Assembly: GCA_002238505.1 (NCBI GenBank)
Contig: MPMM01000004.1
Location: 62,001-126,000 of the forward strand
DNA length: 64,000 nt
DNA from: SAR202 cluster bacterium bin22
GTDB taxonomy: Bacteria > Chloroflexota > Dehalococcoidia > Lucifugimonadales > UBA3495
Reading direction: 5' to 3'
Below, in pieces: positions 1 to 64,000 of this stretch (its first letter is position 1; each line of letters begins with the position of its first letter). The notes below the pieces were generated by a model, which worked only from the letters and a program-made list of their open reading frames with translations, searched no databases and was not told the origin of the DNA. Made by a program: the position numbers and the translations under genes.

Positions 1-107
1 GCAGCCTGGATTCGCCCGACGTCCGCAACCGGGCGCTGGCAGAAATGCAGAGCAGGGCCTTTGCCCACATTCCTTCCGAAGAAACCGGCAGCCAGGGAGA
101 CAGCTAG
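1..107 (+). CDS. ureB: Urease subunit beta, C-terminal end (partial)
   Basis: The frame open from the window start ends at a TAG at 105-107, one base before the ATG of ureC. The last 34 residues read [18 protein letters not shown] and then a polar tail. A 'G-x-LD' turn followed by a short basic helix is how many urease beta subunits (or gamma-beta fusions) end, and the position directly before ureC fits. The catalytic machinery is in UreC; the beta subunit is a structural part of the apoenzyme. The identification rests on position and a short C-terminal pattern, so it is probable rather than certain; the rest of the gene lies outside the window. Confidence 0.7.
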
Positions 108-108
108 T

Positions 109-1827
109 ATGGCGCGAATCAGTCGTCAGCAATACGTCGAACTCTACGGGCCCACAACGGGCGACCGATTCCGCCTGGCCGATACCAGCCTGGTATGCCA
201 GGTGGAACAGGACCTGCTCACCTACGGCGACGAACTGGTTTTCGGCGGGGGCAAGACCGCTCGCGACGGCATGGGCCAGGACCCGGAAATTACCAGCCAG
301 GGCGGCGCGCCCGACCTGGTTATCACCAACGCCATCATCATGGATCCCGTCCTTGGCATATTGAAGGGTGACATCGGAATCAAGAATGGCCACATCGTCG
401 CCATCGGCAAGGCGGGCAACCCTGGGGTAATGGACGGCGTTCACCCCGACCTGGTGGTTGGTCCCGGCACCGAGGTAATTGCCGGAGAACATCTGATAGC
501 TACACCGGGCGGCATAGACGCCCACATCCACATGATTTCACCCCAGCAGGTTTGGCATGCCCTGTCCAACGGCATCACCACCATGCTGGGCGGCGGCACC
601 GGCCCGGCCGACGGCACCAACGCCACCACCTGCACCCCCGGTCCATGGAACATAGCCCGGATGCTGGAGGCTGCCGAGGGTTTGCCGGTCAACTGGGGTC
701 TGCTGGGCAAGGGCAATGCCAGCGTTGCCGCGCCCCTGGAGGAACAACTGCTGGCCGGCGCCAGCGGCCTGAAACTGCACGAGGACTGGGGCACCACTCC
801 CGCCGCCATTGACCGCTGCCTGGAGGTGGCCGACCGGTTCGACGTTCCCGTAGCCATTCACACCGACACCCTCAACGAGGCCGGGTTTGTCGAGGACACC
901 ATCGCCGCCATTGCCGGAAGGGCCATCCATACCTACCACACCGAGGGCGCCGGGGGTGGTCACGCTCCCGACATCATCAAGATTGCGGCCCACCTGAACG
1001 TCCTTCCCTCATCTACCAACCCGACCCGTCCCTACACCGTCAACACCCTGGCCGAACACATGGACATGTTGATGGTCTGCCACCACCTCAGCCCCCGCGT
1101 CCCGGAAGATGTGGCCTTCGCCGAAAGCCGCATACGGCCCGAGACCATGGCTGCCGAGGATGTTCTGCACGACATGGGAGTCATCAGCATGTACTCCTCG
1201 GACTCCCAGGCCATGGGACGGGTGGGCGAGAACTTTACCCGCCTGTTCCAGACTGCCGACAAGATGAGCCAGTTCAAGGGCAAGCTCCCCGAGGACTCTC
1301 CCGACCATGACAATTTCCGGGTCCTCCGCTACCTGGCCAAGTTGACTATCAATCCCGCCGTTACCCACGGTATCTCCCACCTGGTTGGGTCGCTGGAACC
1401 GGGCAAGCTGGCAGACATCGTCCTTTGGCCGGTGGCAAGTTTTGGGGCCAAGCCCAAGCTGATAATCAAGGGCGGCATGATTGCCTGGTCGGTGATGGGC
1501 GACCCCAACGGTTCCATCCCTACTGCCGAGCCCTCTTTCTACCGTCCCATGTTCGGGGCCCTTGGCAAAGCGGTAAATGGCCGGTGCCTCACCTTCGTTT
1601 CCCGGGCCGCCTACGATGCTGGCATCCACCGGGAATTGGGGCTGGACAAGTGGGTGGAACCCGTCCTTGGCTGCCGTCATATCACCAAGCGCCAGATGGT
1701 ACGCAATGACGCCATGCCCAACATCGAGGTTGACCCCGATTCTTACGAGGTAAGGGTTGACGGGGAGATTGCCACCGTCCCCCCGGCCGAAAGGCTGAGC
1801 CTCGCCCAACTGCATTTCCTGGTTTAG
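109..1827 (+). CDS. ureC: Urease subunit alpha (catalytic, nickel)
   Basis: Catalytic subunit of urease, hydrolysing urea to ammonia and carbamate in the cytoplasm; 572 residues, the usual UreC length. The start at 109 gives the family N-terminus [19 protein letters not shown]; an upstream in-frame TTG at 61 would add 16 unrelated residues inside the ureB end. Visible motifs are the metal-binding HIH of the amidohydrolase barrel, GLKLHEDWG with the lysine that becomes carbamylated to bridge the two nickels, [19 protein letters not shown], the mobile active-site flap MVCHHL, and SSDSQAMGR. All residues expected for activity appear present. It lies 1 bp after ureB and 16 bp before ureF, so it is translated as part of the urease operon. 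Confidence 0.98.
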
Positions 1828-1843
1828 GGGGCTGAATCCGCCC

Positions 1844-2554
1844 ATGTTTGACGACTCGCCACAGGGCTTTCTAGCCCTCTTGCAACTGGCCGATTCCTTT
1901 TTCCCCACCGGGGCCTACGCCCAGTCCCAGGGCTTGGAAGGGATGGTAGCCCAGGGCTGGGTCTCCGGCGCCGATGAGGTTCTCGAGTACCTGTCTAACC
2001 TGCTGGCCGGGTCCGTCCTGCCTTCTGACGGGGTTGCGCTGCTCCATGCTCATCGCCTTGCCGGTGAGGGTGATCTCAAGACATTGGTCCAGGTTGACCG
2101 CCGGCTTCACGCCATGCGACTGCCCGAGGAGATCAGGCTGGCATCGACCCAGAGCGGTCGCCGTTTCCTCGATGAATCTTATGCCCTGCTGGGCACCGGT
2201 GAGGTTCCCACTGTCCTTGATGACTACCGTGCTGCCGTAAGCGCCGGAGACGCTCCCGGCACTGCTGCCGTGGCTTTTGCCCTTTCGGCCCGGGCGGTCG
2301 GCATAGAAGCCGAAAGCGCTTTGTACGCCTGGTGCCACAGTTTCGCCGTGGGCGTGCTGGGAGCGGCCCAGAGGCTCCTGCCGCTGTCCCACTCCGATGC
2401 CCAGCGGATATTGCGGTCCCTGCATGCCGATATTGGCGCCGGCTGCCGGGAAATCAGAGACCGCGACTGGAAAGATATGACCTCGTTTACGCCCCTGGCC
2501 GACATCTCCTCCATGCGCCACGAGTCAGCAGAAGTAAGGATGTTCGCCAGTTAG
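1844..2554 (+). CDS. ureF: Urease accessory protein UreF
   Basis: UreF (236 residues) acts with UreD and UreG in the GTP-dependent delivery of nickel to the urease active site. The N-terminal LLQLADSFFPTGAYAQSQGLEG is the family signature (odd residue runs aside, the LADSxFPxGxxxxSxGLE pattern is intact). An all-alpha protein is expected, and the C-terminus has the conserved RDWKDMTSFTPLADISSMRHE segment that contacts UreG/UreD. It begins 16 bp after ureC and is followed directly by ureG. No ureE lies between ureC and ureF, unlike many urease operons. Confidence 0.95.
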   Translation: MFDDSPQGFLALLQLADSFFPTGAYAQSQGLEGMVAQGWVSGADEVLEYLSNLLAGSVLPSDGVALLHAHRLAGEGDLKTLVQVDRRLHAMRLPEEIRLASTQSGRRFLDESYALLGTGEVPTVLDDYRAAVSAGDAPGTAAVAFALSARAVGIEAESALYAWCHSFAVGVLGAAQRLLPLSHSDAQRILRSLHADIGAGCREIRDRDWKDMTSFTPLADISSMRHESAEVRMFAS

Positions 2555-2578
2555 GCCATGCTCAGGGAGGAGCTAACC

Positions 2579-3205
2579 ATGAAGAGAATACCCAGAATTG
2601 GCGTAGGCGGCCCGGTTGGTTCGGGCAAGACCTCCCTTATCGAGGCTCTGGTGCCGATGATGATGGAACGGGGTCGCCGCCCGCTGGTCATAACCAACGA
2701 CATCTTTACCCGCGAGGATGCCGACCACGTGCGGAGAACGCTGCAGGATGTCTTCGATGTTGACCGCATCCGGGGCGTATCCACGGGAGCCTGTCCCCAC
2801 ACCGCCGTGCGGGAAGACCCCAGCCATAACCTGCTGGCGGTGGAAGAACTGACCGGGCTTTACCCCGATGGCGACCTGTTTCTCATCGAAAGCGGCGGTG
2901 ACAACCTGACCCTCACCTTCAGTCCGGCCCTGGCAGACTTTCAAATCTACGTGATTGACGTCGCCGCCGGCGACAAGATTCCCCGCAAGCGGGGCCAGGG
3001 CATTACCCAGACGGACCTGCTGGTGGTCAACAAAACGGATCTGGCCCCCCATGTAGGCGCTGACCTGGACGTCATGCGTCGGGACCTTGAACTGGTCCGC
3101 GGCGCCAAGCCCTACCTTTTCACCAACTGCCGCAAGGGTAAGGGCCTGGATAAAGTCCTTGACCGGATTCTGGAGGCAGCCGATGCTTTCACCTCCTCCC
3201 AGTAG
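2579..3205 (+). CDS. ureG: Urease accessory GTPase UreG
   Basis: SIMIBI-class GTPase that powers nickel insertion into urease; 208 residues. The P-loop GPVGSGKT is near the N-terminus, followed by ITNDIFTREDA, the metal-binding Cys-Pro-His motif (GACPHTAVRED), the ESGGDNL switch region and the NKTD guanine-specificity motif. The ATG at 2579 is preferred over an in-frame ATG at 2558 because AGGGAGGAG lies 7-15 bases before it and because the family starts just before the P-loop. It overlaps the start of ureD by 23 bp, indicating translational coupling. Confidence 0.97.
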   Translation: MKRIPRIGVGGPVGSGKTSLIEALVPMMMERGRRPLVITNDIFTREDADHVRRTLQDVFDVDRIRGVSTGACPHTAVREDPSHNLLAVEELTGLYPDGDLFLIESGGDNLTLTFSPALADFQIYVIDVAAGDKIPRKRGQGITQTDLLVVNKTDLAPHVGADLDVMRRDLELVRGAKPYLFTNCRKGKGLDKVLDRILEAADAFTSSQ

Positions 3206-4067
3206 GCCGGCTCCGCCCGTCCGGCAGGGGGTGGCGGAACTGACCCTGGCCCTGCGGGACGGCCGTACCCGCCTGGCCCATTCCAGCACGCGGCCTCCCC
3301 TGCAGGTGCAGGGCGCACTATATCCCGACCAGGCCCTGCCCACGCTCGCCCAGGTATTGCTGTCCAACCCCACGGGCGGCATATTTCAGGGAGACGATCA
3401 CCTGGTGTCCATTACCGTGGGTTCCGGGGCGGCGGCCCACGTCTCCACCCAAAGCGCCACCAAGGCCCACGCCATGCCCTGGGGGGCGGCAAAGCAGCGC
3501 GTCAACCTTAACGTAGCGGCAGGCGGATATCTGGAGTACCTGCCTGATCCCTTGATTCCCTACCACGACTCGGACTTTCAGCAGCACACCACCATTTCGG
3601 TAAAGCCCGGCGGCATCCTTGTCTTCTGGGATGTCCTTACGCCCGGGAGGCTGGCCATGGGCGAGGCCTTCCAGTACCGCCGGCTGGCCAATTGCCTCCA
3701 CATCCTCAAGGAAGACGGAACGCCGGCATACATCGACTCCTTTGAGGTCATACCCTCATTGCGAAATCCCCTTTCCGAATACGTGGCTGGACCGCAGGTC
3801 CCCGAATACCGGGCATACAGCCTTGGTTCCATGCTGGTCGTGGCTGAAGGGCGGGAACTGCGGGAACTGCAATTGGAACTTCAGGCCGCCACCGCCCAGA
3901 CCGACCGGGTTGCGGCAGGAGTCACCCTCCTGCCGGGCAGGATTGGCCTGGGAATCCGCGTGCTGGGTCGGGAGTGCGACGAAGTGCAGGAAACCCTGAA
4001 AAAGTGCTGGGCCATTACCCGAAAATGCCTGCTGGGCGTAGGCATCCCCGATTCGCGCAAGTACTGA
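3183..4067 (+). CDS. ureD: Urease accessory protein UreD (UreH)
   Basis: UreD/UreH scaffold that binds apo-urease and passes nickel from UreG/UreF to the active site; 294 residues. Family features include NPTGGIFQGDDHLVSITV, the tract VSTQSATKAHAMP around residue 95, YLEYLPDPLIPYHDSDF, and FWDVLTPGRLAMGEAF. The start at 3183 overlaps ureG by 23 bp; an upstream extension in this frame lies inside ureG and would add unrelated sequence. It is the last urease gene here; a repeat element begins 32 bp after its stop. Confidence 0.95.
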   Translation: MLSPPPSRPAPPVRQGVAELTLALRDGRTRLAHSSTRPPLQVQGALYPDQALPTLAQVLLSNPTGGIFQGDDHLVSITVGSGAAAHVSTQSATKAHAMPWGAAKQRVNLNVAAGGYLEYLPDPLIPYHDSDFQQHTTISVKPGGILVFWDVLTPGRLAMGEAFQYRRLANCLHILKEDGTPAYIDSFEVIPSLRNPLSEYVAGPQVPEYRAYSLGSMLVVAEGRELRELQLELQAATAQTDRVAAGVTLLPGRIGLGIRVLGRECDEVQETLKKCWAITRKCLLGVGIPDSRKY

Positions 4068-4098
4068 CCGCTGCAGTAGCCCCGGTTGTGTGGCAGAC

Positions 4099-4265
4099 TA
4101 GGGGGCGTCGTCAAAAGCCGAGTTTCGTCTTTCCTGCGAAAGCCGGAATCCAGATCCGTCATGTATATGGGTGATATTCTCCGCGATTTACCAGGACTCT
4201 GGTATATCGCCTGTTCATACCCGATACCTGACCGGCAGTAATGGCTAATTTAACGATACCCCCTG
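4099..4265. repeat. Dispersed MITE-like repeat, family 1, copy 1
   Basis: A 167-bp element with terminal inverted repeats. The left end TAGGGGGCGTCGTCAA is nearly the reverse complement of the right end TTTAACGATACCCCCT. It contains the REP-type core TTTCCTGCGAAAGCCGGAA and an inner palindrome around ATTTACCAGGACTCTGGTAT. Full-length copies recur at 24913, 32206 and 61682, and truncated ones at 40950 and 52799. It codes for nothing and is probably mobilised in trans. The family has TA at both ends in its best copies, as expected of TA-targeting transposons (inference). Confidence 0.85.
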
Positions 4266-4857
4266 ATGTGGGGCCGGTTTACTGACATTCCCCCCTGTTC
4301 AATCCGCAAAACCACCCCCTACCATAAAGATGGAGTGTCTGAAAGATGGAATGTCCGAATTTCTGAAACTCTTGCCGCCGCCTGCCCAGTAACCGCCCAT
4401 CCGGGCCAAACCCTGGGTCAATCAGCTTTGGGAAAGCGCTCCTTAATGCAGCCATTCCTCGCTCTCAGACACAAGCTTCCAGATACAAAGTGGACATGTT
4501 TGACTCGAAATATCGCAAAAAACTGTTTTTTCCGGGAAGCGGCTTGCCGTCTTGTCAGCCCCATTGCCAAAACTGCGCCCCTGGACAATCACGCCTGGCA
4601 CAGGACGTAAATTGCACAGAACATCCATAGACCGAAGTCATGTCGCCCCGAGCGTAGCCGCAGGGCCTGTAGTCCTTCTCGTCAGCCTGTCGGGCGGTAC
4701 AAAGGCCCTCTTGCGGGACAGGGTTCAGGGAACCTCTGAATAAGGATTGGTCTGCGAAACGCAGCTCGTCATTCAGGAGTTTCCCAGGATGCGTGGGTCA
4801 CCCTCGTGAACTTGCCCCTCGGTACCCTGTTACACTGGACTATGGCCAGTTGATAAC
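4266..4857. other. Intergenic region without a recognisable gene
   Basis: Frames open here are short, differ in composition from the genes, and match nothing I recognise. A fragment at 4639-4670 (TGTCGCCCCGAGC and following bases) resembles the repeat found at 24611-24800 and 61500-61570. No promoter, terminator or RNA gene could be supported. Confidence 0.5.
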
Positions 4858-5679
4858 GTGGTCTTGACAAGGAACGGAATTGCAGTGTGGCTTCGTACAA
4901 GTTGTGCTATTACCTTTGATGTAAGCGTCCCCACGCCTTTTATCCTGATGCTCCGTCCAAGAAGCGGAGCAAATCAGTGGGTGGCTCATGAAGACTGCAC
5001 GTTGACGCCCAGCGTACCAGTCACGGGCTTTGTTGACGGTTACGGCAACCTGTGCGAACGATTGATTGCACCCCCAGGGGAGTTCACTTTCAGTAGATCT
5101 GCGGATGTTTCAACCCCGGGCGGTATTGACGTGTCGCCCGGCGCGCCATTTCACCTGGTTCAAAATCTACCGGACGAGGTTCTAACCTATCTTCTTCCCA
5201 GCCGCTATTGCGAATCAGACCAGTTTACGGACCTGGGCTGGAACCTGGTGGACGGTGTCGAGCCCGGCTACGATCAGGTGGCTAGAATTGTGGAGTGGAT
5301 CCGCAGCTCAGTGCGCTTTAATCCATACTCCAGCAATTTTCAGATGTCGGCAGTCGAGGTTAACCGGCAACGGGAAGGGGTATGCCGCGAGCTAGCTCAT
5401 TTGGGCATCGCGTTGTCCCGCAGTCTCTGCATCCCCGCACGTATCGTTGTAGGCTATCTGCACGAACTCATGCCGATGGATTTTCATGCCTGGTTCGAGG
5501 CGTATGTTGGTGGCCGTTGGTACACCTTCGATGCAACCCAGGACGCTCCACGTGGAGGGAGAGTTGCCGTCGCTTATGGGCGCGATGCGGCTGACGTGGC
5601 AATATTCAACCAGTTTGGACCGGCCCTTTATCCCAAAGCGATGCAGGTACGGGTAGAGATGTTCGAATCCCGCCCATGA
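4858..5679 (+). CDS. Transglutaminase-like cysteine protease-fold protein
   Basis: A 273-residue protein of the transglutaminase-like superfamily. Residues 15-110 form the beta-rich N-terminal domain usual for this group; the papain-like domain carries the triad Cys176 (REGVCRELAHLG), His210 (MDFHAWFEAYVGG) and Asp225 (YTFDATQDAP). Members are mostly uncharacterised peptidases or amide-bond enzymes; no signal peptide is seen, so it is probably cytoplasmic. The GTG at 4858 opens the frame, but a GTG at 4885 gives a more family-like N-terminus (WLRTSCAITFDV). Base composition (near 52% GC) is lower than the neighbours, and the gene is followed by a transposase remnant, so acquisition by transfer is possible. 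Confidence 0.85.
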   Translation: MVLTRNGIAVWLRTSCAITFDVSVPTPFILMLRPRSGANQWVAHEDCTLTPSVPVTGFVDGYGNLCERLIAPPGEFTFSRSADVSTPGGIDVSPGAPFHLVQNLPDEVLTYLLPSRYCESDQFTDLGWNLVDGVEPGYDQVARIVEWIRSSVRFNPYSSNFQMSAVEVNRQREGVCRELAHLGIALSRSLCIPARIVVGYLHELMPMDFHAWFEAYVGGRWYTFDATQDAPRGGRVAVAYGRDAADVAIFNQFGPALYPKAMQVRVEMFESRP

Positions 5680-5699
5680 GGCATTTGAGAATACACTGC

Positions 5700-5833
5700 C
5701 GAGTCCGGCTCTTTTGCAATCTCAGCGACCCGGGCATGGATGATTTGCTCTACGACTCGGACCCGGTGGGGCGGTTCGTGGGGCTGAAACCCTCAGCCCC
5801 CTGCCCGACGAGACCACCATATTGAATTTCCAC
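5700..5833 (+). pseudogene. IS5-type transposase, N-terminal remnant
   Basis: Translation from 5709 gives NLSDPGMDDLLYDSDPVGRF and then VGL, and a second frame at 5801 gives LPDETTILNFH. Together these match the N-terminal DUF772-type region of IS5/IS1182 transposases (LSDPxMEDALYD...RRFxGL...LPDETTILNFRH). The two halves are in different frames and no catalytic domain follows, so this is a decayed fragment about 20 bp after the transglutaminase-like gene. No terminal repeats were recognised. Confidence 0.7.
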
Positions 5834-6037
5834 GTATGTGGTAAATTAGGGGTATTCAGGCAATCCCGGCTTCACAGGCTGGTACAACTGTTCCTCAAGG
5901 CCAGGGAGGGGCGGGCCGGGATTTTGGCCAGGTTTGTAGTGAAAGCCAGGCGATAGCGTCGCTTCTCCGGTGGTCCGGGTTGTTGCGTGGTGGTGGCCGG
6001 CAACCGTTGCCAGGCCAGCGCCCAGCGGGAGTACAGG

Positions 6038-7345
6038 ATGGCAGGTCAAACAAACCGCGTATTCTACGGTTGGTATGTGGTTATTGGTTGCTCGCTGGTG
6101 GCCCTGGGCACCTCGGGCACCCAGTTCTCCTTCGGCGTGTTCCTTCAGCCAATGACCGAAGAGTTCGGCTGGAGCCGCAGCACCCTTTCCCTCGCCTTTG
6201 GCATCACCTTCATGCTTTCCGGGCTCATGCGCCCCCTGGCCGGTTACCTGGCCGATCGCTACAACCCCAAGCTGGTGGTGCTCTCCGGCGTGGTGATTCT
6301 CGGTGTCATGCTGCTCGTCGTTCCCTCGGTCGAAAGCCTGCTGCAACTGTACGCCGTATTCGCGGTGATGAGCATTGGGCTGACTATGGGCGTCGGCCCG
6401 ATTCTGACCAAGGTCATCAGCGCCTGGTTCTACGCCCACCGGGGTTTGACCCTGGGCCTGAACAGCAGCGCCGGGTCCTTCGGAGCCCTGATCCTGGTGC
6501 CGACGGCCTCCGTATTCCTGATCCTGTTCGACTGGCGAGACGCTTATTACTTCCTTGGCTGCCTTGCTCTGCTGGTTATCCTGCCCGTCGGCTTCCTATT
6601 CATCCGGAACACGCCCCAGGAGATGGGCTTGGAGCCGCTGGGCGACACTTCGGACCTGCGACGACGCCGGGGCACTGGCGGCGAGGACTCAACTCCCCTG
6701 TTTGGCCGTGACGCGACTTTCAAGCAGGCGTTGGGGTCGAACCTGTTTTACCGGCTTACCTTCGGGTACTTCGTTTGAGGTTACTCGATGAGCTTCGTGA
6801 ATGCTCACTTTGTAACCTACGCCAGGGACCTGGGATACCATCCAATGGCCGCCGCCGGGGCCTTCAGTTTGATCGGGGCCGCCGCGGTCATCGGCAGCCT
6901 TTTCATGGGGCACCTTTCCGACAAATACGGACGGCGCTGGCTCCTGTCCGCCTCCTACAATCTGCGTGCCCTCGGGTTTGTGGTGGTCCTGCTGTCCATG
7001 GGAGTGCCGGCCCTGGGAATCCCTCCCCTGGGGTTGGGAACGCTGCTGGCTGGCGTCCTGCTGGTCGGCTTCTCCTGGAACTCTGTGGTCAGCATCACCG
7101 CCGCCTACACTTCCGACCGGTACGGCATCGTAAACCTGGGAACGATTTACGGGACGATGTTCGCGGTCATGCCCATCGGCAGCGGGCTGGGCGCCTTCCT
7201 GGGCGGCCTCTTCTACGACCTCCGGGGAACTTACGACATTGCCATCTGGTCCAACATCATTCTGCTGCTGGTAGCCATGGCCTTCGTGTCCTTCCGGGGC
7301 GAACGGCGCCCTCCGGAGTTAAGCGCCGCCGGTGCAACCGCCTGA
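6038..7345 (+). CDS. MFS transporter with in-frame TGA at a conserved Cys (candidate selenoprotein)
   Basis: Read through a single TGA at 6776-6778, the frame encodes a 435-residue 12-helix major facilitator protein, a normal length. The first half (from MAGQTNRVFYGWYVV, with GGGAG before the ATG) carries helices 1-6, with LADRYNPK in the loop 2-3 position. The second half carries helices 7-12, with GHLSDKYGRRW as the matching repeat. The TGA is codon 247, at the start of helix 7 in GYFV-x-GYSMSFVNAHFV; relatives commonly have Cys-Gly there. The two parts are in one frame, so this is not a frameshift. A stem-loop that could act as a SECIS follows at 6779-6817. Alternatives are a fresh nonsense mutation or an assembly error. 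The substrate is unknown. Confidence 0.7.
6779..6817 (+). promoter_or_regulatory. Candidate SECIS stem-loop after the MFS TGA
   Basis: Immediately after the TGA, GGTTAC (6779-6784) pairs with GTAACC (6812-6817), and inside this TGAGC (6789-6793) pairs with GCTCA (6803-6807). Two further T-A pairs, with one bulged T, leave an apical loop CGTG at 6796-6799. The loop starts 17 nt after the TGA and has G in its second position. Bacterial SECIS elements are recognised by SelB as hairpins whose apical loop lies roughly 16-37 nt after UGA with a G near the loop start. The fit is reasonable but needs the bulge, so it is weaker than the hairpin in the OsmC gene. Confidence 0.5.
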
Positions 7346-7373
7346 TACGCCACCCTCGGTCCGGTGGCTAATG

Positions 7374-7536
7374 AAGCAGGAAGATTGATTTGATGGACTG
7401 GGGACTAACCGTCGTTCCGGCGCAGGCCGGAACCCAGGGCCCTTCCTGTACTTTGCGGTGACCTGTGGCAACCTGCCTGGATTCCGGCTTTCCCTGGAAT
7501 GACGTAAAACTCCAGCCCATCATCGCAATGCTGTTG
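7374..7536. repeat. Dispersed repeat, family 2, copy 1
   Basis: About 163 bp ending in CAATGCTGTTG. It holds two REP-type palindromes, TTCCGGCGCAGGCCGGAA near 7412 and GGATTCCGGCTTTCCCTGGAA near 7482, arranged in opposite orientation. The same architecture occurs at 15183, 23836 and 30511. This copy is the most diverged at its left end. It lies between the convergent ends of the MFS and SDR genes. Confidence 0.75.
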
Positions 7537-7541
7537 AACCG

Positions 7542-8390
7542 CTAGGCCCGGTTCTGTTCCTCTCGCCAGTTATGCGTGGGGCGCCATCCCAGCAGTCGCT
7601 GCGCCTTGTCGGTGCTGATGACGCTGGCGGTGCCTTCCAGCCCTTCCCGAATTTCCACTTTGTCTCCGAAGTTGTTCCTGATCAGGTCGATAGTTGGTTC
7701 ATTGAACCGGGAGGTGGGCTGGGCCAGCATGAAAGCTTCATACTCCTCAATGTCGGCGTCCAGCGCCAGCGCGTGGGCCTGGGCCACGTCCCTGGCGTCG
7801 GCATAGGCCCACATCACCAGCGTCAGTGGATTGTCGGGGGAAGGCGCCGGCCAGGGGAACTCGGCCTGGACTTCCGGCAGCGCCACGTTGGTGAACCGCA
7901 GGCTGACTACCGTGGTGTCTGAATTGCGGGCAATCATGCGGCCGATGTCTTCTCCCACCTGCTTGGAAAGGCCGTAAGGCTCAAAGGGCATCATCGGATG
8001 TTCTTCGTCCAGGGGCAGGTACAGTGGCACAAAGGAGTCCCCCTCGTGGGCCCATCCCATCCCGAATGCGCTGGATGAAAAGACGATCCGCCTCAGCCCC
8101 TGCTCCGCCGCCGAAGTCATCACGTTAAAGGTGCTGGCCACGTTGTTTTCGAAAATGAACCTGGGTTCTCCCCGCAGCGGCCCCGGAATGGCCCCCAGGT
8201 GGACCACCCCTTCTGCGCCCTTCAGCAGGTCATCCACCGCCCTGGCATCTCCCAGGTCACAGCGAAGAAACTCCGTAGGCAAGTCATCCGCTGCCACCTG
8301 GTCCGTCGCCAGAACCTCGCGGTCCTGGTCCACCAGCAGCCGCACTACCCTTCGGCCCAGCCTTCCCGCTGCCCCCGTAACTACTATCAT
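7542..8390 (-). CDS. NAD-dependent epimerase/dehydratase (extended SDR)
   Basis: A 282-residue Rossmann-fold protein. The start at 8390 gives MIVVTGAAGRLGRRVV with the GxxGxxG nucleotide-binding loop at the very N-terminus and AGGAGAG upstream; 13 more residues are possible upstream but look non-coding. Other motifs are the acidic D after strand 2 (ATDQ), SSSAFG for the catalytic Ser, and YGLSKQ for the YxxxK pair, followed by an extended-SDR substrate domain. The family covers sugar-nucleotide epimerases, uronate dehydrogenases and similar enzymes; the substrate cannot be read here. The stop lies 6 bp from repeat family 2. Confidence 0.88.
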   Translation of the reverse strand: MIVVTGAAGRLGRRVVRLLVDQDREVLATDQVAADDLPTEFLRCDLGDARAVDDLLKGAEGVVHLGAIPGPLRGEPRFIFENNVASTFNVMTSAAEQGLRRIVFSSSAFGMGWAHEGDSFVPLYLPLDEEHPMMPFEPYGLSKQVGEDIGRMIARNSDTTVVSLRFTNVALPEVQAEFPWPAPSPDNPLTLVMWAYADARDVAQAHALALDADIEEYEAFMLAQPTSRFNEPTIDLIRNNFGDKVEIREGLEGTASVISTDKAQRLLGWRPTHNWREEQNRA

Positions 8391-8586
8391 TCCCTTCTCT
8401 CCTGATTGTGCTGTGCCCCCAACGAACAACGTTGCCGCCTGAATGTCATTCCAAAATCCCTTCCCCTGTCAAGGGCGAAGGTTAGGATGGGGGTGACGCC
8501 CTTCCTGGCCTTCCCCTGAACATCACCGGCAGCCGCCGGATGACTTTCGAAACGGCTTATCGGTTTCATTGCCCAGTTGCAACCCC

Positions 8587-9420
8587 TTAAAGCTTTGCCA
8601 GTTTCTGAATACGCTGGTTGGCGGTGTCAATGCCGTAGATGCTGCCCTGGGAGTCCGTGTAAATCTGGTGCGCGTTCTCAAAGGTTCGCCCTCGGGACAC
8701 CAGCGCCCCATCCAGGGTATAGATGCTGACGCGGGGAATCTGGTCTGAAACATACACCATCTGACCGGCGTCTATGTGCACTCCCATTGGGCACTTGAAG
8801 TCCGTCCACTCCTCCAGAAACGCGCCATCGGCGGTGAATACCTGCACCCGGTTATTCTCGCGGTCCGCCACATAAACCCTCCCATCAGCCGCGACGCTGA
8901 CGCTGTGGGGAACCCGAAACTCGCCCGGGCCGCTTCCCGGGTCGCCGAAACTGCCGACATACTCGCCAGAGGATGTGAATCGGTGAACACTGGAGTTCCC
9001 GTAACCATCGGCGACGTATAGCTCGCCCGATGGAGCAATGCCAACGTCGGCGGGATGGTTGAAGGGCGCCTGCATCGCTGCCTGGCCTCGAATGCCCAGC
9101 GACCGCTGCAGGTTTCCTGCGGTATCGTAAATCAGTATCTGGTGGGCATCCCGATCTACGAGATAAACCGCGTCGTCCGGGCCTATGTGAATGTGGTGAG
9201 CCTCCAGCGGGATGCCATCCTTGCGCTCCCAGGCGTCCAGCAAGTTCCCGTCCCGGTCGAATACCAGCACCGGCGGCCCCTGACGCTGGTACACATACAC
9301 CCGGTCCCGGGAATCTACGGCCACGCCGCTAGGGTGCTGCAATGCGACCCCCTCCGGCAACCGGGCCCAGCCCGGTTGGTATTCGTACCTGAAGTTCCCG
9401 GCGCCTATGGTTGGTGGCAT
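8587..9420 (-). CDS. NHL-repeat beta-propeller protein
   Basis: 277 residues made of six NHL blades, each with the pattern hP.gvav...g.vyVaD..n.riqvf. Examples are HPSGVAVDSRDRVYVYQR, HHIHIGPDDAVYLVDRD, HPADVGIAPSGELYVADG, VPHSVSVAADGRVYVADREN and GVHIDAGQMVYVSD. Relatives are annotated as peptidyl-glycine amidating lyase-like or 6-bladed propellers; they can bind metals or act as lactonases, but no catalytic set is certain here. There is no signal peptide, so it is probably cytoplasmic. It is divergent from the VOC gene at 9613. Confidence 0.85.
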   Translation of the reverse strand: MPPTIGAGNFRYEYQPGWARLPEGVALQHPSGVAVDSRDRVYVYQRQGPPVLVFDRDGNLLDAWERKDGIPLEAHHIHIGPDDAVYLVDRDAHQILIYDTAGNLQRSLGIRGQAAMQAPFNHPADVGIAPSGELYVADGYGNSSVHRFTSSGEYVGSFGDPGSGPGEFRVPHSVSVAADGRVYVADRENNRVQVFTADGAFLEEWTDFKCPMGVHIDAGQMVYVSDQIPRVSIYTLDGALVSRGRTFENAHQIYTDSQGSIYGIDTANQRIQKLAKL

Positions 9421-9612
9421 GGTGCCCTCCTTCCCACGAGAGTTCTTGGTGCAGCGGATGCCCCGTTGCTCCCTCCGGATTTCCCTGAAGTATTATTGCA
9501 TTCTCGCCAATCGGTACTGTAACCCGGTATTATTCGGACGCGACCGTCAGGAAAAGCAGCCCAGGCGACACCCATCAGGCTATTGACTGTCACCCCCAAT
9601 TCAGGAGGGATG

Positions 9613-10023
9613 ATGTTCTCAGACATCCATCACGTCAGCTACCTGGTCCCAGACCTGGATGAGGCAATCAAGTCCTACTCTGAAATGTATGGCGCCACGC
9701 TGACCGGACGCGGCGGCGTGAACAACCTCGGTGAAGTGGCCTTCCTGCAAGCTGGCGACGTGGAAGTGGAGTTCATTTGCCCAGAGGATACCACCGAACT
9801 GGACCAGGCCAATGGGGTATGGGTAGTGCATCACATTGCCTACGTCGTGGAAGACCTGGACCAGGTAGTGGCCCGACACCGCCAGAGGGGCTACCGCTTT
9901 CTGTCGGAGGAGCCTTTCACCAATTTCATGGGTTACCGCCTCATCTACTTCGACCCTGCCGACACCGGTGGCTGCCGAATACACCTGACCGATGCGGCAA
10001 CGCTGCAAAAACCAGGGGCCTGA
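9613..10023 (+). CDS. VOC-superfamily protein (glyoxalase / methylmalonyl-CoA epimerase-like)
   Basis: 136 residues with two beta-alpha-beta-beta-beta modules of the vicinal oxygen chelate fold: FSDIHHVSYLVPDLDEAIKS opens the first, and VHHIAYVVEDLDQVVARHR the second. Candidate metal ligands are His6/7, Glu near residue 56 (VEVEFI), His near 77 and the C-terminal RIHL strand. This organisation resembles lactoylglutathione lyase or methylmalonyl-CoA epimerase. AGGAGG at 9603-9608 favours the ATG at 9613 over the overlapping ATG at 9610. The substrate is unknown. Confidence 0.87.
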   Translation: MFSDIHHVSYLVPDLDEAIKSYSEMYGATLTGRGGVNNLGEVAFLQAGDVEVEFICPEDTTELDQANGVWVVHHIAYVVEDLDQVVARHRQRGYRFLSEEPFTNFMGYRLIYFDPADTGGCRIHLTDAATLQKPGA

Positions 10024-10126
10024 AGGGCCTCGTCTTCCCGCGCCGGTAAGTATCGCCCGCGCCGGGCCGTGCTAAACTGGCCCCGATTCCGCAACTGCCC
10101 CAGGACACTTGCTTTGGAGTAGCCCC

Positions 10127-11053
10127 ATGCGCCTCGCCGTACCTGACCTGGTTTCCAACTCCTACTTTCCCGCCGAGGCTGCCGTGGAACTGGGCTTCTT
10201 CCGCGCACAGGGCATGGAGGTGGAGCTGGAACTGATTTCCCCGGCGGGCCGAACAATGGAGGCGCTCCGGGACGGCCGGGTGGATTTCGTGGCCGGCCCG
10301 GCCCACGCCACTCTCCTGGCCTTTCCGGGCTGGCGTGGAGCCAGGCTATTGGCCGCCCTGTCCCAGCACACCTACTGGTTGCTGGTGCTGCGGTCGAATC
10401 TGGACTTCGTGCCGGGAGACGTCCAGGCAGTTAAGGGCCTCCGCATTGGCGCGGCCCCCGGCCCCGACGCTGCCCTTCGCAGAATGCTGGCCGAAGCCGG
10501 CATTGAGCCCAACCGCGACGGCGTAGATCTGGCGCCTGTGCCCGGAACCGGCGATCCCGGGATTTCCTTCGGGGTGCACGCCGCCCAGGCTTTGGAGGAG
10601 GGTATCATCGATGGCTTCTGGGCTAATGCCATGGGTGCGGAAGTTGCGGTTCGGAGCGGGGTGGGCCTGGTGGCCCTTGACCCGCGCCAGGGTCTTGGAC
10701 CCCCGTCAGCCAGGGACTATACCTTTCCTGCTTTAGTGGCAACCGAGCAACTGATTGATCAGAATCCTGACGCCGCCGCCGGCGCAGTAAGGGCCATCGT
10801 GCAGGCGCAGCGGGCCCTGCGGGCCGACCCCGCCCTGGCCGGCGAAGTGGGCAAGCGTCTGTTCCCTCCGGACGAGGCTGGCCTGATTGTCGATCTGGTG
10901 CAGCGGGACGTTCCCTACTACTCTGCGGCCATTTCCCCAGGCGCCGTCAGCAGCCTCAACGAGTTCGCGGTCAGCACCGGGTTGCTCGATGCAGACGTGG
11001 CGTATGAGGACGTAGTAGCCGCCGAGTTTGCCCATCTCTGGTCTGAAGGGTAG
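10127..11053 (+). CDS. NMT1/THI5-like substrate-binding protein without a signal peptide
   Basis: 308 residues with the periplasmic-binding fold of the NMT1/THI5-like family (nitrate/sulfonate/pyrimidine-type binders). Markers are AAVELGFFRAQGMEVEL, the 'DGRVDFVAGPAHA' strand, and GLRIGAAPGPDAALRRML. The start at 10127 gives MRLAVPDLV, already the first beta-strand of the fold, so no export signal or lipobox exists. A cytoplasmic binder or enzyme is therefore more likely than an ABC transport partner, and no permease or ATPase is adjacent. Its stop is followed at once by the LLM oxidoreductase, implying co-expression. Confidence 0.8.
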   Translation: MRLAVPDLVSNSYFPAEAAVELGFFRAQGMEVELELISPAGRTMEALRDGRVDFVAGPAHATLLAFPGWRGARLLAALSQHTYWLLVLRSNLDFVPGDVQAVKGLRIGAAPGPDAALRRMLAEAGIEPNRDGVDLAPVPGTGDPGISFGVHAAQALEEGIIDGFWANAMGAEVAVRSGVGLVALDPRQGLGPPSARDYTFPALVATEQLIDQNPDAAAGAVRAIVQAQRALRADPALAGEVGKRLFPPDEAGLIVDLVQRDVPYYSAAISPGAVSSLNEFAVSTGLLDADVAYEDVVAAEFAHLWSEG

Positions 11054-11062
11054 GTGAGCCTC

Positions 11063-12049
11063 ATGAAGGTCGATATCCGGGTGCCCGTAGGACTGCCTGT
11101 ACCTGAAACCGCCGACTTCATCGCCGAGTGCGAAGCCGCTGGATTTGACGGCGTTGGTGTCCACGACCACCAGCACAGCGGGCGGGATGTCTTTCTTACC
11201 CTCGCCCTGGCCGCCGAGCGGACTTCACGCCTGACCCTCTATCCCGCAACCTCCAACCCCGTAACCCGGCATACCATGGTGCTGGCTTCACTCGCCCACT
11301 CTCTGGAAGAAGTGGCCCCCCACCGGGTACGCCTGACTGTAGCCCCCGGCTATCTCGCAGTTGGCAACATTGGCAGGCCCCGGGCAACGGTGGCGGCCAT
11401 GCGCCAGGCTGTCCTGACCATCCGCAGCCTGCTCAAGGGAGAGCCGGTGGAATTCAACGGCGTGGCAACCCGCCTGCGCAACCTCAGCGACCCGCCCACT
11501 CCCGTGTTCATGACCGCGGCTGGTCCGAGGATGGTGGAACTGGCCGGGGAAGTTGCCGACGGAGCCCTGCTTCTCGTGGGACTCCACCCAAAAGCCGTAG
11601 CAGCGGCCCGCCAAAGGCTGGAAGCGGGAGCGGCCCGTTCGGGACGCAGCCTGGAGAATTTTCAGACTATCTTCATCACGCCCACCACCGTTTCTCACGA
11701 TGGGACAGCGGCGCGCCGTTTCCCCCAGCAACGCTTCCGGCCCGACCAGCCCTACCTGAAATACCCCAGCGATTCCAACCTTTTCTGGCTGCGGCAAGCA
11801 GGAATTGACCTGGCCGACGACTTTGCCCCCGAGGACATCTCCGATGAGCGGGCAGCCGAGATCTGCGACGCCTTTGGCCTGTTCGGTACCCCGGAAGAAT
11901 GCCTGAACCGGCTGCAGAGAGCGAGGGATGAGTCCGGCATAAACCACGTCTTTATCTTCCCGACCCACACCCTGGAGGGTGGCTACGACATGCCCCGGCA
12001 TGAGGTCGAAGTATTCGGCAATACCATCATTCCTGGCCTGGCCGGATAG
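11063..12049 (+). CDS. LLM-class flavin/F420-dependent oxidoreductase (1)
   Basis: 328-residue TIM-barrel enzyme of the bacterial luciferase-like family. Recognisable parts are the N-terminal strand MKVDIRVPVGLPVPETADF, ECEAAGFDGVGVHDHQ, the RTSRLTLYPATSNPVTRH segment that lines the flavin/deazaflavin site, and PVFMTAAGPRMVELAGEVADGAL. The late 'GTPEECLNRLQRARDESGI' helix is typical of F420-dependent members. The usable starts are GTG 11054, touching the upstream stop, and ATG 11063 with AGGTGA before it; I prefer 11063. It is closely similar in layout to the LLM gene at 31119. The substrate is unknown. Confidence 0.9.
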   Translation: MKVDIRVPVGLPVPETADFIAECEAAGFDGVGVHDHQHSGRDVFLTLALAAERTSRLTLYPATSNPVTRHTMVLASLAHSLEEVAPHRVRLTVAPGYLAVGNIGRPRATVAAMRQAVLTIRSLLKGEPVEFNGVATRLRNLSDPPTPVFMTAAGPRMVELAGEVADGALLLVGLHPKAVAAARQRLEAGAARSGRSLENFQTIFITPTTVSHDGTAARRFPQQRFRPDQPYLKYPSDSNLFWLRQAGIDLADDFAPEDISDERAAEICDAFGLFGTPEECLNRLQRARDESGINHVFIFPTHTLEGGYDMPRHEVEVFGNTIIPGLAG

Positions 12050-12116
12050 CACGCTCCGCTGTTCGGCAGTCCGGTCCTCATCAGTCCGGCTTTAACCTGT
12101 AATTCGCCGCAGTCGG

Positions 12117-12863
12117 CTAGCCCAGGCTCCGCTTCAGGAACCGGCACCAGTCGTCCACCGCCTCGGGCGACGACCTGCCGTGCGGACCCGTGTAGCAGAC
12201 CATTCGCTTGTCCTGGGAGTCAATCAAGTCAAACAGGTCGCATTGGGACTCCCGGGCAAAAAGCTCGTCGTCCCACTGCAGGTGAAAGAACACCGGAACT
12301 CTCACATTGGGCGCATCCCTGCGGAACCTGTCCCCCAGGGCGTCGTTGGCATCCGTTTCACCACGCCGCGCCAGGGCATTCTTTCCCAGGGCGGCGCATC
12401 GCAGCCTGTCTCCCGCCGCCGCTACGAATGGCAGCCCAAACCGGCAACCCATGGAAAAACCAACGTATCCAACCCGGTTTTCGTCTATGGTGTCCATGCC
12501 GGAAAAGCAGTCCAGGGTGGCCATCCAGTCCCCGACCATTCCGTCAATGACGTTGTCAAACCCCTTCTCGGCGTACAGGTCTTCCAGCCGTGGCCCCTGC
12601 CGTCCGCCATGCGCGGGACCGTCGATAGCCACCATTGCGTACTGCGAAACTCCGGCCAGCCGCCGGCCCAGCATCACTGCCCTGGAAGCACGCTTGTGCC
12701 CGCTGCCTCCGTGTCCAAACAGGACCAGTGGAACCGGCTCCTCAATTTCTTCCGGCATCCACACTATTCCAGGTATGGGACCGGCCTCAGTTTCAATTGC
12801 AAACTCTCGCTCAAGTATTTGGCCCTCGTTCAGGGCCTCCCCTTTCCATTCCAGCGTTCCCAT
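12117..12863 (-). CDS. Alpha/beta hydrolase, dienelactone hydrolase-like
   Basis: 248 residues with the serine-hydrolase fold: oxyanion region LVLFGHGGSGHKR, the nucleophile elbow VGFSMGCRF (GxSxG), an acid in LQWDDELFARES and the terminal His in YTGPHGRSS. The ATG at 12863 has GAGGAGG eight bases upstream; the longer TTG start at 12884 lacks one. Family members hydrolyse esters or lactones; the specific substrate is not readable. It is convergent with the LLM gene at 11063. Confidence 0.87.
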   Translation of the reverse strand: MGTLEWKGEALNEGQILEREFAIETEAGPIPGIVWMPEEIEEPVPLVLFGHGGSGHKRASRAVMLGRRLAGVSQYAMVAIDGPAHGGRQGPRLEDLYAEKGFDNVIDGMVGDWMATLDCFSGMDTIDENRVGYVGFSMGCRFGLPFVAAAGDRLRCAALGKNALARRGETDANDALGDRFRRDAPNVRVPVFFHLQWDDELFARESQCDLFDLIDSQDKRMVCYTGPHGRSSPEAVDDWCRFLKRSLG

Positions 12864-13098
12864 TCCTTTCGCCTCCTCTAACAAGCCTGGTACCTTGGAT
12901 TGAAACCTCTGACACTAGCTGCCATGATTATAGACTCCATCATCCCTGCAAATGGCGCCCGGAATCTTCGCCCTCAATCGCGTCATACCCCGGAAGCCGG
13001 ACCAGGGTTCAACTACCAGCCTGCTCAAGCTTTCCCTGAAGGGTTACTGCCGGAGCCACGCCTAACAGTGCATCGTTGCCTGATGTTAAAATAATTGC

Positions 13099-14067
13099 AT
13101 GACCGGCCACAACAACAATGCAAGCCTGACAGTCGTAACCGGGGCTTTCGGCTTTACCGGGCGTCACATAGCCCAGAGGCTGCTGGACGCCGGCAAGTCG
13201 GTGCGCACCCTTACCGGCCGTCCCCATCTGCATGGCTCTGCCCAGGATCCCTTCCACGGCCAGGTTGAGGCAGTGCCCTTCAACTTCCTCGACCCGGTTG
13301 CCCTGGCAAAGTCGCTGGAAGGGGTGGACACTCTCTACAACACCTACTGGGTGCGCTTCTCCAGTGGAGCCGTCACCTTCGATCAGGCCGTGGAAAACTC
13401 CCGCATCCTGGTAAACGCGGCGGTTGAGGCGGGAGTGCAGCGTCTGGTACACGTCAGCATCACCAACCCTGCCGAGGACTCCCCCCTTCCCTATTTCCGG
13501 GGCAAGGCCCTGGTGGAACGGGCGATCCGGGAATCGGGCCTTTCCCATGCCATAGTACGGCCCGCCCTGCTGTTTGGCGAGGGCGATATACTCCTCAACA
13601 ACATAGCCTGGGCCCTGCGCCGCTTTCCGGTCTTTCCCGTCGCTGGCAACGGCCACTATCGCGCCCAGCCCGTTTACGTAGGCGACCTGGCCGACCTGGC
13701 AGTGTCCGCCGCTGAATCCCGCGACAACATAACCATTGACGCCGTTGGTCCGGATACTTACACCTTCGACGAACTGGTTTACCTGCTCGAAAAGTCCGTT
13801 GGCAGCCGGGCCAGAATCGCCCACATGCCCTCCGCTTTGGCCCTGTCCCTGTCCCGCATAGTGGGGTACTTTGTCCGGGACATTGTGCTCACCCGCGAGG
13901 AGATCGACGGCCTCGCCGGTGACCTGCTGGTCTCCGCCGAACCGCCGCGCGCCGCCACCAGGCTCAGCGACTGGCTGGCTGACAACGGCATGTTCCTGGG
14001 CGAAAACTACGCCTCAGAACTCGACCGCCACTACCGGGCCCGCGGACGTGGCCTGCTGGGAAACTGA
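13099..14067 (+). CDS. NmrA-like / atypical SDR NAD(P)-binding protein
   Basis: 322 residues. The N-terminal VVTGAFGFTGRHIAQRLL has the GxxGxxG loop, followed by RTLTGRP after strand 2 as in NADP-binding NmrA-like proteins. The typical active-site tyrosine/lysine pair is replaced by YFRGKALVERAIRESG, as in NDUFA9-like and NmrA atypical SDRs, and RPALLFGEGDILLNNIAW follows. Such proteins act as oxidoreductases or redox sensors. The next SDR gene starts 6 bp after its stop, so the two form an operon. Confidence 0.85.
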   Translation: MTGHNNNASLTVVTGAFGFTGRHIAQRLLDAGKSVRTLTGRPHLHGSAQDPFHGQVEAVPFNFLDPVALAKSLEGVDTLYNTYWVRFSSGAVTFDQAVENSRILVNAAVEAGVQRLVHVSITNPAEDSPLPYFRGKALVERAIRESGLSHAIVRPALLFGEGDILLNNIAWALRRFPVFPVAGNGHYRAQPVYVGDLADLAVSAAESRDNITIDAVGPDTYTFDELVYLLEKSVGSRARIAHMPSALALSLSRIVGYFVRDIVLTREEIDGLAGDLLVSAEPPRAATRLSDWLADNGMFLGENYASELDRHYRARGRGLLGN

Positions 14068-14073
14068 CCGGTC

Positions 14074-14883
14074 ATGACTGACCCGGACCCAAACATGGCA
14101 CTGTCCGGCAAGGTGGCTGTCGTCACCGGTTCCAGCCGGGGCATTGGCAAAGCCATGGCCCTGGGACTGGCCCGGGCCGGAGCCTCCGTGGTCGTGGCCG
14201 CCAGGTCGGAAGAGGAGCGGGACCAGGCGCCGGGCACCATCTACGCCACTGCCGCTGAAATCGAGGCCCTGGGAGGCAAGGCTCTCCCCGTCCGCTGCAA
14301 TGTGCGGGAGGAAGAGAGCATCAAGGCCATGGTCGGGGAGACCCTGGACGCATTCGGGGCCATTGACGTGCTGGTCAACAACGCGGGGATTGGCACCTAC
14401 AGTCCCTTCCTCGAGACCACCCTGCGGGAATGGGACCTGGTCATGGACATTAACCTCAGGGCCACGTACATCGGTTGCCGTACGGTTGCTCCCATCATGG
14501 TGGAACAGGGCGGTGGCAGCATCATCAACATCTCTTCCCATGCCGCCGGCAACATTTTCACCTCCACCCTGTCTGCCGACGCCGGCCAGGACATAACCAT
14601 GATGGGTCAGGCGTATGGCGTATCCAAAGCGGCGGTGGAGCGCCTGACCTGGGGATTGTCGGCAGAACTGGGACAGTTCAACATCGCCGTTAACGTGCTG
14701 CGTCCCCTGCGACCCGTCCTAACCGAGGGTTTCCAGGCCCAGCGCCCCGACGCCGATTACTCAACCTGGGCCTCGCCCGACGATATGGTCAAGGCGACGG
14801 TGTTCCTGGCCGGCCAGGACGCCACCGGCCTTACCGGGGCTAACGTAACTGCCGAAGAGTTGGTCCGGCGGTTGCGCCTGTAA
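14074..14883 (+). CDS. Short-chain dehydrogenase/reductase (classical SDR)
   Basis: 269-residue classical SDR: cofactor loop TGSSRGIGKA, NNAGIGTY, catalytic Ser in INISSHAAG and the catalytic YGVSK, with the C-terminal LTGANVTAEE replacing the common LTGQxxxVDGG. The segment between Ser and Tyr is longer than usual (about 20 residues). It probably oxidises or reduces a secondary alcohol/ketone. It is co-transcribed with the NmrA-like gene ahead of it. Confidence 0.92.
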   Translation: MTDPDPNMALSGKVAVVTGSSRGIGKAMALGLARAGASVVVAARSEEERDQAPGTIYATAAEIEALGGKALPVRCNVREEESIKAMVGETLDAFGAIDVLVNNAGIGTYSPFLETTLREWDLVMDINLRATYIGCRTVAPIMVEQGGGSIINISSHAAGNIFTSTLSADAGQDITMMGQAYGVSKAAVERLTWGLSAELGQFNIAVNVLRPLRPVLTEGFQAQRPDADYSTWASPDDMVKATVFLAGQDATGLTGANVTAEELVRRLRL

Positions 14884-15182
14884 ATCCCCGTCGCTGCTCC
14901 AAAGCCACATCCTTCTGATTAGACAGTAAGAACGCTTGGAAGGCGTGCATGCCCTTCGGACGCTGGACCTGCCAGCCGGGCGTTCGCCCGCCGGCCAGGT
15001 ACACCCTCCTTGACTCCCCGCCTGGTCGGCAAAGAATTCCGGTTGGTCCCCGCTGGAAGCTGTTTCAAAAGCGCCCAGCGAGCCGGCAGATGTGTTCAGA
15101 GGCGAGACCGTGAAGGGGGTCACCGCCATCCTGACCTTCCCCCGTCGAGAAGGAAGGGACTTTGAGATGGCCTCAAGTAGGC
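14884..15182. other. Intergenic region, no gene recognised
   Basis: Nothing here reads as a gene on either strand. A short hairpin-like fragment near 15134-15155 (CTTCCCCCGTCGAGAAGGAAGG) resembles the family 3 palindrome found at 42333 and 47695. Confidence 0.45.
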
Positions 15183-15347
15183 CAACAGGTTTGAAATGAT
15201 GACTGCTAAATCTGTATCGTCATTCCGGCCTTGAGCCGGAATCCAGACAGGTTGCGAAGGGTCAACTGCAGGGCACTAGAGGGGCACTGGATTCCGGCTT
15301 TCGCCGGAAAGACGGTTAAACCCCAACCCATCATTACAATGCTGTTG
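15183..15347. repeat. Dispersed repeat, family 2, copy 2
   Basis: 165 bp bounded by CAACAG and CTGTTG, with inverted ends (CAACAGGTTTGAAATGATG against CAACAGCATTGTAATGATG on the other strand). Inside are two facing REP-type palindromes, ATTCCGGCCTTGAGCCGGAAT and ATTCCGGCTTTCGCCGGAAA. It is nearly identical to the copy at 23836. Confidence 0.85.
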
Positions 15348-15356
15348 AGCTACTAG

Positions 15357-15393
15357 TCCAAAAAGAAAAAGGGGAGGGACTAACTCCCTCCCC
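15357..15393 (-). terminator. Rho-independent terminator of the YtxH gene
   Basis: On the minus strand, GGGGAGGGA and TCCCTCCCC (15385-15393 and 15371-15379) form a perfect 9-bp stem with a 5-nt loop, followed by TTTTTCTTTTT. It lies 62 bp after the stop of the gene at 15455. Confidence 0.9.
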
Positions 15394-15454
15394 GTAATGT
15401 TCCGTATTTCTACCAGTTTCTCAGCAGCATTAGCCGCCAGAGCAGGGAATTATC

Positions 15455-15757
15455 CTACTCGTCCTCCAGCACCTGGGCCGTGGCCGCTTCCTCGGACGTT
15501 TCCTGGCTGTTGCGGCGGCGCAGGTTCTGGACCCGCTCCCGCGCGGTTCCAACGTACTCACCGGCCCGTTCCCGTACGGGGCCTGCGTACTCGCCCGCCC
15601 TTTCCCGGGCGACTTCAAGGTACTCGCCAGCCCGCTCGCGGACCAATTGCCTGGTCTCACTGCCCGGCTTGGGCGCTACCAGCAGCCCAATCGCTGCGCC
15701 TACCACGGCTCCGAAAAGCATTCCTGTTACAAACTTGTCCAATCCATTGTCTGCCAT
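15455..15757 (-). CDS. YtxH-domain protein with 11-residue repeats
   Basis: 100 residues. Positions 8-30 form one membrane helix (FVTGMLFGAVVGAAIGLLVAP) of the YtxH/gas-vesicle-like type, with PKPGSETR at the membrane exit as in that family. It is followed by three-and-a-half 11-residue amphipathic repeats, RERAGEYLEVA, RERAGEYAGPV, RERAGEYVGTA and RERVQN, and then an acidic tail. Such 11-mers form long lipid- or protein-binding helices as in LEA-like and apolipoprotein-like proteins. YtxH proteins are linked to stress; the exact role is unknown. It has its own promoter and terminator, so it is monocistronic. Confidence 0.85.
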   Translation of the reverse strand: MADNGLDKFVTGMLFGAVVGAAIGLLVAPKPGSETRQLVRERAGEYLEVARERAGEYAGPVRERAGEYVGTARERVQNLRRRNSQETSEEAATAQVLEDE

Positions 15758-15816
15758 TGCCGGCCTCCTCCTGAGACACTTGTGAAGGTGTCTCGTTAGT
15801 TTTCATAATATACATA

Positions 15817-15845
15817 ATTATATATCACCGGGTGAAATTTTGCAA
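15817..15845 (-). promoter_or_regulatory. Sigma-70-type promoter of the YtxH gene
   Basis: On the minus strand, TTGCAA (15840-15845) and TATAAT (15817-15822) are separated by exactly 17 bp, in an AT-rich stretch that stands out from the GC-rich surroundings. The start codon lies about 60 bp downstream. Confidence 0.75.
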
Positions 15846-15995
15846 TGGCGACCAATACCGGTATTGGCGAGTTTACCGCTCCTGTACTCCAGACAGGTGT
15901 TAGACTGTCGTTTGCAGTTTGCCTTGCTCGGAAGCTGCAATACTTGGAGTCACTCAGTATTCCCAAACACAAGGCATAGAAAACCGAGGCAGAAT

Positions 15996-16325
15996 ATGGC
16001 TTACGACGAATCCCTGGCACATCGTGTGAGAAAAATGCTGGCGCCCGTCGGCGACATTACTGAACGCAAGATGTTCGGCGGACTGGCCTTCATGCTCAGC
16101 GGCAATATGTGCTGTTGTATCGATAAGTCCAACCTGGTAGTTCGCACGGGACCCCACCAGTACGAGGATGCCCTGGAACAACTTCACGCCAGGGTGTTTG
16201 ACTTCACCGGAAGACCCATGCGAGGGTTTGTTTACGTGGAGGAGGAAGGACTTAAGGATGAAGCCGGCCTCAGGGACTGGGTTGCCCTGTCGGTCAAATT
16301 CGCCGGGTCGCTGCCGCCAAAGTAG
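15996..16325 (+). CDS. TfoX/Sxy N-terminal domain protein
   Basis: 109 residues matching the TfoX N-terminal domain: LAHRVRKMLAPVGDITERKMFGGLAFML and then a beta-sheet with NMCCCIDKSNLVVR and MRGFVYVEEEGL. In proteobacteria the full-length protein regulates competence, but stand-alone N-terminal domains are widespread and uncharacterised. The ATG at 15996, with GAGG upstream, begins the domain; the frame extends upstream without similarity. Confidence 0.88.
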   Translation: MAYDESLAHRVRKMLAPVGDITERKMFGGLAFMLSGNMCCCIDKSNLVVRTGPHQYEDALEQLHARVFDFTGRPMRGFVYVEEEGLKDEAGLRDWVALSVKFAGSLPPK

Positions 16326-16417
16326 CGCTGGCGTCTCCACCGCAAAAAAAGAGCTTTTCTTTACCTGCAGTTCCCGTTAAGAGTATCCTTGCCCCAAACA
16401 AATTTGGACGTATTGGC

Positions 16418-17602
16418 ATGACTATTTCCCGTAATGTTCGCCGTTCCATGGAAGAGGGTGGATGGATCCGCCGCATGTTTGAGGTCGGTATCGCCCTCAA
16501 GGCCCAGTATGGCGATGACAAGGTCTTCGACCTGTCTCTGGGCAATCCAGTGGTGGAACCTCCGGAAGAATTCAACGAAGAACTGCGGCGGCTGGCGCAA
16601 AACCCCGCCCGGGGCATGCATCGCTACATGCCCAACGCCGGTTACCCCGAAACCAGGAGCGCCGTGGCCCAGAGCCTCCAGGCCGAAACCGGCCTGTCTT
16701 TTACCACCGGCGACATCGTCATGAGTTGCGGGGCCGCCGGGGCCATCAACGTGGTACTGCGGGCCACCCTGAACCCGGGCGACGAAGTAATTATCCTGTC
16801 CCCTTTCTTCGGCGAGTACGTCTATTACATTGACAACCACAACGGCGTTCCGGTAATTGTGCCCACCGCCGAGGACTTTCAACTGGACCTGGCTGCCATC
16901 GAACAGGCTGTCACTCCCAAAACCCGGGGCCTGATCATCAACTCTCCCAACAACCCCTCCGGCGTGGTTTATTCCGACGGGCAAATTGATGACCTGGCGG
17001 CCCTGCTGAACCGGAAGATGGCCGAACTGGGGTCGGAAATCTACGTCATTAGCGATGAGCCTTACCGCCACCTGATCTACGACAGCCTGACTTACCCGCA
17101 GGTCTTCAGCCGGTACGACCGCACCATAGTGGTCAACTCCCACGCCAAAGACCTGGGCCTGCCCGGGGAGCGCATTGGCTACATAGCGGTTCACCCGGAC
17201 TACCCCAACAAGGGTGAACTGGTGGATGGAATGGTCTTCTGCACCCGCACCCTGGGGTTCGTGAACGCCCCAGCGCTGATGCAGCATGTCGTCCGCAGTC
17301 TGCAGGGTATCAGCGTGGATGTCGGGGAGTACCAACGCAAACGCGACTTCCTCTACTCCCAGCTAACGGAGATGGGCTACTCCATGGTCAAGCCCCAGGG
17401 AGCCTTCTACCTCTTCCCCAGGTCGCCCCTGCCCGACGACACGGAATTTGTGGATGCACTGCAGGAATGGAACGTGCTGGTGGTGCCCGGAAGGGGTTTT
17501 GGTACACCGGGCTACTTCCGCATCTCCTACTGCGTGGACGACTGGGTGCTGGAAGGAGCCATAGAGGGATTTGCCCGCGCCGCCGAGCGGTTCGGGTTGT
17601 AG
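16418..17602 (+). CDS. PLP-dependent aminotransferase, class I/II
   Basis: 394-residue fold-type I aminotransferase. Motifs in order: FDLSLGNPVVEPP, RYMPNAGYPETRSAVA, the cofactor phosphate-binding region SCGAAGAINVVL, INSPNNPSGVVY, SDEPYRHLIYD with the Asp that binds the pyridine nitrogen, SHAKDLGLPGERIGY with the Schiff-base Lys, and the C-terminal FRISYCV with the carboxylate-binding Arg. The substrate is probably an amino acid such as aspartate or an aromatic one, but this cannot be settled by eye. It stands alone between gaps on both sides. Confidence 0.92.
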   Translation: MTISRNVRRSMEEGGWIRRMFEVGIALKAQYGDDKVFDLSLGNPVVEPPEEFNEELRRLAQNPARGMHRYMPNAGYPETRSAVAQSLQAETGLSFTTGDIVMSCGAAGAINVVLRATLNPGDEVIILSPFFGEYVYYIDNHNGVPVIVPTAEDFQLDLAAIEQAVTPKTRGLIINSPNNPSGVVYSDGQIDDLAALLNRKMAELGSEIYVISDEPYRHLIYDSLTYPQVFSRYDRTIVVNSHAKDLGLPGERIGYIAVHPDYPNKGELVDGMVFCTRTLGFVNAPALMQHVVRSLQGISVDVGEYQRKRDFLYSQLTEMGYSMVKPQGAFYLFPRSPLPDDTEFVDALQEWNVLVVPGRGFGTPGYFRISYCVDDWVLEGAIEGFARAAERFGL

Positions 17603-17818
17603 TAGTGTTCCAGGTTGAGGAAAAGCAGGCTTTAAGAAACTAATCTGGCAAGAATTACGTCAGCTTGTTCCTATCCGGTAGCCTGCCCAAGAATCCATCC
17701 TTTGAGCCAGGATAGCAGTGGCAGGTACGCTAGTATCGAACGTACCCGCCAATTCAAGGTGTAATCGTCCTTGCGGGGAAATGATTCTAAGACGCTCAGA
17801 TAATGCGGTAAGTCGAAT

Positions 17819-18943
17819 CTACCACCCCGCCTCCTTGGACGGCAGCCGTATAGTCGCAGTGCCCTTGGTCGTAATCTGCTGGCGCTGGTTCTCGCCCCAA
17901 ATGTCCATATCCACCAGCTTTTCTCCGTTCTCCTCCCGCTTGCCGGTTATAGTGCCCTTGCACCAGGTGGTGTCGCCCACTACGTTGAAGCGGCGCAGTT
18001 CCACGTACATATTCCTCAGGAAGCCGTCGTCGCCCATCCAGTTGGTCAGCAGGTGGCCCATCCAGCAGCAGCGCTGGCACCCGTAGTCGTAGGCCCCCGG
18101 CAGTCCCGCGCTCTCCGCAGCCTCCTGGATGTCGTGGACGCGGATAATCGCTTCCTGCGCGCCGGTATTGGGGTCGGTGAAGCCCCAGGAAGGGTGACGC
18201 TGCATTTCCCGCAACTGGATGCCGTGGGAAATGCCGCCGATGCAGCCGGCCACGAAGGCCGTAATATCGCCGTGGCTCATCGGTCCCTTGACTACCGGCT
18301 TCAGGGAGTCCCCAACCTGGACGTCCTCCCACCATCGGGGATTGCTTCCTCGAATTTCCTCGCCCAGGACTGCCTCCTGGATGGCAAGGATTTCTTCGCG
18401 GCTGTATTGGTAAGGCTCAAAGGTGTACTTTTGACGTTCCCTGGCAGCAGTTCGTTCGGCCCGAATTTGCCAGCCCCGGGTCTTCCCCAGCACTTCACCG
18501 CGCTGGTTGAAGTAATGGGTGACGCTGGACTGGATGAGAATGCGTCCGGCAAACTCGCTTTCCTTCTCCTCCAGGCCGGTGAACTGTTCCTGGACCGAAA
18601 TCTTGTCGTCCATGTAGATGGGCCGGTACCACTCCCAGTCGTTGCCGGCGTGAAAACCGTGGACGCCCGGCAGGCCGCCGGTTCGGCCCGAGCACCAGTA
18701 AACGCTATACAGGAAACAGGGCGGGGCAATCAGCGTGCCAAACTTGGACTGCTGGGCATAGCTCACGTCCCAGTAGAGGGGGTTGCTGTCCCCGATGCCC
18801 TGGCAAAAGTGTCGGATGGCGCTGCGGGAAGCGTCCTCGTTGAACAGGCCCACGCCGTACTGCCGGGGCCGGTTATAGCTGCCCAGCCGCCCGCGCAGCC
18901 GGTCAATTCCTTCCTGCGTAATTCTGCCCGATTCTAGGACCAT
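17819..18943 (-). CDS. MaoC-like double hot-dog protein (FAS1-like dehydratase N-terminal domain)
   Basis: 374 residues forming two hot-dog domains. The first (residues 25-160) contains the FAS1-like dehydratase pattern IRHFCQGIGDSNPLYWD and LIAPPCFLYSV; the second (200-370) resembles a MaoC domain with GDITAFVAGCIGG and a C-terminal TTKGTATIRLPSKE strand. Members hydrate enoyl-CoA-type substrates or are uncharacterised. Residues typical of the MaoC Asp/His dyad (DxNPxH) appear as DSNPLY, with Tyr for His, so activity of the first domain is uncertain. Confidence 0.82.
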   Translation of the reverse strand: MVLESGRITQEGIDRLRGRLGSYNRPRQYGVGLFNEDASRSAIRHFCQGIGDSNPLYWDVSYAQQSKFGTLIAPPCFLYSVYWCSGRTGGLPGVHGFHAGNDWEWYRPIYMDDKISVQEQFTGLEEKESEFAGRILIQSSVTHYFNQRGEVLGKTRGWQIRAERTAARERQKYTFEPYQYSREEILAIQEAVLGEEIRGSNPRWWEDVQVGDSLKPVVKGPMSHGDITAFVAGCIGGISHGIQLREMQRHPSWGFTDPNTGAQEAIIRVHDIQEAAESAGLPGAYDYGCQRCCWMGHLLTNWMGDDGFLRNMYVELRRFNVVGDTTWCKGTITGKREENGEKLVDMDIWGENQRQQITTKGTATIRLPSKEAGW

Positions 18944-18982
18944 GATTGTTTCTCCTGAATGATTTGGGAGGATCAGATTTAT

Positions 18983-19600
18983 TTACAGAGCTGCGTTGTA
19001 GGCGGCTATTTGAAAATCGGCTATCCAGGATTCAAAGACGGTTTGACCCATCTGCAGGTTGCTCTTAAGCAGTTCGTTGGGTTGCCTTCCAGGGTAGCCT
19101 AATTGGATTGCCAAGTTTTGGTATCTACCTTTGGTGTGTTCGTTGGGATGGACAAGATAGTTGCGTAACACCCTCAATTGGTCAATGGGCGCAAAGCCGA
19201 CCCCCAAGTTTATCTGGGTAAAGTTAGCCGGCGCCAATTGCCTGGCGCGTTGAACTGCCCATGTAGGCTCGTCCCACTTCGTACCTGGCCCTGCACTAAT
19301 GTCAACTCCTAGCTTTGCCCTCAAATCTGAGAATCCGTTGATGCCAGGTATGGTGCTAAGTCTATTCCCCTGCAAAGTGAGGACGTTGCCATAGGCAGAC
19401 TGAATAACCAGATTTCTGCAGTACTCTCCCCAGAGAACCAACAGCCTGTTGATGATCTGTACATTCCCTGCGGCGTGGACGAATTGGCACTGTGCCGCTT
19501 CTTTGGGATCCTGAGGTAACGGAGCAAAGAACGCGTCTGATAGCTGCTCTGTCCGAACCAGGAATCTGGAATAAAGGGATCCAAGTTTACGAGTGGCCAT
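18983..19600 (-). CDS. HEPN-like protein, putative RNase partner of DUF262
   Basis: 205 residues, predicted mostly alpha-helical. The sequence RNYLVH at 146-151 fits the Rx4H motif of HEPN ribonucleases, and the placement directly behind a DUF262 gene (7 bp) matches the known pairing of DUF262 proteins with MAE_28990/MAE_18760-type HEPN proteins. No other catalytic motif is seen. Codon use and GC (around 48%) are clearly lower than in most of the window, as in the adjacent DUF262 gene. It is the last gene of the cassette. The HEPN assignment is from a short motif plus context, so moderate confidence. Confidence 0.65.
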   Translation of the reverse strand: MATRKLGSLYSRFLVRTEQLSDAFFAPLPQDPKEAAQCQFVHAAGNVQIINRLLVLWGEYCRNLVIQSAYGNVLTLQGNRLSTIPGINGFSDLRAKLGVDISAGPGTKWDEPTWAVQRARQLAPANFTQINLGVGFAPIDQLRVLRNYLVHPNEHTKGRYQNLAIQLGYPGRQPNELLKSNLQMGQTVFESWIADFQIAAYNAAL

Positions 19601-19607
19601 GGACAGG

Positions 19608-20657
19608 CTAAATTTGGTTAGGCAACAAAGCCCTAAATAGTTCCAAGAAGCGCGGTTTTCTGCTTCTCATGCGCTGGGTAGTTCCGGCAGAAGCGTACTT
19701 GAACGCATAAAACCTGTTGGGCACATCGTTTTCGTCCATTTCTAAGACCTCAGCCAAGGTACCCAGATTGGCCCTAGCCATCATTATGTCCGATAAAGCT
19801 CCTTTACAGCGTTGCGGCATATCTATGCTTCCAATTGCTCCTTCCGGAATGCCGTAGAGGGCATGGGCAACTGCTGCAAAAAGCATTAACAGGTGTGGTC
19901 CCCTGACCAAAGGGGAACCCTCTATTAGCAATTCTTCGGTGACCATTTTTTCGAGTACCCGGTCAAGACGATTTATGGCTTGGTCTGGCACTGTTTCATC
20001 GTACTTCTTGTACAATCCGTCTATAGAAGGCTGGCCACCATCTGTTACGCCTGTTAGGAGCGTTCCCAGCATCTGGGCCATAAGTTCGTCATCTGCCATT
20101 CTGACTCTTTGGCCGATACCTACAACTCGGAATTTTTCCCATAAAACTGACCATCGCGTGGAAGCCTCTGCGACGGAATTTCTAAAAGCACCTTGATATT
20201 TGCCGTGACGTAGTTCCTGCCGATTAAGGTTTAGACCGTAGGCATTAATCCGGTGGAAAACGTCGAATACTTCAGAGTTAGTAGCATTGAACAACTGCAC
20301 AACACCGACGTGATAGGTTAGAAAGGTTTGCTGTGAATCGGCGTCCAAGTCGGAATAGCGCAAGCCGGCAAATTCTCCTGCATTCTTGCCTAGGACAATT
20401 TTGTCGTTAGAGAACTCATCAATGGTTCGGAGCCTCTGCTGACCATCCACTACCTCGCGATAATTGCGACGCGTAGTTAAGTTGGTCTTAGTGCGCAAAT
20501 AGATGTTGGGCATAGGCCGCCCTCTCAGTATTGTATCTACGAGATAGGACTTGGCCGGTGTCTGCCACACGGACCTGCGCTGAAACTCTGGGTTTAATAC
20601 GAGTGTACCCTCATCCATCCAGGTCAACAGGTCAGAAATGGGGTATTGCTCAAGCAT
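19608..20657 (-). CDS. DUF262 (ParB/GmrS-like) domain protein
   Basis: 349 residues. Residues 5-180 contain the DUF262 signature: YPISDLLTWMDEG, LNPEFQRRSVW at 21-31, the DGQQR box at 71-75, and FHRINAYGLNLNRQELRHGKY. DUF262 is related to ParB/Srx folds and is the NTP-binding N-terminal domain of GmrSD and BrxU type restriction enzymes. The C-terminal HNH (DUF1524) domain of those enzymes is absent; instead a helical tail ends at 349, so cleavage would need a partner. The ATG at 20657 is chosen over a TTG at 20669. It is low in GC and lies 45 bp after the methyltransferase gene and 7 bp before the HEPN-like gene. Confidence 0.88.
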   Translation of the reverse strand: MLEQYPISDLLTWMDEGTLVLNPEFQRRSVWQTPAKSYLVDTILRGRPMPNIYLRTKTNLTTRRNYREVVDGQQRLRTIDEFSNDKIVLGKNAGEFAGLRYSDLDADSQQTFLTYHVGVVQLFNATNSEVFDVFHRINAYGLNLNRQELRHGKYQGAFRNSVAEASTRWSVLWEKFRVVGIGQRVRMADDELMAQMLGTLLTGVTDGGQPSIDGLYKKYDETVPDQAINRLDRVLEKMVTEELLIEGSPLVRGPHLLMLFAAVAHALYGIPEGAIGSIDMPQRCKGALSDIMMARANLGTLAEVLEMDENDVPNRFYAFKYASAGTTQRMRSRKPRFLELFRALLPNQI

Positions 20658-20702
20658 GTCATCAACCAACCTTAAAGAAAGACGTACCTAAACTTATAAA
20701 CA

Positions 20703-21992
20703 TTATAATCTCACCAGACCTATGATAAACTCTTCATGCAGCCTCAATTCTATACCCGTATTACCGCCACTCCCTAGGTTTCCCCATCTTGCCGGCAACA
20801 TTCTCCGATTCCTATCCAAGGACCTTTCTAAAGGACCCACCACCCCAAACCCCACCTGCTTCGCAATCCCCGCCAAATACTCTTGTGTGGCAATTCGCTG
20901 GCCCCGCATGGTGGAGGGGCCAACCACTATGATTACCGCCCGGCCAGGGCGGATAACCCGGTACATCTCCTCTATGGCCTGACGCATTTCGCGCAGGTAT
21001 CGGGCAAGGACGCGGGACTTGGGCCGGTCTATTTCCGACAGGTCTTCGATGGCTCGCTGAGCATTGTGCGGAAGGGAAGTGCCCTCATCGGGGATTTGCC
21101 TCTCCGCCCCAATATACTTGCCCCGCAGGCTTCCCAACTCCGGTATCTGGCTGCCCAGCCAGACCAGGGAAAACTTGTGGGCCCGCATGTAGTCCAGGGC
21201 ATTGGCGTAGGGGGGCGACGTAACTATCAAGTCAACGGAGTTGTCGGCCAGGGGGAGGCGCCGGGAGTCGGCTGCCAGGAATTCCCCGCTCTGCCCGCCC
21301 AAGTCCGGGGTTTCCTCGAAGGCCCTTACCGCCTGCCGCACCTGTGCCTCAAACATCCGGAAGGGACTGCGCGGCTGCTTGTCGTTAACCCGGTGGGGCC
21401 GCGAATGGGCCAAATCTCGGGCGCGGGAAACACCGCCGGACTTGGTTACGATAGTTGCGGAAAAGAGGACCTCCAGCAGGTTGTGCATTGCGGAGTCGGT
21501 CTCGTGCCGTACCACCAATGCCAGGGCCGCCAGTTCCTGCTGGGTTTCGGGCAGGAACCAGTAGTCAACAAAGTCCAGGGTGGCTTTGGACATTTCCTGC
21601 CGGATGTCTTCCAGGGGTTGATTGTTTGCCGCCAGGCTGGAGGCGCGTTCCAGCATCCGGAGGCCCGCTTCCTGTATCCGGTCCGTGGCCAACAACGTGG
21701 TCTTGGCGCGGCACTGCCTGCGGGCCAGCGGGTCCAGGTCCACGCCGATTACCTTGCGGCCCAGCAGCCATCCCTCCAGGAGGGTGGAACCGGAACCGGC
21801 CATGGGGTCCAGCACCGTTTCACCGGGCGCGGACAGACCTTCAATGAAATATCGGGGAAGCTGGGCCGGAAACTTCGCCGCAAATGCGTGAATGGCGTGC
21901 AGCGGATGGGGCCGGTCGCCGCCCGTAAAGGACAAATCCTGGTCCAGCAGTTGGGCCAGCTTGTTGGAAATGCTGTCGGTAACGGAGGTCAA
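20703..21992 (-). CDS. DNA methyltransferase (N4-cytosine/N6-adenine type)
   Basis: 429 residues. The SAM-binding motif I is DPMAGSGST at 62-70, followed by VIGVDLDPLA; catalytic motif IV is TSPPY at 258-262. An N-terminal HAIHAFAAKFPAQLPRYFI matches the H-x-x-x-AKF entry of a family of amino-methylating DNA methylases in which motif I precedes motif IV. The 180-residue insert between them likely holds target recognition. It starts with a TTG at 21992 and heads the three-gene minus-strand cassette with the DUF262 and HEPN-like genes, where it probably marks self DNA. GC is higher than in its two partners. Confidence 0.88.
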   Translation of the reverse strand: MTSVTDSISNKLAQLLDQDLSFTGGDRPHPLHAIHAFAAKFPAQLPRYFIEGLSAPGETVLDPMAGSGSTLLEGWLLGRKVIGVDLDPLARRQCRAKTTLLATDRIQEAGLRMLERASSLAANNQPLEDIRQEMSKATLDFVDYWFLPETQQELAALALVVRHETDSAMHNLLEVLFSATIVTKSGGVSRARDLAHSRPHRVNDKQPRSPFRMFEAQVRQAVRAFEETPDLGGQSGEFLAADSRRLPLADNSVDLIVTSPPYANALDYMRAHKFSLVWLGSQIPELGSLRGKYIGAERQIPDEGTSLPHNAQRAIEDLSEIDRPKSRVLARYLREMRQAIEEMYRVIRPGRAVIIVVGPSTMRGQRIATQEYLAGIAKQVGFGVVGPLERSLDRNRRMLPARWGNLGSGGNTGIELRLHEEFIIGLVRL

Positions 21993-22243
21993 GGACAGAC
22001 TCTGCCTCGGTTGGAGTTTCCAGTCATTCTAAATCCCGGCTGCCCACCAATCAAACGGGCGGCTCGTGTGGGAGCGCCCCACGCCGGTTGTTCGCAACTT
22101 TTGGGGCGATGGCAAAGTGTCCCGTTCGTCCTGACCTTGCCGAAGGGACGGCCCATCATTACTCGATTACCCCGCCCCGAGCCAGTCGAGTGGCTTACCA
22201 CGAACGGAATTACAGTATTCATCAATACAAGGATATAAGACTA
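21993..22243. other. Short intergenic gap with repeat-like sequence
   Basis: The stretch 22122-22210 contains CCTTGCCGAAGGGACGG and CCACGAACGGAAT, which resemble the conserved core and end of repeat family 4 (52411, 52596, 55323). No promoter for the cassette could be clearly assigned. Confidence 0.45.
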
Positions 22244-23638
22244 TCAGTCGACTGCCGTCTCCCTGGGTACCCGCTGCCTGGCCTGCAGGCGTTCCGGCAG
22301 GCGGGGGCGGGGCAAGGCCAGGAAGGTCAGCGACGACAGGGCAAGTATGCCGATCAGCGGAAACAGGGCCAGGTAGTAACTGCCCGTAGCGTCAAATATC
22401 ATGCCCATCCACACGGCGGTCCACATGGATATCAGCTGGTCGGGCAGGTGTTGCCAGCCCCGCAGCGTGGCAAAGCTGCGCCGCCCGAAAAATTCCCCCA
22501 TCAATGCCCAGTTGAGGGAGTTGGCGCTTTCCGACAGGGCCTGCAAAATGGCGAAGCCGGCCAGCAGCCACAGGCTTCCGCTGGTGTTGAACATCAGGCA
22601 CAGGGCCAGGGCCCCCGAGGCCATGCACAGGGCGCTCAGCCGTTGGCGCGGAAAGCGGTCGCCCAGCCAGCCGACGAGGGGGTTGAAGAAAACGGTGGCG
22701 AAGGCCACCAGGCCCACGTAAAAGGCGGCAATCTGCAGGCTCTCAATCTGCTCACGCCCCCCCTGCTGCAGAAACCAGACCATTACCGGGGCCAGCAGGA
22801 AGGACAGCCCCGAGTGGGCGGTGTTGCGCAGCCCCGCAGCCAGCACCAGCATCCAGTACGAGGGGGTGCGCATGGCCTCCCGGGCGGTGAAGTCGTTCTC
22901 GGGAACCGCCCAGTGTGTCCGCCTCTGCGAGCGACCTGCTTGTCTGTCTTCAGTCTGGCTCTCATCCGTATTGGCGGCATCCCCTGCCGCCTCTGCGGGA
23001 AGGTCTCCGTCTGGCAGCAGGCCCATCGACTCGGGAGACCGTTTCACCATGAAGGACAGGGGCACCACCAGCAGGATGATACCTACCCCCGAGATGCGCA
23101 CCGCTATCTCCCACCCGTAGGTCAGCACCAGCCAGCCTGCCACCGGGGCAATTGCGCCACCAATTCCGTGGCCCATGGACACCAGCGACATTGCCAGTCC
23201 CCGGCGCCGCCGGAACCAGTTGTTGATGGCCGCAATGGACGCGTTGTTGTAGCCCGACCGGAAGCCCACCGACATCAGGCCAACGAACACCAGCAGGAAA
23301 AAGAAATAGTTGTGGGTGTAAGACAGCAGGATGAATCCCAGGCCGGAGGTTATGCCCCCAAAGGCCAGCATGGGTCCCGGGCCCAGCCGGTCGGTCAGGT
23401 AACCCATGAAGGGACCCTGGATTCCTCCCATGAGCCGCCCCAGCGTGTCGGCCCACCCGATGGCCGCCGCGCTCAGGCCCAGGCTGTTCTGAATGGGAAT
23501 GATATAAACGGTGAATCCCCGGTTGAAACTGCCCTGCTTGACGCCGTCGGTAATCAGACTTACCAGCACAATCCACCAGCCGTAAAACAGCGTGGGAAAA
23601 GGCAATCGGCGGCGATATGAGGAAGGAGTGTTATCCAA
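22244..23638 (-). CDS. MFS transporter
   Basis: 464-residue, 12-helix major facilitator protein. The first half shows YGWWIVLVSLITDGVKQG, GYLTDRLGPGPML (loop 2-3) and NNWFRRRRGLAMSLVSMGHGIGG (helix 5 region), as in monocarboxylate-type permeases. A charged cytoplasmic loop of about 40 residues (DANTDESQTEDRQAG) separates the halves, and GWLGDRFPRQRL repeats the motif in the second half. The TTG at 23638 has AAGGA six bases upstream, better than the TTG at 23668. It lacks the Cys that is replaced by TGA in the transporter at 6038 and belongs to another subfamily. Substrate unknown. Confidence 0.9.
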   Translation of the reverse strand: MDNTPSSYRRRLPFPTLFYGWWIVLVSLITDGVKQGSFNRGFTVYIIPIQNSLGLSAAAIGWADTLGRLMGGIQGPFMGYLTDRLGPGPMLAFGGITSGLGFILLSYTHNYFFFLLVFVGLMSVGFRSGYNNASIAAINNWFRRRRGLAMSLVSMGHGIGGAIAPVAGWLVLTYGWEIAVRISGVGIILLVVPLSFMVKRSPESMGLLPDGDLPAEAAGDAANTDESQTEDRQAGRSQRRTHWAVPENDFTAREAMRTPSYWMLVLAAGLRNTAHSGLSFLLAPVMVWFLQQGGREQIESLQIAAFYVGLVAFATVFFNPLVGWLGDRFPRQRLSALCMASGALALCLMFNTSGSLWLLAGFAILQALSESANSLNWALMGEFFGRRSFATLRGWQHLPDQLISMWTAVWMGMIFDATGSYYLALFPLIGILALSSLTFLALPRPRLPERLQARQRVPRETAVD

Positions 23639-23835
23639 GAAAAATCCTTGAAGCAGGACTGGCAACAAACAGTCGATTATGACGGCGAAGTCCGGATAGG
23701 ACGGACAATATTCCGGTCAGAGAAACTATCTGCCCTGCCAGCCAAATACCAGGTTTGTCGGTTCCAATACTTTAGCAGATTGGCAGGGTCGCGATAAGGT
23801 TTTCTCTGCAGAAACGAAAGGCCGGTCTGGTGGTG

Positions 23836-23999
23836 CAACAGGTTGGAAATGACAACTGCTAAATCTGTATCGTCATTCCGGCCTTGAGCCGGAATCCAGA
23901 CAGGTTGCGAAAGGTCAACTGCAGAGCACTAGAGGGGCTCTGGATTCCGGCTTTCGCCGGAAAGACGGTTAAACCCCAACCCATCAATACAATGCTGTG
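23836..23999. repeat. Dispersed repeat, family 2, copy 3
   Basis: 164 bp, nearly identical to the copy at 15183, with CAACAG at the left end and CTGTGA (one T lost) at the right. The end lies 5 bp from the stop codon of the minus-strand deoxyribosyltransferase gene. The remaining sequence 23639-23835 between the transporter and the repeat shows no recognisable feature. Confidence 0.85.
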
Positions 24000-24004
24000 A
24001 ACTG

Positions 24005-24469
24005 TCAGGGAGTTCCCGCCCAGCGGGCCAGGGCCTTGTCCGCCGCTGCTATGTTGGCGACAGAGGTGTAGTAATAGTCCTGCCAGTCCTGCTCCGGCAT
24101 GCCGGTAAACAGCATCAGGTTCAGGGGATATTCCTCGCTATCGGTGGCCCGGCGGAAGTCGTCGCGGAACAGAAAGGTGGGCTTGCTCAGGGCGATTGCC
24201 ATGCCCAGTTCCACCATCACGCCCTCGTCGGGCGGTACGCCGTTAACCACGGCAAAGGTGGCATCCGCTTCCACAACATCCCGAAAGTCGGCCTGCCCCA
24301 CACGGTAAGCCCAGCCGGCCGCCGAGAAGTCCACCTGGTTGTTCCTGGTAAAAGGCTCCCATACCTCCAATCCCAACCCCTCCAGGGCGGCAACCAGGGG
24401 TGGCAGCAGCAACGCCCGCTGCTGCTCGGAAAAACCATATGGGTTAGCCAGGTAAATGGTCTTGGGCAT
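24005..24469 (-). CDS. Nucleoside 2-deoxyribosyltransferase
   Basis: 154 residues. The N-terminal IYLANPYGFSEQQR matches the FLAGPF-type opening of the family. A central ADATFAVVNGVPPDEGVMVELGMAIALSKPTFLF has the catalytic Glu in DxGVxxELGxA, with the following helix. The enzyme exchanges the base of 2-deoxyribonucleosides (nucleotide salvage). It is monocistronic, and repeat family 2 lies right after its stop. Confidence 0.92.
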   Translation of the reverse strand: MPKTIYLANPYGFSEQQRALLLPPLVAALEGLGLEVWEPFTRNNQVDFSAAGWAYRVGQADFRDVVEADATFAVVNGVPPDEGVMVELGMAIALSKPTFLFRDDFRRATDSEEYPLNLMLFTGMPEQDWQDYYYTSVANIAAADKALARWAGTP

Positions 24470-24571
24470 GGCAGAAAATCTCGCTCGTTAATCAGGATGG
24501 CATTACTCTACCACCGGATCCCGCTCGTCGGTGTGAAGCCCCCGCCCCAACCAAGTTTCCCTGAGCGTGTA

Positions 24572-24594
24572 GGGGCGGGTTTCAAACCCGCCCC
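24572..24594. repeat. Palindrome GGGGCGGGTTT / AAACCCGCCCC
   Basis: An 11-bp perfect inverted repeat around a single C, in the context GTGTAGGGGCGGG. The same motif appears at 34653-34672. It is a short dispersed palindrome rather than a terminator, since no T-run follows. Confidence 0.7.
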
Positions 24595-24610
24595 CCAAAG
24601 CCACAATTCA

Positions 24611-24778
24611 ATGTCGCCCCGAGCGCCAACCATGCCGCCCCGAGCGCCAACCATGCCGCCCCGAGCGCCAACCATGTCGCCCCGAGCGCCAACCATGTCG
24701 CCCCGAGCGCCAACCATGTCGCCCCGAGCGCCAACCATGTCGCCCCGAGCGCCAACCATGTCGCCCCGCGCCCCAACC
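24611..24778. repeat. 21-bp tandem repeat array (8 units)
   Basis: Eight back-to-back units of 21 bp beginning ATGTCGCCCCGAGCGCCAAC, with a T/C variant at the fifth base in units 2 and 3, followed by a diverged unit at 24779 that merges into CCTGAGCTTGCCGAAGG. Because 21 is a multiple of 3, every frame stays open and gives a 7-residue repeat (MSPRAPT on the plus strand). No start signal or homology supports translation. The unit matches single copies at 4639 and 61515. Confidence 0.9.
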
Positions 24779-24912
24779 ATGTCGCCCTGAGCTTGCCGAA
24801 GGGCCTGAAAGCCTTCCCCTCAACCCGGTTGCGGGTCCGAAAGCTGGTTTGCGAGACGGTGTCTGGATTTTAATCCCTGCGTAACGCACAATTTTCCTAG
24901 AACGCGATTGCC

Positions 24913-25078
24913 CAGGTAGTGTCGTCAAGAGTCGATTCTCGTCATTCTGGCTTTCGCCAGAATCCAGAAAAGTCTTGACTATGGGTGATAACCTCCGCGA
25001 TGTAACAAGGCTTTGTCTTGCAGCGTATTTGCACCCGATCACCAAAGACAGCAAGGACTGATTTGACGGCACCCCCCG
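24913..25078. repeat. Dispersed MITE-like repeat, family 1, copy 2
   Basis: 166 bp, ends AGGTAGTGTCGTCAA and TTGACGGCACCCCCC, with the REP-type core ATTCTGGCTTTCGCCAGAAT inside. The rest of the gap 25079-25281 up to glcD shows nothing I can name. Confidence 0.82.
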
Positions 25079-25281
25079 GCCACCGGCCCACGCATTCACC
25101 GAAGGGTCAACAATCAGCTGGCCCGAGTCAGTTGGCCCGGACCATTGCAAAACCGGCAATAGCCGCTACCCGGCGGGTTCCCCATTTAGCGAAGCTCCTG
25201 TTTGGCGACCTTAGATTCTGCAACCCACATCGGCTTGAACGCTGACTCTTCCCGTTCCCGTCCTTGCCTCTAACCCCGCCG

Positions 25282-26796
25282 ATGCTCTATCATCGCCCAA
25301 CGGGCTCCCTTAAAGTCAGCTCGGAACAAATCTCACCCCAGGGCAAATGGAGCGCCGTGCAACCCGCGCAGTTTGTAGAAAGTCTGAAAGAAATTGTCGG
25401 GGCGGATTACGTGATTTTCCACCCGGAAGACCTGCTGGTGTACGAGTACGACGGCTCGGTTGACCGGTCCATGCCCCGGGCGGTGGTCCTGCCGGCCAAC
25501 GAGGACGAGGCAAGCCGCACCCTGGCCCTGGCCTACCGCGAGGGAGTGCCCGTGGCGGGCCGCGGCTCCGGTACCGGCCTCAGCGGCGGCGCCCTGGCCG
25601 CGCCGGGCGGCATCCAGATTTCCTTCACCCGCATGAACCGCATCCTCCAGGTGGATACGGAGAACCGTACCGCCACCATCGAACCCGGGGTGATTAACCT
25701 CGACCTGGATACCCACGTCCGCAAGTTCGGCATGCGCTATGCCCCCGACCCTTCCAGCCAGAAGGCGTGCAGCCTGGGCGGCAACATCGCCGAGAACGCT
25801 GGCGGCCCCCATTGCCTGGCCTACGGCACCACCACCAACCATGTCCTGGGAATGCGGGTGGCCCTGGAAGACGGGACCATGCTGAACCTGGGCGCCGAGG
25901 CCAGGGAAATTCCGGGGTACGACCTGCGGGGCGTTTTCGTGGGTTCCGAGGGCACCTTTGGCATCGCAACCAGGATTACCGTGCGACTCCTCCCCTTGCC
26001 GGAAACGGTCAAGACTTTCCTCGGCGTTTTCCCCGACATCGATTCTGCCTGCAGCGCCGTTTCCGCCGTCATCGGTCACGGAATCGTCCCTGCTGCCCTG
26101 GAAATGATCGACGCCCTGAGCATCCGCGCCGTCCAGAATGTGACCGACGCCGGCTATCCTGAAGATGCGGGGGCCGTCCTGCTCATAGAGCTGGAGGGTC
26201 TCTGGGAAGAAGTGGATGAGGTCAGCCGTGAGGTGGAGTCGGCCCTGTGGGAGACGGGGGCCAGCGACGTACGGGTGGCCGAAGAGGACAGCGAGCGGGA
26301 ACGCCTTTGGCTGGGACGCAAGACCGCCTTCGGGGCCTTCGGCACCATCGCCCCCAACTACTACCTGGTGGATGGTGTGGTGCCCCGGACTCGCCTGACC
26401 CAGGTTCTGCGCAAGGTCTCCGAGGTCTCCGAGAAGTACGGCATTACCATCGCCAACGTCTTCCACGCCGGCGATGGCAACCTTCATCCCTGCATGCTCT
26501 TCGACGAACGCGAGCCGGGCGTGAAAGACCGGGCCATGGCCGGGGCTGCCGAGCTGATGGAGTACTGCGTGGAAATGGGCGGCAGCCTCAGCGGCGAGCA
26601 CGGCATCGGCCTGGAAAAGAAGGAGTTCATGCCCCTGGTTTATACCGAACAGGACATGGACACCATGAAGCTGGTGCGCGACGCCTTTGCCCCGGCAAAT
26701 CGCCTCAATCCCGGCAAGATTTTCCCCGACGGGGAGCCCTACGAACCGTCCCTGCAGCGCACCCCCGCGCAGGCTGATCCGGGTATGTATGTCTAG
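25282..26796 (+). CDS. glcD: Glycolate oxidase subunit GlcD (FAD-linked)
   Basis: 504-residue FAD-binding PCMH-type oxidase subunit that oxidises glycolate or D-lactate-like 2-hydroxyacids. FAD-binding elements are GRGSGTGLSGG (93-103) and the SLGGNIAENAGGPHCLAYGTT segment; the substrate/FAD cap contains NVFHAGDGNLHP and the C-terminal SGEHGIGLEK. The ATG at 25282 is used; a TTG at 25264 is also open and neither has a clear ribosome site. glcE follows after 24 bp and glcF after that, making the complete DEF complex. Confidence 0.95.
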   Translation: MLYHRPTGSLKVSSEQISPQGKWSAVQPAQFVESLKEIVGADYVIFHPEDLLVYEYDGSVDRSMPRAVVLPANEDEASRTLALAYREGVPVAGRGSGTGLSGGALAAPGGIQISFTRMNRILQVDTENRTATIEPGVINLDLDTHVRKFGMRYAPDPSSQKACSLGGNIAENAGGPHCLAYGTTTNHVLGMRVALEDGTMLNLGAEAREIPGYDLRGVFVGSEGTFGIATRITVRLLPLPETVKTFLGVFPDIDSACSAVSAVIGHGIVPAALEMIDALSIRAVQNVTDAGYPEDAGAVLLIELEGLWEEVDEVSREVESALWETGASDVRVAEEDSERERLWLGRKTAFGAFGTIAPNYYLVDGVVPRTRLTQVLRKVSEVSEKYGITIANVFHAGDGNLHPCMLFDEREPGVKDRAMAGAAELMEYCVEMGGSLSGEHGIGLEKKEFMPLVYTEQDMDTMKLVRDAFAPANRLNPGKIFPDGEPYEPSLQRTPAQADPGMYV

Positions 26797-26820
26797 GGTC
26801 CCCTTCACCCGCTTCGGGAT

Positions 26821-28155
26821 ATGACATTGACCTCCACCCTGGCACAGAACTTGTCCGCCCTGGTCGGTGCCGACGCTGTCCTGCCGGTGGAGGGCGTCTC
26901 CCTGGACGGCGTAACTCCCCAGGCGGTGGCGCGTCCCGCCGACCGGCAACAACTGTCCGAAATCATCAAGTGGGCGGCCGCCGACGGGGTGAGGCTCTTC
27001 CCGCGCGGTGGTGGCGTTTTTTCTTCCCTGGGCAACCTGCCGTCACAGGTTGATGTCATCCTGGACCTGTCCCGCCTGAATCGGATAATGGACTACCAGC
27101 CGGCCGACCTCACCGTCACCGCCGAAGCGGGCATAACCCTGGCGACATTGCGTCGGGAACTGGCCCAGGGCGACAAGTATGTGCCCCTGGAGGCTCCCCT
27201 GCCTCACCGGGCTACTGTGGGCGGGATTCTGGCCACGGGCTTCAGCGGTCCCCTGCGCTTTTCCAGTGGCCTGCCCCGGGACTGGATTATCGGCGCCTGC
27301 GTGGCCGGCTCCGACGGCGCCGAGACCAGGGCCGGTGGGCGGGTGGTGAAGAACGTAACCGGTTACGACCTCAACAAGCTGTACACCGGTTCCCTGGGCA
27401 CCCTGGGCGTAATTGTTGAGGCCTCCTTCAAGCTGGCCCCCCTTCATGGCACTTGGGCCGGGCTGGCAGCGCCATTCCCGTCCATGTCCGGCGCAGTCAA
27501 TTCCTCCCGGGAGCTGATTTCGCAGGTCTATGCCCCCCAGGGCCTCCAGGTAATCAGCGTCGATGTGGCCAAGAAGCTGGGGCTGGATTGCCCGGGCGAC
27601 TCCGGGGCGGTTGTGCTGGCCTTTATTTCGGGCCGGCCCCGGGCCGTGGCGCGCCGCCTTGAAGAGTCCACCCGTCAACTGGAAGCCGGCGGCTCGGCAG
27701 GCTCAGAGGCCCTGGATGAGGCGGGAGCAAGAGACTTGCTGGACAGGCTCACGGACCTTCCCTGGCTGGAAGAGGATATGCCTTCCCTCGCCCTGAAAGT
27801 CACCCTGCCCCCCAGCAACGTCGGCTCTTTTGTGGACGCCATGGAACTTCCGCCAGGTGCGGGAATAATTGCGGACCCCGGGTTTGGCGCGGTGCAACTA
27901 CTCCGGTGGACTCCGGCGGGTTTGGGGGATTCAGACCCTGGCGTAACTTTGGCGCTGATCGAGTCGGTCCGCCGGAACGCCACAAACCTCAACGGATCGG
28001 CGGTGGTGGAGGTCTGTCCTCCCGGCGTAAAGGCTGGCATAGACGTTTGGGAAGGCTGCGTCGGTGAGGCCGAACTGGAAATAATGCGCCGTATCAAGCA
28101 GAATTTCGATCCGGCCGGGATATTCAGCCCCGGACGCTTCGTTGGCCGACTCTGA
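26821..28155 (+). CDS. glcE: Glycolate oxidase subunit GlcE (FAD-binding)
   Basis: 444 residues, a second FAD-binding PCMH subunit of the glycolate oxidase. Key parts are LFPRGGGVFSSLGNLP, the Pro-rich PLEAPLPHRATVGGILATGFSGPLR stretch, and GGRVVKNVTGYDLNKLYTGSLGTLGVIVE. The chain is longer than E. coli GlcE (about 350 residues), with extra sequence around 270-330. It sits 24 bp after glcD and 27 bp before glcF. Confidence 0.92.
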   Translation: MTLTSTLAQNLSALVGADAVLPVEGVSLDGVTPQAVARPADRQQLSEIIKWAAADGVRLFPRGGGVFSSLGNLPSQVDVILDLSRLNRIMDYQPADLTVTAEAGITLATLRRELAQGDKYVPLEAPLPHRATVGGILATGFSGPLRFSSGLPRDWIIGACVAGSDGAETRAGGRVVKNVTGYDLNKLYTGSLGTLGVIVEASFKLAPLHGTWAGLAAPFPSMSGAVNSSRELISQVYAPQGLQVISVDVAKKLGLDCPGDSGAVVLAFISGRPRAVARRLEESTRQLEAGGSAGSEALDEAGARDLLDRLTDLPWLEEDMPSLALKVTLPPSNVGSFVDAMELPPGAGIIADPGFGAVQLLRWTPAGLGDSDPGVTLALIESVRRNATNLNGSAVVEVCPPGVKAGIDVWEGCVGEAELEIMRRIKQNFDPAGIFSPGRFVGRL

Positions 28156-28182
28156 TGGCAGCAATTTCTGGCAGGAGGACCC

Positions 28183-29604
28183 GTGGTACAGCCTGAGACT
28201 CCGGCGCAAGGCCACACCATCCACCCTCATTTGGGGCAGGATGTTCTTGAACCCCTGAACAACGAGCCGGGTTTCGCGGGCCTGGACGTGCCCTCGGAGG
28301 CCGACCTCTACCGCTGCGTTCACTGCGGACTGTGCCTAAGTTCCTGTCCCACCTACACCACGCTGAAGGTGGAAACCGAGTCCCCCCGCGGCCGCATAGC
28401 GTTGATGCGGGCAGTCCACGAGGGTCGCGTTGGCATCAGCGAACGCATCGTCTCCCACTGGGAGATGTGTCTCCAATGCCGGGCCTGCGAGGCCGTTTGC
28501 CCCTCGGGCGTGCCCTACGGCCGCATTATGGAATACACCCGCGCCCAGACCCTGTCCCAGGACAAGCAGGGGGCTGCCCTGAAGCGCGTTGATCGTTTCT
28601 TCCTGCGGGCGGCTCTCCCCCATCCCAGGCGACTGCGCTTCGGATTCCATCTCTTGCGCATCTACCAGCGTTCCCGATTGCGCACGCTGGTCCGGGCTTC
28701 CGGCCTGCTTAAACTCCTGCCCGAAACCCTCCGCAGCATGGAGGCCCAGTTGCCGGACTTAAAGGAACCCTTCTTTAGTCCCGGACCCGAAGTGTATCCG
28801 GCCCGGCCCCGCACAAGTTCAAGCGAAGCCTCCGCAGGCTCTCCGCGCACGGTTGCCCTGCTGTCCGGCTGTGTAATGCCCCTGATGCAGGGAAACACCA
28901 TGCGCGCCGCCGTCCGGGTCCTCGCCCGTAACGGCTGCAATGTGGCCGTTCCCTCAAACCAGGTCTGCTGCGGAGCCCTGAACCTCCACGCCGGCGACCT
29001 GGAAACCGCCCGCCGCCTGGCCCGCCGCAACATCGACGCCTTCCTCTCCGCCGCCGAAGGCCGCGAGGGCTACAAAATCATCACCGCATCCGCCGGCTGC
29101 GGCTCCAACATGAAGGAATACGGGGAACTCCTCAAAAACGATCCCCAATACGCCGAACCCGCCCGCCGGTTCTCCCAAATGACCATGGACGTAACCGAAT
29201 TCCTGGCAGGCTTGCCCCTGGATCCTCCCACGGGACAGGTAAACCGGCGCGTCACCTACCAGGACCCCTGTCACCTGGCCCACGCCCAGCGTATTACCGG
29301 GCAACCGCGTGAGGTCCTGAAGGCCATTCCCGGCCTGGAACTGGTGGAAATGGAGGCGTCGTCCATGTGCTGCGGGGGAGCGGGCTTCTATTCCATGGTG
29401 CAACCGGAAGTTTCCGGCCGCATTTTGGAAACCAAGGTGGGGAATATCGAGGCCACCGCCGCCGATCAGGTGGTTACCGCCAACCCGGGCTGCATGATGC
29501 AGATAGAGCAGGGGCTGCAGTCCTCGGGGTGTCACGCCGCCGGCCGCCGGGTCGCCCACGTGGTGGACCTGCTGGATGAGGCGTACCGTCGGGAAGAAGA
29601 ATAG
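28183..29604 (+). CDS. glcF: Glycolate oxidase iron-sulfur subunit GlcF
   Basis: 473 residues. Two [4Fe-4S] ferredoxin motifs, CVHCGLCLSSCP (Cys45, 48, 51, 55) and CLQCRACEAVCP (Cys96, 99, 102, 106), are followed by two CCG domains (VCCGALN and MCCGGAG) that bind further iron-sulfur or hetero-disulfide-type centres. It passes electrons from GlcDE to the membrane quinone pool. The GTG at 28183 is preceded by AGGAGG at 28171-28176. Confidence 0.95.
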   Translation: MVQPETPAQGHTIHPHLGQDVLEPLNNEPGFAGLDVPSEADLYRCVHCGLCLSSCPTYTTLKVETESPRGRIALMRAVHEGRVGISERIVSHWEMCLQCRACEAVCPSGVPYGRIMEYTRAQTLSQDKQGAALKRVDRFFLRAALPHPRRLRFGFHLLRIYQRSRLRTLVRASGLLKLLPETLRSMEAQLPDLKEPFFSPGPEVYPARPRTSSSEASAGSPRTVALLSGCVMPLMQGNTMRAAVRVLARNGCNVAVPSNQVCCGALNLHAGDLETARRLARRNIDAFLSAAEGREGYKIITASAGCGSNMKEYGELLKNDPQYAEPARRFSQMTMDVTEFLAGLPLDPPTGQVNRRVTYQDPCHLAHAQRITGQPREVLKAIPGLELVEMEASSMCCGGAGFYSMVQPEVSGRILETKVGNIEATAADQVVTANPGCMMQIEQGLQSSGCHAAGRRVAHVVDLLDEAYRREEE

Positions 29605-29666
29605 GTACCGAGCGCCCACAGGCGGGTGGTGGCTGTCGCCTTTAACGCCGGATACTGTGGACCCGC

Positions 29667-30464
29667 TTACGGGCGGGAGGCTACGACGAACAGGTAGTCG
29701 CCTTCGTTACTCAGGTAGCTCTCTATGACCTCGTTGATGTGCCCGGACTCGACGTCCTGCCGCAGCCGGGCGCAGCCGGTTTCCAGTTCTACGGGATCGA
29801 TCAAGGTGGAAAAGGTGGACATCCCCCGTCGCACCGTTTCGTCCAGGTAGAGTTCAGGCTTGCGCTTGCCGGCGTACAGGAAAAGGTCCTGTAAATCGGG
29901 CTGAACCTCGTAGATCTCGACTTCTTCAACCAGAAAGCCCGACTGCTCCAGGGCGTCTATAACGGATGCAGTGGTTGGCATCTGTTCCGTTGACTGGGCC
30001 ATGGCCACGGGAAAGTACTCGTTAAGCCAGTAAGTCGCTACCTGGTCCCTGGTGCTGGCAAAGATAACCAGATTGCCGCGACGCAACACGCGCAACGCCT
30101 CGCTGAACACGGGCTCCAAGTGGGGCAGGTGGTGCAAAGCCATGGTGCAGACAATGCCGTCGAAGCTCCGATCGGTGAAGGGCATTGCCGCCGCGTCGCC
30201 CCTGACCAGGCGGAGACTGCCGTCCTTGCGTCGAGCCGTTCCGAGCATTCCCATGGACACGTCAAGTCCGTGCCAGGAACCGCCGGCGGCGGCCAGGACG
30301 CTGGTGTAGTTTCCGGTACCGCAGGCGATGTCCAGGTAGCTGCGGCCGCTTTGCAATCCAATGTGGTGGGCCAGGCGCTCCGTCAAATACGGGTCTGCCC
30401 GGCGGGTTGAATCGTAATGTACCCCGATATTGTCATAAAGGGGCTCGGATGGGGAATTGGACAT
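29667..30464 (-). CDS. Class I SAM-dependent methyltransferase
   Basis: 265 residues with the UbiE/Methyltransf_11 type Rossmann fold: motif I LDIACGTGNY, an acidic residue in GLDVSMGML, GDAAAMPFTDRSFDGIVCTMALHHLP for motifs II-IV, and ALRVLRRGNLVIF. The start at 30464 gives MSNSPSEPLYDNIG; the longer open frame upstream runs into repeat family 2 and is not coding. Substrate unknown. It is convergent with glcF. Confidence 0.9.
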   Translation of the reverse strand: MSNSPSEPLYDNIGVHYDSTRRADPYLTERLAHHIGLQSGRSYLDIACGTGNYTSVLAAAGGSWHGLDVSMGMLGTARRKDGSLRLVRGDAAAMPFTDRSFDGIVCTMALHHLPHLEPVFSEALRVLRRGNLVIFASTRDQVATYWLNEYFPVAMAQSTEQMPTTASVIDALEQSGFLVEEVEIYEVQPDLQDLFLYAGKRKPELYLDETVRRGMSTFSTLIDPVELETGCARLRQDVESGHINEVIESYLSNEGDYLFVVASRP

Positions 30465-30510
30465 ATAGGAAGCACTCCCCTTTACCGGTTGACCGAACAG
30501 AGTAGTGGTG

Positions 30511-30710
30511 CGACAGGTCCGATAGGATGGGTTTGGTACTAACCGCCTTTCCGCGCAGGCCGAAATCCTGCCCCTCACCGTCTTTCCGGCGCAGGCCGGA
30601 ATCCAGCACCTCACCGGTACTTTGCGCTTGACCTCTGCCTACCCTTCCAAATTCCGAATCAAAAACGGGATAACGTCACATCGTTGCCACTCGTCAATAC
30701 AATGCTGTTG
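30511..30710. repeat. Dispersed repeat, family 2, copy 4 (longer variant)
   Basis: About 200 bp ending CAATACAATGCTGTTG, with two REP-type motifs in the same orientation (TTTCCGCGCAGGCCGAAAT and TTTCCGGCGCAGGCCGGAAT). It lies just upstream of the methyltransferase start. The remaining gap to 31118 contains a CAACAGGATTGGAAATGACTG at 30806 that resembles the left end of the family, but no matching right end could be assigned. Confidence 0.7.
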
Positions 30711-31118
30711 AACTGGTAGTCATAAATCATAGATTATTCTTGAACAATAGTAAATAATTTGGGCTTAGTAATTGTAAGCCAAATGCCCCGCGATACGATG
30801 TGAATCAACAGGATTGGAAATGACTGAGGGCATGGGAAAGGGCAACCACATCTCTAGTCTCAACGTTTGCTCAAGGCTGTGGCGAGGCTGCCCGGGCGTA
30901 GCCCAGGGACACACAATGAATTTCAATCCAGACCCGGTTGCCCTTGGGTATGGAAGAACAAGAGGGACTGAGGCCGGCGCTGGAACTGCCACGCTGTGAC
31001 AGCCGCAATCCAGAGTCTTGTCATTTCTGACCGGGGCAGTCAACTGACCTTATGGATACGCGGGTTGCCGGTAACCCGGGCCCGTCGGGGCGGGAGCGCT
31101 ACTTGCAAGTAGTCGTCC

Positions 31119-32159
31119 CTATCCCTCGGCCAGGGCTGGCAGGATGTGGTTTCCAAAGGCCTGGACCTCGGCTTTTGGCGGCGCGAAGGTCAGGCAGGGC
31201 ATCAGGTAAAGCTGGTTTACTCCGTGCCGGGCCATTTCCCGGATGCGTTCCGTGCAGTGTTCCGGCGTTCCGATCAGCCCCATGGCATCGCACAACTGTC
31301 CATTAACATCATCGCTGACAAACCGGGTAAGCTCAATGGCCTCTTCCCAGTTGGGCGCGTGCCCCAGGTCCGGATACACGTCGTACACCGCCTGCGGAAT
31401 CTCGTAAGACGGAATTTCGAAACCCGAGGAGGGTAGCCAGTTGGGGCCGCCCCACATCAGTCCCCAGTGAACCGACACCGGCCTGGCCAGCCGACGTGCT
31501 TCCTCGTCCGACTCTGCCACGCAAGTCCTGACCGCAAACCTGATGTCCAGGTCGTCCAGGCGGAGTCCGCTGCGTTTCGCCCCCGTTTCTACGTGATGCA
31601 GCGCCTTCTCCACAATTCCCGGCGTGTAGCCCACCAGGGCGAGCACGCCGTCCGCTATCTCCCCCGCCAGTTCCAGCGAGCGGGGCCCCGATGCAGCCAT
31701 AAGCACCGGCACCCGCGATCCTCCGGTGAAGTCCAGGCGATTGGTCATGTTGCCGTAGTCCACCGTCTCGCCGGCCAGCAGCGCTTTAACCTCCGTAATG
31801 CACTGGCGCATTTGCCGCAGGGTTGCCGGCCGCCGCCCTATCGTGCTGGCGGAGGTGTAGCCCGTCCCCACAATGACCCTGGTCCGCCCGGGGGCGAGTT
31901 CCGCCACTGTTTGCGCCGCTCCGGCCATTACCGAAGGGATGCGTGCGAAGGGATTTGTAACTGCGGGGAAAAGCTGCAGGCTGCTGGTGACCCCTGCCGC
32001 CAGGCCCAGCGTAACGAAAGTGTCCCGGCAAATCATCTGGCTGTCCAGAATGCCGGCCCCGTCAAAGCCCGCCGCTTCAATCCGGCGAATCATGTCCAGG
32101 ATTTCGGGCATGGGCGACGTGCCCGGTACCCGCATGGAAATCTTGATGGGCTGGGTCAT
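31119..32159 (-). CDS. LLM-class flavin/F420-dependent oxidoreductase (2)
   Basis: 346-residue TIM-barrel oxidoreductase. It opens with KISMRVPGTSPMPEILDM, has IEAAGFDGAGILDSQ, SSLQLFPAVTNPFARIPS, VPVLMAASGPRSLELAGEIADGVL and MGLIGTPEHCTERIREMARHGV. It closely parallels the LLM gene at 11063 and is probably a paralogue. The start at 32159 has GGAGGG ahead of it. Monocistronic. Confidence 0.9.
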   Translation of the reverse strand: MTQPIKISMRVPGTSPMPEILDMIRRIEAAGFDGAGILDSQMICRDTFVTLGLAAGVTSSLQLFPAVTNPFARIPSVMAGAAQTVAELAPGRTRVIVGTGYTSASTIGRRPATLRQMRQCITEVKALLAGETVDYGNMTNRLDFTGGSRVPVLMAASGPRSLELAGEIADGVLALVGYTPGIVEKALHHVETGAKRSGLRLDDLDIRFAVRTCVAESDEEARRLARPVSVHWGLMWGGPNWLPSSGFEIPSYEIPQAVYDVYPDLGHAPNWEEAIELTRFVSDDVNGQLCDAMGLIGTPEHCTERIREMARHGVNQLYLMPCLTFAPPKAEVQAFGNHILPALAEG

Positions 32160-32205
32160 TGCAGTTCCCTCCACGGGGTTGAAAGAATTTCGGAATTTAT
32201 GGTTC

Positions 32206-32372
32206 TAGGTAGTGTCGTCAAAAGTCGATTCTCGTCATTCTGGCGAAAGCCGGAATCCAGAAACGTCTTAATTTTGGGTGATAACCTTCGCGATGTAAGA
32301 AGGCGTTGTATTGCAGCGTACTTGAACCCGATCCCCAGCCGGCAGGAAGGGCTAACTTGACGACACCCCCTA
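32206..32372. repeat. Dispersed MITE-like repeat, family 1, copy 3
   Basis: 167 bp with the cleanest ends in the window: TAGGTAGTGTCGTCAA and TTGACGACACCCCCTA. The core is ATTCTGGCGAAAGCCGGAAT. It lies in the upstream region of the minus-strand LLM gene, 47 bp before that gene's start codon, so it may separate the gene from older promoter sequence. The sequence 32373-32652 before the next gene shows nothing recognisable. Confidence 0.87.
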
Positions 32373-32652
32373 ATGCCTGCTCGTCACTGTTGGTCCGGGT
32401 TAACCTTCCCAACGACAACTGGTTCTTGCCGGCAGCTTAAGGCTCGCTGGCCACCCAGGTCCGCATTTCCCAGACATTCCGTCTGCGGCCTAACTTATCG
32501 GTTCAGCCGCACTGGCCAATCATACCCAGCTAATCCTGGTTGTGCCAGACCCCGTGCAATTCTTGCTGACACTTGCCCATTGCCCTCGCGACGATTCCCT
32601 TTATACACTGGTTTCAGAACATTCATTCGCATGCAAGAGGCGAGGTAACAGC

Positions 32653-33315
32653 ATGGCCCAGGCCCGAGTTGGTGGACCCTATATCTGGGTTTCCTGGATT
32701 AGCAAACTCCTTGTGGGCGAAGTCTCCTGTCAGTGGGGAGCCTGGTTTCGGGCCCAGTTTGAAGGTTCATCCTGGGAAAAGGTCCCCTCAGACTTCGATC
32801 AGGTCCAGTGGCTTATCCGCCACGGCGAATTGCTGGAGCAGACCCGCCGCTATTACGAAAGGCAGGGTTACCAGGTTTCCCTGGACTCTCAGAACTCCTT
32901 CACCCTCAGGGGAAACGTGGCCACCCTGGCCGGCCGGCCTGACCTCGTTGTCGCCCGCGATAACGAGGTGATAGTGGTCGATGCCAGGGTCGGCCAGCCC
33001 AACGCATCCCACTCCGCCCAGGTAATGACCTACCTGTACGCTCTCCCCCGTGCCCTGAAGAGCAAGTTTCACGGCGCGGCCGTCAGCGGACAGGTCGTGT
33101 ACCCGGACGGGCCCGTGGACATCCCGGGTGAAGCGGTGGATCAGCACTTCGTTAGCGCCCTCGGCAGCCTGATCCGGAGCCTGAGCACGCTGCAGGCCCC
33201 CAGAAAGGTACCCAGCTATAGCGAATGCCGCTTTTGTCCCATAGGCGCCAGGGACTGCCCCGAACGGGTCGGCGCCGACGAACCCCTGCCCGTTGGCGTC
33301 ACCGACGACTTCTGA
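32653..33315 (+). CDS. PD-(D/E)XK nuclease-like protein, Cas4/AddB type, with changed catalytic Lys
   Basis: 220 residues. The Cas4/RecB-like layout is visible: an N-terminal Cys26 (VGEVSCQWGAW), His57, Asp97 in AGRPDLVV, Asp110-x-Arg112 (VVDAR) at the (D/E)xK position, the QxxxY motif Gln123-Tyr127, and a C-terminal Cys192, 195, 202 cluster. With Cys26 these could hold a 4Fe-4S centre as in Cas4 and AddB. The catalytic Lys is Arg here, so nuclease activity is doubtful. No cas genes or CRISPR repeats lie nearby. The ATG at 32653 has GAGGTA upstream. Confidence 0.75.
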   Translation: MAQARVGGPYIWVSWISKLLVGEVSCQWGAWFRAQFEGSSWEKVPSDFDQVQWLIRHGELLEQTRRYYERQGYQVSLDSQNSFTLRGNVATLAGRPDLVVARDNEVIVVDARVGQPNASHSAQVMTYLYALPRALKSKFHGAAVSGQVVYPDGPVDIPGEAVDQHFVSALGSLIRSLSTLQAPRKVPSYSECRFCPIGARDCPERVGADEPLPVGVTDDF

Positions 33316-33461
33316 CCGCTTACCTGCCTCGTTGCAACCCCGTGGAATCCTCCTGCTCTTCGCTTCCTCCGGGAACTACAGCAGAACCGAGTTTTGCGGT
33401 ATCCTATTGTCCGGACCTGGTACCAACCCAGGCAGTCCATGTTCGTTGACGAGGAATAAGC

Positions 33462-33866
33462 ATGGAGCACGTAACGATTCAGGAAGCATCTTACCGGCTG
33501 AATCTCTCCCAGTCGGAAATACGCCGCTATATCCGCGAAGGTCGCCTCAAGGCCACCAGGCAAGGCGGCCCCCGGGACAGGACCTGGATGGTGGAACTCC
33601 CGGAGGAAAACTGGCTGGACGACGACAAGGCCCGCTATCACGAAATGGCCAGTGGAATGCCCCTTTGGTGGTGGCCGGTTGAATCCAGGACCGGCAGCAT
33701 TCACTACATTGTTGACGTGGGCATCGAGGAAACGGTTCCCGTATTCCTGTGTGGCCTGGAAAGCGAAAACCTGTGGGCGGTACACGATGAGATCAGCGAG
33801 GACAAGTGCTGTTCCGCCTGCATACAAAGAGTAAAAGACGAAGGACTGCCGCTGGGCCTGGACTGA
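33462..33866 (+). CDS. HTH (MerR/excisionase-like) DNA-binding protein
   Basis: 134 residues. Residues 4-32 read VTIQEASYRLNLSQSEIRRY and then IREGRLKA, a winged helix-turn-helix of the MerR/excisionase type that binds DNA. The rest (35-134) is unrelated to effector domains I know; it has a Trp-rich MPLWWWPVES segment and a late Cys pair CCSAC. It follows the PD-(D/E)XK gene by 146 bp and precedes the HAD gene by 44 bp. Target and ligand unknown. Confidence 0.75.
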   Translation: MEHVTIQEASYRLNLSQSEIRRYIREGRLKATRQGGPRDRTWMVELPEENWLDDDKARYHEMASGMPLWWWPVESRTGSIHYIVDVGIEETVPVFLCGLESENLWAVHDEISEDKCCSACIQRVKDEGLPLGLD

Positions 33867-33910
33867 TGGCCGGTTCGGCGGCCCGTGAATCAGCAAAGAC
33901 CGGAGGAAGC

Positions 33911-34624
33911 ATGGCTCCACCTGATGTTAAGGCACTGATATTCGACGTATTCGGCACGGTAGTTGACTGGCGCGGCAGCATTATGGCCCAATGCGCCGCT
34001 TTCGGCAGCGCCCGGGGTATCGAGCGCGACTGGGGCGCCTTCGCCGACGCCTGGCGCGGCAAGTACCAGCCCTTCATGAACAAGGTGCGCACCGGCGAAC
34101 TCCCCTGGACCAACCTGGATTCCCTCCATCGGATGTCCCTGGAAGAAGTGCTGACCGAGTACGAAATCGAAGGGTTGAGCGAGGAGGAAAAACAGGAGGT
34201 CAACTTCTTCTGGCACAACCTGCGTCCCTGGGCGGATTCGGTGCCGGGCCTCTACCGCCTGAAGCAGCGGTACATCATCGCCACCATGTCCAACGGCAAC
34301 ATCGCCCTGATGACCAACATGGCCAAGAACGGTGGCCTGCCCTGGGATGCCATCCTGGGAGCAGAGGTAGCCCACCACTACAAGCCCGACCCCGAAAGCT
34401 ATCTGACCACCGTGGAACTGCTGGGCCTGCGCCCGGAACAGGTGATGATGACCGCCGCCCACCAGGGCGATCTGCTCTCGGCGCAAAAGGTGGGTCTGAA
34501 GTCCGGCTTCGTCCCTCGACCCATGGAACGCGGCCCGGACCACACCCCCGACCCCACTCCCGACCCGTCCTTCGACGTAGTTGCCACCGACTTCACCGAC
34601 CTGGCCCGTCAGATGGGCGTTTAG
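33911..34624 (+). CDS. HAD-family hydrolase, haloacid dehalogenase type II
   Basis: 237 residues. HAD motif I is FDVFGTVVDW with the nucleophile Asp, motif II is MSNGN, motif III Lys is in HHYKPDPESY, and the motif IV acid lies near MMTAAHQGDLLSAQKVG. This combination (FDxFGTxxD, SNG, KPxPxxY, H-x-x-D) is that of L-2-haloacid dehalogenases. The start is set by GGAGGAAGC before the ATG at 33911. A role in organohalide degradation is possible; other HAD phosphatases share the fold. Confidence 0.87.
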   Translation: MAPPDVKALIFDVFGTVVDWRGSIMAQCAAFGSARGIERDWGAFADAWRGKYQPFMNKVRTGELPWTNLDSLHRMSLEEVLTEYEIEGLSEEEKQEVNFFWHNLRPWADSVPGLYRLKQRYIIATMSNGNIALMTNMAKNGGLPWDAILGAEVAHHYKPDPESYLTTVELLGLRPEQVMMTAAHQGDLLSAQKVGLKSGFVPRPMERGPDHTPDPTPDPSFDVVATDFTDLARQMGV

Positions 34625-34824
34625 CTTGGCGTTTCATCGAAGGCTTCCGGCAGGGGCGGGTTTCAAACCCGCCCTCGTGCCCTGAACTCCGACTTCGCCC
34701 GTAGGCAAATCTGCCACCCGATTGAGACCCTCTAAAACCGGCTCCAACCAAACGTTGGGTCAGAATTGTAAGACCAATGAGGGCCCCTTGCCTTCAATCC
34801 CTTTCCCCATAAAGGAGAACCCGC

Positions 34825-35817
34825 ATGCCCCGCATCGCCGTCCGCCTCGAAAACGATCCCCAGTTGTCTCCCGCCGATTCCCTGGAACTGGCCCGCCTGG
34901 CCGAGAGCCGGGGCTACGAGATGGTCTGGGTGCCCGAGGGCTCGGGCCGCGACTCCTTAACCCAGCTTGCCTTCCTGGCTGCCCAGACCCAGACCATAAA
35001 GCTGGCCACCGGCATCCTGCCCGTTTACTACCGTACGCCAATGCTGACTGCCATGTCTGCCGCCGGACTCGGTACCCTTTCCCAGGGTCGGTTCGTCCTT
35101 GGTCTGGGCGTTGGCCACCAGCCATCGGTGGAAAACGTTCATGGCATCGCTTTCCGCCGCCCGCTGACCCATATGCGGGAAACCCTGGTCCTTGTCCGAA
35201 AACTTCTGGACGGTGAAAGCGTTGCTCTCGCTGGCCGGCAGTTCAACGTCGGGCACGCCACCCTGGGCGCCGCCGCTCCCCAGCAGCGGGTGCCCATCTA
35301 CGTGGCAGCCCTCGGCCCCCAGATGCTGGAACTGACCGGCGAACTGGCCGACGGTGTCCTGCTTAACTGGACTGCCTCCAACTACTTGGAACAGGCTGTT
35401 CACCACCTCCGCCGGGGCGCGGAAAAGGCCGGCCGCGACCCCTCCGAGATAGATATCGCCGGATACGTCAGGGTGGCGGTGTCAGACAATCTGGCCGACG
35501 CGCGAGCCAGCCTTCAGGAGCAGATTGCCCGCTACGCCAGCAATCCCTTCTACAACAACTTTTTCCAGGGCATGGGGTTTGGACCGGAAATGGCCGCCGC
35601 GGCGGACGCTATTAATCGAGGCAACCTGCAGGAAGCCTCCGGTTGCATCAGCGTGGAAATGCAGGACCAGGTGGCCGTGGTGGGGAATGCGGAACAATGT
35701 CGCGCAGAAATAAACAGGCGGCGAGGTCTGGGCCTGAGCCTGCCCGTGGTGGCCCCCTTCACCGTGGACGAAGCCAAATCATCATACCGGCGGGTGATTG
35801 AAACTTTTGAGGGGTAG
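34825..35817 (+). CDS. LLM-class flavin/F420-dependent oxidoreductase (3)
   Basis: 330 residues. Features are LARLAESRGYEMVWVPEGSGRDS, TIKLATGILPVYYRTP, GRFVLGLGVGHQPSVENVHG, and VPIYVAALGPQMLELTGELADGVLLNW, matching F420-dependent LLM enzymes such as methylene-tetrahydromethanopterin reductase-like proteins. AAGGAGAA precedes the ATG. Substrate unknown. Confidence 0.92.
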   Translation: MPRIAVRLENDPQLSPADSLELARLAESRGYEMVWVPEGSGRDSLTQLAFLAAQTQTIKLATGILPVYYRTPMLTAMSAAGLGTLSQGRFVLGLGVGHQPSVENVHGIAFRRPLTHMRETLVLVRKLLDGESVALAGRQFNVGHATLGAAAPQQRVPIYVAALGPQMLELTGELADGVLLNWTASNYLEQAVHHLRRGAEKAGRDPSEIDIAGYVRVAVSDNLADARASLQEQIARYASNPFYNNFFQGMGFGPEMAAAADAINRGNLQEASGCISVEMQDQVAVVGNAEQCRAEINRRRGLGLSLPVVAPFTVDEAKSSYRRVIETFEG

Positions 35818-36010
35818 AGGACAGGCCGGAAACCAGGGGCGCGAAGCAGCAAAACTGTGAATCACGGCAGTCCCATTCAGTGAACACCGTCTGGAGGCCA
35901 ATTCAAAACCCCTTCACCCCTGTGCGGGGAAAGGCCAGGGTGGGGGTGACGCCCCTCGGGAGAGTCGCATCTTGGACCGCCATCCCATGGGATGAGCCTG
36001 GAAACGCCTC

Positions 36011-37045
36011 CTATGCCTGGGCCGCTTCCAGCCCGCAGACCTCCGCCACCAGTTCGTAAGACCGCACCCGGTCGGCAAAATCGTGGCAGATAGTAACCAC
36101 GCTCAAGTCCGGCGTCTGGTAAATCTCCGCTAGCTTCTCCAGCTTTTCCTTCACCTGCTCTGGGTCGCCGTCGGCGCAGACCTGGCTGTACTGGCGAATA
36201 AAGGCCAGTTCGTTCATCTGGTACTGGTAATTCAAGGCCTCTTCTATCGTTGGAATTCCCTTGGCCCGGTTGGTCACCGAGTACAGGCGGCCCAGGTTGC
36301 GGCCGACCGCTATGCGAAGGGCCTCTTCCTCCGTCTCAGCGCATAGCACCTGGACCCCAATGTTGATCTTGGGTTCGTCCAGGAACCTGGAAGGTTCAAA
36401 CTGCTTGCGGTACCCGTCCACAATGGAAGGGCCCTCGCCCACCCCCAGGCCAAAGAAGTGAGCGTACGCGAAGGGCATCCCCAGCTTCGCTGCCATGTAG
36501 GCGCTTTCGTACCGTGACCCCAGCAGCCACACCTCCGGAGCCGTCTGCGGCTTGTCCGGACCTGCCTGCACCTGGGCGAAGGGATGCTCGGGCTCCAGCC
36601 CCCCGTTCAGGTATGCCACCAGGTCCACCACCTGCCTGGGGTAGTGCTGGACGTCCTTGGGGCTGCCCGGATACGACAGGGCCGCCGCTGTCAGGTGGTC
36701 GCTGCCGGGCGCCCTTCCCACTCCTAGGTCTATCCGCCCCGGGTACAGCGAGTCCAGCATGCGGAAGTTTTCCGCCACCTTCAGCGCGCTGTAGTGGGAG
36801 AGCATAACGCCGCCGCTGCCCACCCGGATGGTATTGGTATGGGCGGCCACCTGTCCTGCCAGTACCTCGGGACTGGTGCCGGCGAAGTTAGGGATATTGT
36901 GGTGTTCGGCCAGCCAGTAGCGGTAGTAGCCCAGTTTCTCCACTGCCACGGCCAGTTGGATAGTCTCCCGCAAGGCATCCCCGGCCGTGCCCCCGGCCCT
37001 GACCGGAGACTGGTCCACAACGCTCAGCGTTAAATTGGCGCCCAC
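36011..37045 (-). CDS. LLM-class oxidoreductase, luciferase-like group 1 (4)
   Basis: 344 residues. The opening LSVVDQSPVRAGGTAGDALRE and YYRYWLAEHHNIPNFAGTSPEVLAG, then TIRVGSGGVMLSHYSALKVAE and DLGVGRAPGSDHLTAAAL, are diagnostic of the group 1 luciferase-like monooxygenases (FMN-linked, often without a known substrate). The GTG at 37045 has AGGAGAA upstream. It is divergent from the pst operon. Confidence 0.92.
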   Translation of the reverse strand: MGANLTLSVVDQSPVRAGGTAGDALRETIQLAVAVEKLGYYRYWLAEHHNIPNFAGTSPEVLAGQVAAHTNTIRVGSGGVMLSHYSALKVAENFRMLDSLYPGRIDLGVGRAPGSDHLTAAALSYPGSPKDVQHYPRQVVDLVAYLNGGLEPEHPFAQVQAGPDKPQTAPEVWLLGSRYESAYMAAKLGMPFAYAHFFGLGVGEGPSIVDGYRKQFEPSRFLDEPKINIGVQVLCAETEEEALRIAVGRNLGRLYSVTNRAKGIPTIEEALNYQYQMNELAFIRQYSQVCADGDPEQVKEKLEKLAEIYQTPDLSVVTICHDFADRVRSYELVAEVCGLEAAQA

Positions 37046-37163
37046 GTTTTTCTCCTGGAAGGCAAGTCTGACATCTCCCGCAAGGTGAATCGGCCAAATT
37101 ATAGCATTGCCGCTTCAATGCCCGGCTACACTGTGCCGCCTCCACCTGCCCGGGGAATTCCCC

Positions 37164-37193
37164 TTTAACAATCCTTAAACAATTCGTTAAACA
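37164..37193 (+). promoter_or_regulatory. Pho-box-like direct repeats upstream of pstCAB
   Basis: Three direct repeats TTTAACA (37164-37170), TTAAACA (37175-37181) and TTAAACA (37187-37193) at 11 and 12 bp spacing, one helical turn apart. This is the layout of PhoP (PhoB-class) sites, whose Bacillus consensus is TT(A/T/C)ACA repeated at about 11 bp. The position 200 bp before pstC, a phosphate transporter operon, supports the call. A dyad AAACAATTGCTTT (37189-37201) with AAAGCGATTGTTT (37206-37218) overlaps the last repeat. Confidence 0.72.
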
Positions 37194-37395
37194 ATTGCTT
37201 TCAGAAAAGCGATTGTTTGTGTCCAATGGGTGATTTATCCTGTCAAGCGGTTCGCCTCCTTGACCCCGTTCCGGACGGATTCAGCGCGGCCTGGCAGACA
37301 GTCAACCTGCTCACGCCCCGGACTATATTTCCGGTCAAATTGATCAACCGTCCCGCTTTCGACACTCAAGCGCCAAGCTAAAGGGGTAAACAGCT

Positions 37396-38349
37396 TTGGT
37401 CCGGCATCAATCAGCCCTTGAAAGTTCATTCTCCGATGCCTATGCGGCTGCCAATGCCGCCAGCCGGTGGAAAAGATATCTGCCGGAACGAATCATTAAA
37501 GTAGTCCTGTTCCTCTGCGCCATTGTGTCCATTTTCACCACCATCGGTATTGTGTCCGTCCTCATTTTTGAGGCGGCGCTTTTTTTTCAGGAAGTATCCA
37601 TTTTCGAGTTCCTGACCAGTACCAAGTGGACTCCCCTGTTCGCTTCAAAGCACTTCGGCATCCTGCCCCTGTTGACGGGAACGCTTCTTACCTCCATCGG
37701 AGCAATGTTTGTGGCGCTTCCCCTGGGCCTGATGAGCGCCATCTACCTCAGCGAGTATGCCCCTGAGACTGCCAGGCAAATAGTGAAGCCGGTTCTGGAG
37801 ATTCTGGCGGGCATTCCCACCGTGGTGTACGGCTACTTTGCCCTGCTGTTTGTCACCCCTATCCTGCGGGCAATTTCCGACGATATCTCGGTATTCAACG
37901 GCTTAAGCGCCTCCATCGTAATGGGCATCATGATTCTGCCCATGGTATCCAGCCTCAGCGAAGACGCCATGCGGTCGGTGCCCCGCTCCTTGCGGGAGGG
38001 CGCCTACGCCCTCGGCAGCACCAAGCTCGAAGTCTCAACCCGTGTGGTGATTCCCGCGGCCCTGTCGGGAATTGTGGCCGCCTTCATCTTGGCCACCTCC
38101 CGGGCCATCGGCGAAACTATGATCGTAACCATTGCCGCTGGCCAGAACCCTAACTTTACCTTCAACCCCTTCGTGCCCATCGAAACTATGACCGCCTACA
38201 TCGTTCAGGTGAGTCTGGGCGACACCCCCACCGGCACCCTGGAATTCAAGACCATCTTCGCCGTGGGCCTGAGCCTGTTCGTGATAACCCTGGCGATGAA
38301 CCTGCTGAGCCAGTTCATAGTCCGCCGCTTCCGGGAGGTGTACGAGTAA
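37396..38349 (+). CDS. pstC: Phosphate ABC transporter permease PstC
   Basis: 317 residues, six predicted membrane helices. Family segments are [41 protein letters not shown] and the EAA loop [16 protein letters not shown]. It forms the membrane channel with PstA. The TTG at 37396 with AGGGG upstream is the likely start; no ATG gives a full first helix. The stop shares one base with the pstA start (TAATG). No pstS lies in front, where it is often found. Confidence 0.95.
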
Positions 38350-39233
38350 TGGCAGAGATCGTACGAGGACAATTCGACCGGCAGATGAGGCGCCGACGCC
38401 TCCATGGCCAGATCTTTCACATTTTGTGCCTCGTCTCCATTCTCATTGGCCTGGGCATGCTGGCGGCCCTGCTGATAAATATATTCATTGACGGCTGGCA
38501 GCGGGTGAACTGGTCCTTTCTTACCAGCTTTCCTTCCCGCCACCCCGAGGGGGCCGGCATCAAGGCGGCGCTCTTCGGCAGCATTTACGTTGTTGCCCTG
38601 GCCGGCGCCCTGGCTTTCAGTTTCGGCGTGGCCGCGGCCATATACCTGGAGGAATACGCCCCCAGGAACTGGTTTGCCCGGATTATCCAGATAAACATCG
38701 CCAACCTCGCCGGCGTGCCGTCTATCGTTTACGGAATCCTGGGGCTGGAAATTTTTGTCAGGTTTTTGGACCTGGGCAAGAGCGTACTGGCCGGCAGCTT
38801 CACCCTGGCGCTGCTGGTTCTGCCCATAGTCATCATCGCCGCCGAGGAGGCCATCCGCGCGGTGCCTCCGTCAATTCGCGAAGGTGGGTTTGCCCTGGGC
38901 GCCACGCGCTGGCAGACCATTTGGCGCCTGGTGCTTCCCCAGGCCTTCCCAGGCATTCTCACCGGCGTAATCCTGGCCGTCAGCCGCGCCGTAGGCGAGA
39001 CTGCGCCCCTCATCGTTATGGGCGCCCTCACCTTCGTTCCCTTTACCCCCGACGGACCACTGAGCCGGTTTACCGTACTGCCAATTCAGATTTTCAACTG
39101 GGTCTCCCGGCCCCAGGAAGGCTTCCACGAAGCCGCCGCCGCTGGAATCATTATTCTGCTGGTCGTGTTGCTGTCCATGAACGCCCTGGCGGTTTTGCTC
39201 CGCAACCGGTTCCAGCGTCGTCTGGAGGGTTAA
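38349..39233 (+). CDS. pstA: Phosphate ABC transporter permease PstA
   Basis: 294 residues, six membrane helices. Conserved parts include GIKAALFGSIYVVALAGALAF, YLEEYAP, NIANLAGVPSIVYGILGLEIF and the EAA loop SIREGGFALGATRWQT, followed by TAPLIVMGALTFVPF. It pairs with PstC; translation is coupled to pstC by the TAATG overlap. Confidence 0.95.
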   Translation: MAEIVRGQFDRQMRRRRLHGQIFHILCLVSILIGLGMLAALLINIFIDGWQRVNWSFLTSFPSRHPEGAGIKAALFGSIYVVALAGALAFSFGVAAAIYLEEYAPRNWFARIIQINIANLAGVPSIVYGILGLEIFVRFLDLGKSVLAGSFTLALLVLPIVIIAAEEAIRAVPPSIREGGFALGATRWQTIWRLVLPQAFPGILTGVILAVSRAVGETAPLIVMGALTFVPFTPDGPLSRFTVLPIQIFNWVSRPQEGFHEAAAAGIIILLVVLLSMNALAVLLRNRFQRRLEG

Positions 39234-39236
39234 GCC

Positions 39237-40010
39237 GTGGCCAGGAATCCGTCCATCATCGAAACCAAGCAGCTCAACGTCTTTTACGGGACCACCCGTG
39301 TAATCAGCGACGTGGATATGGACGTGGAAACTCACAGGATAACGGCCATCATCGGGCCTTCCGGTTCCGGCAAAAGCACTCTGCTGCGCTGCTTCAACCG
39401 GATGAACGACCTTATCCCCAGCTTCCACATGACCGGGTCCGTGCTGTTCGGAGGACAGGACCTGTACGACGCCAGCGTTGACCCCACGGAAATCCGCTAC
39501 CAGATTGGCATGGTGTTCCAGCGTCCCAATCCCTTCCCCAAGTCCATCTTCGACAACGTTGCCTTCGGGCCCCGGGTCAACGGCTTCAAGGGCGACCTGA
39601 ACGGCTTGGTCGAAGATTCCATCCGCCGCGCCGCCTTGTGGGACGAGGTGAAGGACCGGTTGCGGGAGAGCGCCCTCTCCCTCTCCGGCGGCCAGCAGCA
39701 GCGCTTGTGCATCGCCCGAGCCCTGGCGGTGCAGCCTCAGATTATTCTGATGGACGAACCCTGCTCCGCCCTCGACCCCATCTCCACCCAGTCCATCGAG
39801 GAGTTGATGCGGGAACTGTCCAACGAGTATTCCATCGTCATTGTTACCCACAACATGCAGCAGGCGGCCCGGGTTTCAGACTACACCGCCTTCCTGAATC
39901 CCGGGGAGGACAAGATAAGTGAACTTATCGAGTTTGGCGAAACCAGGCAGATTTTCACCAACCCCACGGACGAGAGAACCGAAGCGTACATAACCGGAAG
40001 GTTTGGCTGA
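39237..40010 (+). CDS. pstB: Phosphate ABC transporter ATP-binding protein PstB
   Basis: 257 residues. Walker [11 protein letters not shown]-loop [15 protein letters not shown], signature LSGGQQQR, Walker [14 protein letters not shown] and the switch His in VTHNM are all intact; the [10 protein letters not shown] segment after Walker A and QRPNPFP are specific to PstB. A GTG start lies 3 bp after pstA. No phoU follows, which is unusual for pst operons. Confidence 0.96.
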
Positions 40011-40049
40011 TTCCCTGCTTCCTCAAATTTTCAGGAGATGTAAACCACC

Positions 40050-40838
40050 ATGCCCCAAGTCACCTCCCACACCCCCGGAACTTTCTGCTGGGGTGAACTG
40101 GCCACCCCCGACGCGGAGGCGTCCAAGACCTTCTATTCCCAGTTGCTGGGCTGGACCTGGACCGACAACCCCATGGGCGAAAACATGGTCTATTCCATGA
40201 TGCAAAAGGACGGAAACTTCGTCTGCGGCCTCTTCCAGATCCACGAACAGATGATTGCCGAAGGGTTCACCCCCCACTGGGTCTGCTATATCGCCACCGA
40301 CGACGTGGAATCGGCCACCGCCCGTGTCACCGAGGCCGGGGGCAACGTAATCAACGGCCCCTTCGACGTCTTCGATGCCGGCCGCATGTCAGTAGTGGCG
40401 GACCCCGCCGGCGCCACCTTCGGCATTTGGCAGCCCAAAGATCACATCGGCGCCGGCCTCATTTCCGAGCCCGGGTCCCTGGGCTGGAATGAGATCAACA
40501 CGACAGACCTGGCTGCAGCCGCCGGCTTCTATGCCAGTGTCTTCGGCTGGTCCCTCAACAGCGCACCCATGGAAAAGGACGAGGGCGACTACCACTTCTT
40601 CACTTTGGGCGAAACCGGCGTGGCCGGGATGATCCAGATTCAGCCGGACTGGGGTGACGTACCCCCTCACTGGTCAACCTACTTCTGCGTGGAAGACGTC
40701 GATGCCACCTTCCAGAAGGCTGTGGAGATGGGCGCGGAAGTCCTGGTGCCCGTCATGCAGGAGAGTAACGTTCGCTTTGCGTACCTGAAGGACCCACAGG
40801 GCATAGTAGTGGGCATCGTGCAGTTCATTCCCGAATAG
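40050..40838 (+). CDS. Two-domain VOC protein (glyoxalase/CFP-30B-like)
   Basis: 262 residues made of two VOC domains. Domain 1 begins PGTFCWGELATPDAEASKTFYSQLLGW; domain 2 begins PGSLGWNEINTTDLAAAAGFYASVFGW. Each ends in a DPxGxxxGI(W/V)Q strand. Tandem VOC proteins of this type (CFP-30B, hydroxylase-like) are of unknown substrate. AGGAG lies just before the ATG. It closes with its own terminator. Confidence 0.9.
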   Translation: MPQVTSHTPGTFCWGELATPDAEASKTFYSQLLGWTWTDNPMGENMVYSMMQKDGNFVCGLFQIHEQMIAEGFTPHWVCYIATDDVESATARVTEAGGNVINGPFDVFDAGRMSVVADPAGATFGIWQPKDHIGAGLISEPGSLGWNEINTTDLAAAAGFYASVFGWSLNSAPMEKDEGDYHFFTLGETGVAGMIQIQPDWGDVPPHWSTYFCVEDVDATFQKAVEMGAEVLVPVMQESNVRFAYLKDPQGIVVGIVQFIPE

Positions 40839-40878
40839 CCCGGATAGCCCGAATAGTCTGGATACACCCTTGCAAGCA

Positions 40879-40917
40879 AACGGGGCGGCCCCAACTCTGG
40901 TGGCCGCCCCGTTTTCC
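40879..40917 (+). terminator. Rho-independent terminator after the VOC gene
   Basis: AACGGGGCGGCC (40879-40890) pairs with GGCCGCCCCGTT (40902-40913), 12 bp with an 11-nt loop, and TTTTCC overlaps the stem end. It is 40 bp after the VOC stop. Confidence 0.85.
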
Positions 40918-40949
40918 TGTAAGCCATTTCAAGAATCCCCTTTCCCTCC

Positions 40950-41020
40950 AGGCGGCGTCGTCAAGAGCCGAGTTCCGGCTTTCGGGGAAAGCGGAATCCA
41001 GACGCTTCCGGTTTTTCGCC
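40950..41020. repeat. Truncated family 1 repeat, copy 4
   Basis: The left end AGGCGGCGTCGTCAAGAG and the core through GCGGAATCCAG are recognisable, but the right half is missing or decayed before the stop of the minus-strand epoxide hydrolase at 41048. Confidence 0.65.
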
Positions 41021-41047
41021 CCGGGAACCCGATGTGGCAGATTTCGT

Positions 41048-42205
41048 TTACCGTACCGTCCGGAAGAACTCCCTCATGTCCCCTACCAGCAAATCCGGTT
41101 CCTCCATCGCGGCAAAGTGGCCGCCCCGGGGCATTGTCGTCCACCTCTGCACGTTATAGGAACGCTCGGCCCACTCCCTGGGCGGGTGGCTCAAATCCAC
41201 GGGAAACAACGCCACCGCAGTGGGCGCGGTAATCCGCTCCCCGGGCCCAAAGGCCCACGGGTTATGCTGGGACTCGTAGTAAATTCGGACCGAAGAACCG
41301 ATGGTATTGGTCGCCCAGTAGAGCGTAATGTTTGTCAGCAGCTCATCCTTGGTAAACCGGGACTCCACGTCTCCCTCGCAGTCGCTCCAGGTCCGGAACT
41401 TTTCCACGATCCACGCGGCCAGGCCGGTGGGTGAGTCATTGAGCCCGTAGGACAGGGTCTGGGGCTTGGTGCCCTGGATATGGGAATATCCCCCCTCGGC
41501 TTCCCGCCACTGCGCCCGCTCCTCGATCAGGGCCCGTTCCCGGTCGGTCAGCGGCCGTGATCCTTCGCCCAGGTCCGGAGTCATGGCAGCGCCCGATACG
41601 GCGGTGACGTGGATGCCGGCCACCCGTTCGGGGTACGCGTAACCCAGGCGTGCCGTAACCCCGGCTCCCCAGTCTCCTCCCTGGGCCACGAACCGGTCGT
41701 ACCCCAGGTTCTCCGTCATTAACTTGGCCCACAAATCGGCAACTCTCGCCGGACTCATACCGGGTTCCTGCGCGGCATCGGAGAAGCCGTACCCTGGCAT
41801 GGAAGGGACTACCACGTCAAAGGAGTCAGCGGGATCGCCGCCGTAGGTTGCCGGGTCGGTCAGTCTCGGGATCACCTTCACCATTTCATAGAAGGTGCTG
41901 GGCCACCCGTGGGTGATGACCAAAGGCAGCGGGTTGGGCCCCTTCCCCTTGGCATGGATGAAGTGGATTCCCAGACCCTCCACCGTGGTGCGAAAGTGGT
42001 CAAAGGTGTTGAGGAAGGCCTCCTGCTTTCGCCAGTCAAACTCGGTGCGCCAGTATTGCGTCAACTCCTTCACGTACGCCAGGTTGGAGCCGTAGGCCCA
42101 GTCCGACCCTGGAATCTCGTCGGGCCAGCGGGTACGGGCCAGTCGGTCCCGCAAGTCCTCCATAACGGCTTCGGGAATGAATATCTCAAATGGCGTCACT
42201 TCCAT
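41048..42205 (-). CDS. Epoxide hydrolase (EHN-domain alpha/beta hydrolase)
   Basis: 385 residues. The N-terminal EHN domain (residues 1-100: PFEIFIPEAVMEDLRDRLARTRWP) precedes the hydrolase fold: oxyanion HGWPST, nucleophile Asp in VAQGGDWGAG, and the C-terminal catalytic His in PRGGHFAAMEEP. This matches microsomal-type epoxide hydrolases and their juvenile-hormone relatives. It would open epoxides produced by monooxygenases, fitting the LLM-rich context (inference). The start at 42205 yields MEVTPFEIFIP. Confidence 0.93.
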   Translation of the reverse strand: MEVTPFEIFIPEAVMEDLRDRLARTRWPDEIPGSDWAYGSNLAYVKELTQYWRTEFDWRKQEAFLNTFDHFRTTVEGLGIHFIHAKGKGPNPLPLVITHGWPSTFYEMVKVIPRLTDPATYGGDPADSFDVVVPSMPGYGFSDAAQEPGMSPARVADLWAKLMTENLGYDRFVAQGGDWGAGVTARLGYAYPERVAGIHVTAVSGAAMTPDLGEGSRPLTDRERALIEERAQWREAEGGYSHIQGTKPQTLSYGLNDSPTGLAAWIVEKFRTWSDCEGDVESRFTKDELLTNITLYWATNTIGSSVRIYYESQHNPWAFGPGERITAPTAVALFPVDLSHPPREWAERSYNVQRWTTMPRGGHFAAMEEPDLLVGDMREFFRTVR

Positions 42206-42332
42206 GGTCCACCGTCCTCGCTAAAGGTTAAGTCGTTGCTGGGGTTATAGTTGCGGCGATTATAGAGGATACTGCGCCCGAATAACCCCCCCGAAGCCCT
42301 GTCCGGCAAGGTACTAAAAGACTATCTCAAAA

Positions 42333-42395
42333 TCCCTTCCCCCTTGACGGGGGAAGGTTAGAGCCTGTCCTGAGCCTGCCGAAGGGATGGGGGTG
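42333..42395. repeat. Family 3 palindromic repeat
   Basis: CCCTTCCCCCTTGACGGGGGAAGG palindrome (split: CCTTCCCCC / GGGGGAAGG), then TTAGAGCCTGTCCTGAGC, CTGCCGAAGG and ATGGGGGTGA. The same unit recurs at 43917, 43983, 45260 and four times at 47695-47970. The flanking gap 42206-42664 shows no gene. Confidence 0.8.
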
Positions 42396-42664
42396 AAAAG
42401 CAATCTCTTTTGCTGTCGCATTTTGCCCAATGCGCTTCCTTGAATAATCTTAAGATAGTTTCTAAAAGACACCCCTTTCCACGTCATGCCGGCTACTGCC
42501 GGTATTCAGCGACCTTCCTGCTCCTGTTTCTCCGGCCCGCTGCTCCATCCTGCTTCCACTGGTACCCCGCGTTTCAATTCCACCCACTCCCAAACGTTTG
42601 ACGAAAGGAAGGGTATGGAGTAATTTAAACCGAAATCTGAATCCCACCGGCCAGGAGGCGTCCC

Positions 42665-43891
42665 ATGTTCGTAATGAGGTTTACCGAGCGCGCTTATTTC
42701 AACTACACCGAAGACGACGTGAAAAACAGCCCCGGCGGCGCGCACCGCGTAACCTTCTCCAACTCCCACTTTGACCCCGCCGTGGCCGCGGACCAGTACA
42801 ACTATTACCTTGACGAATGGCAGTACTGTGAAGAAATCGGCTTCGACGGGATGATGCTCAACGAGCACCACAGTACCCCCACGAGCCTGGGCGCCGCCAT
42901 GAACCTGGAAGCCGCCATCCTGGCCCGCATCACCAAGAAACCCAAGATAGTGCTCATGGGCAATCCCCTGCCCATTCACGACAACCCTCTCCGCCTGGCC
43001 GAAGAACTGGCCGAGATTGACTGCATCTCCCGTGGCCGCCTGGTGTCCGGCTTTGTGCGGGGCGGCGGCACCGAAAGCTGGGCCACCAATACCAATCCCG
43101 TCTATAACCGGGAGCGCTTCGAAGAGGCTCACGACCTGGTGTTGAAGACCTGGACCACCCCTGGTCCCTTCCGGTGGGAAGGCAAGCACTACCACTTCCG
43201 CCACGTAAATCCCTTCCAGGTGCCGCTGCAGAAGCCCCATCCGCCCATATGGATTCCCGGAACGGGCAGCGCTGAAACTGCGGCCTGGTGCGCCGAACAC
43301 CACTACCCCTATTTCTACCTGGGCATCGTTCCCTACACCTTCGGCTATATGCAGGACATATACCGCGATGCCGCCCGCATGCACGGATACGAGGCCGGCC
43401 CCCAGAATTTCGGCTACATGCTGCCCATCCACGTTCAGGACACCGACGAGAAGGCCAAGGTTGCCGGCCGGGGCTTCCTTGAGGCGCTGGTGGGTGTGGG
43501 ACGGGTTGCTATGCCCCGGGAGTACTCCTTCCCGCCCGGCTACAACCGCACCACCCGCGACATTTGGGCCGACGACGAGCGCGAGGCTCAGGTGCGCGCC
43601 ACCCGGGCCAACGACCCCTTCCGCACCGGTCCGGTGGACGATGAAACCTACCAGTCCATGATTGACGACAACCGCATGGTCATCGGCAGTCCCGATACCG
43701 TCATCCGCAAGGTTCGTGAGGTGCTGGAAATGGTGCGTCCCGGAATCCTGGCGGTGTGGACCAACGACGGCTCAATAACCCACAAGGACACCATGCGCTG
43801 CCTGGAACTGATGGACCAGGAGGTCCTCCCCGCCATCCGCGAAATCGGCGACGAACTGGAACTCCCCGGCCCCTTCGACGTCGATCCCTAA
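42665..43891 (+). CDS. LLM-class flavin monooxygenase, limonene-type (5)
   Basis: 408 residues. It opens with MRFTERAYFNYTEDDVKNSP, followed by EEIGFDGMMLNEHHSTPTSLG, PKIVLMGNPLPIHDNPLRLAEELAEIDCISRGRL and RPHPPIWIPG-type sequence (QKPHPPIWIPGTGSAETA). NEHH and the LPIHDNPLRLAEE segment mark the FMN-dependent, two-component monooxygenases. AGGAGGCG precedes the ATG. It may supply epoxidised or hydroxylated products to the neighbouring enzymes (inference). Confidence 0.92.
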   Translation: MFVMRFTERAYFNYTEDDVKNSPGGAHRVTFSNSHFDPAVAADQYNYYLDEWQYCEEIGFDGMMLNEHHSTPTSLGAAMNLEAAILARITKKPKIVLMGNPLPIHDNPLRLAEELAEIDCISRGRLVSGFVRGGGTESWATNTNPVYNRERFEEAHDLVLKTWTTPGPFRWEGKHYHFRHVNPFQVPLQKPHPPIWIPGTGSAETAAWCAEHHYPYFYLGIVPYTFGYMQDIYRDAARMHGYEAGPQNFGYMLPIHVQDTDEKAKVAGRGFLEALVGVGRVAMPREYSFPPGYNRTTRDIWADDEREAQVRATRANDPFRTGPVDDETYQSMIDDNRMVIGSPDTVIRKVREVLEMVRPGILAVWTNDGSITHKDTMRCLELMDQEVLPAIREIGDELELPGPFDVDP

Positions 43892-43916
43892 CGGGCGACA
43901 GTAGGTTATTGCATAT

Positions 43917-44047
43917 CCCTTCCCCCTCGAAGGGGGAAGGCTAGGATGGGGGTGACACACACCCGCCAACAAAGCAAAAAACTCCCTTCCCCCTCGACGG
44001 GGGAAGGTTAGAGCCTGACCTGAGCCTGCCGAAGGAATGGGGGTGAC
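43917..44047. repeat. Two family 3 palindromic repeats
   Basis: Units at 43917-43955 (short form, ending CTAGGATGGGGGTGA) and 43983-44047 (long form with CCTGAGCCTGCCGAAGGAAT). They fill the gap between the LLM gene and the promoter of the OsmC-family gene. Confidence 0.8.
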
Positions 44048-44089
44048 CCCTACCTACCAGCAAACCAGTCAAAAGTCCCCTCTCCCCGG

Positions 44090-44118
44090 TTGACCCCTTC
44101 CACCCGCATGCTTATAGT
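44090..44118 (+). promoter_or_regulatory. Sigma-70-type promoter of the OsmC-family gene
   Basis: TTGACC (44090-44095) and TATAGT (44113-44118) at 17-bp spacing. The transcript would start near 44125, about 95 nt before the ATG at 44219. Confidence 0.7.
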
Positions 44119-44150
44119 GCGGGTAATTCGAGCCACCGCAGCATTTCAAG

Positions 44151-44190
44151 GGTCATCTCACTTCAGAGAAGGTCATCTCATTTCACTGAA
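44151..44190 (+). promoter_or_regulatory. Tandem 20-bp direct repeat in the OsmC leader
   Basis: GGTCATCTCACTTCAGAGAA and GGTCATCTCATTTCACTGAA lie head to tail, identical at 16 of 20 positions. A 20-bp spacing puts both on the same helix face, as for a dimeric regulator; the position downstream of the promoter suggests repression, or an RNA-level role. Confidence 0.55.
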
Positions 44191-44218
44191 GGATGGCTGC
44201 GGCGCCAAGGAGCGCATT

Positions 44219-45241
44219 ATGACTCAGCCGAATTCACCTCCCGTCAGCCTGGAAACCCGCAGGTCCATAGTGTCCAGACCGGTGGGCGACGACACCGTAT
44301 TGACTCTCATTGGAGCAGGAGACAACACCCGAGGCCCCTGGCCCTTCGTCACAGGCATTCCAAATCTGAAAACCGACCTGGCCGGACCGCCGGCCCAGTA
44401 CCTTTCCGTCGCCGCCTGGGCTGCTTGAACGGTCGTAACTGTGGTAGGCGTGGCCTACCGTGGCGGCATACCCCTCGAGGATATCGGGGTTGACTTTGAA
44501 CTGGAACCCATCGAGCGCGCCGGTTCCATCGGCTTCGGTGTTCGCGAAGTCGTTACCCTTAAGGGCGACCTGACCGAAGCCCAGCGGGTTCGCCTGCAGC
44601 GGGCTTCCCGTTACTGTCCCGTGGCCCAGGCCCTGACCAAGGGTTCTATGCAGATTGAGGACGAAGTCCAGTGGCGCTCCGGGGAGGTAACGGCAATTCC
44701 CGCCTCTTCCGGCAACCTGCCGGACCTGGAGGGAACTCTGCCGGTAATCCAGCCTGGCACGGTCCACGGCAGCTACCTGCTGGATACTAAGGAATACGAC
44801 GCCGACGGCGTATTGGAACATGAGGGCGAGGCCAAGATTTACATAACCACCCGCAACCTGACCCACACCAGCCGCTGGACGGTGATGGCCGGGCACAGCT
44901 CCCCGGGGCTGATTCCCCCGCCCTTCCCGTCTGCTCATGCCGGTTGGGCCGCCTCCACCGCGACCACCCTGACCAGCTTGTTGCCCCTTGAAGATGAGCA
45001 GGACGCCCGGGACATTCAGGTGGAAGTGGGCCTGAACATGTCCGGCGGCCGCGACCTTTCCCAGACCAGCGCGGCGGAAGGCCGGATCGTCCATCGCAGC
45101 GCCGTACGCCGGGTAGTGGTGCCTGGAACTCCCCGCTCCATGCCTGTCGAGACCGTCCAGGCGGCCCTCCAGCGTGACCCCATCACCATCGCCTACCTCG
45201 AAGGCGGCATCCTCCTCGACGAGCAGGTGGTAATCGGCTAA
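44219..45241 (+). CDS. OsmC-family protein with in-frame TGA at the peroxidatic Cys (candidate selenoprotein)
   Basis: Read through TGA at 44426-44428, the frame encodes 340 residues with AAGGAG before the ATG. Codon 70 is the TGA, in PAQYLSVAAWAA-x-TVVTVV, exactly where OsmC/Ohr proteins have their reactive Cys (LGACT...). The second conserved Cys is present in ASRYCPVAQALTKG, and EVVTLKGDLTEAQR is typical of OsmC. A C-terminal second OsmC-like domain (about 165-340) has Ser-Thr-Ala at the corresponding site and is probably non-catalytic. OsmC proteins reduce organic hydroperoxides. A strong hairpin follows the TGA. A simple nonsense mutation would have to hit precisely this codon. The downstream part alone (from 44441) lacks the active-site start. 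Confidence 0.8.
44439..44463 (+). promoter_or_regulatory. Candidate SECIS hairpin after the OsmC TGA
   Basis: GGTAGGC (44443-44449) pairs perfectly with GCCTACC (44453-44459) around the loop GTG (44450-44452); four further pairs, mostly G-U, extend the stem outwards. The loop begins 21 nt after the TGA and its first base is G. Both agree with the bacterial SECIS model of SelB recognition (loop 16-37 nt after UGA, G in the first two loop bases). Confidence 0.7.
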
Positions 45242-45259
45242 AACCAAAACCAGAAACGT

Positions 45260-45322
45260 CCCATCCCCCTCGAAGGGGGAAGGTTAGAGCCTGTCCTGAG
45301 CCTGCCGAAGGAATGGGGGTGA
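45260..45322. repeat. Family 3 palindromic repeat
   Basis: Long-form unit (CCATCCCCCTCGAAGGGGG, then CCTGAGCCTGCCGAAGGAAT) between the OsmC-family and amidase genes, 18 bp after the OsmC stop. Confidence 0.8.
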
Positions 45323-45377
45323 CCCCCACCCACCCAATCAACCACATCAAACTCGACCAAAAAATGAAGGTGAAACC

Positions 45378-47684
45378 ATGAGCGCAAACCGTTTCCGGCT
45401 GGAGGAAGCAACCATCGCCGACCTGCACGCTGCCATACAGGCTGGCCAGACCGCCTGCGTGGAGATTGTCCAGGGCTACATAGATCGGGTGCGGGCTTAC
45501 AATGGCGTGCCCAGCGTTCTGGTCACCGAAGACGGCGCCCCCATTCCCGAGGCTACGGGCACGCTGAGGGGCGGCGACCCCATCCGGTTCCCCACCGAAA
45601 CGGTTCCCGCTTCTGAAATCTTTCCCGATCTGGACAAGTACCAGGGAAAGCCCCTGGAGTTCGGCCGAATGGAGTCCACCGCTTCCGATTCCACTGTCCA
45701 GCAGCAGTACGGGATGATTGTCGCCAAGCGAAAAGCCGGGCAGGTCAACGCCCTGGCCACCATCAACATTCGCGGCGAGCGGTCCGTTACCTGCAAGGGC
45801 GACTTCGACCGCCATCCCTCTCAGGGTCCGCTGCCGCCGGGCGCCCCTCCCGTCTGCGAGCACTTCCGCCAGTTCCCCGATGCCCTCGAGCGGGCTGCGG
45901 AACTCGATGCCCAGTACGGCGCCAGCCCCGACCTCGAGGCCATGCCAATGTACGGGGTCACCTTTTCCTTCAAAGACCCCTTTGACACTAAGGATATGCG
46001 CTCCACCGGCGGCGGCGACGCGGCTTACGACATCGATTTCCCCGCTCGCGACCACGTTCTGGTGGAGCAGCTTCGCAACAAGGGCGCCATCATCTTCGCC
46101 AAGGCCGTCAATACCGAATACAACGGCCGAGCCGGCGACCCGGGCGGACGCCACACCCCCGATAAAATCCTGCCCTCGGTACTGGGCTACCAGCGCAGCA
46201 GCTGGGGCGGCAATCCCTCCAACCCCTACGACACCTCCCGCTCGGCGTCCCTCGGCTCCAGCTCCGGTTCGGCCCTCTCGGTCAGCACCAACATGGTGAT
46301 GGCCAGCCTGGGCGAGGAGACCCGCGCCTCAACCCGGGGCCCCGCCAACCACAACTCGGTGGCCCTAATCCTGCCCCACAAGGCCATGCTGGGCTTTGAC
46401 GGCGGCGCCATCGGCGCTGACATTTACTGCGACCGCAGTGGCATTCACTGCCGCGCCATCCAGGACTGCGCCCGGGTATTGGACGCCCTGAAAGACCCGG
46501 AGGAGGGCTACTACGACCCCCGCGACCCCTTCACCACCGTGCCCCGTTCCTCCGTGCTGCCCTCCTATGCCGTTCACGCTCGCGCCCCCGGCGAGGCCGG
46601 CTCCCTCCGGGGTGTGCGTCTTGGCATCATCCGCGAGTCCATGGCCTACCCGGCCGGGTCTCTTACCGAAAAGCCCATAGTTGACGCGGTCAACCAGGAA
46701 ATCAAGGCTGTTCTGCGCGACCACCTGGGCGCCACCCTTCTCGAATCGGCCGATCGCAATTTCCCGGCCGACCCGGAAATCGAGCCCATGAAGGTGGACT
46801 TCCGCCGGGCCATCGCCGCCCTGCTCCCCGTGTTCATGCCCGACATCCTCTATCGCCTGGGTCCCGACGGCCAGCCCGTATTCAAGGAGTTCGCCGACAC
46901 CATCGTACCCACCGAGTTCGCCCCCGGCGTCTTCTTCGGTTCCGGCGAAATGCAGCCCGTGGACTATTTCGTGGAACTGGCCGATGGTCTCATCGAACCT
47001 CCATCAAACCTCGACCTGGCCACCATCCAGGACCAGATCCTGGCCATGTCCTTCCGCTACCACATTAGGCAGTACCTGTCCCGCCGCTCCGCCGACTGGC
47101 GCGCCCTGGGTTATTCGGAAACCCTGGTGGACTGGCCCACCCTCAATGCCCGCTCCAAGTACTGGGGCGACGACCAGCGCGCCGCCTTCAAGAACTGGGA
47201 AGAGGTCACCGACCTTCGGAATCCCCTTGGCGGCCGTCAGGGTGTTGACGAGCGCATAATGCTGCGGGAATTCCTGCGGCGCGTGGACATGATGGTAATT
47301 CTGGAAAACAAGCTCGACGCCCTGGTTCGGCTCCACACCCCCTATCCCCCGGCCCTCATCGGCGGCGCCAACCAGAGCAGCGGCGGCAACAACATCCGTC
47401 AGGAATCCACCAACGGCCCCAACGCCGGCCTCACCGAGGTGCTGATTCCCGCCGGCTACGTTCAGACCGCCTACGACCCCGTCTTCCGCCTGTCGGATGA
47501 CGGGATGAGTTACGTGTCGGCGCCATCCGGTGTGCCCACCGCCCTGGATGCGCCCGGGCTGCCCTTCTCCCTCGTTTTCCGCACCGAACCGGGCAAGGAA
47601 GACATCCTGCTGAACGTCGCGTCATCCTACGAGGCGGCCTCCCACCGGAGGGTAATGCCCCCCGACTTCGGCCCCCTCACCTAA
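45378..47684 (+). CDS. Amidase-signature family protein, long form
   Basis: 768 residues. The amidase-signature core spans about 185-340: Lys199 in GVTFSFKD, GSSSGS at 293-298 (cis-Ser), and the nucleophile Ser318 in LGEETRASTRGPA. The usual GTDTGGS segment is altered to GEETRAS, while the Ser-Ser-Lys triad is kept. Around 130 extra residues precede the core and the C-terminal part is long (alignable family features include YPPALIGGANQSSGG and LIPAGY near the end). Relatives hydrolyse amide bonds; many of this long type are fungal/bacterial amidases of unknown substrate. It lies 137 bp after the OsmC-family gene, with a family 3 repeat between them. Confidence 0.85.
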   Translation: MSANRFRLEEATIADLHAAIQAGQTACVEIVQGYIDRVRAYNGVPSVLVTEDGAPIPEATGTLRGGDPIRFPTETVPASEIFPDLDKYQGKPLEFGRMESTASDSTVQQQYGMIVAKRKAGQVNALATINIRGERSVTCKGDFDRHPSQGPLPPGAPPVCEHFRQFPDALERAAELDAQYGASPDLEAMPMYGVTFSFKDPFDTKDMRSTGGGDAAYDIDFPARDHVLVEQLRNKGAIIFAKAVNTEYNGRAGDPGGRHTPDKILPSVLGYQRSSWGGNPSNPYDTSRSASLGSSSGSALSVSTNMVMASLGEETRASTRGPANHNSVALILPHKAMLGFDGGAIGADIYCDRSGIHCRAIQDCARVLDALKDPEEGYYDPRDPFTTVPRSSVLPSYAVHARAPGEAGSLRGVRLGIIRESMAYPAGSLTEKPIVDAVNQEIKAVLRDHLGATLLESADRNFPADPEIEPMKVDFRRAIAALLPVFMPDILYRLGPDGQPVFKEFADTIVPTEFAPGVFFGSGEMQPVDYFVELADGLIEPPSNLDLATIQDQILAMSFRYHIRQYLSRRSADWRALGYSETLVDWPTLNARSKYWGDDQRAAFKNWEEVTDLRNPLGGRQGVDERIMLREFLRRVDMMVILENKLDALVRLHTPYPPALIGGANQSSGGNNIRQESTNGPNAGLTEVLIPAGYVQTAYDPVFRLSDDGMSYVSAPSGVPTALDAPGLPFSLVFRTEPGKEDILLNVASSYEAASHRRVMPPDFGPLT

Positions 47685-47694
47685 AACCCAAGAA

Positions 47695-47970
47695 CCCCTT
47701 CCCCCTCGAAGGGGGAAGGTTAGAGCCTGTCCTGAGCCTGCCGAAGGAATGGGAGTGAGGCTTTCCCCAAAAGTCCCATCCCCCTCGAAGGGGGAAAGCT
47801 AGGGTGGGGGTGAAGTCCCTCCCAAAGTCCCATCCCCCTCGAAGGGGGAAGGTTAGAGCCTGTCCTGAGCCTGCCGAAGGAATGGGGGTGAGGCCCTCCC
47901 CAAAAGTCCCTTCCCCCTCGAAGGGGGAAGGTTAGAGCCTGTCCTGAGCCTGCCGAAGGAATGGGGGTGA
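47695..47970. repeat. Cluster of four family 3 palindromic repeats
   Basis: Four head-to-tail units begin near 47695, 47774, 47829 and 47908. Each starts with CCCCTCGAAGGGGG, and all but the second contain CCTGTCCTGAGCCTGCCGAA before GGAATGGGGGTGA. Spacers of 10-20 bp differ. This is the densest cluster of the family and sits between the amidase gene and the promoter of the ABC lipoprotein. Confidence 0.9.
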
Positions 47971-48074
47971 AGCCCCAACCAGTCTCAACCCATCCCCCAC
48001 CCAGGCATTTAAAGAAAACATCCGTCAAATTTCTGGCCTTCTTCAAACTACGCAATAAACAGGTTAACAAATTA

Positions 48075-48104
48075 TTGACATTCTTTACTGGGGTGTCATA
48101 TAGT
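48075..48104 (+). promoter_or_regulatory. Sigma-70-type promoter of the ABC lipoprotein gene
   Basis: A consensus -35 box TTGACA (48075-48080) and -10 box TATAGT (48099-48104) with 18-bp spacing in an AT-rich tract. The start codon at 48231 is about 120 bp downstream, giving a long leader. Confidence 0.85.
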
Positions 48105-48230
48105 TCGACAAATTGTCAGACTTGGGCTGGCCATATCTCTATTTGGGGTAAATAGAGAAGCCGGAGCCGGTTTGTCTACAGCTACACAGTTCTATCCAAT
48201 GTGATACTTACAGGAGGGAAAAGAGGAATA

Positions 48231-50327
48231 ATGGCTTATCACTGGTTAACCAAACCCAGGCTATGGCTCTATTGCTCGCTGAGCATGTTGCTGGCATTAA
48301 TGATTGCTTGCGGCGCGGCCGAAGAGAGTCCTGCCGAGACCGGCAGTACCACCACCGAGTCAGCCTCAGAGCAAGCCGCGACTGAACAAATGCAGGAACC
48401 CGCCGGTCCGCCGCCGGCCGCTCAGCGTCAGCCCAGTACCGGCATGGAAGGCGGCTCGAGCGGTTCCACTTCTGGCACCGACAGCATGGAGCAGGCCGCT
48501 GAGGCGGCCCCTGCGCCCACCGCCGTACCCCAGGCTATGGAGGAAGAGTCCATGGTAGATGCCAGGCAGGTAGATCGCCTGGAGTTCGCCATCACTTCCG
48601 CCAACAACGAAACCAATCGCCCCTGGGCGGGCAGCCGCCAGGCTTACGTTCAGTATGACCCCACGCTGGACTACGCCATCGGCATTCACCCCACTACCAG
48701 CGAATACGTACCGGAACTGGCCCACAAGTGGGAAGCCAGTGACGACCTCTCCGAGTGGACTTTCTGGCTCCGCGAGGGCATCGAGTTCCACAACGGCTGG
48801 GGTGAACTCACTGCCGACGACTTCGTGCACACTGCTCAGATCCTTACCCGCCCCGACACCCGTCTGGGCACTTGGCGCTACTTCGTAGGCGGCCGCAATG
48901 AGGACGGTACTCCCCTCGCCGGTCCCGACAAGTACTTCACCAAGATTGACGACTACACCTTCAAGATGACCTTCCATGGTAGGGATGGAACTCCGGCGAC
49001 CACCTTTGACGCCGAGTTCGTAATGAGCAATGCCTCCTCCGAGATGGGTCCCTGGAGCAAGAACTTCTGGGAGTCCGCTGGTGGCGAAGGCGACCTCTAT
49101 TTCTGTGGTGAAGACGACGCAGCCTGCCTGGCCAATCTGGAAGCCAGGGAATCGCTGCTGGACGAGCATGGCCTGCAGGGCACTGGTTCCTACCAGTACC
49201 TGGAGCGGGAACCCGCCCAGGCCTTCATCATGGAAAAGACCCCTGGTACCCACTGGACCCACAATGTTGACCTGCCCGAAGGCGTTCTGCCCGATTCTCC
49301 TGACTTCCAGGAAATCCGGCTCTACTGGGTAACTGAAGACGCCAGCCGCTACGCCGCCCTTCTGGCCGGCGAAGCTCACTTGGCCGACCTCCCTCTGGAC
49401 CTTCAGAAGGACGCTGCCGAGAACGGCATGAAGCTGTTCCGCTCCCAGTTTACCGCCAACAACTTCTTCGTGTTCTTTGGTGGCATGTACCTGAGCGACG
49501 ATGAGCGGGACCTTGCCGCTTATGACCCCTCGGTACCTTGGGCCGAGACTCCCTGGGCTGGCCAGGAACCGCCTCAGGACCGCAATTCACCCCTGTTCCA
49601 GAACAACGGCTGGAAAGTCCGCCGCGCCATGAATAAGGCCATCAACCGGGAAGAACTCCTGGACGTCCTTTACAAGGGCATCGGCGAACTCATGTATGTC
49701 GGTTACTTCCACCCCAGCCACTACGGTTGGGACGAGACCTGGCCTGACCGCTACGAGACCGAGTACAAGTACAACCCGGATGAAGCCGAGCAGTTGCTGG
49801 CCGAGGCCGGTTATGGTCCTGACAACCCGGTCAAGGTAACCGTGCAGTCCTACGTCTCCCCGGGTGAGGCCGAACTGCCCCAGGCGATGGAAGCCATCGC
49901 TACTTACTGGCAGAACGTAGGTATCGAGGTTGAAATTGAGGACCTCAGCGCCTCCCAGGTTCGGGAACGCTACCGTGCCCGTGAGATGCAGAACCGGGTC
50001 TGGCCCAACATTATCATCTACTTCCCGCTGGAATACGGTAACCTTACCGGTTTCACCAGCACCTTTGGCTCCAGCAACCACTACCAGGACAACTGGGTCA
50101 ACAAGATATCTGCCGACTGGCGCAACGCCACCGACTTCGACGAGCGGGATCGCATTGCTCGCGAGTGGGGCAACTGGGCCTTCGACAACTACCTGACCAT
50201 GCCTCTGTTCTGGTTCCCCCACACCGTCGTGGGTGACCCCTCGGTCGTGGAAAGCTGGGTCTACCCCGGCAGCACCGTGCCTCGTAACGGTCACATGCAC
50301 GCTGTTCGGGCTGCCTACAAGGGATAG
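48231..50327 (+). CDS. Peptide/nickel-type ABC transporter substrate-binding lipoprotein (SBP family 5)
   Basis: 698 residues. A hydrophobic signal peptide LWLYCSLSMLLALMIACG ends in a lipobox-like LMIAC, so the mature protein is anchored by Cys. A Ser/Thr/Pro/Glu/Gln-rich linker (residues 30-115) tethers the binding domain. The domain shows the family 5 pattern: VPELAHKWEASDDLSEWTFWLREGIEFHNG and ELTADDFVHTAQI, then VRRAMNKAINREELLDVLY and EYKYNPDEAEQLLAEAGY. AGGAGGG lies upstream of the ATG at 48231. The likely permeases are the pair at 52952-54860. Substrate: peptides or similar, not readable. Confidence 0.93.
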   Translation: MAYHWLTKPRLWLYCSLSMLLALMIACGAAEESPAETGSTTTESASEQAATEQMQEPAGPPPAAQRQPSTGMEGGSSGSTSGTDSMEQAAEAAPAPTAVPQAMEEESMVDARQVDRLEFAITSANNETNRPWAGSRQAYVQYDPTLDYAIGIHPTTSEYVPELAHKWEASDDLSEWTFWLREGIEFHNGWGELTADDFVHTAQILTRPDTRLGTWRYFVGGRNEDGTPLAGPDKYFTKIDDYTFKMTFHGRDGTPATTFDAEFVMSNASSEMGPWSKNFWESAGGEGDLYFCGEDDAACLANLEARESLLDEHGLQGTGSYQYLEREPAQAFIMEKTPGTHWTHNVDLPEGVLPDSPDFQEIRLYWVTEDASRYAALLAGEAHLADLPLDLQKDAAENGMKLFRSQFTANNFFVFFGGMYLSDDERDLAAYDPSVPWAETPWAGQEPPQDRNSPLFQNNGWKVRRAMNKAINREELLDVLYKGIGELMYVGYFHPSHYGWDETWPDRYETEYKYNPDEAEQLLAEAGYGPDNPVKVTVQSYVSPGEAELPQAMEAIATYWQNVGIEVEIEDLSASQVRERYRAREMQNRVWPNIIIYFPLEYGNLTGFTSTFGSSNHYQDNWVNKISADWRNATDFDERDRIAREWGNWAFDNYLTMPLFWFPHTVVGDPSVVESWVYPGSTVPRNGHMHAVRAAYKG

Positions 50328-50360
50328 CCTCCGGTTAACCTGAACCTTTGGTTCAATAGC

Positions 50361-50398
50361 AGGCAGGCCGTTTTCAATACGGCCTGCCTTTCTTTATA
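50361..50398 (+). terminator. Rho-independent terminator after the ABC lipoprotein gene
   Basis: AGGCAGGCCGT (50361-50371) pairs with ACGGCCTGCCT (50379-50389), 11 bp and a 7-nt loop, followed by TTCTTTAT. It is 33 bp after the stop. Confidence 0.88.
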
Positions 50399-50445
50399 AT
50401 TCCCAATTACTTCTCACCAATTTGACCGGCAAGGGAGTCGAAATA

Positions 50446-51504
50446 ATGAGCATGCAACAGTCGCAGTCCGGGAACGGGGATTCCCTTGAATTTGGCCTGT
50501 TCGACTGGATTGAATGGGAGAGGCAGCCCCACAACAAGATCTACGAAGAACGTCTCAAGCTGCTGGAGTACGCGGACAAGAACGGTTTCTACTGCTATCA
50601 CCTGGCCGAGCACCACGTCACCCCCTTGAGCCTCGCGCCATCACCCGGGGTGTTCCTGGCCGCCGCCGCCCAGCGCACCACAAACATCCGTTTGGGCCCC
50701 CTGGTGTACCTGCTGCCCTTCTACAGCCCTCTGCGCCTGCTGCACGAAGTGTGCATGCTGGACAACTTGAGCAACGGACGCCTGGACCTGGGCGTGGGCC
50801 GGGGCATCGTTCCCATGGAGGCCGCTCATTACGATGTGGACTTTGACGAAGGCCGGGAAATGTTCCAGGAAGCCCTGGACGTTCTGATCATGGGTATGTC
50901 CCAGCAGACCCTCAACTACGTCGGCAAGCATTACCAGTACGAAGACATCCAGGTCTGGTCCGAGCCACAGCAGCGGCCCTACCCGCCCCTCTGGTACGCC
51001 ACCAACAACAAGGACACCGTGCCCTGGATTGCCCAGCACGGCTTCAACACCAGCACCGTGTTCGACGCGGCCACCGACGTCAAGGAACACTTCGACCTTT
51101 ACCGCAAGGTCTGGCAGGATCACAAGGCCGACGACGACCGGCTGAACGCCCACGTCCCGGAACCCAAGCTCGGCCTTACCCGCCACGTTTACATCGCTCC
51201 CACCGACGCCGAGGCCCTCAAGGAATGTCGCGCCGCCTTCGACACCTGGTTCTTTAATATCAACTTCCTGTGGGACAAGCACGATGTACCCCTGCCCGCC
51301 GCCATCAATTTCGACGACTGGGTTGAGAAGGAAGTAATGCTGGTGGGTTCCCCCGCCACCGTCCGCGAGCAGGTAGGCCGGACGGTCGAAGAGAGCAGCA
51401 TCAACTACCTCAACTCCATCTTCGCCTGGGGCGACCTGTCCCATGAGCAGGTTATGCGGTCCGTCGGCCTGTTCGTTGAAGAAGTGATGCCCGCCTTGCG
51501 CTAA
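50446..51504 (+). CDS. LLM-class flavin-dependent oxidoreductase (6)
   Basis: 352 residues. LEFGLFDWIEWERQP, KNGFYCYHLAEHHVTPLSLAPSPGVFLAAAAQRT, RLGPLVYLLPFYSPLRLLHEVCMLDNLSNGRLDLGVGRGIVP are classic alkanal monooxygenase-like sequences. It is transcribed separately from the upstream lipoprotein gene by the terminator between them. AAGGGAG precedes the ATG at 50446. Confidence 0.92.
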   Translation: MSMQQSQSGNGDSLEFGLFDWIEWERQPHNKIYEERLKLLEYADKNGFYCYHLAEHHVTPLSLAPSPGVFLAAAAQRTTNIRLGPLVYLLPFYSPLRLLHEVCMLDNLSNGRLDLGVGRGIVPMEAAHYDVDFDEGREMFQEALDVLIMGMSQQTLNYVGKHYQYEDIQVWSEPQQRPYPPLWYATNNKDTVPWIAQHGFNTSTVFDAATDVKEHFDLYRKVWQDHKADDDRLNAHVPEPKLGLTRHVYIAPTDAEALKECRAAFDTWFFNINFLWDKHDVPLPAAINFDDWVEKEVMLVGSPATVREQVGRTVEESSINYLNSIFAWGDLSHEQVMRSVGLFVEEVMPALR

Positions 51505-51528
51505 TTCGGAATACCAGCTAACGTGTAA

Positions 51529-51565
51529 AGACGCGGGGTTCCACCGGAAATCTCCGCGTCTGTTT
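51529..51565 (+). terminator. Terminator after LLM gene 6
   Basis: AGACGCGG (51529-51536) pairs with CCGCGTCT (51554-51561); a longer loop and GTTTA follow. It is 24 bp after the stop. The T-run is short, so efficiency is uncertain. Confidence 0.65.
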
Positions 51566-51730
51566 ATGTGGCCATTGGCCGCAGATGGAGTTCGGACCCG
51601 CTTCCAGGGTCAGCCTTCCCCTCTTGGGAGATGGCCATGGCTGGGAGAGTGCCGGACACGGCGGTTCTGGCTTCCGCCACTGCCACCGACCTGAACCACA
51701 GACCTAAAGCAAGCACAAAAGGTAAATGAC

Positions 51731-52243
51731 TTGAGCGCACCAATGGAAGCCTCGGCACCTCGTATCACTGCCCTGCCTGTCGCTATGCTCGTTTGCTGTG
51801 TCAGCGTTGCGCTGGCCATAATAGGCGCCCTGGGTCCCTGGGCGCGCGTTCCTACTTACGAAGCCAGCTATGGCGGCGCCACCACCGGCGAAGGCGTGTT
51901 CTGGGTCATGGGCCCCGAAGCGCCGGGCATGGTTCCCTTCGTTGGCGATGGCGCCGTAATTCTGGTGATGGCTGCAATTTCTGCCGCCCTCATTCTGTGG
52001 CGCTTGATCTGGCCTCCCAAGTCCAGCGGTTTCATCCTTTCCGCCATCCTTTGCCTGCTGTTGCTGTCGGCAGTTATCGCCACCATAAACTGGGCCTATC
52101 CCGGTTACATCCCCCAGGCCGACTCCCGCACCTATTTCAAGAGCAATGTCGAAGTCAGCTGGGGACTAATCGTCCTGTGCATCGGCATCTGGCCCGGGGT
52201 GATTGCAGCCGCCTACCAGCTCTGGTACGACGAACTGCGCTGA
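51731..52243 (+). CDS. Small four-helix membrane protein of unknown function
   Basis: 170 residues with four predicted membrane segments: LPVAMLVCCVSVALAIIGAL (about 15-36), GAVILVMAAISAALILWRLIW (73-94), GFILSAILCLLLLSAVIATI (99-119) and VSWGLIVLCIGIWPGVIAAAYQ (143-164). An outside loop of about 35 residues with GPEAPGMVPFVGDG separates helices 1 and 2. No family is recognised. The start is either TTG 51731 or ATG 51743. Confidence 0.7.
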   Translation: MSAPMEASAPRITALPVAMLVCCVSVALAIIGALGPWARVPTYEASYGGATTGEGVFWVMGPEAPGMVPFVGDGAVILVMAAISAALILWRLIWPPKSSGFILSAILCLLLLSAVIATINWAYPGYIPQADSRTYFKSNVEVSWGLIVLCIGIWPGVIAAAYQLWYDELR

Positions 52244-52410
52244 ACTCCTGCCCGTCCTTCATCCATGGACGGATGAAGGACGCAGTGGACGCGAAGCCAG
52301 TAAGCCACTTAAAACCTGCATTCCCTTCCTCCCCACAAGGCCACCCGCCGCCGGCTCCACCAACCCCCGCAAACCCTGCCATGCCACTCTGCAGGGCGAA
52401 CAGGGTCGTT

Positions 52411-52504
52411 CGATTATCTTGGTAGAGCCTCTTCCACCGTTCGCCCTGAGCCCGTCGAAGGGCTGCCCGGAATGGTTCTCCAAGCTCACCACGAACGGAC
52501 TTGT
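52411..52504. repeat. Family 4 repeat, copy 1
   Basis: CGATTATCTTGGTAGAGCCT to CACGAACGGACTTG, essentially identical over about 93 bp to the copy at 52596. It is followed at 52507-52535 by the palindrome GTAGGGGCAGAC / GTCTGCCCTTG. The core CCTGAGCCCGTCGAAGGGC is shared with families 3 and the 21-bp array. Confidence 0.88.
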
Positions 52505-52590
52505 GGAGGTAGGGGCAGACCTGTGTGTCTGCCCTTGTCTCACAAATGAAACCACCTGAATAGGAACCGTGCTGCCGCCGCCCGTCAGGG

Positions 52591-52712
52591 TCTGTCGATT
52601 ATCTTGGTAGAGCCTCTTCCACCGTTCGCCCTGAGCCCGTCGAAGGGCTGCCCGGAATGGTTCTCCAAGCTCACCACGAACGGACTTGAGGAGTTGCCAC
52701 CGACAATCGAAA
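52591..52712. repeat. Family 4 repeat, copy 2 (full length)
   Basis: 122 bp from TCTGTCGATTATC to CACCGACAATCGAAAGA; the ends are imperfect inverted repeats (TCTGTCGATT against TCTTTCGATT on the other strand). A diverged third copy lies at 55323. Confidence 0.85.
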
Positions 52713-52798
52713 GAACCCTGGCAGGGCGAACAACCCCCTTGTCCGCCACCTGGCAACCCTGCCCTTAACCCTCCGGGTTCTTGTTCTCGCCATTCTTG

Positions 52799-52870
52799 CG
52801 GGTGTCGTCAAAAGACGAAACTCGTCTTTCCGGCGCAAGCCGGAATCCAGCGCCTCTCCCCCATACCCTC
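52799..52870. repeat. Truncated family 1 repeat, copy 5
   Basis: Begins GGGTGTCGTCAAAAGACG and includes TTTCCGGCGCAAGCCGGAA; the right half is absent. The rest of the 52244-52951 gap is filled by family 4 repeats. Confidence 0.65.
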
Positions 52871-52893
52871 TGAACCCATACGCGTCCCAACCA

Positions 52894-52930
52894 CAAAAAA
52901 AGGCCCCGGGACTCAACGCCCAGGGGCCTT
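52894..52930 (-). terminator. Rho-independent terminator of the permease operon
   Basis: On the minus strand AAGGCCCC and GGGGCCTT (8 bp) flank a 15-nt loop, then TTTTTTT. It lies 22 bp after the stop of the permease gene at 52952. Confidence 0.88.
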
Positions 52931-52951
52931 GTCGCCTTCCTTGTTAGCTGC

Positions 52952-53851
52952 TTACAAGTTGCGCTGCTTGGGGTCCAGTCTGTCCCGCAGCCAGTCGCCC
53001 ATCAGGTTAAGCGACAACACCACCAGTGAGATGGCAACACCGGGGAAGAAAGAAACCCACCAGGCGGTTACCACCAGTTCCCGTCCGGTGGCCACCATCA
53101 GACCCCAGGCGGGAGTGGGCCTCGGAATGCCCGCTCCCAGGAAGCTCAGGCTCGCCTCCAGCAGAATCACGAAACCTACCTGCAGGGTCGCCAGCACGAT
53201 AATCGAGTTCACCACGTTGGGGAAGATGTGACGCACGATTATGCGGAAGTCCGATGATCCCGCCACCTTTGCCCGACCGACGAAGTCCTGGTTCTTGATG
53301 GCCAGCACCTCTCCCCGGACCTGCCTGGCGTACCGCGACCAGAGGATGACGCAGATGACGAAAATCACCACGCCGAAGCTGGGGCCCCTGGCCGCCACGA
53401 TGGCCAGGGCTAACAGAATTGCTGGTATTGAGAGGGCAATATCCACCGCCCTCATGATCAGCATGTCGGAACGGCCCCCAAAGTACCCGGCAACCAGCCC
53501 CAAACCCACGCCGACCACTCCGCTAATGGCAATTACCGTCATCGAAACCATCAGCACGTACTTGGCGCCGTGGATAATGCGGCTCAGAATGTCTCGTCCC
53601 TGCTTGTCGGTTCCCAGCAGGTACTTGGTCGATCCCCCTTCCTGCCACGCCGGTGGTGTCAAGCGCTCGGCAAACTGCCCCCTCGTCGGATGGTGGGGCG
53701 CCACCGCATTGGCAAAGAAGGCGGGTATAACCAGTATTACCAGTATTACCACCATGGGGATTAGTGGGAGGCGTCGCGCTTCCTGAACAAAGTTACCTAT
53801 ACTACTTGGCGAATACCAGGCAGGTTTTCGCGCTGGCGCAGTAATTTGCAT
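52952..53851 (-). CDS. ABC transporter permease, DppC/OppC type
   Basis: 299 residues, six membrane helices. The periplasmic N-terminal segment [17 protein letters not shown] and [18 protein letters not shown] are the OppC signature; the EAA loop is [25 protein letters not shown], and the C-terminal [16 protein letters not shown] is diagnostic. It follows the DppB-type gene by 91 bp. The usual ATP-binding subunits are not in the window. Confidence 0.95.
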
Positions 53852-53942
53852 CGTTGTCCACTCCTGATCATTTGGCGGGAACGGTGGCCCCAGGCACCGG
53901 AAATGCCTTCCGGGCCGCCGCCGCCTGGCTTATCTAGCTTGC

Positions 53943-54860
53943 TTAGTAACGAATCCTGGGGTCCAGGTAAGCATAAAGTACGTCCACTACCAGGTTGGCC
54001 AGGATGTAGATTCCAGCAAAGGTGATTACCACAGCCTGGACTACCGGATAGTCGCGGGCGTTGATGGCCTGAATGGCCAGCAGACCCGTGCCGGGGTAGG
54101 TGAACACGCTTTCCGTAATTACCGCGCCGGTCATCAACTGCCCCGCCACGATACCAAAGAAAGTCAGGGGAGGAATGGCCGCGTTCTTCAACGCGTGCTT
54201 CCAGACCACTTTCAACTCAAGAATGCCCTTGATTCGGGCCAGCTTAATGTACTCCGTGTCCAGCACTTCCAGCATGGCGGAACGCACCAGGCGCATCATC
54301 GCCGCCACCTGGAACCAGCCCAGGGTAATAGCCGGCAAAATCAGGTTCTTCCCCCCTCCTCGACCCGAGGTGGGGAACAGGTCCAGCTGCACGGCGAACA
54401 GGAAAATCAGAACTATGCCCAGCCAGAAGGGTGGCAGTGACTGGCCGGCTAGGGCAATCACCTTCCCTATATAGTCAAAGATAGTGTCCTTCTTGACCGC
54501 CGATAACACGCCCACTGGCACCGCAATAAGGATGCTGATACCCATGGCAATGGCTGCCAGCTGAAGGGTGGCAGGGAAGCGCTGTACCACCAGGCCGATG
54601 GCGGTCTGATCCGACCAGTTTATGGACTGCCCGAAGTCGCCCCGCAATGCGTTGCCAACAAATTTCAGATATTGAACCGGCAGTGGCTGGTCCAGTCCCA
54701 GGGACCGTTCCAGCGCCTTCTCCTGTGCGGGACCCGCATCGGCCGGCAGGAACACGTCCACGGGATTGCCGCTGAGGCGCGCCAGTGCAAAGACAATGAC
54801 GCTGACTATGAACAGCACAACCAGTGCGTAAAAGCACCTGATCAGGATAAACCGTTGCAT
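53943..54860 (-). CDS. ABC transporter permease, DppB/OppB type
   Basis: 305 residues, six membrane helices. RFILIRCFYALVVLFIVSVIVFALARLSGNPVDVF, GLDQPLPVQYLKFVGNALRGDFGQSI and the EAA loop TEYIKLARIKGILELKVVWKHALKNAAIP are typical; ESVFTYPGTGLLAIQAINARDYPVVQ completes the family pattern. The ATG at 54860 is preceded by GAGG and AAAGG; the longer frame upstream is unrelated. It heads the permease operon whose binding protein is probably the lipoprotein at 48231. Confidence 0.95.
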   Translation of the reverse strand: MQRFILIRCFYALVVLFIVSVIVFALARLSGNPVDVFLPADAGPAQEKALERSLGLDQPLPVQYLKFVGNALRGDFGQSINWSDQTAIGLVVQRFPATLQLAAIAMGISILIAVPVGVLSAVKKDTIFDYIGKVIALAGQSLPPFWLGIVLIFLFAVQLDLFPTSGRGGGKNLILPAITLGWFQVAAMMRLVRSAMLEVLDTEYIKLARIKGILELKVVWKHALKNAAIPPLTFFGIVAGQLMTGAVITESVFTYPGTGLLAIQAINARDYPVVQAVVITFAGIYILANLVVDVLYAYLDPRIRY

Positions 54861-55320
54861 ACCTTTAACCTCGTTGAGAGTACCCTGCCCTGCTTCGGCC
54901 CGTGCCCGTCCCCGTTTGTTGGTGGTCGCCAGAACCGCTCTTCGCCGCTCACCGCCTGGTCCGGTCACCGCCAGTTAATGAACCCTTGGCGCTGAATAGC
55001 AGGCTGGAATTGCGGCGACTGCCAATTGCAATAGCCCCTGCTTCTTGCTGCTAAATTTTAGCCAAATATATGCCATCGTCAAGGTAGTGTCAACGAACCA
55101 GGTATCCTCGAAAGTTTCTGTTTTCTGCCACTGCCACCGGGGAATTGACGGGCCAGGTGTTGGTGTTCTGCCAGCCGAGGCCCGGGGCCCTGCATTTCCC
55201 GTTCACTCTCCCTGTAATTTCGTTCGTTGCGCCCGGATACGAGGGCATCTCGGCTATCCGCATTGCGCCGACTCTTCCCTTTGTCCCGCGATAGCCTAGG
55301 GACCGTTAATCCAGTGCCCG
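54861..55320. other. Upstream region of the permease operon, no gene
   Basis: No coding frame, RNA gene or clear promoter could be supported. An AT-rich stretch near 55045-55075 (AAATTTTAGCCAAATATATG) may hold the minus-strand promoter of the permease operon. Confidence 0.4.
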
Positions 55321-55322
55321 GG

Positions 55323-55450
55323 TCTGTCGATTATTTGGTAGAGTCTCTTCCTCCGTTCGCCCTGAGCCCGTCGAAGGGCCGCCCGGGCCGGAATGGTTCT
55401 CCAAGCTCACCACGAACGGACTGGAGGAGTTGTCACCGACAATCGAAAGA
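55323..55450. repeat. Family 4 repeat, copy 3 (diverged)
   Basis: 128 bp from CTGTCGATTATTTGG to CCGACAATCGAAAGA, with an insertion GGCCG in the middle compared with the copy at 52596. Confidence 0.8.
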
Positions 55451-55713
55451 CCCAGAGTCGAGTGCCCCAGAACGAAAGGGTGCGAACCACTCCAGGTACC
55501 CAGTGGATACCCGAAATCTCATCCAATGCCGGCGATAATCCATCGAAAGGACTATGCGCCCAGCCGAGCGGAAAACCTTCGGTCGAAATGTGGGCATGGC
55601 CAAAACTGCCGTCAATTGGTTCGGAAACACTAACAAATGTATCGGCAGATAAGGTAATATTATGTAAAAGTCAGGTTATAGCTATGCCCCCGATTTCTCT
55701 ATTTGGCGCATAA

Positions 55714-55743
55714 TTGGACGCAATCTGTAGTCCGTGTTACAAT
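55714..55743 (+). promoter_or_regulatory. Sigma-70-type promoter of the tubulin-like gene
   Basis: TTGGAC (55714-55719) and TACAAT (55738-55743), 18-bp spacing. The gene starts at 55887; the leader of about 130 nt contains a 29-codon open frame (55769-55858) that is not supported by homology. Confidence 0.65.
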
Positions 55744-55886
55744 CGCTTGTGTTAATGTAAGAGTTATTATGTCGGGTAATTGGGCATCAAAGGTAGGGAT
55801 GAGTGCAGGCGGGGTTGGTTGCCCAGATGGCGATTCAATGGCCGCGCAGCTTGTATAACTGTCTCTTTGAGGAGTAGGAGTTTGAT

Positions 55887-57161
55887 ATGAAGCTAGTTGT
55901 CGTTGGGACGGGTCAAGGCGGTTCAAACATCGCTGATGAATTCGTCGCCCTGGGGCAGTGGGTGTGGACGAACCGGAGGGTGCGAATTTTCACCGGCACC
56001 GAGGCAGACCCAATCGCCAAGGGCGTCTTCGCAGTGAATTTGGGTGCAGGAGACCTCTACGGTCTCGAGCACATTCCGCAGACAGATGACCACACTATTC
56101 TCCTGGGTACTACCGACGAATTCCGGGGCAGAGGCGCCGGTAAAGTCAATGCCGACGGCGCGGAACAGGCTCGTCGCGACTCTCGGAAGATTGTCGCCAC
56201 CATTCGTGATCACGGGGACGTTTACTCCGCTGACGCTATCCTGGTTATCGCCACCACCGCCGGTGGCACCGGTTCCGGATCTGTCGGTGTCATTGTTGAC
56301 CTGCTGAAGGAAGAGTTCAAAAAGCCCGTGTACGCCATGCTGGTTCTGCCTTTTGAGAACCAGTACGACGAGCCGGACAGCGTTATCAACACCGCCACCT
56401 GTCTTAAGAAGATCCTGGAAAACTCCAAGGCCGACGCGGTGTTCCTGGTGGACAACCAGAAGTTCGCCCGCAAGCAGGACGCCATGGGCGTCAACTTTGC
56501 CACCATTAACCGGAAGATCGCCGATTCCTTTATGGATATCCTGTGCGTTGGTGAAGAAACCGACCGCCGGTTCATCGGCGAGGTACTGGACGCCAACGAC
56601 GTCATCCGAATCCTCAAGGGCCCCACTGTCATCGGCGTGAGCCACGCTGCTCTTCCCATGAGCCGGAAGCCTCGCACCAACAGCGGCGGCCTCTTTGGTC
56701 GACTGCGCGGCACTGAGCGTCAGCAGCAGCACTTCTCCGTGTCCAAGGCCCAGATCGAGCGCGCCCAGACGGTAGTCACCCAGGCTCTGGCCGAGTTGTC
56801 CCTGGACTGCGAGTACATCGAGGAAGGCAAGGTCCTCTACGACGCGCAGCACGTGCTGGGCCTCTTCAGCGGCCCCGCCGTCGAAGCCACCGAGGAAATT
56901 GTTGAAATGATGGACAATACCTTTTCGGAACTGGTCCCCGGGGCCGGTCGCCGCAAGGGTACCTACCCGGGCCGCACTTCCGACACCATCAGCGTGACCG
57001 CCATCGTGGCCAACATTGGTGAGGGCAAGGCGATGGACCGCATTGAGTGGTTCTATCGCGAGGCCGCCAACATGATGAACACCTCCCGCGACCGGCGGGA
57101 AGGCCGCGGCCGGCGCTGGGAAGACATCTCCAAGCTGTCTGACGCACTCCCCAACCTTTAA
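55887..57161 (+). CDS. Tubulin/FtsZ-superfamily GTPase, CetZ-like
   Basis: 424 residues. The GTPase core shows GTGQGGSN (7-14), a CetZ-like DLYGLEHIPQTDDHTILLG, GRGAGKVNADGAEQARRD, the tubulin signature AGGTGSGS (125-132) and KPVYAMLVLPFENQYDEPDSV. FtsZ has GGGTGTG at this site. The C-terminal part (280-424) is helical and lacks the FtsZ tail peptide. Tubulin-superfamily GTPases form GTP-dependent filaments in division or cell shape; CetZ proteins control shape in haloarchaea. GAGGAGTAGGAG precedes the ATG. The next gene encodes a membrane-anchored protein, a likely partner. Whether this is a divergent FtsZ or a second tubulin cannot be told from this window. Confidence 0.85.
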   Translation: MKLVVVGTGQGGSNIADEFVALGQWVWTNRRVRIFTGTEADPIAKGVFAVNLGAGDLYGLEHIPQTDDHTILLGTTDEFRGRGAGKVNADGAEQARRDSRKIVATIRDHGDVYSADAILVIATTAGGTGSGSVGVIVDLLKEEFKKPVYAMLVLPFENQYDEPDSVINTATCLKKILENSKADAVFLVDNQKFARKQDAMGVNFATINRKIADSFMDILCVGEETDRRFIGEVLDANDVIRILKGPTVIGVSHAALPMSRKPRTNSGGLFGRLRGTERQQQHFSVSKAQIERAQTVVTQALAELSLDCEYIEEGKVLYDAQHVLGLFSGPAVEATEEIVEMMDNTFSELVPGAGRRKGTYPGRTSDTISVTAIVANIGEGKAMDRIEWFYREAANMMNTSRDRREGRGRRWEDISKLSDALPNL

Positions 57162-57177
57162 TGCATTGAAACGAATA

Positions 57178-57222
57178 CCGGCCCTGACGACTAATCGGGG
57201 CCGGTGACGCACCGATTTTTTG
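57178..57222 (+). promoter_or_regulatory. Overlapping hairpins with T-run between the tubulin-like and membrane protein genes
   Basis: ACCGGCCC (57178-57185) pairs with GGGCCGGT (57199-57206). The end of this stem also forms CGGTG-acg-CACCG (57203-57215), followed by ATTTTTT. The two hairpins share bases and exclude each other, as in an attenuator. The T-run runs directly into the ribosome site GGAGG of the next gene. Partial termination would lower expression of that gene. Confidence 0.5.
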
Positions 57223-57231
57223 GAGGCAAAA

Positions 57232-58050
57232 TTGAGAATCTCAAGAATGCCGGAGTATCGTGGTGGCTCCGGTTCTCCCATGGTATTGATTCTGGTCCTT
57301 CTCGCCGTTTTGATTGTCGCCGGGGTCGTGTTGTACCTGCTCCTGGGCAGCAACCCCGTTAGTCCCGCGCCCATTGAACCCGAACCTGTGGCCGCGCCGG
57401 TAGTGCCCATTGCCCCGCCTCCCCAGCCTGTTGAACAGCCAGTGCAGGAGACTCCGCAGACTGGCCCCGAAGACGTACCCCAGATGGGTCCGCAACCTTT
57501 CCAGCCTCCGGAAGTTCTCTACGGCGAAGTTCTGTCGGATGGCTTTGTAGATCTGCAGATCGTCGGCGGCGGAATCGTCCGAACTTTCTATACCTTCCAG
57601 GTGGATACCAGCACCCAGAACATCGTGCTGTTCTTTGCCCTCTATGACCCCAGTGGAATGGCCATCAGCCGTTCCATGGTGGTCGAGGATTACAGCCCGT
57701 CCGAGTTGATTGACAATGCCCAGCTTACGGTTTACTACCCGGATGCTCCGGCCACCGTTATCCGTTTCGACAAGGAAGCTGGCACCGTGCAGTCCAGCCA
57801 GTTCTACACGACCCAGCCCCATGGCCCTGGTCTGTTCTCGTCCCAGATGAGGATAGCCTTGATCAAGCAGAACCTTCCTCTGGTGAACAGCGACGGCGCC
57901 ATCGCAGCCGCCATGCAGCTTGACCCCACGGGCGTCGCTGACTTGTCCGGCTATCAGGTAACCATTCAGGACCCCGCAACTACCCAGTCTGGCCTCGACG
58001 AAGTCCAGGCCATCATCGACCAGTTGGAGAGCCGACGCCCCAGGTCGTAG
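57232..58050 (+). CDS. Single-pass membrane protein with proline-rich linker, unknown function
   Basis: 272 residues. A short positively charged N-terminus (MRISRMPEYR) precedes one membrane helix, PMVLILVLLAVLIVAGVVLY (about 16-38). A Pro/Glu/Val-rich linker (41-90, EPEPVAAPVVPIAPPPQP) follows and then a predicted beta-rich outer domain (95-272) without a family I recognise. The TTG at 57232 is preferred over one at 57220 because GGAGG lies five bases before it. Co-transcribed with the tubulin-like gene, it may anchor or sense for that filament (inference). Confidence 0.75.
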   Translation: MRISRMPEYRGGSGSPMVLILVLLAVLIVAGVVLYLLLGSNPVSPAPIEPEPVAAPVVPIAPPPQPVEQPVQETPQTGPEDVPQMGPQPFQPPEVLYGEVLSDGFVDLQIVGGGIVRTFYTFQVDTSTQNIVLFFALYDPSGMAISRSMVVEDYSPSELIDNAQLTVYYPDAPATVIRFDKEAGTVQSSQFYTTQPHGPGLFSSQMRIALIKQNLPLVNSDGAIAAAMQLDPTGVADLSGYQVTIQDPATTQSGLDEVQAIIDQLESRRPRS

Positions 58051-58085
58051 GAACTCCCGCTTCTGTCAAATACGGGCAAAAACAA

Positions 58086-58119
58086 TTACGCCGCGCTTTG
58101 AAGCGCGGCGTAACTTTTT
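58086..58119 (+). terminator. Strong Rho-independent terminator (likely bidirectional)
   Basis: TTACGCCGCGCTT (58086-58098) pairs with AAGCGCGGCGTAA (58101-58113), followed by CTTTTTC; the other strand has GTTTTTG in the same place. It lies between the convergent membrane protein and panB genes and can end both transcripts. Confidence 0.92.
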
Positions 58120-58143
58120 CTCGCATAGCCTGGCCTGGCGTTA

Positions 58144-58980
58144 TCAAATGTCCTCGAGTCCCTCCAGTATGCTCTCATCCATTGTGAAGCTCTCCTTCGC
58201 CGTCGGAAAGCTCCCGTCTCTTACCTCACTGGAATACTGGACAAAGGCCTCCTTGATCACCGGACCCAGGCTGGCGTACTGCCTGGCGTGGCGGGGCACA
58301 AAGTCGGTGAAAAGCCCCAGCATGTCATGCAGCACCTGGACCTGTCCGTCGCATCCCGCCCCGGCCCCAATCCCGATGGTAGGAATCTTCAGCCGCTTGG
58401 TAATCAACTGGGCCAGCGGGGAAGGCACCAGTTCCAGTACCACCGCGTAAGCTCCAGCCTCTTCCAGCGCCACCGCGTCTCGCAGTATTTGCCGGGCCTG
58501 CTCCAGGTTGCGCCCGCGAACCCGGTAACCCCCAAAGGCATTCACCGACTGGGGCGTAACCCCGATGTGGCCCATCACTGGTATGTCGCAGTCCACGATT
58601 CGCCGGACGGTGGATGCCACATTCGTGCCGCCTTCCAGCTTCACGGTGTGGGCCCCGCCCTCCTGAAGCAGTTTTGCGGCGTTCCGCAGGGCCTCCGCCG
58701 GCTCCACCTGGTACGTCATGAACGGCAGGTCAGCCACTATCAGAGACGACTTGTTTCCCCGGGCAACCATCCTCGTGTGGCGAATAATGTCGTCCAGGGT
58801 AACCGGTATGGTCGAGTCGTACCCCATTACCACCATCCCCAGGCTGTCCCCCACCAGCACTACCGGAATTTCCGCGGCGTCCGCCAGAATGCCGGTGGTG
58901 TAGTCGTAGGCGGTGATCATGGGGATCTTTTCGCCCCGTTCCTTCATCTCGGTCAACTGACTGACGGTGACTTTCGCCAT
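58144..58980 (-). CDS. panB: 3-methyl-2-oxobutanoate hydroxymethyltransferase
   Basis: 278 residues. PanB transfers a hydroxymethyl group from methylene-tetrahydrofolate to 2-ketoisovalerate, making ketopantoate for pantothenate and CoA. Signature sequences: ITAYDYTTGILADAA, VGDSLGMVVMGYDSTIPVTLDD with the metal Asp, VADLPFMTY, VKLEGG, GHIGVTPQSVNAFGGYRVRG, and IPTIGIGAGAGCDGQVQVLHDMLG. It is the last gene of a three-gene minus-strand operon; panC is not in the window. Confidence 0.96.
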   Translation of the reverse strand: MAKVTVSQLTEMKERGEKIPMITAYDYTTGILADAAEIPVVLVGDSLGMVVMGYDSTIPVTLDDIIRHTRMVARGNKSSLIVADLPFMTYQVEPAEALRNAAKLLQEGGAHTVKLEGGTNVASTVRRIVDCDIPVMGHIGVTPQSVNAFGGYRVRGRNLEQARQILRDAVALEEAGAYAVVLELVPSPLAQLITKRLKIPTIGIGAGAGCDGQVQVLHDMLGLFTDFVPRHARQYASLGPVIKEAFVQYSSEVRDGSFPTAKESFTMDESILEGLEDI

Positions 58981-58997
58981 GCCTGTTACCTCATTTC

Positions 58998-59921
58998 CTA
59001 AGGGTTATCCCGAAACTGAAAAGAACCCAGCCCCGCCAGCTTTCCCAGGACACTCCGCGCTCCTTCAGTCCCCAGTCCCAACTGGCACGCCAGGGGGATG
59101 GAAAGCAGGGTAAGGTGCGAATATAGCCCGGCTGCCTCAGGGCTGCTGCCGGCAAGGGCATCCATGTGCTGCATTACTGTTGCAACGTCCCCGCGCACCA
59201 GGGGCCCGGTGACGCTGGATTCAACACCCAGCCGCTCCACGTTCTCCAGGGTTGCTTTGGAAAGGCTGGCAACGGCCTGGCCTGCCTGTTCTTCGGAGAA
59301 GCCCGCCGCCTGCAGCGCCTCCAGCGCCGTCTGGAGCAATGTCACCATATACCCGCAGCTCAGAATCGCCGCCGCATGATAAAGCGGTCGGTCCTCATCG
59401 GTTACGGCCACCGTGGTCCCCTGCAATTTCTCCGCAAACCCCGCCAGAAACTGGGCCAGGTCACCGTCAGCGGCCAGGCTGAACGCAACGCCCTTCAACC
59501 GCTCCACCGCCTCTTCCGGCCCCGAAATTCCGGCAAACGTCTGGAACGGGTGGAACGCCCCCGTGGCTGCTCCCTGCTCGGCCGCTGCCTGCAGAATGTC
59601 TCTGCCCGACGCCCCGCAGCAGTGGACAACCTCTTGACCTTCCCTCCAGCGAACCCCCGCCGCAATCGATGCAATGGCCGAATCCGGCGTCGTAACAAAT
59701 ACGAGGTCAGTCACGTCCGCAACGGCCTGCGGGGAAGCCACGGCCTGGCATCCCTCAATCCCGTCAGCCAGGGCCCGGGCCGACGCCGGGGTGCGGCTGG
59801 CAACCGCGCTTACGTCATAACCCAGCCGGTGCAGGGCCAGCGCGAGACCTGACCCCACGGCTCCGGCCCCAACAAAGCCGATTCTTCGAGCCTGGCCTTC
59901 AGCCTTCACGTTCAAGCTCAC
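58998..59921 (-). CDS. Rossmann-like and DUF2520 domain oxidoreductase
   Basis: 307 residues. IGFVGAGAVGSGLALALHRLGY at the N-terminus is a NAD(P)-binding loop of the 6-phosphogluconate dehydrogenase-like type; AVASRTPASARALA follows. The C-terminal DUF2520 half has GAFHPFQTFAGIS and the conserved YHAAAILSCGYMVTLLQTALEAL. Placed between a P1 peptidase and panB, it may supply the ketopantoate reductase step (PanE-like), but DUF2520 proteins have no settled function. The GTG at 59921 overlaps the preceding gene by 23 bp. Confidence 0.85.
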   Translation of the reverse strand: MSLNVKAEGQARRIGFVGAGAVGSGLALALHRLGYDVSAVASRTPASARALADGIEGCQAVASPQAVADVTDLVFVTTPDSAIASIAAGVRWREGQEVVHCCGASGRDILQAAAEQGAATGAFHPFQTFAGISGPEEAVERLKGVAFSLAADGDLAQFLAGFAEKLQGTTVAVTDEDRPLYHAAAILSCGYMVTLLQTALEALQAAGFSEEQAGQAVASLSKATLENVERLGVESSVTGPLVRGDVATVMQHMDALAGSSPEAAGLYSHLTLLSIPLACQLGLGTEGARSVLGKLAGLGSFQFRDNP

Positions 59922-60885
59922 TGACTGCCGGTATTCCCCCCAGCCCGGTGGCAGTGGTAACCGCTCGCATTACTGCCCGGGCAGTCACCTCCACTGCTGC
60001 CGTGCCAATGGTGGTCAAGTCCCCCGGCGGATCGCGGTGATTGCTGGCCATGACGAACATCGTGTCCCCGTCTCTTGGCGTGTGGCACGGCCGAATAGTC
60101 AGCGCCAGCCCGTCGTGGCTTAACCGGGCCAGCCAGTTGGCCTCTTCCTTGGTCAGCGTGGCGTCGGTGGCTACCACCCCAATGGTCGTGTTGCCCATGG
60201 TCGGTGGCAGTTCCGCTTCAGCCTGCGATTCTCCCAGCAGCAATGCCTGTACCGAAGGAACAAATCCCGGGCCCGAACTGCGCCTGGGGCCCGCCACGAC
60301 CTCACCGGTCTGGTGGTCCACCACGTCGCCCACGGCGTTAACTGCAATCAGCGCCGCCACCGTGTTGCCGTCGGGCAGGGTTACCGCCGCGCTGCCAATA
60401 CCCCCCTTAATGGCCCGTTCCGGCCCCAGGAGTTTGCCCACCGTTGCTCCGGTTCCTGCCCCGATTGAACCCTCCGGCACTGCTTCGGCATTGGCGGAGA
60501 CGGCAGCGGCATACCCGTCGTCCGGTCCTGGCCTGACCTTGTTGGTTATCATATTCAAATCGAAGAGAATTGTGGCCGCGACTATGGGCACTATTGCCGC
60601 TCCAACCCGGACTCCAATGCCCTGCTCTTCCAGGTATCGCATTGCGCCGGAGGCGGCATCCAGTCCGTATGCGCTGCCCCCGCTGAGCACAACCCCGTGG
60701 ACCCGGTCCACTCGGTGCATGGGCTGCAGCAGGTCGGTCTCCCGGGTGCCGGGCGACCCGCCCCGGACGTCCACGCCGCCCGACGCTCCCCCTCGGGCAA
60801 GGATGACCGTACAGCCTGTTCCGTTGGCCAGGTCGGTGTAGTGGCCAACCTCAAGACCGCTTACCGCAGTGAGCGTGTTGTTCAT
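59899..60885 (-). CDS. P1-family peptidase (DmpA/S58-type L-aminopeptidase/D-esterase)
   Basis: 328 residues. The Ntn-like DmpA fold is recognisable from LEVGHYTDLANGTGCTVI, VDVRGGSPGTRETDLL, GVVLSGGSAYGLDAASG, GPDDGYAAAVSANAE and KGGIGSAAVTLPDG, where Gly-Ser is the likely self-cleavage point, then ALIAVNAVGDVVD. Enzymes of this group remove N-terminal residues, including beta-alanine from beta-peptides. The ATG at 60885 gives the family start MNNTLTAVSGLEVGHYTD. Overlap with the DUF2520 gene shows they are co-translated. Confidence 0.9.
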   Translation of the reverse strand: MNNTLTAVSGLEVGHYTDLANGTGCTVILARGGASGGVDVRGGSPGTRETDLLQPMHRVDRVHGVVLSGGSAYGLDAASGAMRYLEEQGIGVRVGAAIVPIVAATILFDLNMITNKVRPGPDDGYAAAVSANAEAVPEGSIGAGTGATVGKLLGPERAIKGGIGSAAVTLPDGNTVAALIAVNAVGDVVDHQTGEVVAGPRRSSGPGFVPSVQALLLGESQAEAELPPTMGNTTIGVVATDATLTKEEANWLARLSHDGLALTIRPCHTPRDGDTMFVMASNHRDPPGDLTTIGTAAVEVTARAVMRAVTTATGLGGIPAVSELEREG

Positions 60886-60940
60886 ACTCTGCCATCGTCC
60901 ATCTGCATGGAAAGGCCGGGACTGGCCGGTGGACAAAAAT

Positions 60941-60969
60941 AAAGCCGCGCCAGACTATGGCGCAGCTTT
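60941..60969 (-). terminator. Hairpin with T-run upstream of the P1 peptidase operon
   Basis: AAAGCCGCGCCA (60941-60952) pairs with TGGCGCAGCTTT (60958-60969) with one mismatch; on the minus strand TATTTTTG follows. It sits 56 bp before the P1 peptidase start, so it is either a leader attenuator or the end of a transcript coming from upstream. Confidence 0.6.
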
Positions 60970-61681
60970 TCGGCTGTCTTCAATCGGGACATTCAATTTT
61001 GGCCGTCTCGGTCAACACAGGATCCCAGCGGCCCACCGTGCCTGGAAAAAGTCTGCCGGTCAAACCGGCCGCTAACCCCCGCTACGGGTGGATTGCAAAG
61101 GGCAGTTTACGGGCAGCAAAAACAGGTGTCAAGCCAAAACCCTGCCCCCAGGACAATCGCGTTTTTGATTCAGCCTAAAGCTGGCGGACCACCGTGGGGC
61201 ATAAGTCATGTCGCCCTGAGCTTGCCGAATGGCCTCAAAACCTTCCTGCCGACACCCGCAAGGCACAAGCCAGTCCCCCACTGACACCACCCCCTTTCCA
61301 CCCTGGATAACCTACCCCTACCATCAAGGGACAATACCAAGCATCCCCCCTCTCCCTATGGGAGAGGGGCCGGGGGTGAGGGCTTCCCGTCACCGGGCAA
61401 GCTGGGCAATGGCGGACTACCCTCTCATAAACCTGTCACCCACCCCCACTCCCCAGCTACAAAACAACCGGAGATGACGGGAAATGAAAGGGAAAACAAA
61501 AAACGATAAGACACGTCGCCCCGAGCCCCAACCATGTCGCCCTGAGCTTGCCGAAGGGCCTCAAATCCTTCCCAACAGTCCGGTCGCGGGTCCGAAACCT
61601 GCTTTGCAAGATGGTATTGCGTTCGTTAATCCCTGCACAACGCCAATTTCCCTGAAGCGCGATTGCCTTGACCCCGACGCC
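60970..61681. other. Intergenic region with repeat fragments, no gene
   Basis: Fragments carrying CCTGAGCTTGCCGAA occur near 61211 and 61546, the second preceded by a single 21-bp-array-like unit at 61515. A hairpin CCCCTCTCCC / GGGAGAGGGG lies at 61350-61370. None of the short frames looks coding. Confidence 0.5.
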
Positions 61682-61848
61682 GGGTGGGTGTCATCAAAAA
61701 CCGACTTTCGTCATTCCAGCGAAAGCTGGAATCCAGAGCCGTCCCCAAAATGGGTAATATGCCCCGCGATATACCAGTACTCTGGCACACCGCCTGCTTA
61801 CACCCCATACCCAACCAACAGGAAGGACTAACTTGACGACAGCCCCTG
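61682..61848. repeat. Dispersed MITE-like repeat, family 1, copy 6, overlapping the sbcD stop
   Basis: 167 bp with ends GGGTGGGTGTCATCAA and TTGACGACAGCCCCTG. The core is ATTCCAGCGAAAGCTGGAAT. The right terminal repeat overlaps the 3' end of the minus-strand sbcD gene and encodes its last residues and stop codon. Confidence 0.88.
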
Positions 61849-63102
61849 GTCGCTCGGCGTCGTCATCCCGCTCTCCACTTCCCCGATTATTTCCTCCCCG
61901 TACCGCAGAACGGTCTCCGCCCTTTCGGGAGTAGTCTCCCGTCCTTCCAGGTAGATTCGCAGCGCCTGCAGGGGTTGAAGTCCCTCCGACTCACCGCTGG
62001 CCAGGCGGGTGCGCCGCGTGCCTTCAACGTCGTGGCTTATGGCGGCAATGAAGTGGGCCGACTGGAGAGCCTGCCGTATTTCCCCTTCCCGCAGCCCCGG
62101 TTCCGCCTCTGCCGGCAGACGTATTCGTACCCGTACCACGGCATCTTCAACGTCATGGCGGCCGATAGCCCGGAGCACTGCGGCAGTGGGGTCTGGTTCA
62201 CCCGGGGCAATGGTAACGTTCACCGTAACGAACCGGCGCGCGTTCACCAACTGGAACTGGAAGTCCGTCATTCGCTGCCCCCGTGGGGCGCCCGTATCCA
62301 GGTCCACCACGCAAAAGCCCTTGTCGTCGTTCTCCTCCGAAAAATCCACCCGCTGCAGACTGCCCGAGTAGGCCATTGTGGGCGCTTCCCGCCGTAGTAC
62401 CTGGTGCTTGTGAATATGCCCCAGGGCCACATACTCCACCTCTGGACGGTGCACCGCGCTGGCCAGGAGCACGTGGTCGTTCCCCAGCATCATTGACCGC
62501 TCAGTGCCGGTGGTGGACCCATTGATGGTAACGTGGCCCGTCAAAATGGCTGGTACATCCGGGTCCAGTTCCGAAATTCGCTGGTCAATGGCCATGGTCA
62601 TCCGGCTTTCAATTTCCGCCCGCACCTGGTCAATGGTCATGCCCCTGGATTCCTCCCTGCTTAGCAGTCGTCCCCGGCGGGGCCAGGGTACCGCCAGCAC
62701 CTGGAGGGGACCGGCAGGAGTGTTGACCATGTATGTCTGCAGGTTATCCCCTATGTAAACGTTCGGCACCTGCAAAGTCGGAAATATCTCCACCGCATTG
62801 GCCCGGCTGCTGGCGTTGGGCAGATCGTGGTTGCCCACCAGCAGGAACACCGGTATTCCCGCCGACGCCACCCGGAATAACCGGCTGGCAAACTCCCGCT
62901 GGTGTGTCTGGGAGGGATCCCTGCCCTTGTAGGCGTCCCCCGCCAGCAGCAGCAGGTCAACCTTCTGGGCAAGGGCAAACTCCACCACCTCGTCCAGCGC
63001 CCCCAGGAAGTCTGCCAGTCGGGTGGACAGCCCGGTCGCCGGGTCCAGCCGCCCGTAATTCTCTACGCCGATATGCAGGTCTGAAAAATGTAGGATTCGC
63101 AT
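61828..63102 (-). CDS. sbcD: DNA repair exonuclease SbcD (metallophosphoesterase)
   Basis: 424 residues. Phosphoesterase motifs in order: HFSDLHIG (I), LAGDAYKGRDPS (II), LVGNHDLPNA (III), LTGHVTI and LGHIHKHQ (IV/V). This is the Mre11/SbcD nuclease type, working with the SMC-like SbcC on hairpins and blocked DNA ends. No sbcC lies next to it; the divergent neighbour is a zinc-ribbon gene. The last six residues (QGLSSS) and the TAG stop come from the inverted-repeat end of a family 1 element, so the original C-terminus has been replaced. Confidence 0.92.
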   Translation of the reverse strand: MRILHFSDLHIGVENYGRLDPATGLSTRLADFLGALDEVVEFALAQKVDLLLLAGDAYKGRDPSQTHQREFASRLFRVASAGIPVFLLVGNHDLPNASSRANAVEIFPTLQVPNVYIGDNLQTYMVNTPAGPLQVLAVPWPRRGRLLSREESRGMTIDQVRAEIESRMTMAIDQRISELDPDVPAILTGHVTINGSTTGTERSMMLGNDHVLLASAVHRPEVEYVALGHIHKHQVLRREAPTMAYSGSLQRVDFSEENDDKGFCVVDLDTGAPRGQRMTDFQFQLVNARRFVTVNVTIAPGEPDPTAAVLRAIGRHDVEDAVVRVRIRLPAEAEPGLREGEIRQALQSAHFIAAISHDVEGTRRTRLASGESEGLQPLQALRIYLEGRETTPERAETVLRYGEEIIGEVESGMTTPSDQGLSSS

Positions 63103-63500
63103 GAAAAACGCCCGCCAAACTGCCAGGAATCAGAGTTCAGGAAAGTATAACAAACCCCCTGCCCGGCCTCGCGCAGGTAAAGGAACCGCAGGACGACCAG
63201 GCCCAACCCGGGCCCCATAATTCACCAGGCATCTCAGCAAACAAAGCAGTCCATCCTGAGCCTGCCGGAATGTGACTGCCCCGCCGTTATGGTCTCCCGC
63301 ATAACCCTGTCCTTGCTTGTCGCAAAATGGTCACAGCAGGCTCCTTCCCACTCTAATTGTCACTCAAACCGCAGTCTGAAAATCGTCGCCCCACATTCCA
63401 CCGCATTACCCTGCTCTGCCCATCCGAAAAGTCACAATCGGCCATACATCCGGCCCGTATTCCGCCGGGAAATACCGCAACCAACTATTTATCGTAATTA
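63103..63500. other. Intergenic region between divergent genes
   Basis: No coding frame is supported. CCTGAGCCTGCCGGAATG near 63253 is a fragment of the shared repeat core. The right end leads into the promoter at 63510. Confidence 0.45.
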
Positions 63501-63509
63501 TAGTTGTCA

Positions 63510-63538
63510 TTGACATTGCAAGTGGTGCTCAATAGAAT
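63510..63538 (+). promoter_or_regulatory. Sigma-70-type promoter of the zinc-ribbon gene
   Basis: TTGACA (63510-63515) and TAGAAT (63533-63538) with ideal 17-bp spacing in an AT-rich tract, 63 bp before the ATG. Confidence 0.85.
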
Positions 63539-63601
63539 CAGTTAGGGCGATTCGTAAAGAAGCGGCCCCCTATTCGTTATCTGCATGTAGGAACGGCCCG
63601 A

Positions 63602-64000
63602 ATGACCACTCTCAAACAACTCTACACCCTCCAGGAAGTGGATCTCGACCTGGACGGTGTTAATGGTCAGATAGCAGATGTGGAGCGGGAGTTGGAGGGG
63701 CGGCTATCACTGGACAAGATAGAGGAATCACTGGAGCAGGCCAGGGCTGATTTGCAACAAATACAGTCCTCTCACCGGGATCTTCAGCTCGAAACAGGCA
63801 GCCAGCGGGAGCGGTCCACCCTCTTGGAAGAACAACTCTACAGTGGCGTTGTGGACAACCCCAGGGACCTGGAGGCCTTGCAACTGGAAACCAACAACGT
63901 CCGTCACACCCTGGAACAAATGGATGTTCGCCTGCTGGAAATGTCGTTACAGGCAGAGGATGCCAGAACCCGTATCGCAGGGCTTGAACAGCAACTGGCC
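63602..64000 (+). CDS. C4-type zinc-ribbon coiled-coil protein, N-terminal part (partial)
   Basis: The open frame from the ATG at 63602 runs off the window (133 residues seen). It is a long coiled coil rich in Leu, Glu and Gln (LQEVDLDLDGVNGQIADVE...), with the marker LYSGVVDNPRDLEALQLE. That matches the LYSGxVxNPKELxxLQ motif of the CT398/DUF164 family, whose C-terminal zinc ribbon would lie beyond the window. These proteins are thought to bind nucleic acids or flagellar parts; the function is not settled. It has AGGAA upstream and its own promoter. Confidence 0.8.
   Translation, partial: MTTLKQLYTLQEVDLDLDGVNGQIADVERELEGRLSLDKIEESLEQARADLQQIQSSHRDLQLETGSQRERSTLLEEQLYSGVVDNPRDLEALQLETNNVRHTLEQMDVRLLEMSLQAEDARTRIAGLEQQLA

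Follow-up and report, generated by a model that had tools for sequence, protein, structure and literature searches.

A predicted selenocysteine-containing MFS transporter gene in SAR202 bacteria

Gene organization and product

The window analyzed is a GC-rich stretch of 64 kb from the genome of SAR202 cluster bacterium bin22 (4.39 Mb, 97% complete). It carries a transporter gene, here referred to as Sec-MFS, whose features are listed in Table 1. The open reading frame contains exactly one internal TGA, which is evident from both the sequence and the translation and lies in the surroundings FGYFV-U-GYSMSFVNAHF, U being the predicted selenocysteine (Sec). When this TGA is translated as U, the product matches the Pfam family MFS_1 (PF07690) in two stretches (4.6e-43), and its AlphaFold model has a 12-helix MFS fold (pLDDT 83.5) which Foldseek matched to MFS structures with TM 0.7-0.8. 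The preliminary description had placed both transporter halves in one frame with a single TGA between them; translation, MFS_1 match and structural model agree with this. A TGA that bridges two long open stretches is found at 40 places in the window, so that an open frame across a TGA means little when taken alone, and the case relies on comparison with relatives.

Table 1. Coordinates of the Sec-MFS gene and of the features at its internal TGA (positions in the window)
Feature	Position	Strand	Remarks
Sec-MFS transporter gene	6038..7345	+	Start ATG 6038; 435 residues with predicted Sec247; terminal stop TGA 7343-7345
In-frame TGA, predicted to be read as selenocysteine 247	6776..6778	+	Halfway along transmembrane helix 7 (residues 235-264, AlphaFold)
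SECIS-like hairpin directly 3' of the TGA	6779..6817	+	
Lower stem, 5' arm GGTTAC	6779..6784	+	Partner 6812-6817; 81% of cells paired in relatives
Upper stem, 5' arm TGAGCTT	6789..6795	+	Partners 6800-6801 and 6803-6807; 99.4% of cells paired
Apical loop CGUG	6796..6799	+	Separated from the TGA by 17 nt; same sequence in 59/59
Upper stem, 3' arm AA-T-GCTCA	6800..6807	+	One bulged base, 6802
His257 codon	6806..6808	+	Counterpart of SfMCT His250 (proton site) in the alignment
Lower stem, 3' arm GTAACC	6812..6817	+	

The upstream neighbor of the transporter gene is a transglutaminase-like ORF which follows a urease cluster, while in the Lucifugimonas group the upstream neighbor resembles glutamine synthetase (both by translation). 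When the flanking ORFs of the window and of 57 other loci were clustered, no neighbor gene was common to both sub-clades of orthologues (see below). The urease cluster (61-4067; ureC, ureF, ureG and a ureD-like gene, by translation) was not found beside the orthologues. Rfam reports 5_ureB_sRNA (RF02514, 75.7 bits) at 260-559 on the minus strand, antisense to the urease alpha subunit gene. This match probably merely reflects coding-sequence similarity, although an antisense RNA remains possible.

Conservation of the TGA and exchange with cysteine

A first survey of 99 relatives yielded 25 genomes with an orthologue, the bin22 genome included, at 60-100% identity and with one TGA each. In all 250 genomes of the order 59 orthologues were identified, 27 of them at 57-100% identity and 32, from another family, at about 34-44%. 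The TGA occupies the identical column in all 59. The motif of one sub-clade is GYFV-U-GY(S/T)MSFVNAH and that of the other is GFF(I/T)-U-GYTMGFVNAH. All 24 of the nearest relatives without a TGA (about 33-37% identical) have Cys in the Sec column. That Cys is usual at residue 247 in relatives had been the initial expectation, and an alignment of homologues at this position had been set as a test that could refute the proposal; it did not. Reversion from Sec to Cys was not seen across the 59 deeply diverged sequences, although TGA is a single step from TGT or TGC. The 'TGA' matches in G068, G095:C9 and G032 were rejected as Sec positions, being terminal or outside the aligned part.

Across 84,980 scanned species genomes, the Sec-MFS gene turned up only in SAR202/Dehalococcoidia/Chloroflexota records, nearly all of them with TGA at the Sec site. 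When 400 genomes drawn from the phylum were searched at E 1e-90, no orthologue was obtained beyond the window's own genome. The cultured Candidatus Lucifugimonas marina JH1073 (CP046147.1), whose genome is closed and was sequenced with PacBio (PMC10444878), carries the gene with its TGA. In the phylogenetic tree all Sec rows lie on one side of a single branch (98/95; 97% of bootstraps), which fits a single origin. Among the Cys forms, the tree places nearest (100/94) an MFS protein of a Thermomicrobiales MAG (CADCWN010000314.1, 5001-6230), which has the motif FFVCGYTM with a Cys codon for the TGA and is 33% identical to Sec-MFS; its branch is long, and its placement is therefore unsure.

Upstream and downstream of the TGA alike, the orthologues show an excess of third-position substitutions, and both sides are inferred to be under strong purifying selection. 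A transporter gene with one internal stop does resemble a pseudogene, and an assembly error is a further alternative. However, the identical stop is present in 59 genomes with both flanks under selection, and also in the closed genome of the cultured strain. Its occurrence at one column in 59 genomes excludes an assembly error and exceeds chance; pseudogene and assembly error alike are regarded as refuted by conservation.

The hairpin downstream of the TGA

Bacterial selenocysteine insertion is expected to involve a stem-loop immediately downstream of the codon, with a small apical loop that contains a guanosine (PMC1088965). The hairpin in the window meets this criterion by its CGUG loop 17 nt from the TGA and its almost fully paired upper stem. 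The latter is formed by TGAGC (6789-6793) and GCTCA (6803-6807), lengthened by TT/AA up to the loop, and the two-part stem with its apical CGTG was found exactly as first described. No Rfam family matches this site.

All seven pairs of the upper stem are formed in 57 of the 59 orthologues, against an expectation of 17% under synonymous shuffling, and Cys relatives have a mean of only 2.4 of the seven pairs. Synonymous shuffling still gives a mean of 5.7/7 pairs, so the protein sequence by itself accounts for part of the stem. The lower stem is weak in many of the 59 rows. None of 500 shuffles, and no slide, reached the covariation score of the hairpin. Columns 16 and 30 pair as A-U in one of the sub-clades and as G-C in the second; this compensatory exchange is one event on a deep branch, and its 5' side also turns Ser into Gly. 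For all these statistics, related rows are not independent. Synonymous codon identity in the ten-codon windows at the TGA is the highest of about 380 windows in each sub-clade taken separately (0.78 vs a mean of 0.50 in one, 0.91 vs 0.40 in the other), and the loop-forming codons TTC and GTG are invariant in the 59 sequences. Examination of the stem in related genomes, proposed at the outset as a check, thus found it kept, with one compensatory pair and a sharp peak of synonymous conservation.

The only serious rival to selenocysteine insertion is a split transporter, in which translation stops at TGA 6776 and re-initiates at ATG 6788 to give two half-transporters. TGAGG lies 7 nt ahead of this ATG, with GAGG overlapping the TGA at Shine-Dalgarno distance, and both Met251 and the GG after the TGA are invariant in the 59 sequences. 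The Gly after the Sec column is, however, invariant in 24/24 Cys relatives too, which makes GAGG a by-product of UGA-Gly, and the Thermomicrobiales Cys form also has Met at this position without any stop. Moreover, the break would sit inside helix 7, the stem buries part of ATG 6788, no split occurs at this point in the Cys relatives, and re-initiation leaves the exchange of Cys and TGA unexplained. Re-initiation is considered very unlikely on these grounds. A gene finder may nevertheless call a separate ORF of 185 residues from ATG 6788 (6776-6790 in the window), and automatic annotation is likely to split the Sec-MFS gene in two or to call it broken.

Selenocysteine machinery

Absence of the Sec machinery from the genome would have refuted the proposal, but tRNA-Sec with anticodon UCA (tca), SelA, SelB and a Sec-type SelD are all present in bin22. 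Its SelD has an in-frame TGA at the catalytic position (motif CAGUAAK). Among the 59 genomes with an orthologue, SelA is above the cut-off in 56 and SelD in 55, and none is without both; SelB is above the cut-off in 86 of 99 genomes of the order. Since the machinery is widespread in the whole order, its co-occurrence with Sec-MFS discriminates little. At the selD loci of SAR202, SelD is itself a Sec form (CAGUAAK, CAGUAGK and related motifs) whose TGA is likewise followed by a hairpin, which means that these genomes depend on Sec for making Sec.

The TGA could in principle be read as another residue, such as Trp by near-cognate read-through or by a suppressor tRNA, and the residue identity is without support from mass-spectrometric data. 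Several observations speak against this. The column holds Cys, not Trp, in 24/24 relatives, a tRNA-Sec with anticodon UCA is present and the hairpin is conserved. TGA also still terminates genes, that of Sec-MFS included, so there is no general reassignment of the codon. Decoding as a residue other than Sec is judged extremely improbable.

A conserved UGA, an exchange of Sec and Cys with relatives, a conserved hairpin, a full Sec machinery and a single clade within SAR202 are established at the level of sequence. UGA decoding is inferred from them, without protein, 75Se or reporter data. The gene is concluded, with a probability of about 0.93, to yield a full-length selenoprotein with Sec at residue 247 of an MFS transporter. 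SelB with Sec-tRNA(Sec) would bind the hairpin just 3' of UGA 6776, and selenocysteine would be inserted at the middle of helix 7. The transporter has 12 helices and is assigned to the SLC16/oxalate-formate (MCT-like) branch.

Relation to known transporters

The solved structures nearest to Sec-MFS are those of SfMCT and OxlT. SfMCT, the L-lactate/H+ symporter of Syntrophobacter fumaroxidans (PDB 6g9x/6hcl, NF049980), is the best sequence match in the PDB (~23% identity) and has the MFS fold in common with Sec-MFS; it is also the best Foldseek match by E-value (6zgs). The proton site of SfMCT consists of a His in TM7 and a Tyr in the TM11-12 loop (PMC6573034). Both are retained, SfMCT His250 corresponding to His257 in 59/59 orthologues and Tyr383 to Tyr399 in 56/56 ungapped ones. 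In contrast, small residues stand in place of the SfMCT substrate residues Arg280 and Asn276. The carboxylate Arg of SLC16/MCT proteins (TM8, SfMCT Arg280) is absent, with A, G, S or T at column 287 in all 59. Sec247 aligns with SfMCT Gly240, and SfMCT Cys239 is one residue away. The score of Sec-MFS against NF049980 is 159.3 bits, half of the equivalog cut-off of 320 bits. By sequence comparison, Sec-MFS is a relative of the SLC16/OFA (MCT-like) branch and not an SfMCT equivalog.

SAR202 bacteria also have Cys-containing MFS paralogues (YFVCGxTT...HFVP), which have the architecture, Gly248, His257, Trp347 and Tyr399 in common with Sec-MFS. They differ in being only about 33-37% identical, in lacking both TGA and hairpin, and in having Gln65, a small residue 125, Thr251 and Asn283. 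The Sec clade has Arg65, Lys125, Asn255 and Tyr371, whereas Cys relatives mostly have Gln, a small residue, Ser/Ala and Ser, respectively; these clade-specific residues suggest a changed pocket.

Possible substrate and role of selenocysteine

In the MFS architecture, helices 1, 4, 7 and 10 line the cavity. Residue 247 is in helix 7, and its alignment to SfMCT together with this architecture makes a position near the central cavity likely. A second conserved Cys column was sought in the 59 sequences and none was found, position 18 being Cys in only 20 of them. An intraprotein selenylsulfide or classical redox pair was rejected for this reason. Without a further conserved Cys, the Sec would have no partner in the protein and could serve as a ligand, attack external thiols as a nucleophile or be sensitive to oxidation.

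Transport itself is inferred, and so is any role of Sec. The redox- or metal/selenium-linked transport suggested at first is conjectural, as the gene context gives no hint of it and the protein has no second conserved Cys for a selenylsulfide. The protein is inferred to be a proton-coupled carrier of a substrate different from that of SfMCT and probably anionic. The likeliest role of Sec, which is far less certain than the Sec reading itself, would be that of a selenolate in or beside the central cavity. The carrier would then move an organic or thiol/metal-bearing anion, with His257 and Tyr399 as the proton site as in SfMCT and Sec as a substrate contact or oxidation-sensitive residue. That Sec247 is directly in the transport path, either as a ligand for an anion that bears a thiol, selenium or a soft metal, or as an oxidation-controlled gate, is a tentative proposal, possible rather than probable.

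Alternatively, Sec may be inserted and yet be functionally neutral, a structural replacement of Cys with transport as in the Cys relatives; this concerns the role of Sec and not the reading of the codon. A neutral Sec would suit the Cys found at this column in every close relative, the lack of a redox partner residue and the unknown function of the transporter. It does not suit the lack of reversion to Cys or the accompanying change of residues 65, 125, 255 and 371, and it is regarded as unlikely but by no means excluded.

Novelty and significance

The 119 prokaryotic selenoprotein families inventoried in 2026 include several Sec transport proteins but no MFS member (PMC13188914), which supports the earlier statement that no Sec-containing MFS transporter is established. 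The known ones are YeeE/YedE, SO_0444 Cu/Zn efflux, SaoP/SaoB/SaoX, mercuric transport protein and E1-E2 ATPase; they are membrane-transport selenoproteins like Sec-MFS, but belong to other families, and many have been implicated in metal or metalloid handling (PMC13188914). The texts of a 2022 review (PMC9312934) and of the 2025 deep-Sep paper (PMC12013277) are without mention of MFS. The NCBIfam matches of the product include no Sec MFS model. Literature searches returned nothing for SAR202 with selenoprotein, and those on selenocysteine in SAR202 or on MFS transporters with Sec gave nothing relevant, most subscription papers being outside the search. Within the literature covered by the search, no Sec-containing member of the MFS is known.

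Few transporter superfamilies are as large as the MFS, and SAR202 bacteria are thought to be important in deep-ocean carbon turnover. Sec-MFS is put forward, in the absence of protein evidence, as a new selenoprotein family of a new fold class that uses the known bacterial decoding route. It would add a selenoprotein family without a thioredoxin-like fold or enzyme context. Should the proposed role hold, it would be the first MFS carrier with selenocysteine in the transport path, in ocean and sponge-associated SAR202 bacteria. Because Candidatus Lucifugimonas marina is in culture and carries the gene, Sec in a membrane carrier is directly testable. The Thermomicrobiales Cys form is a useful natural U-to-C control.
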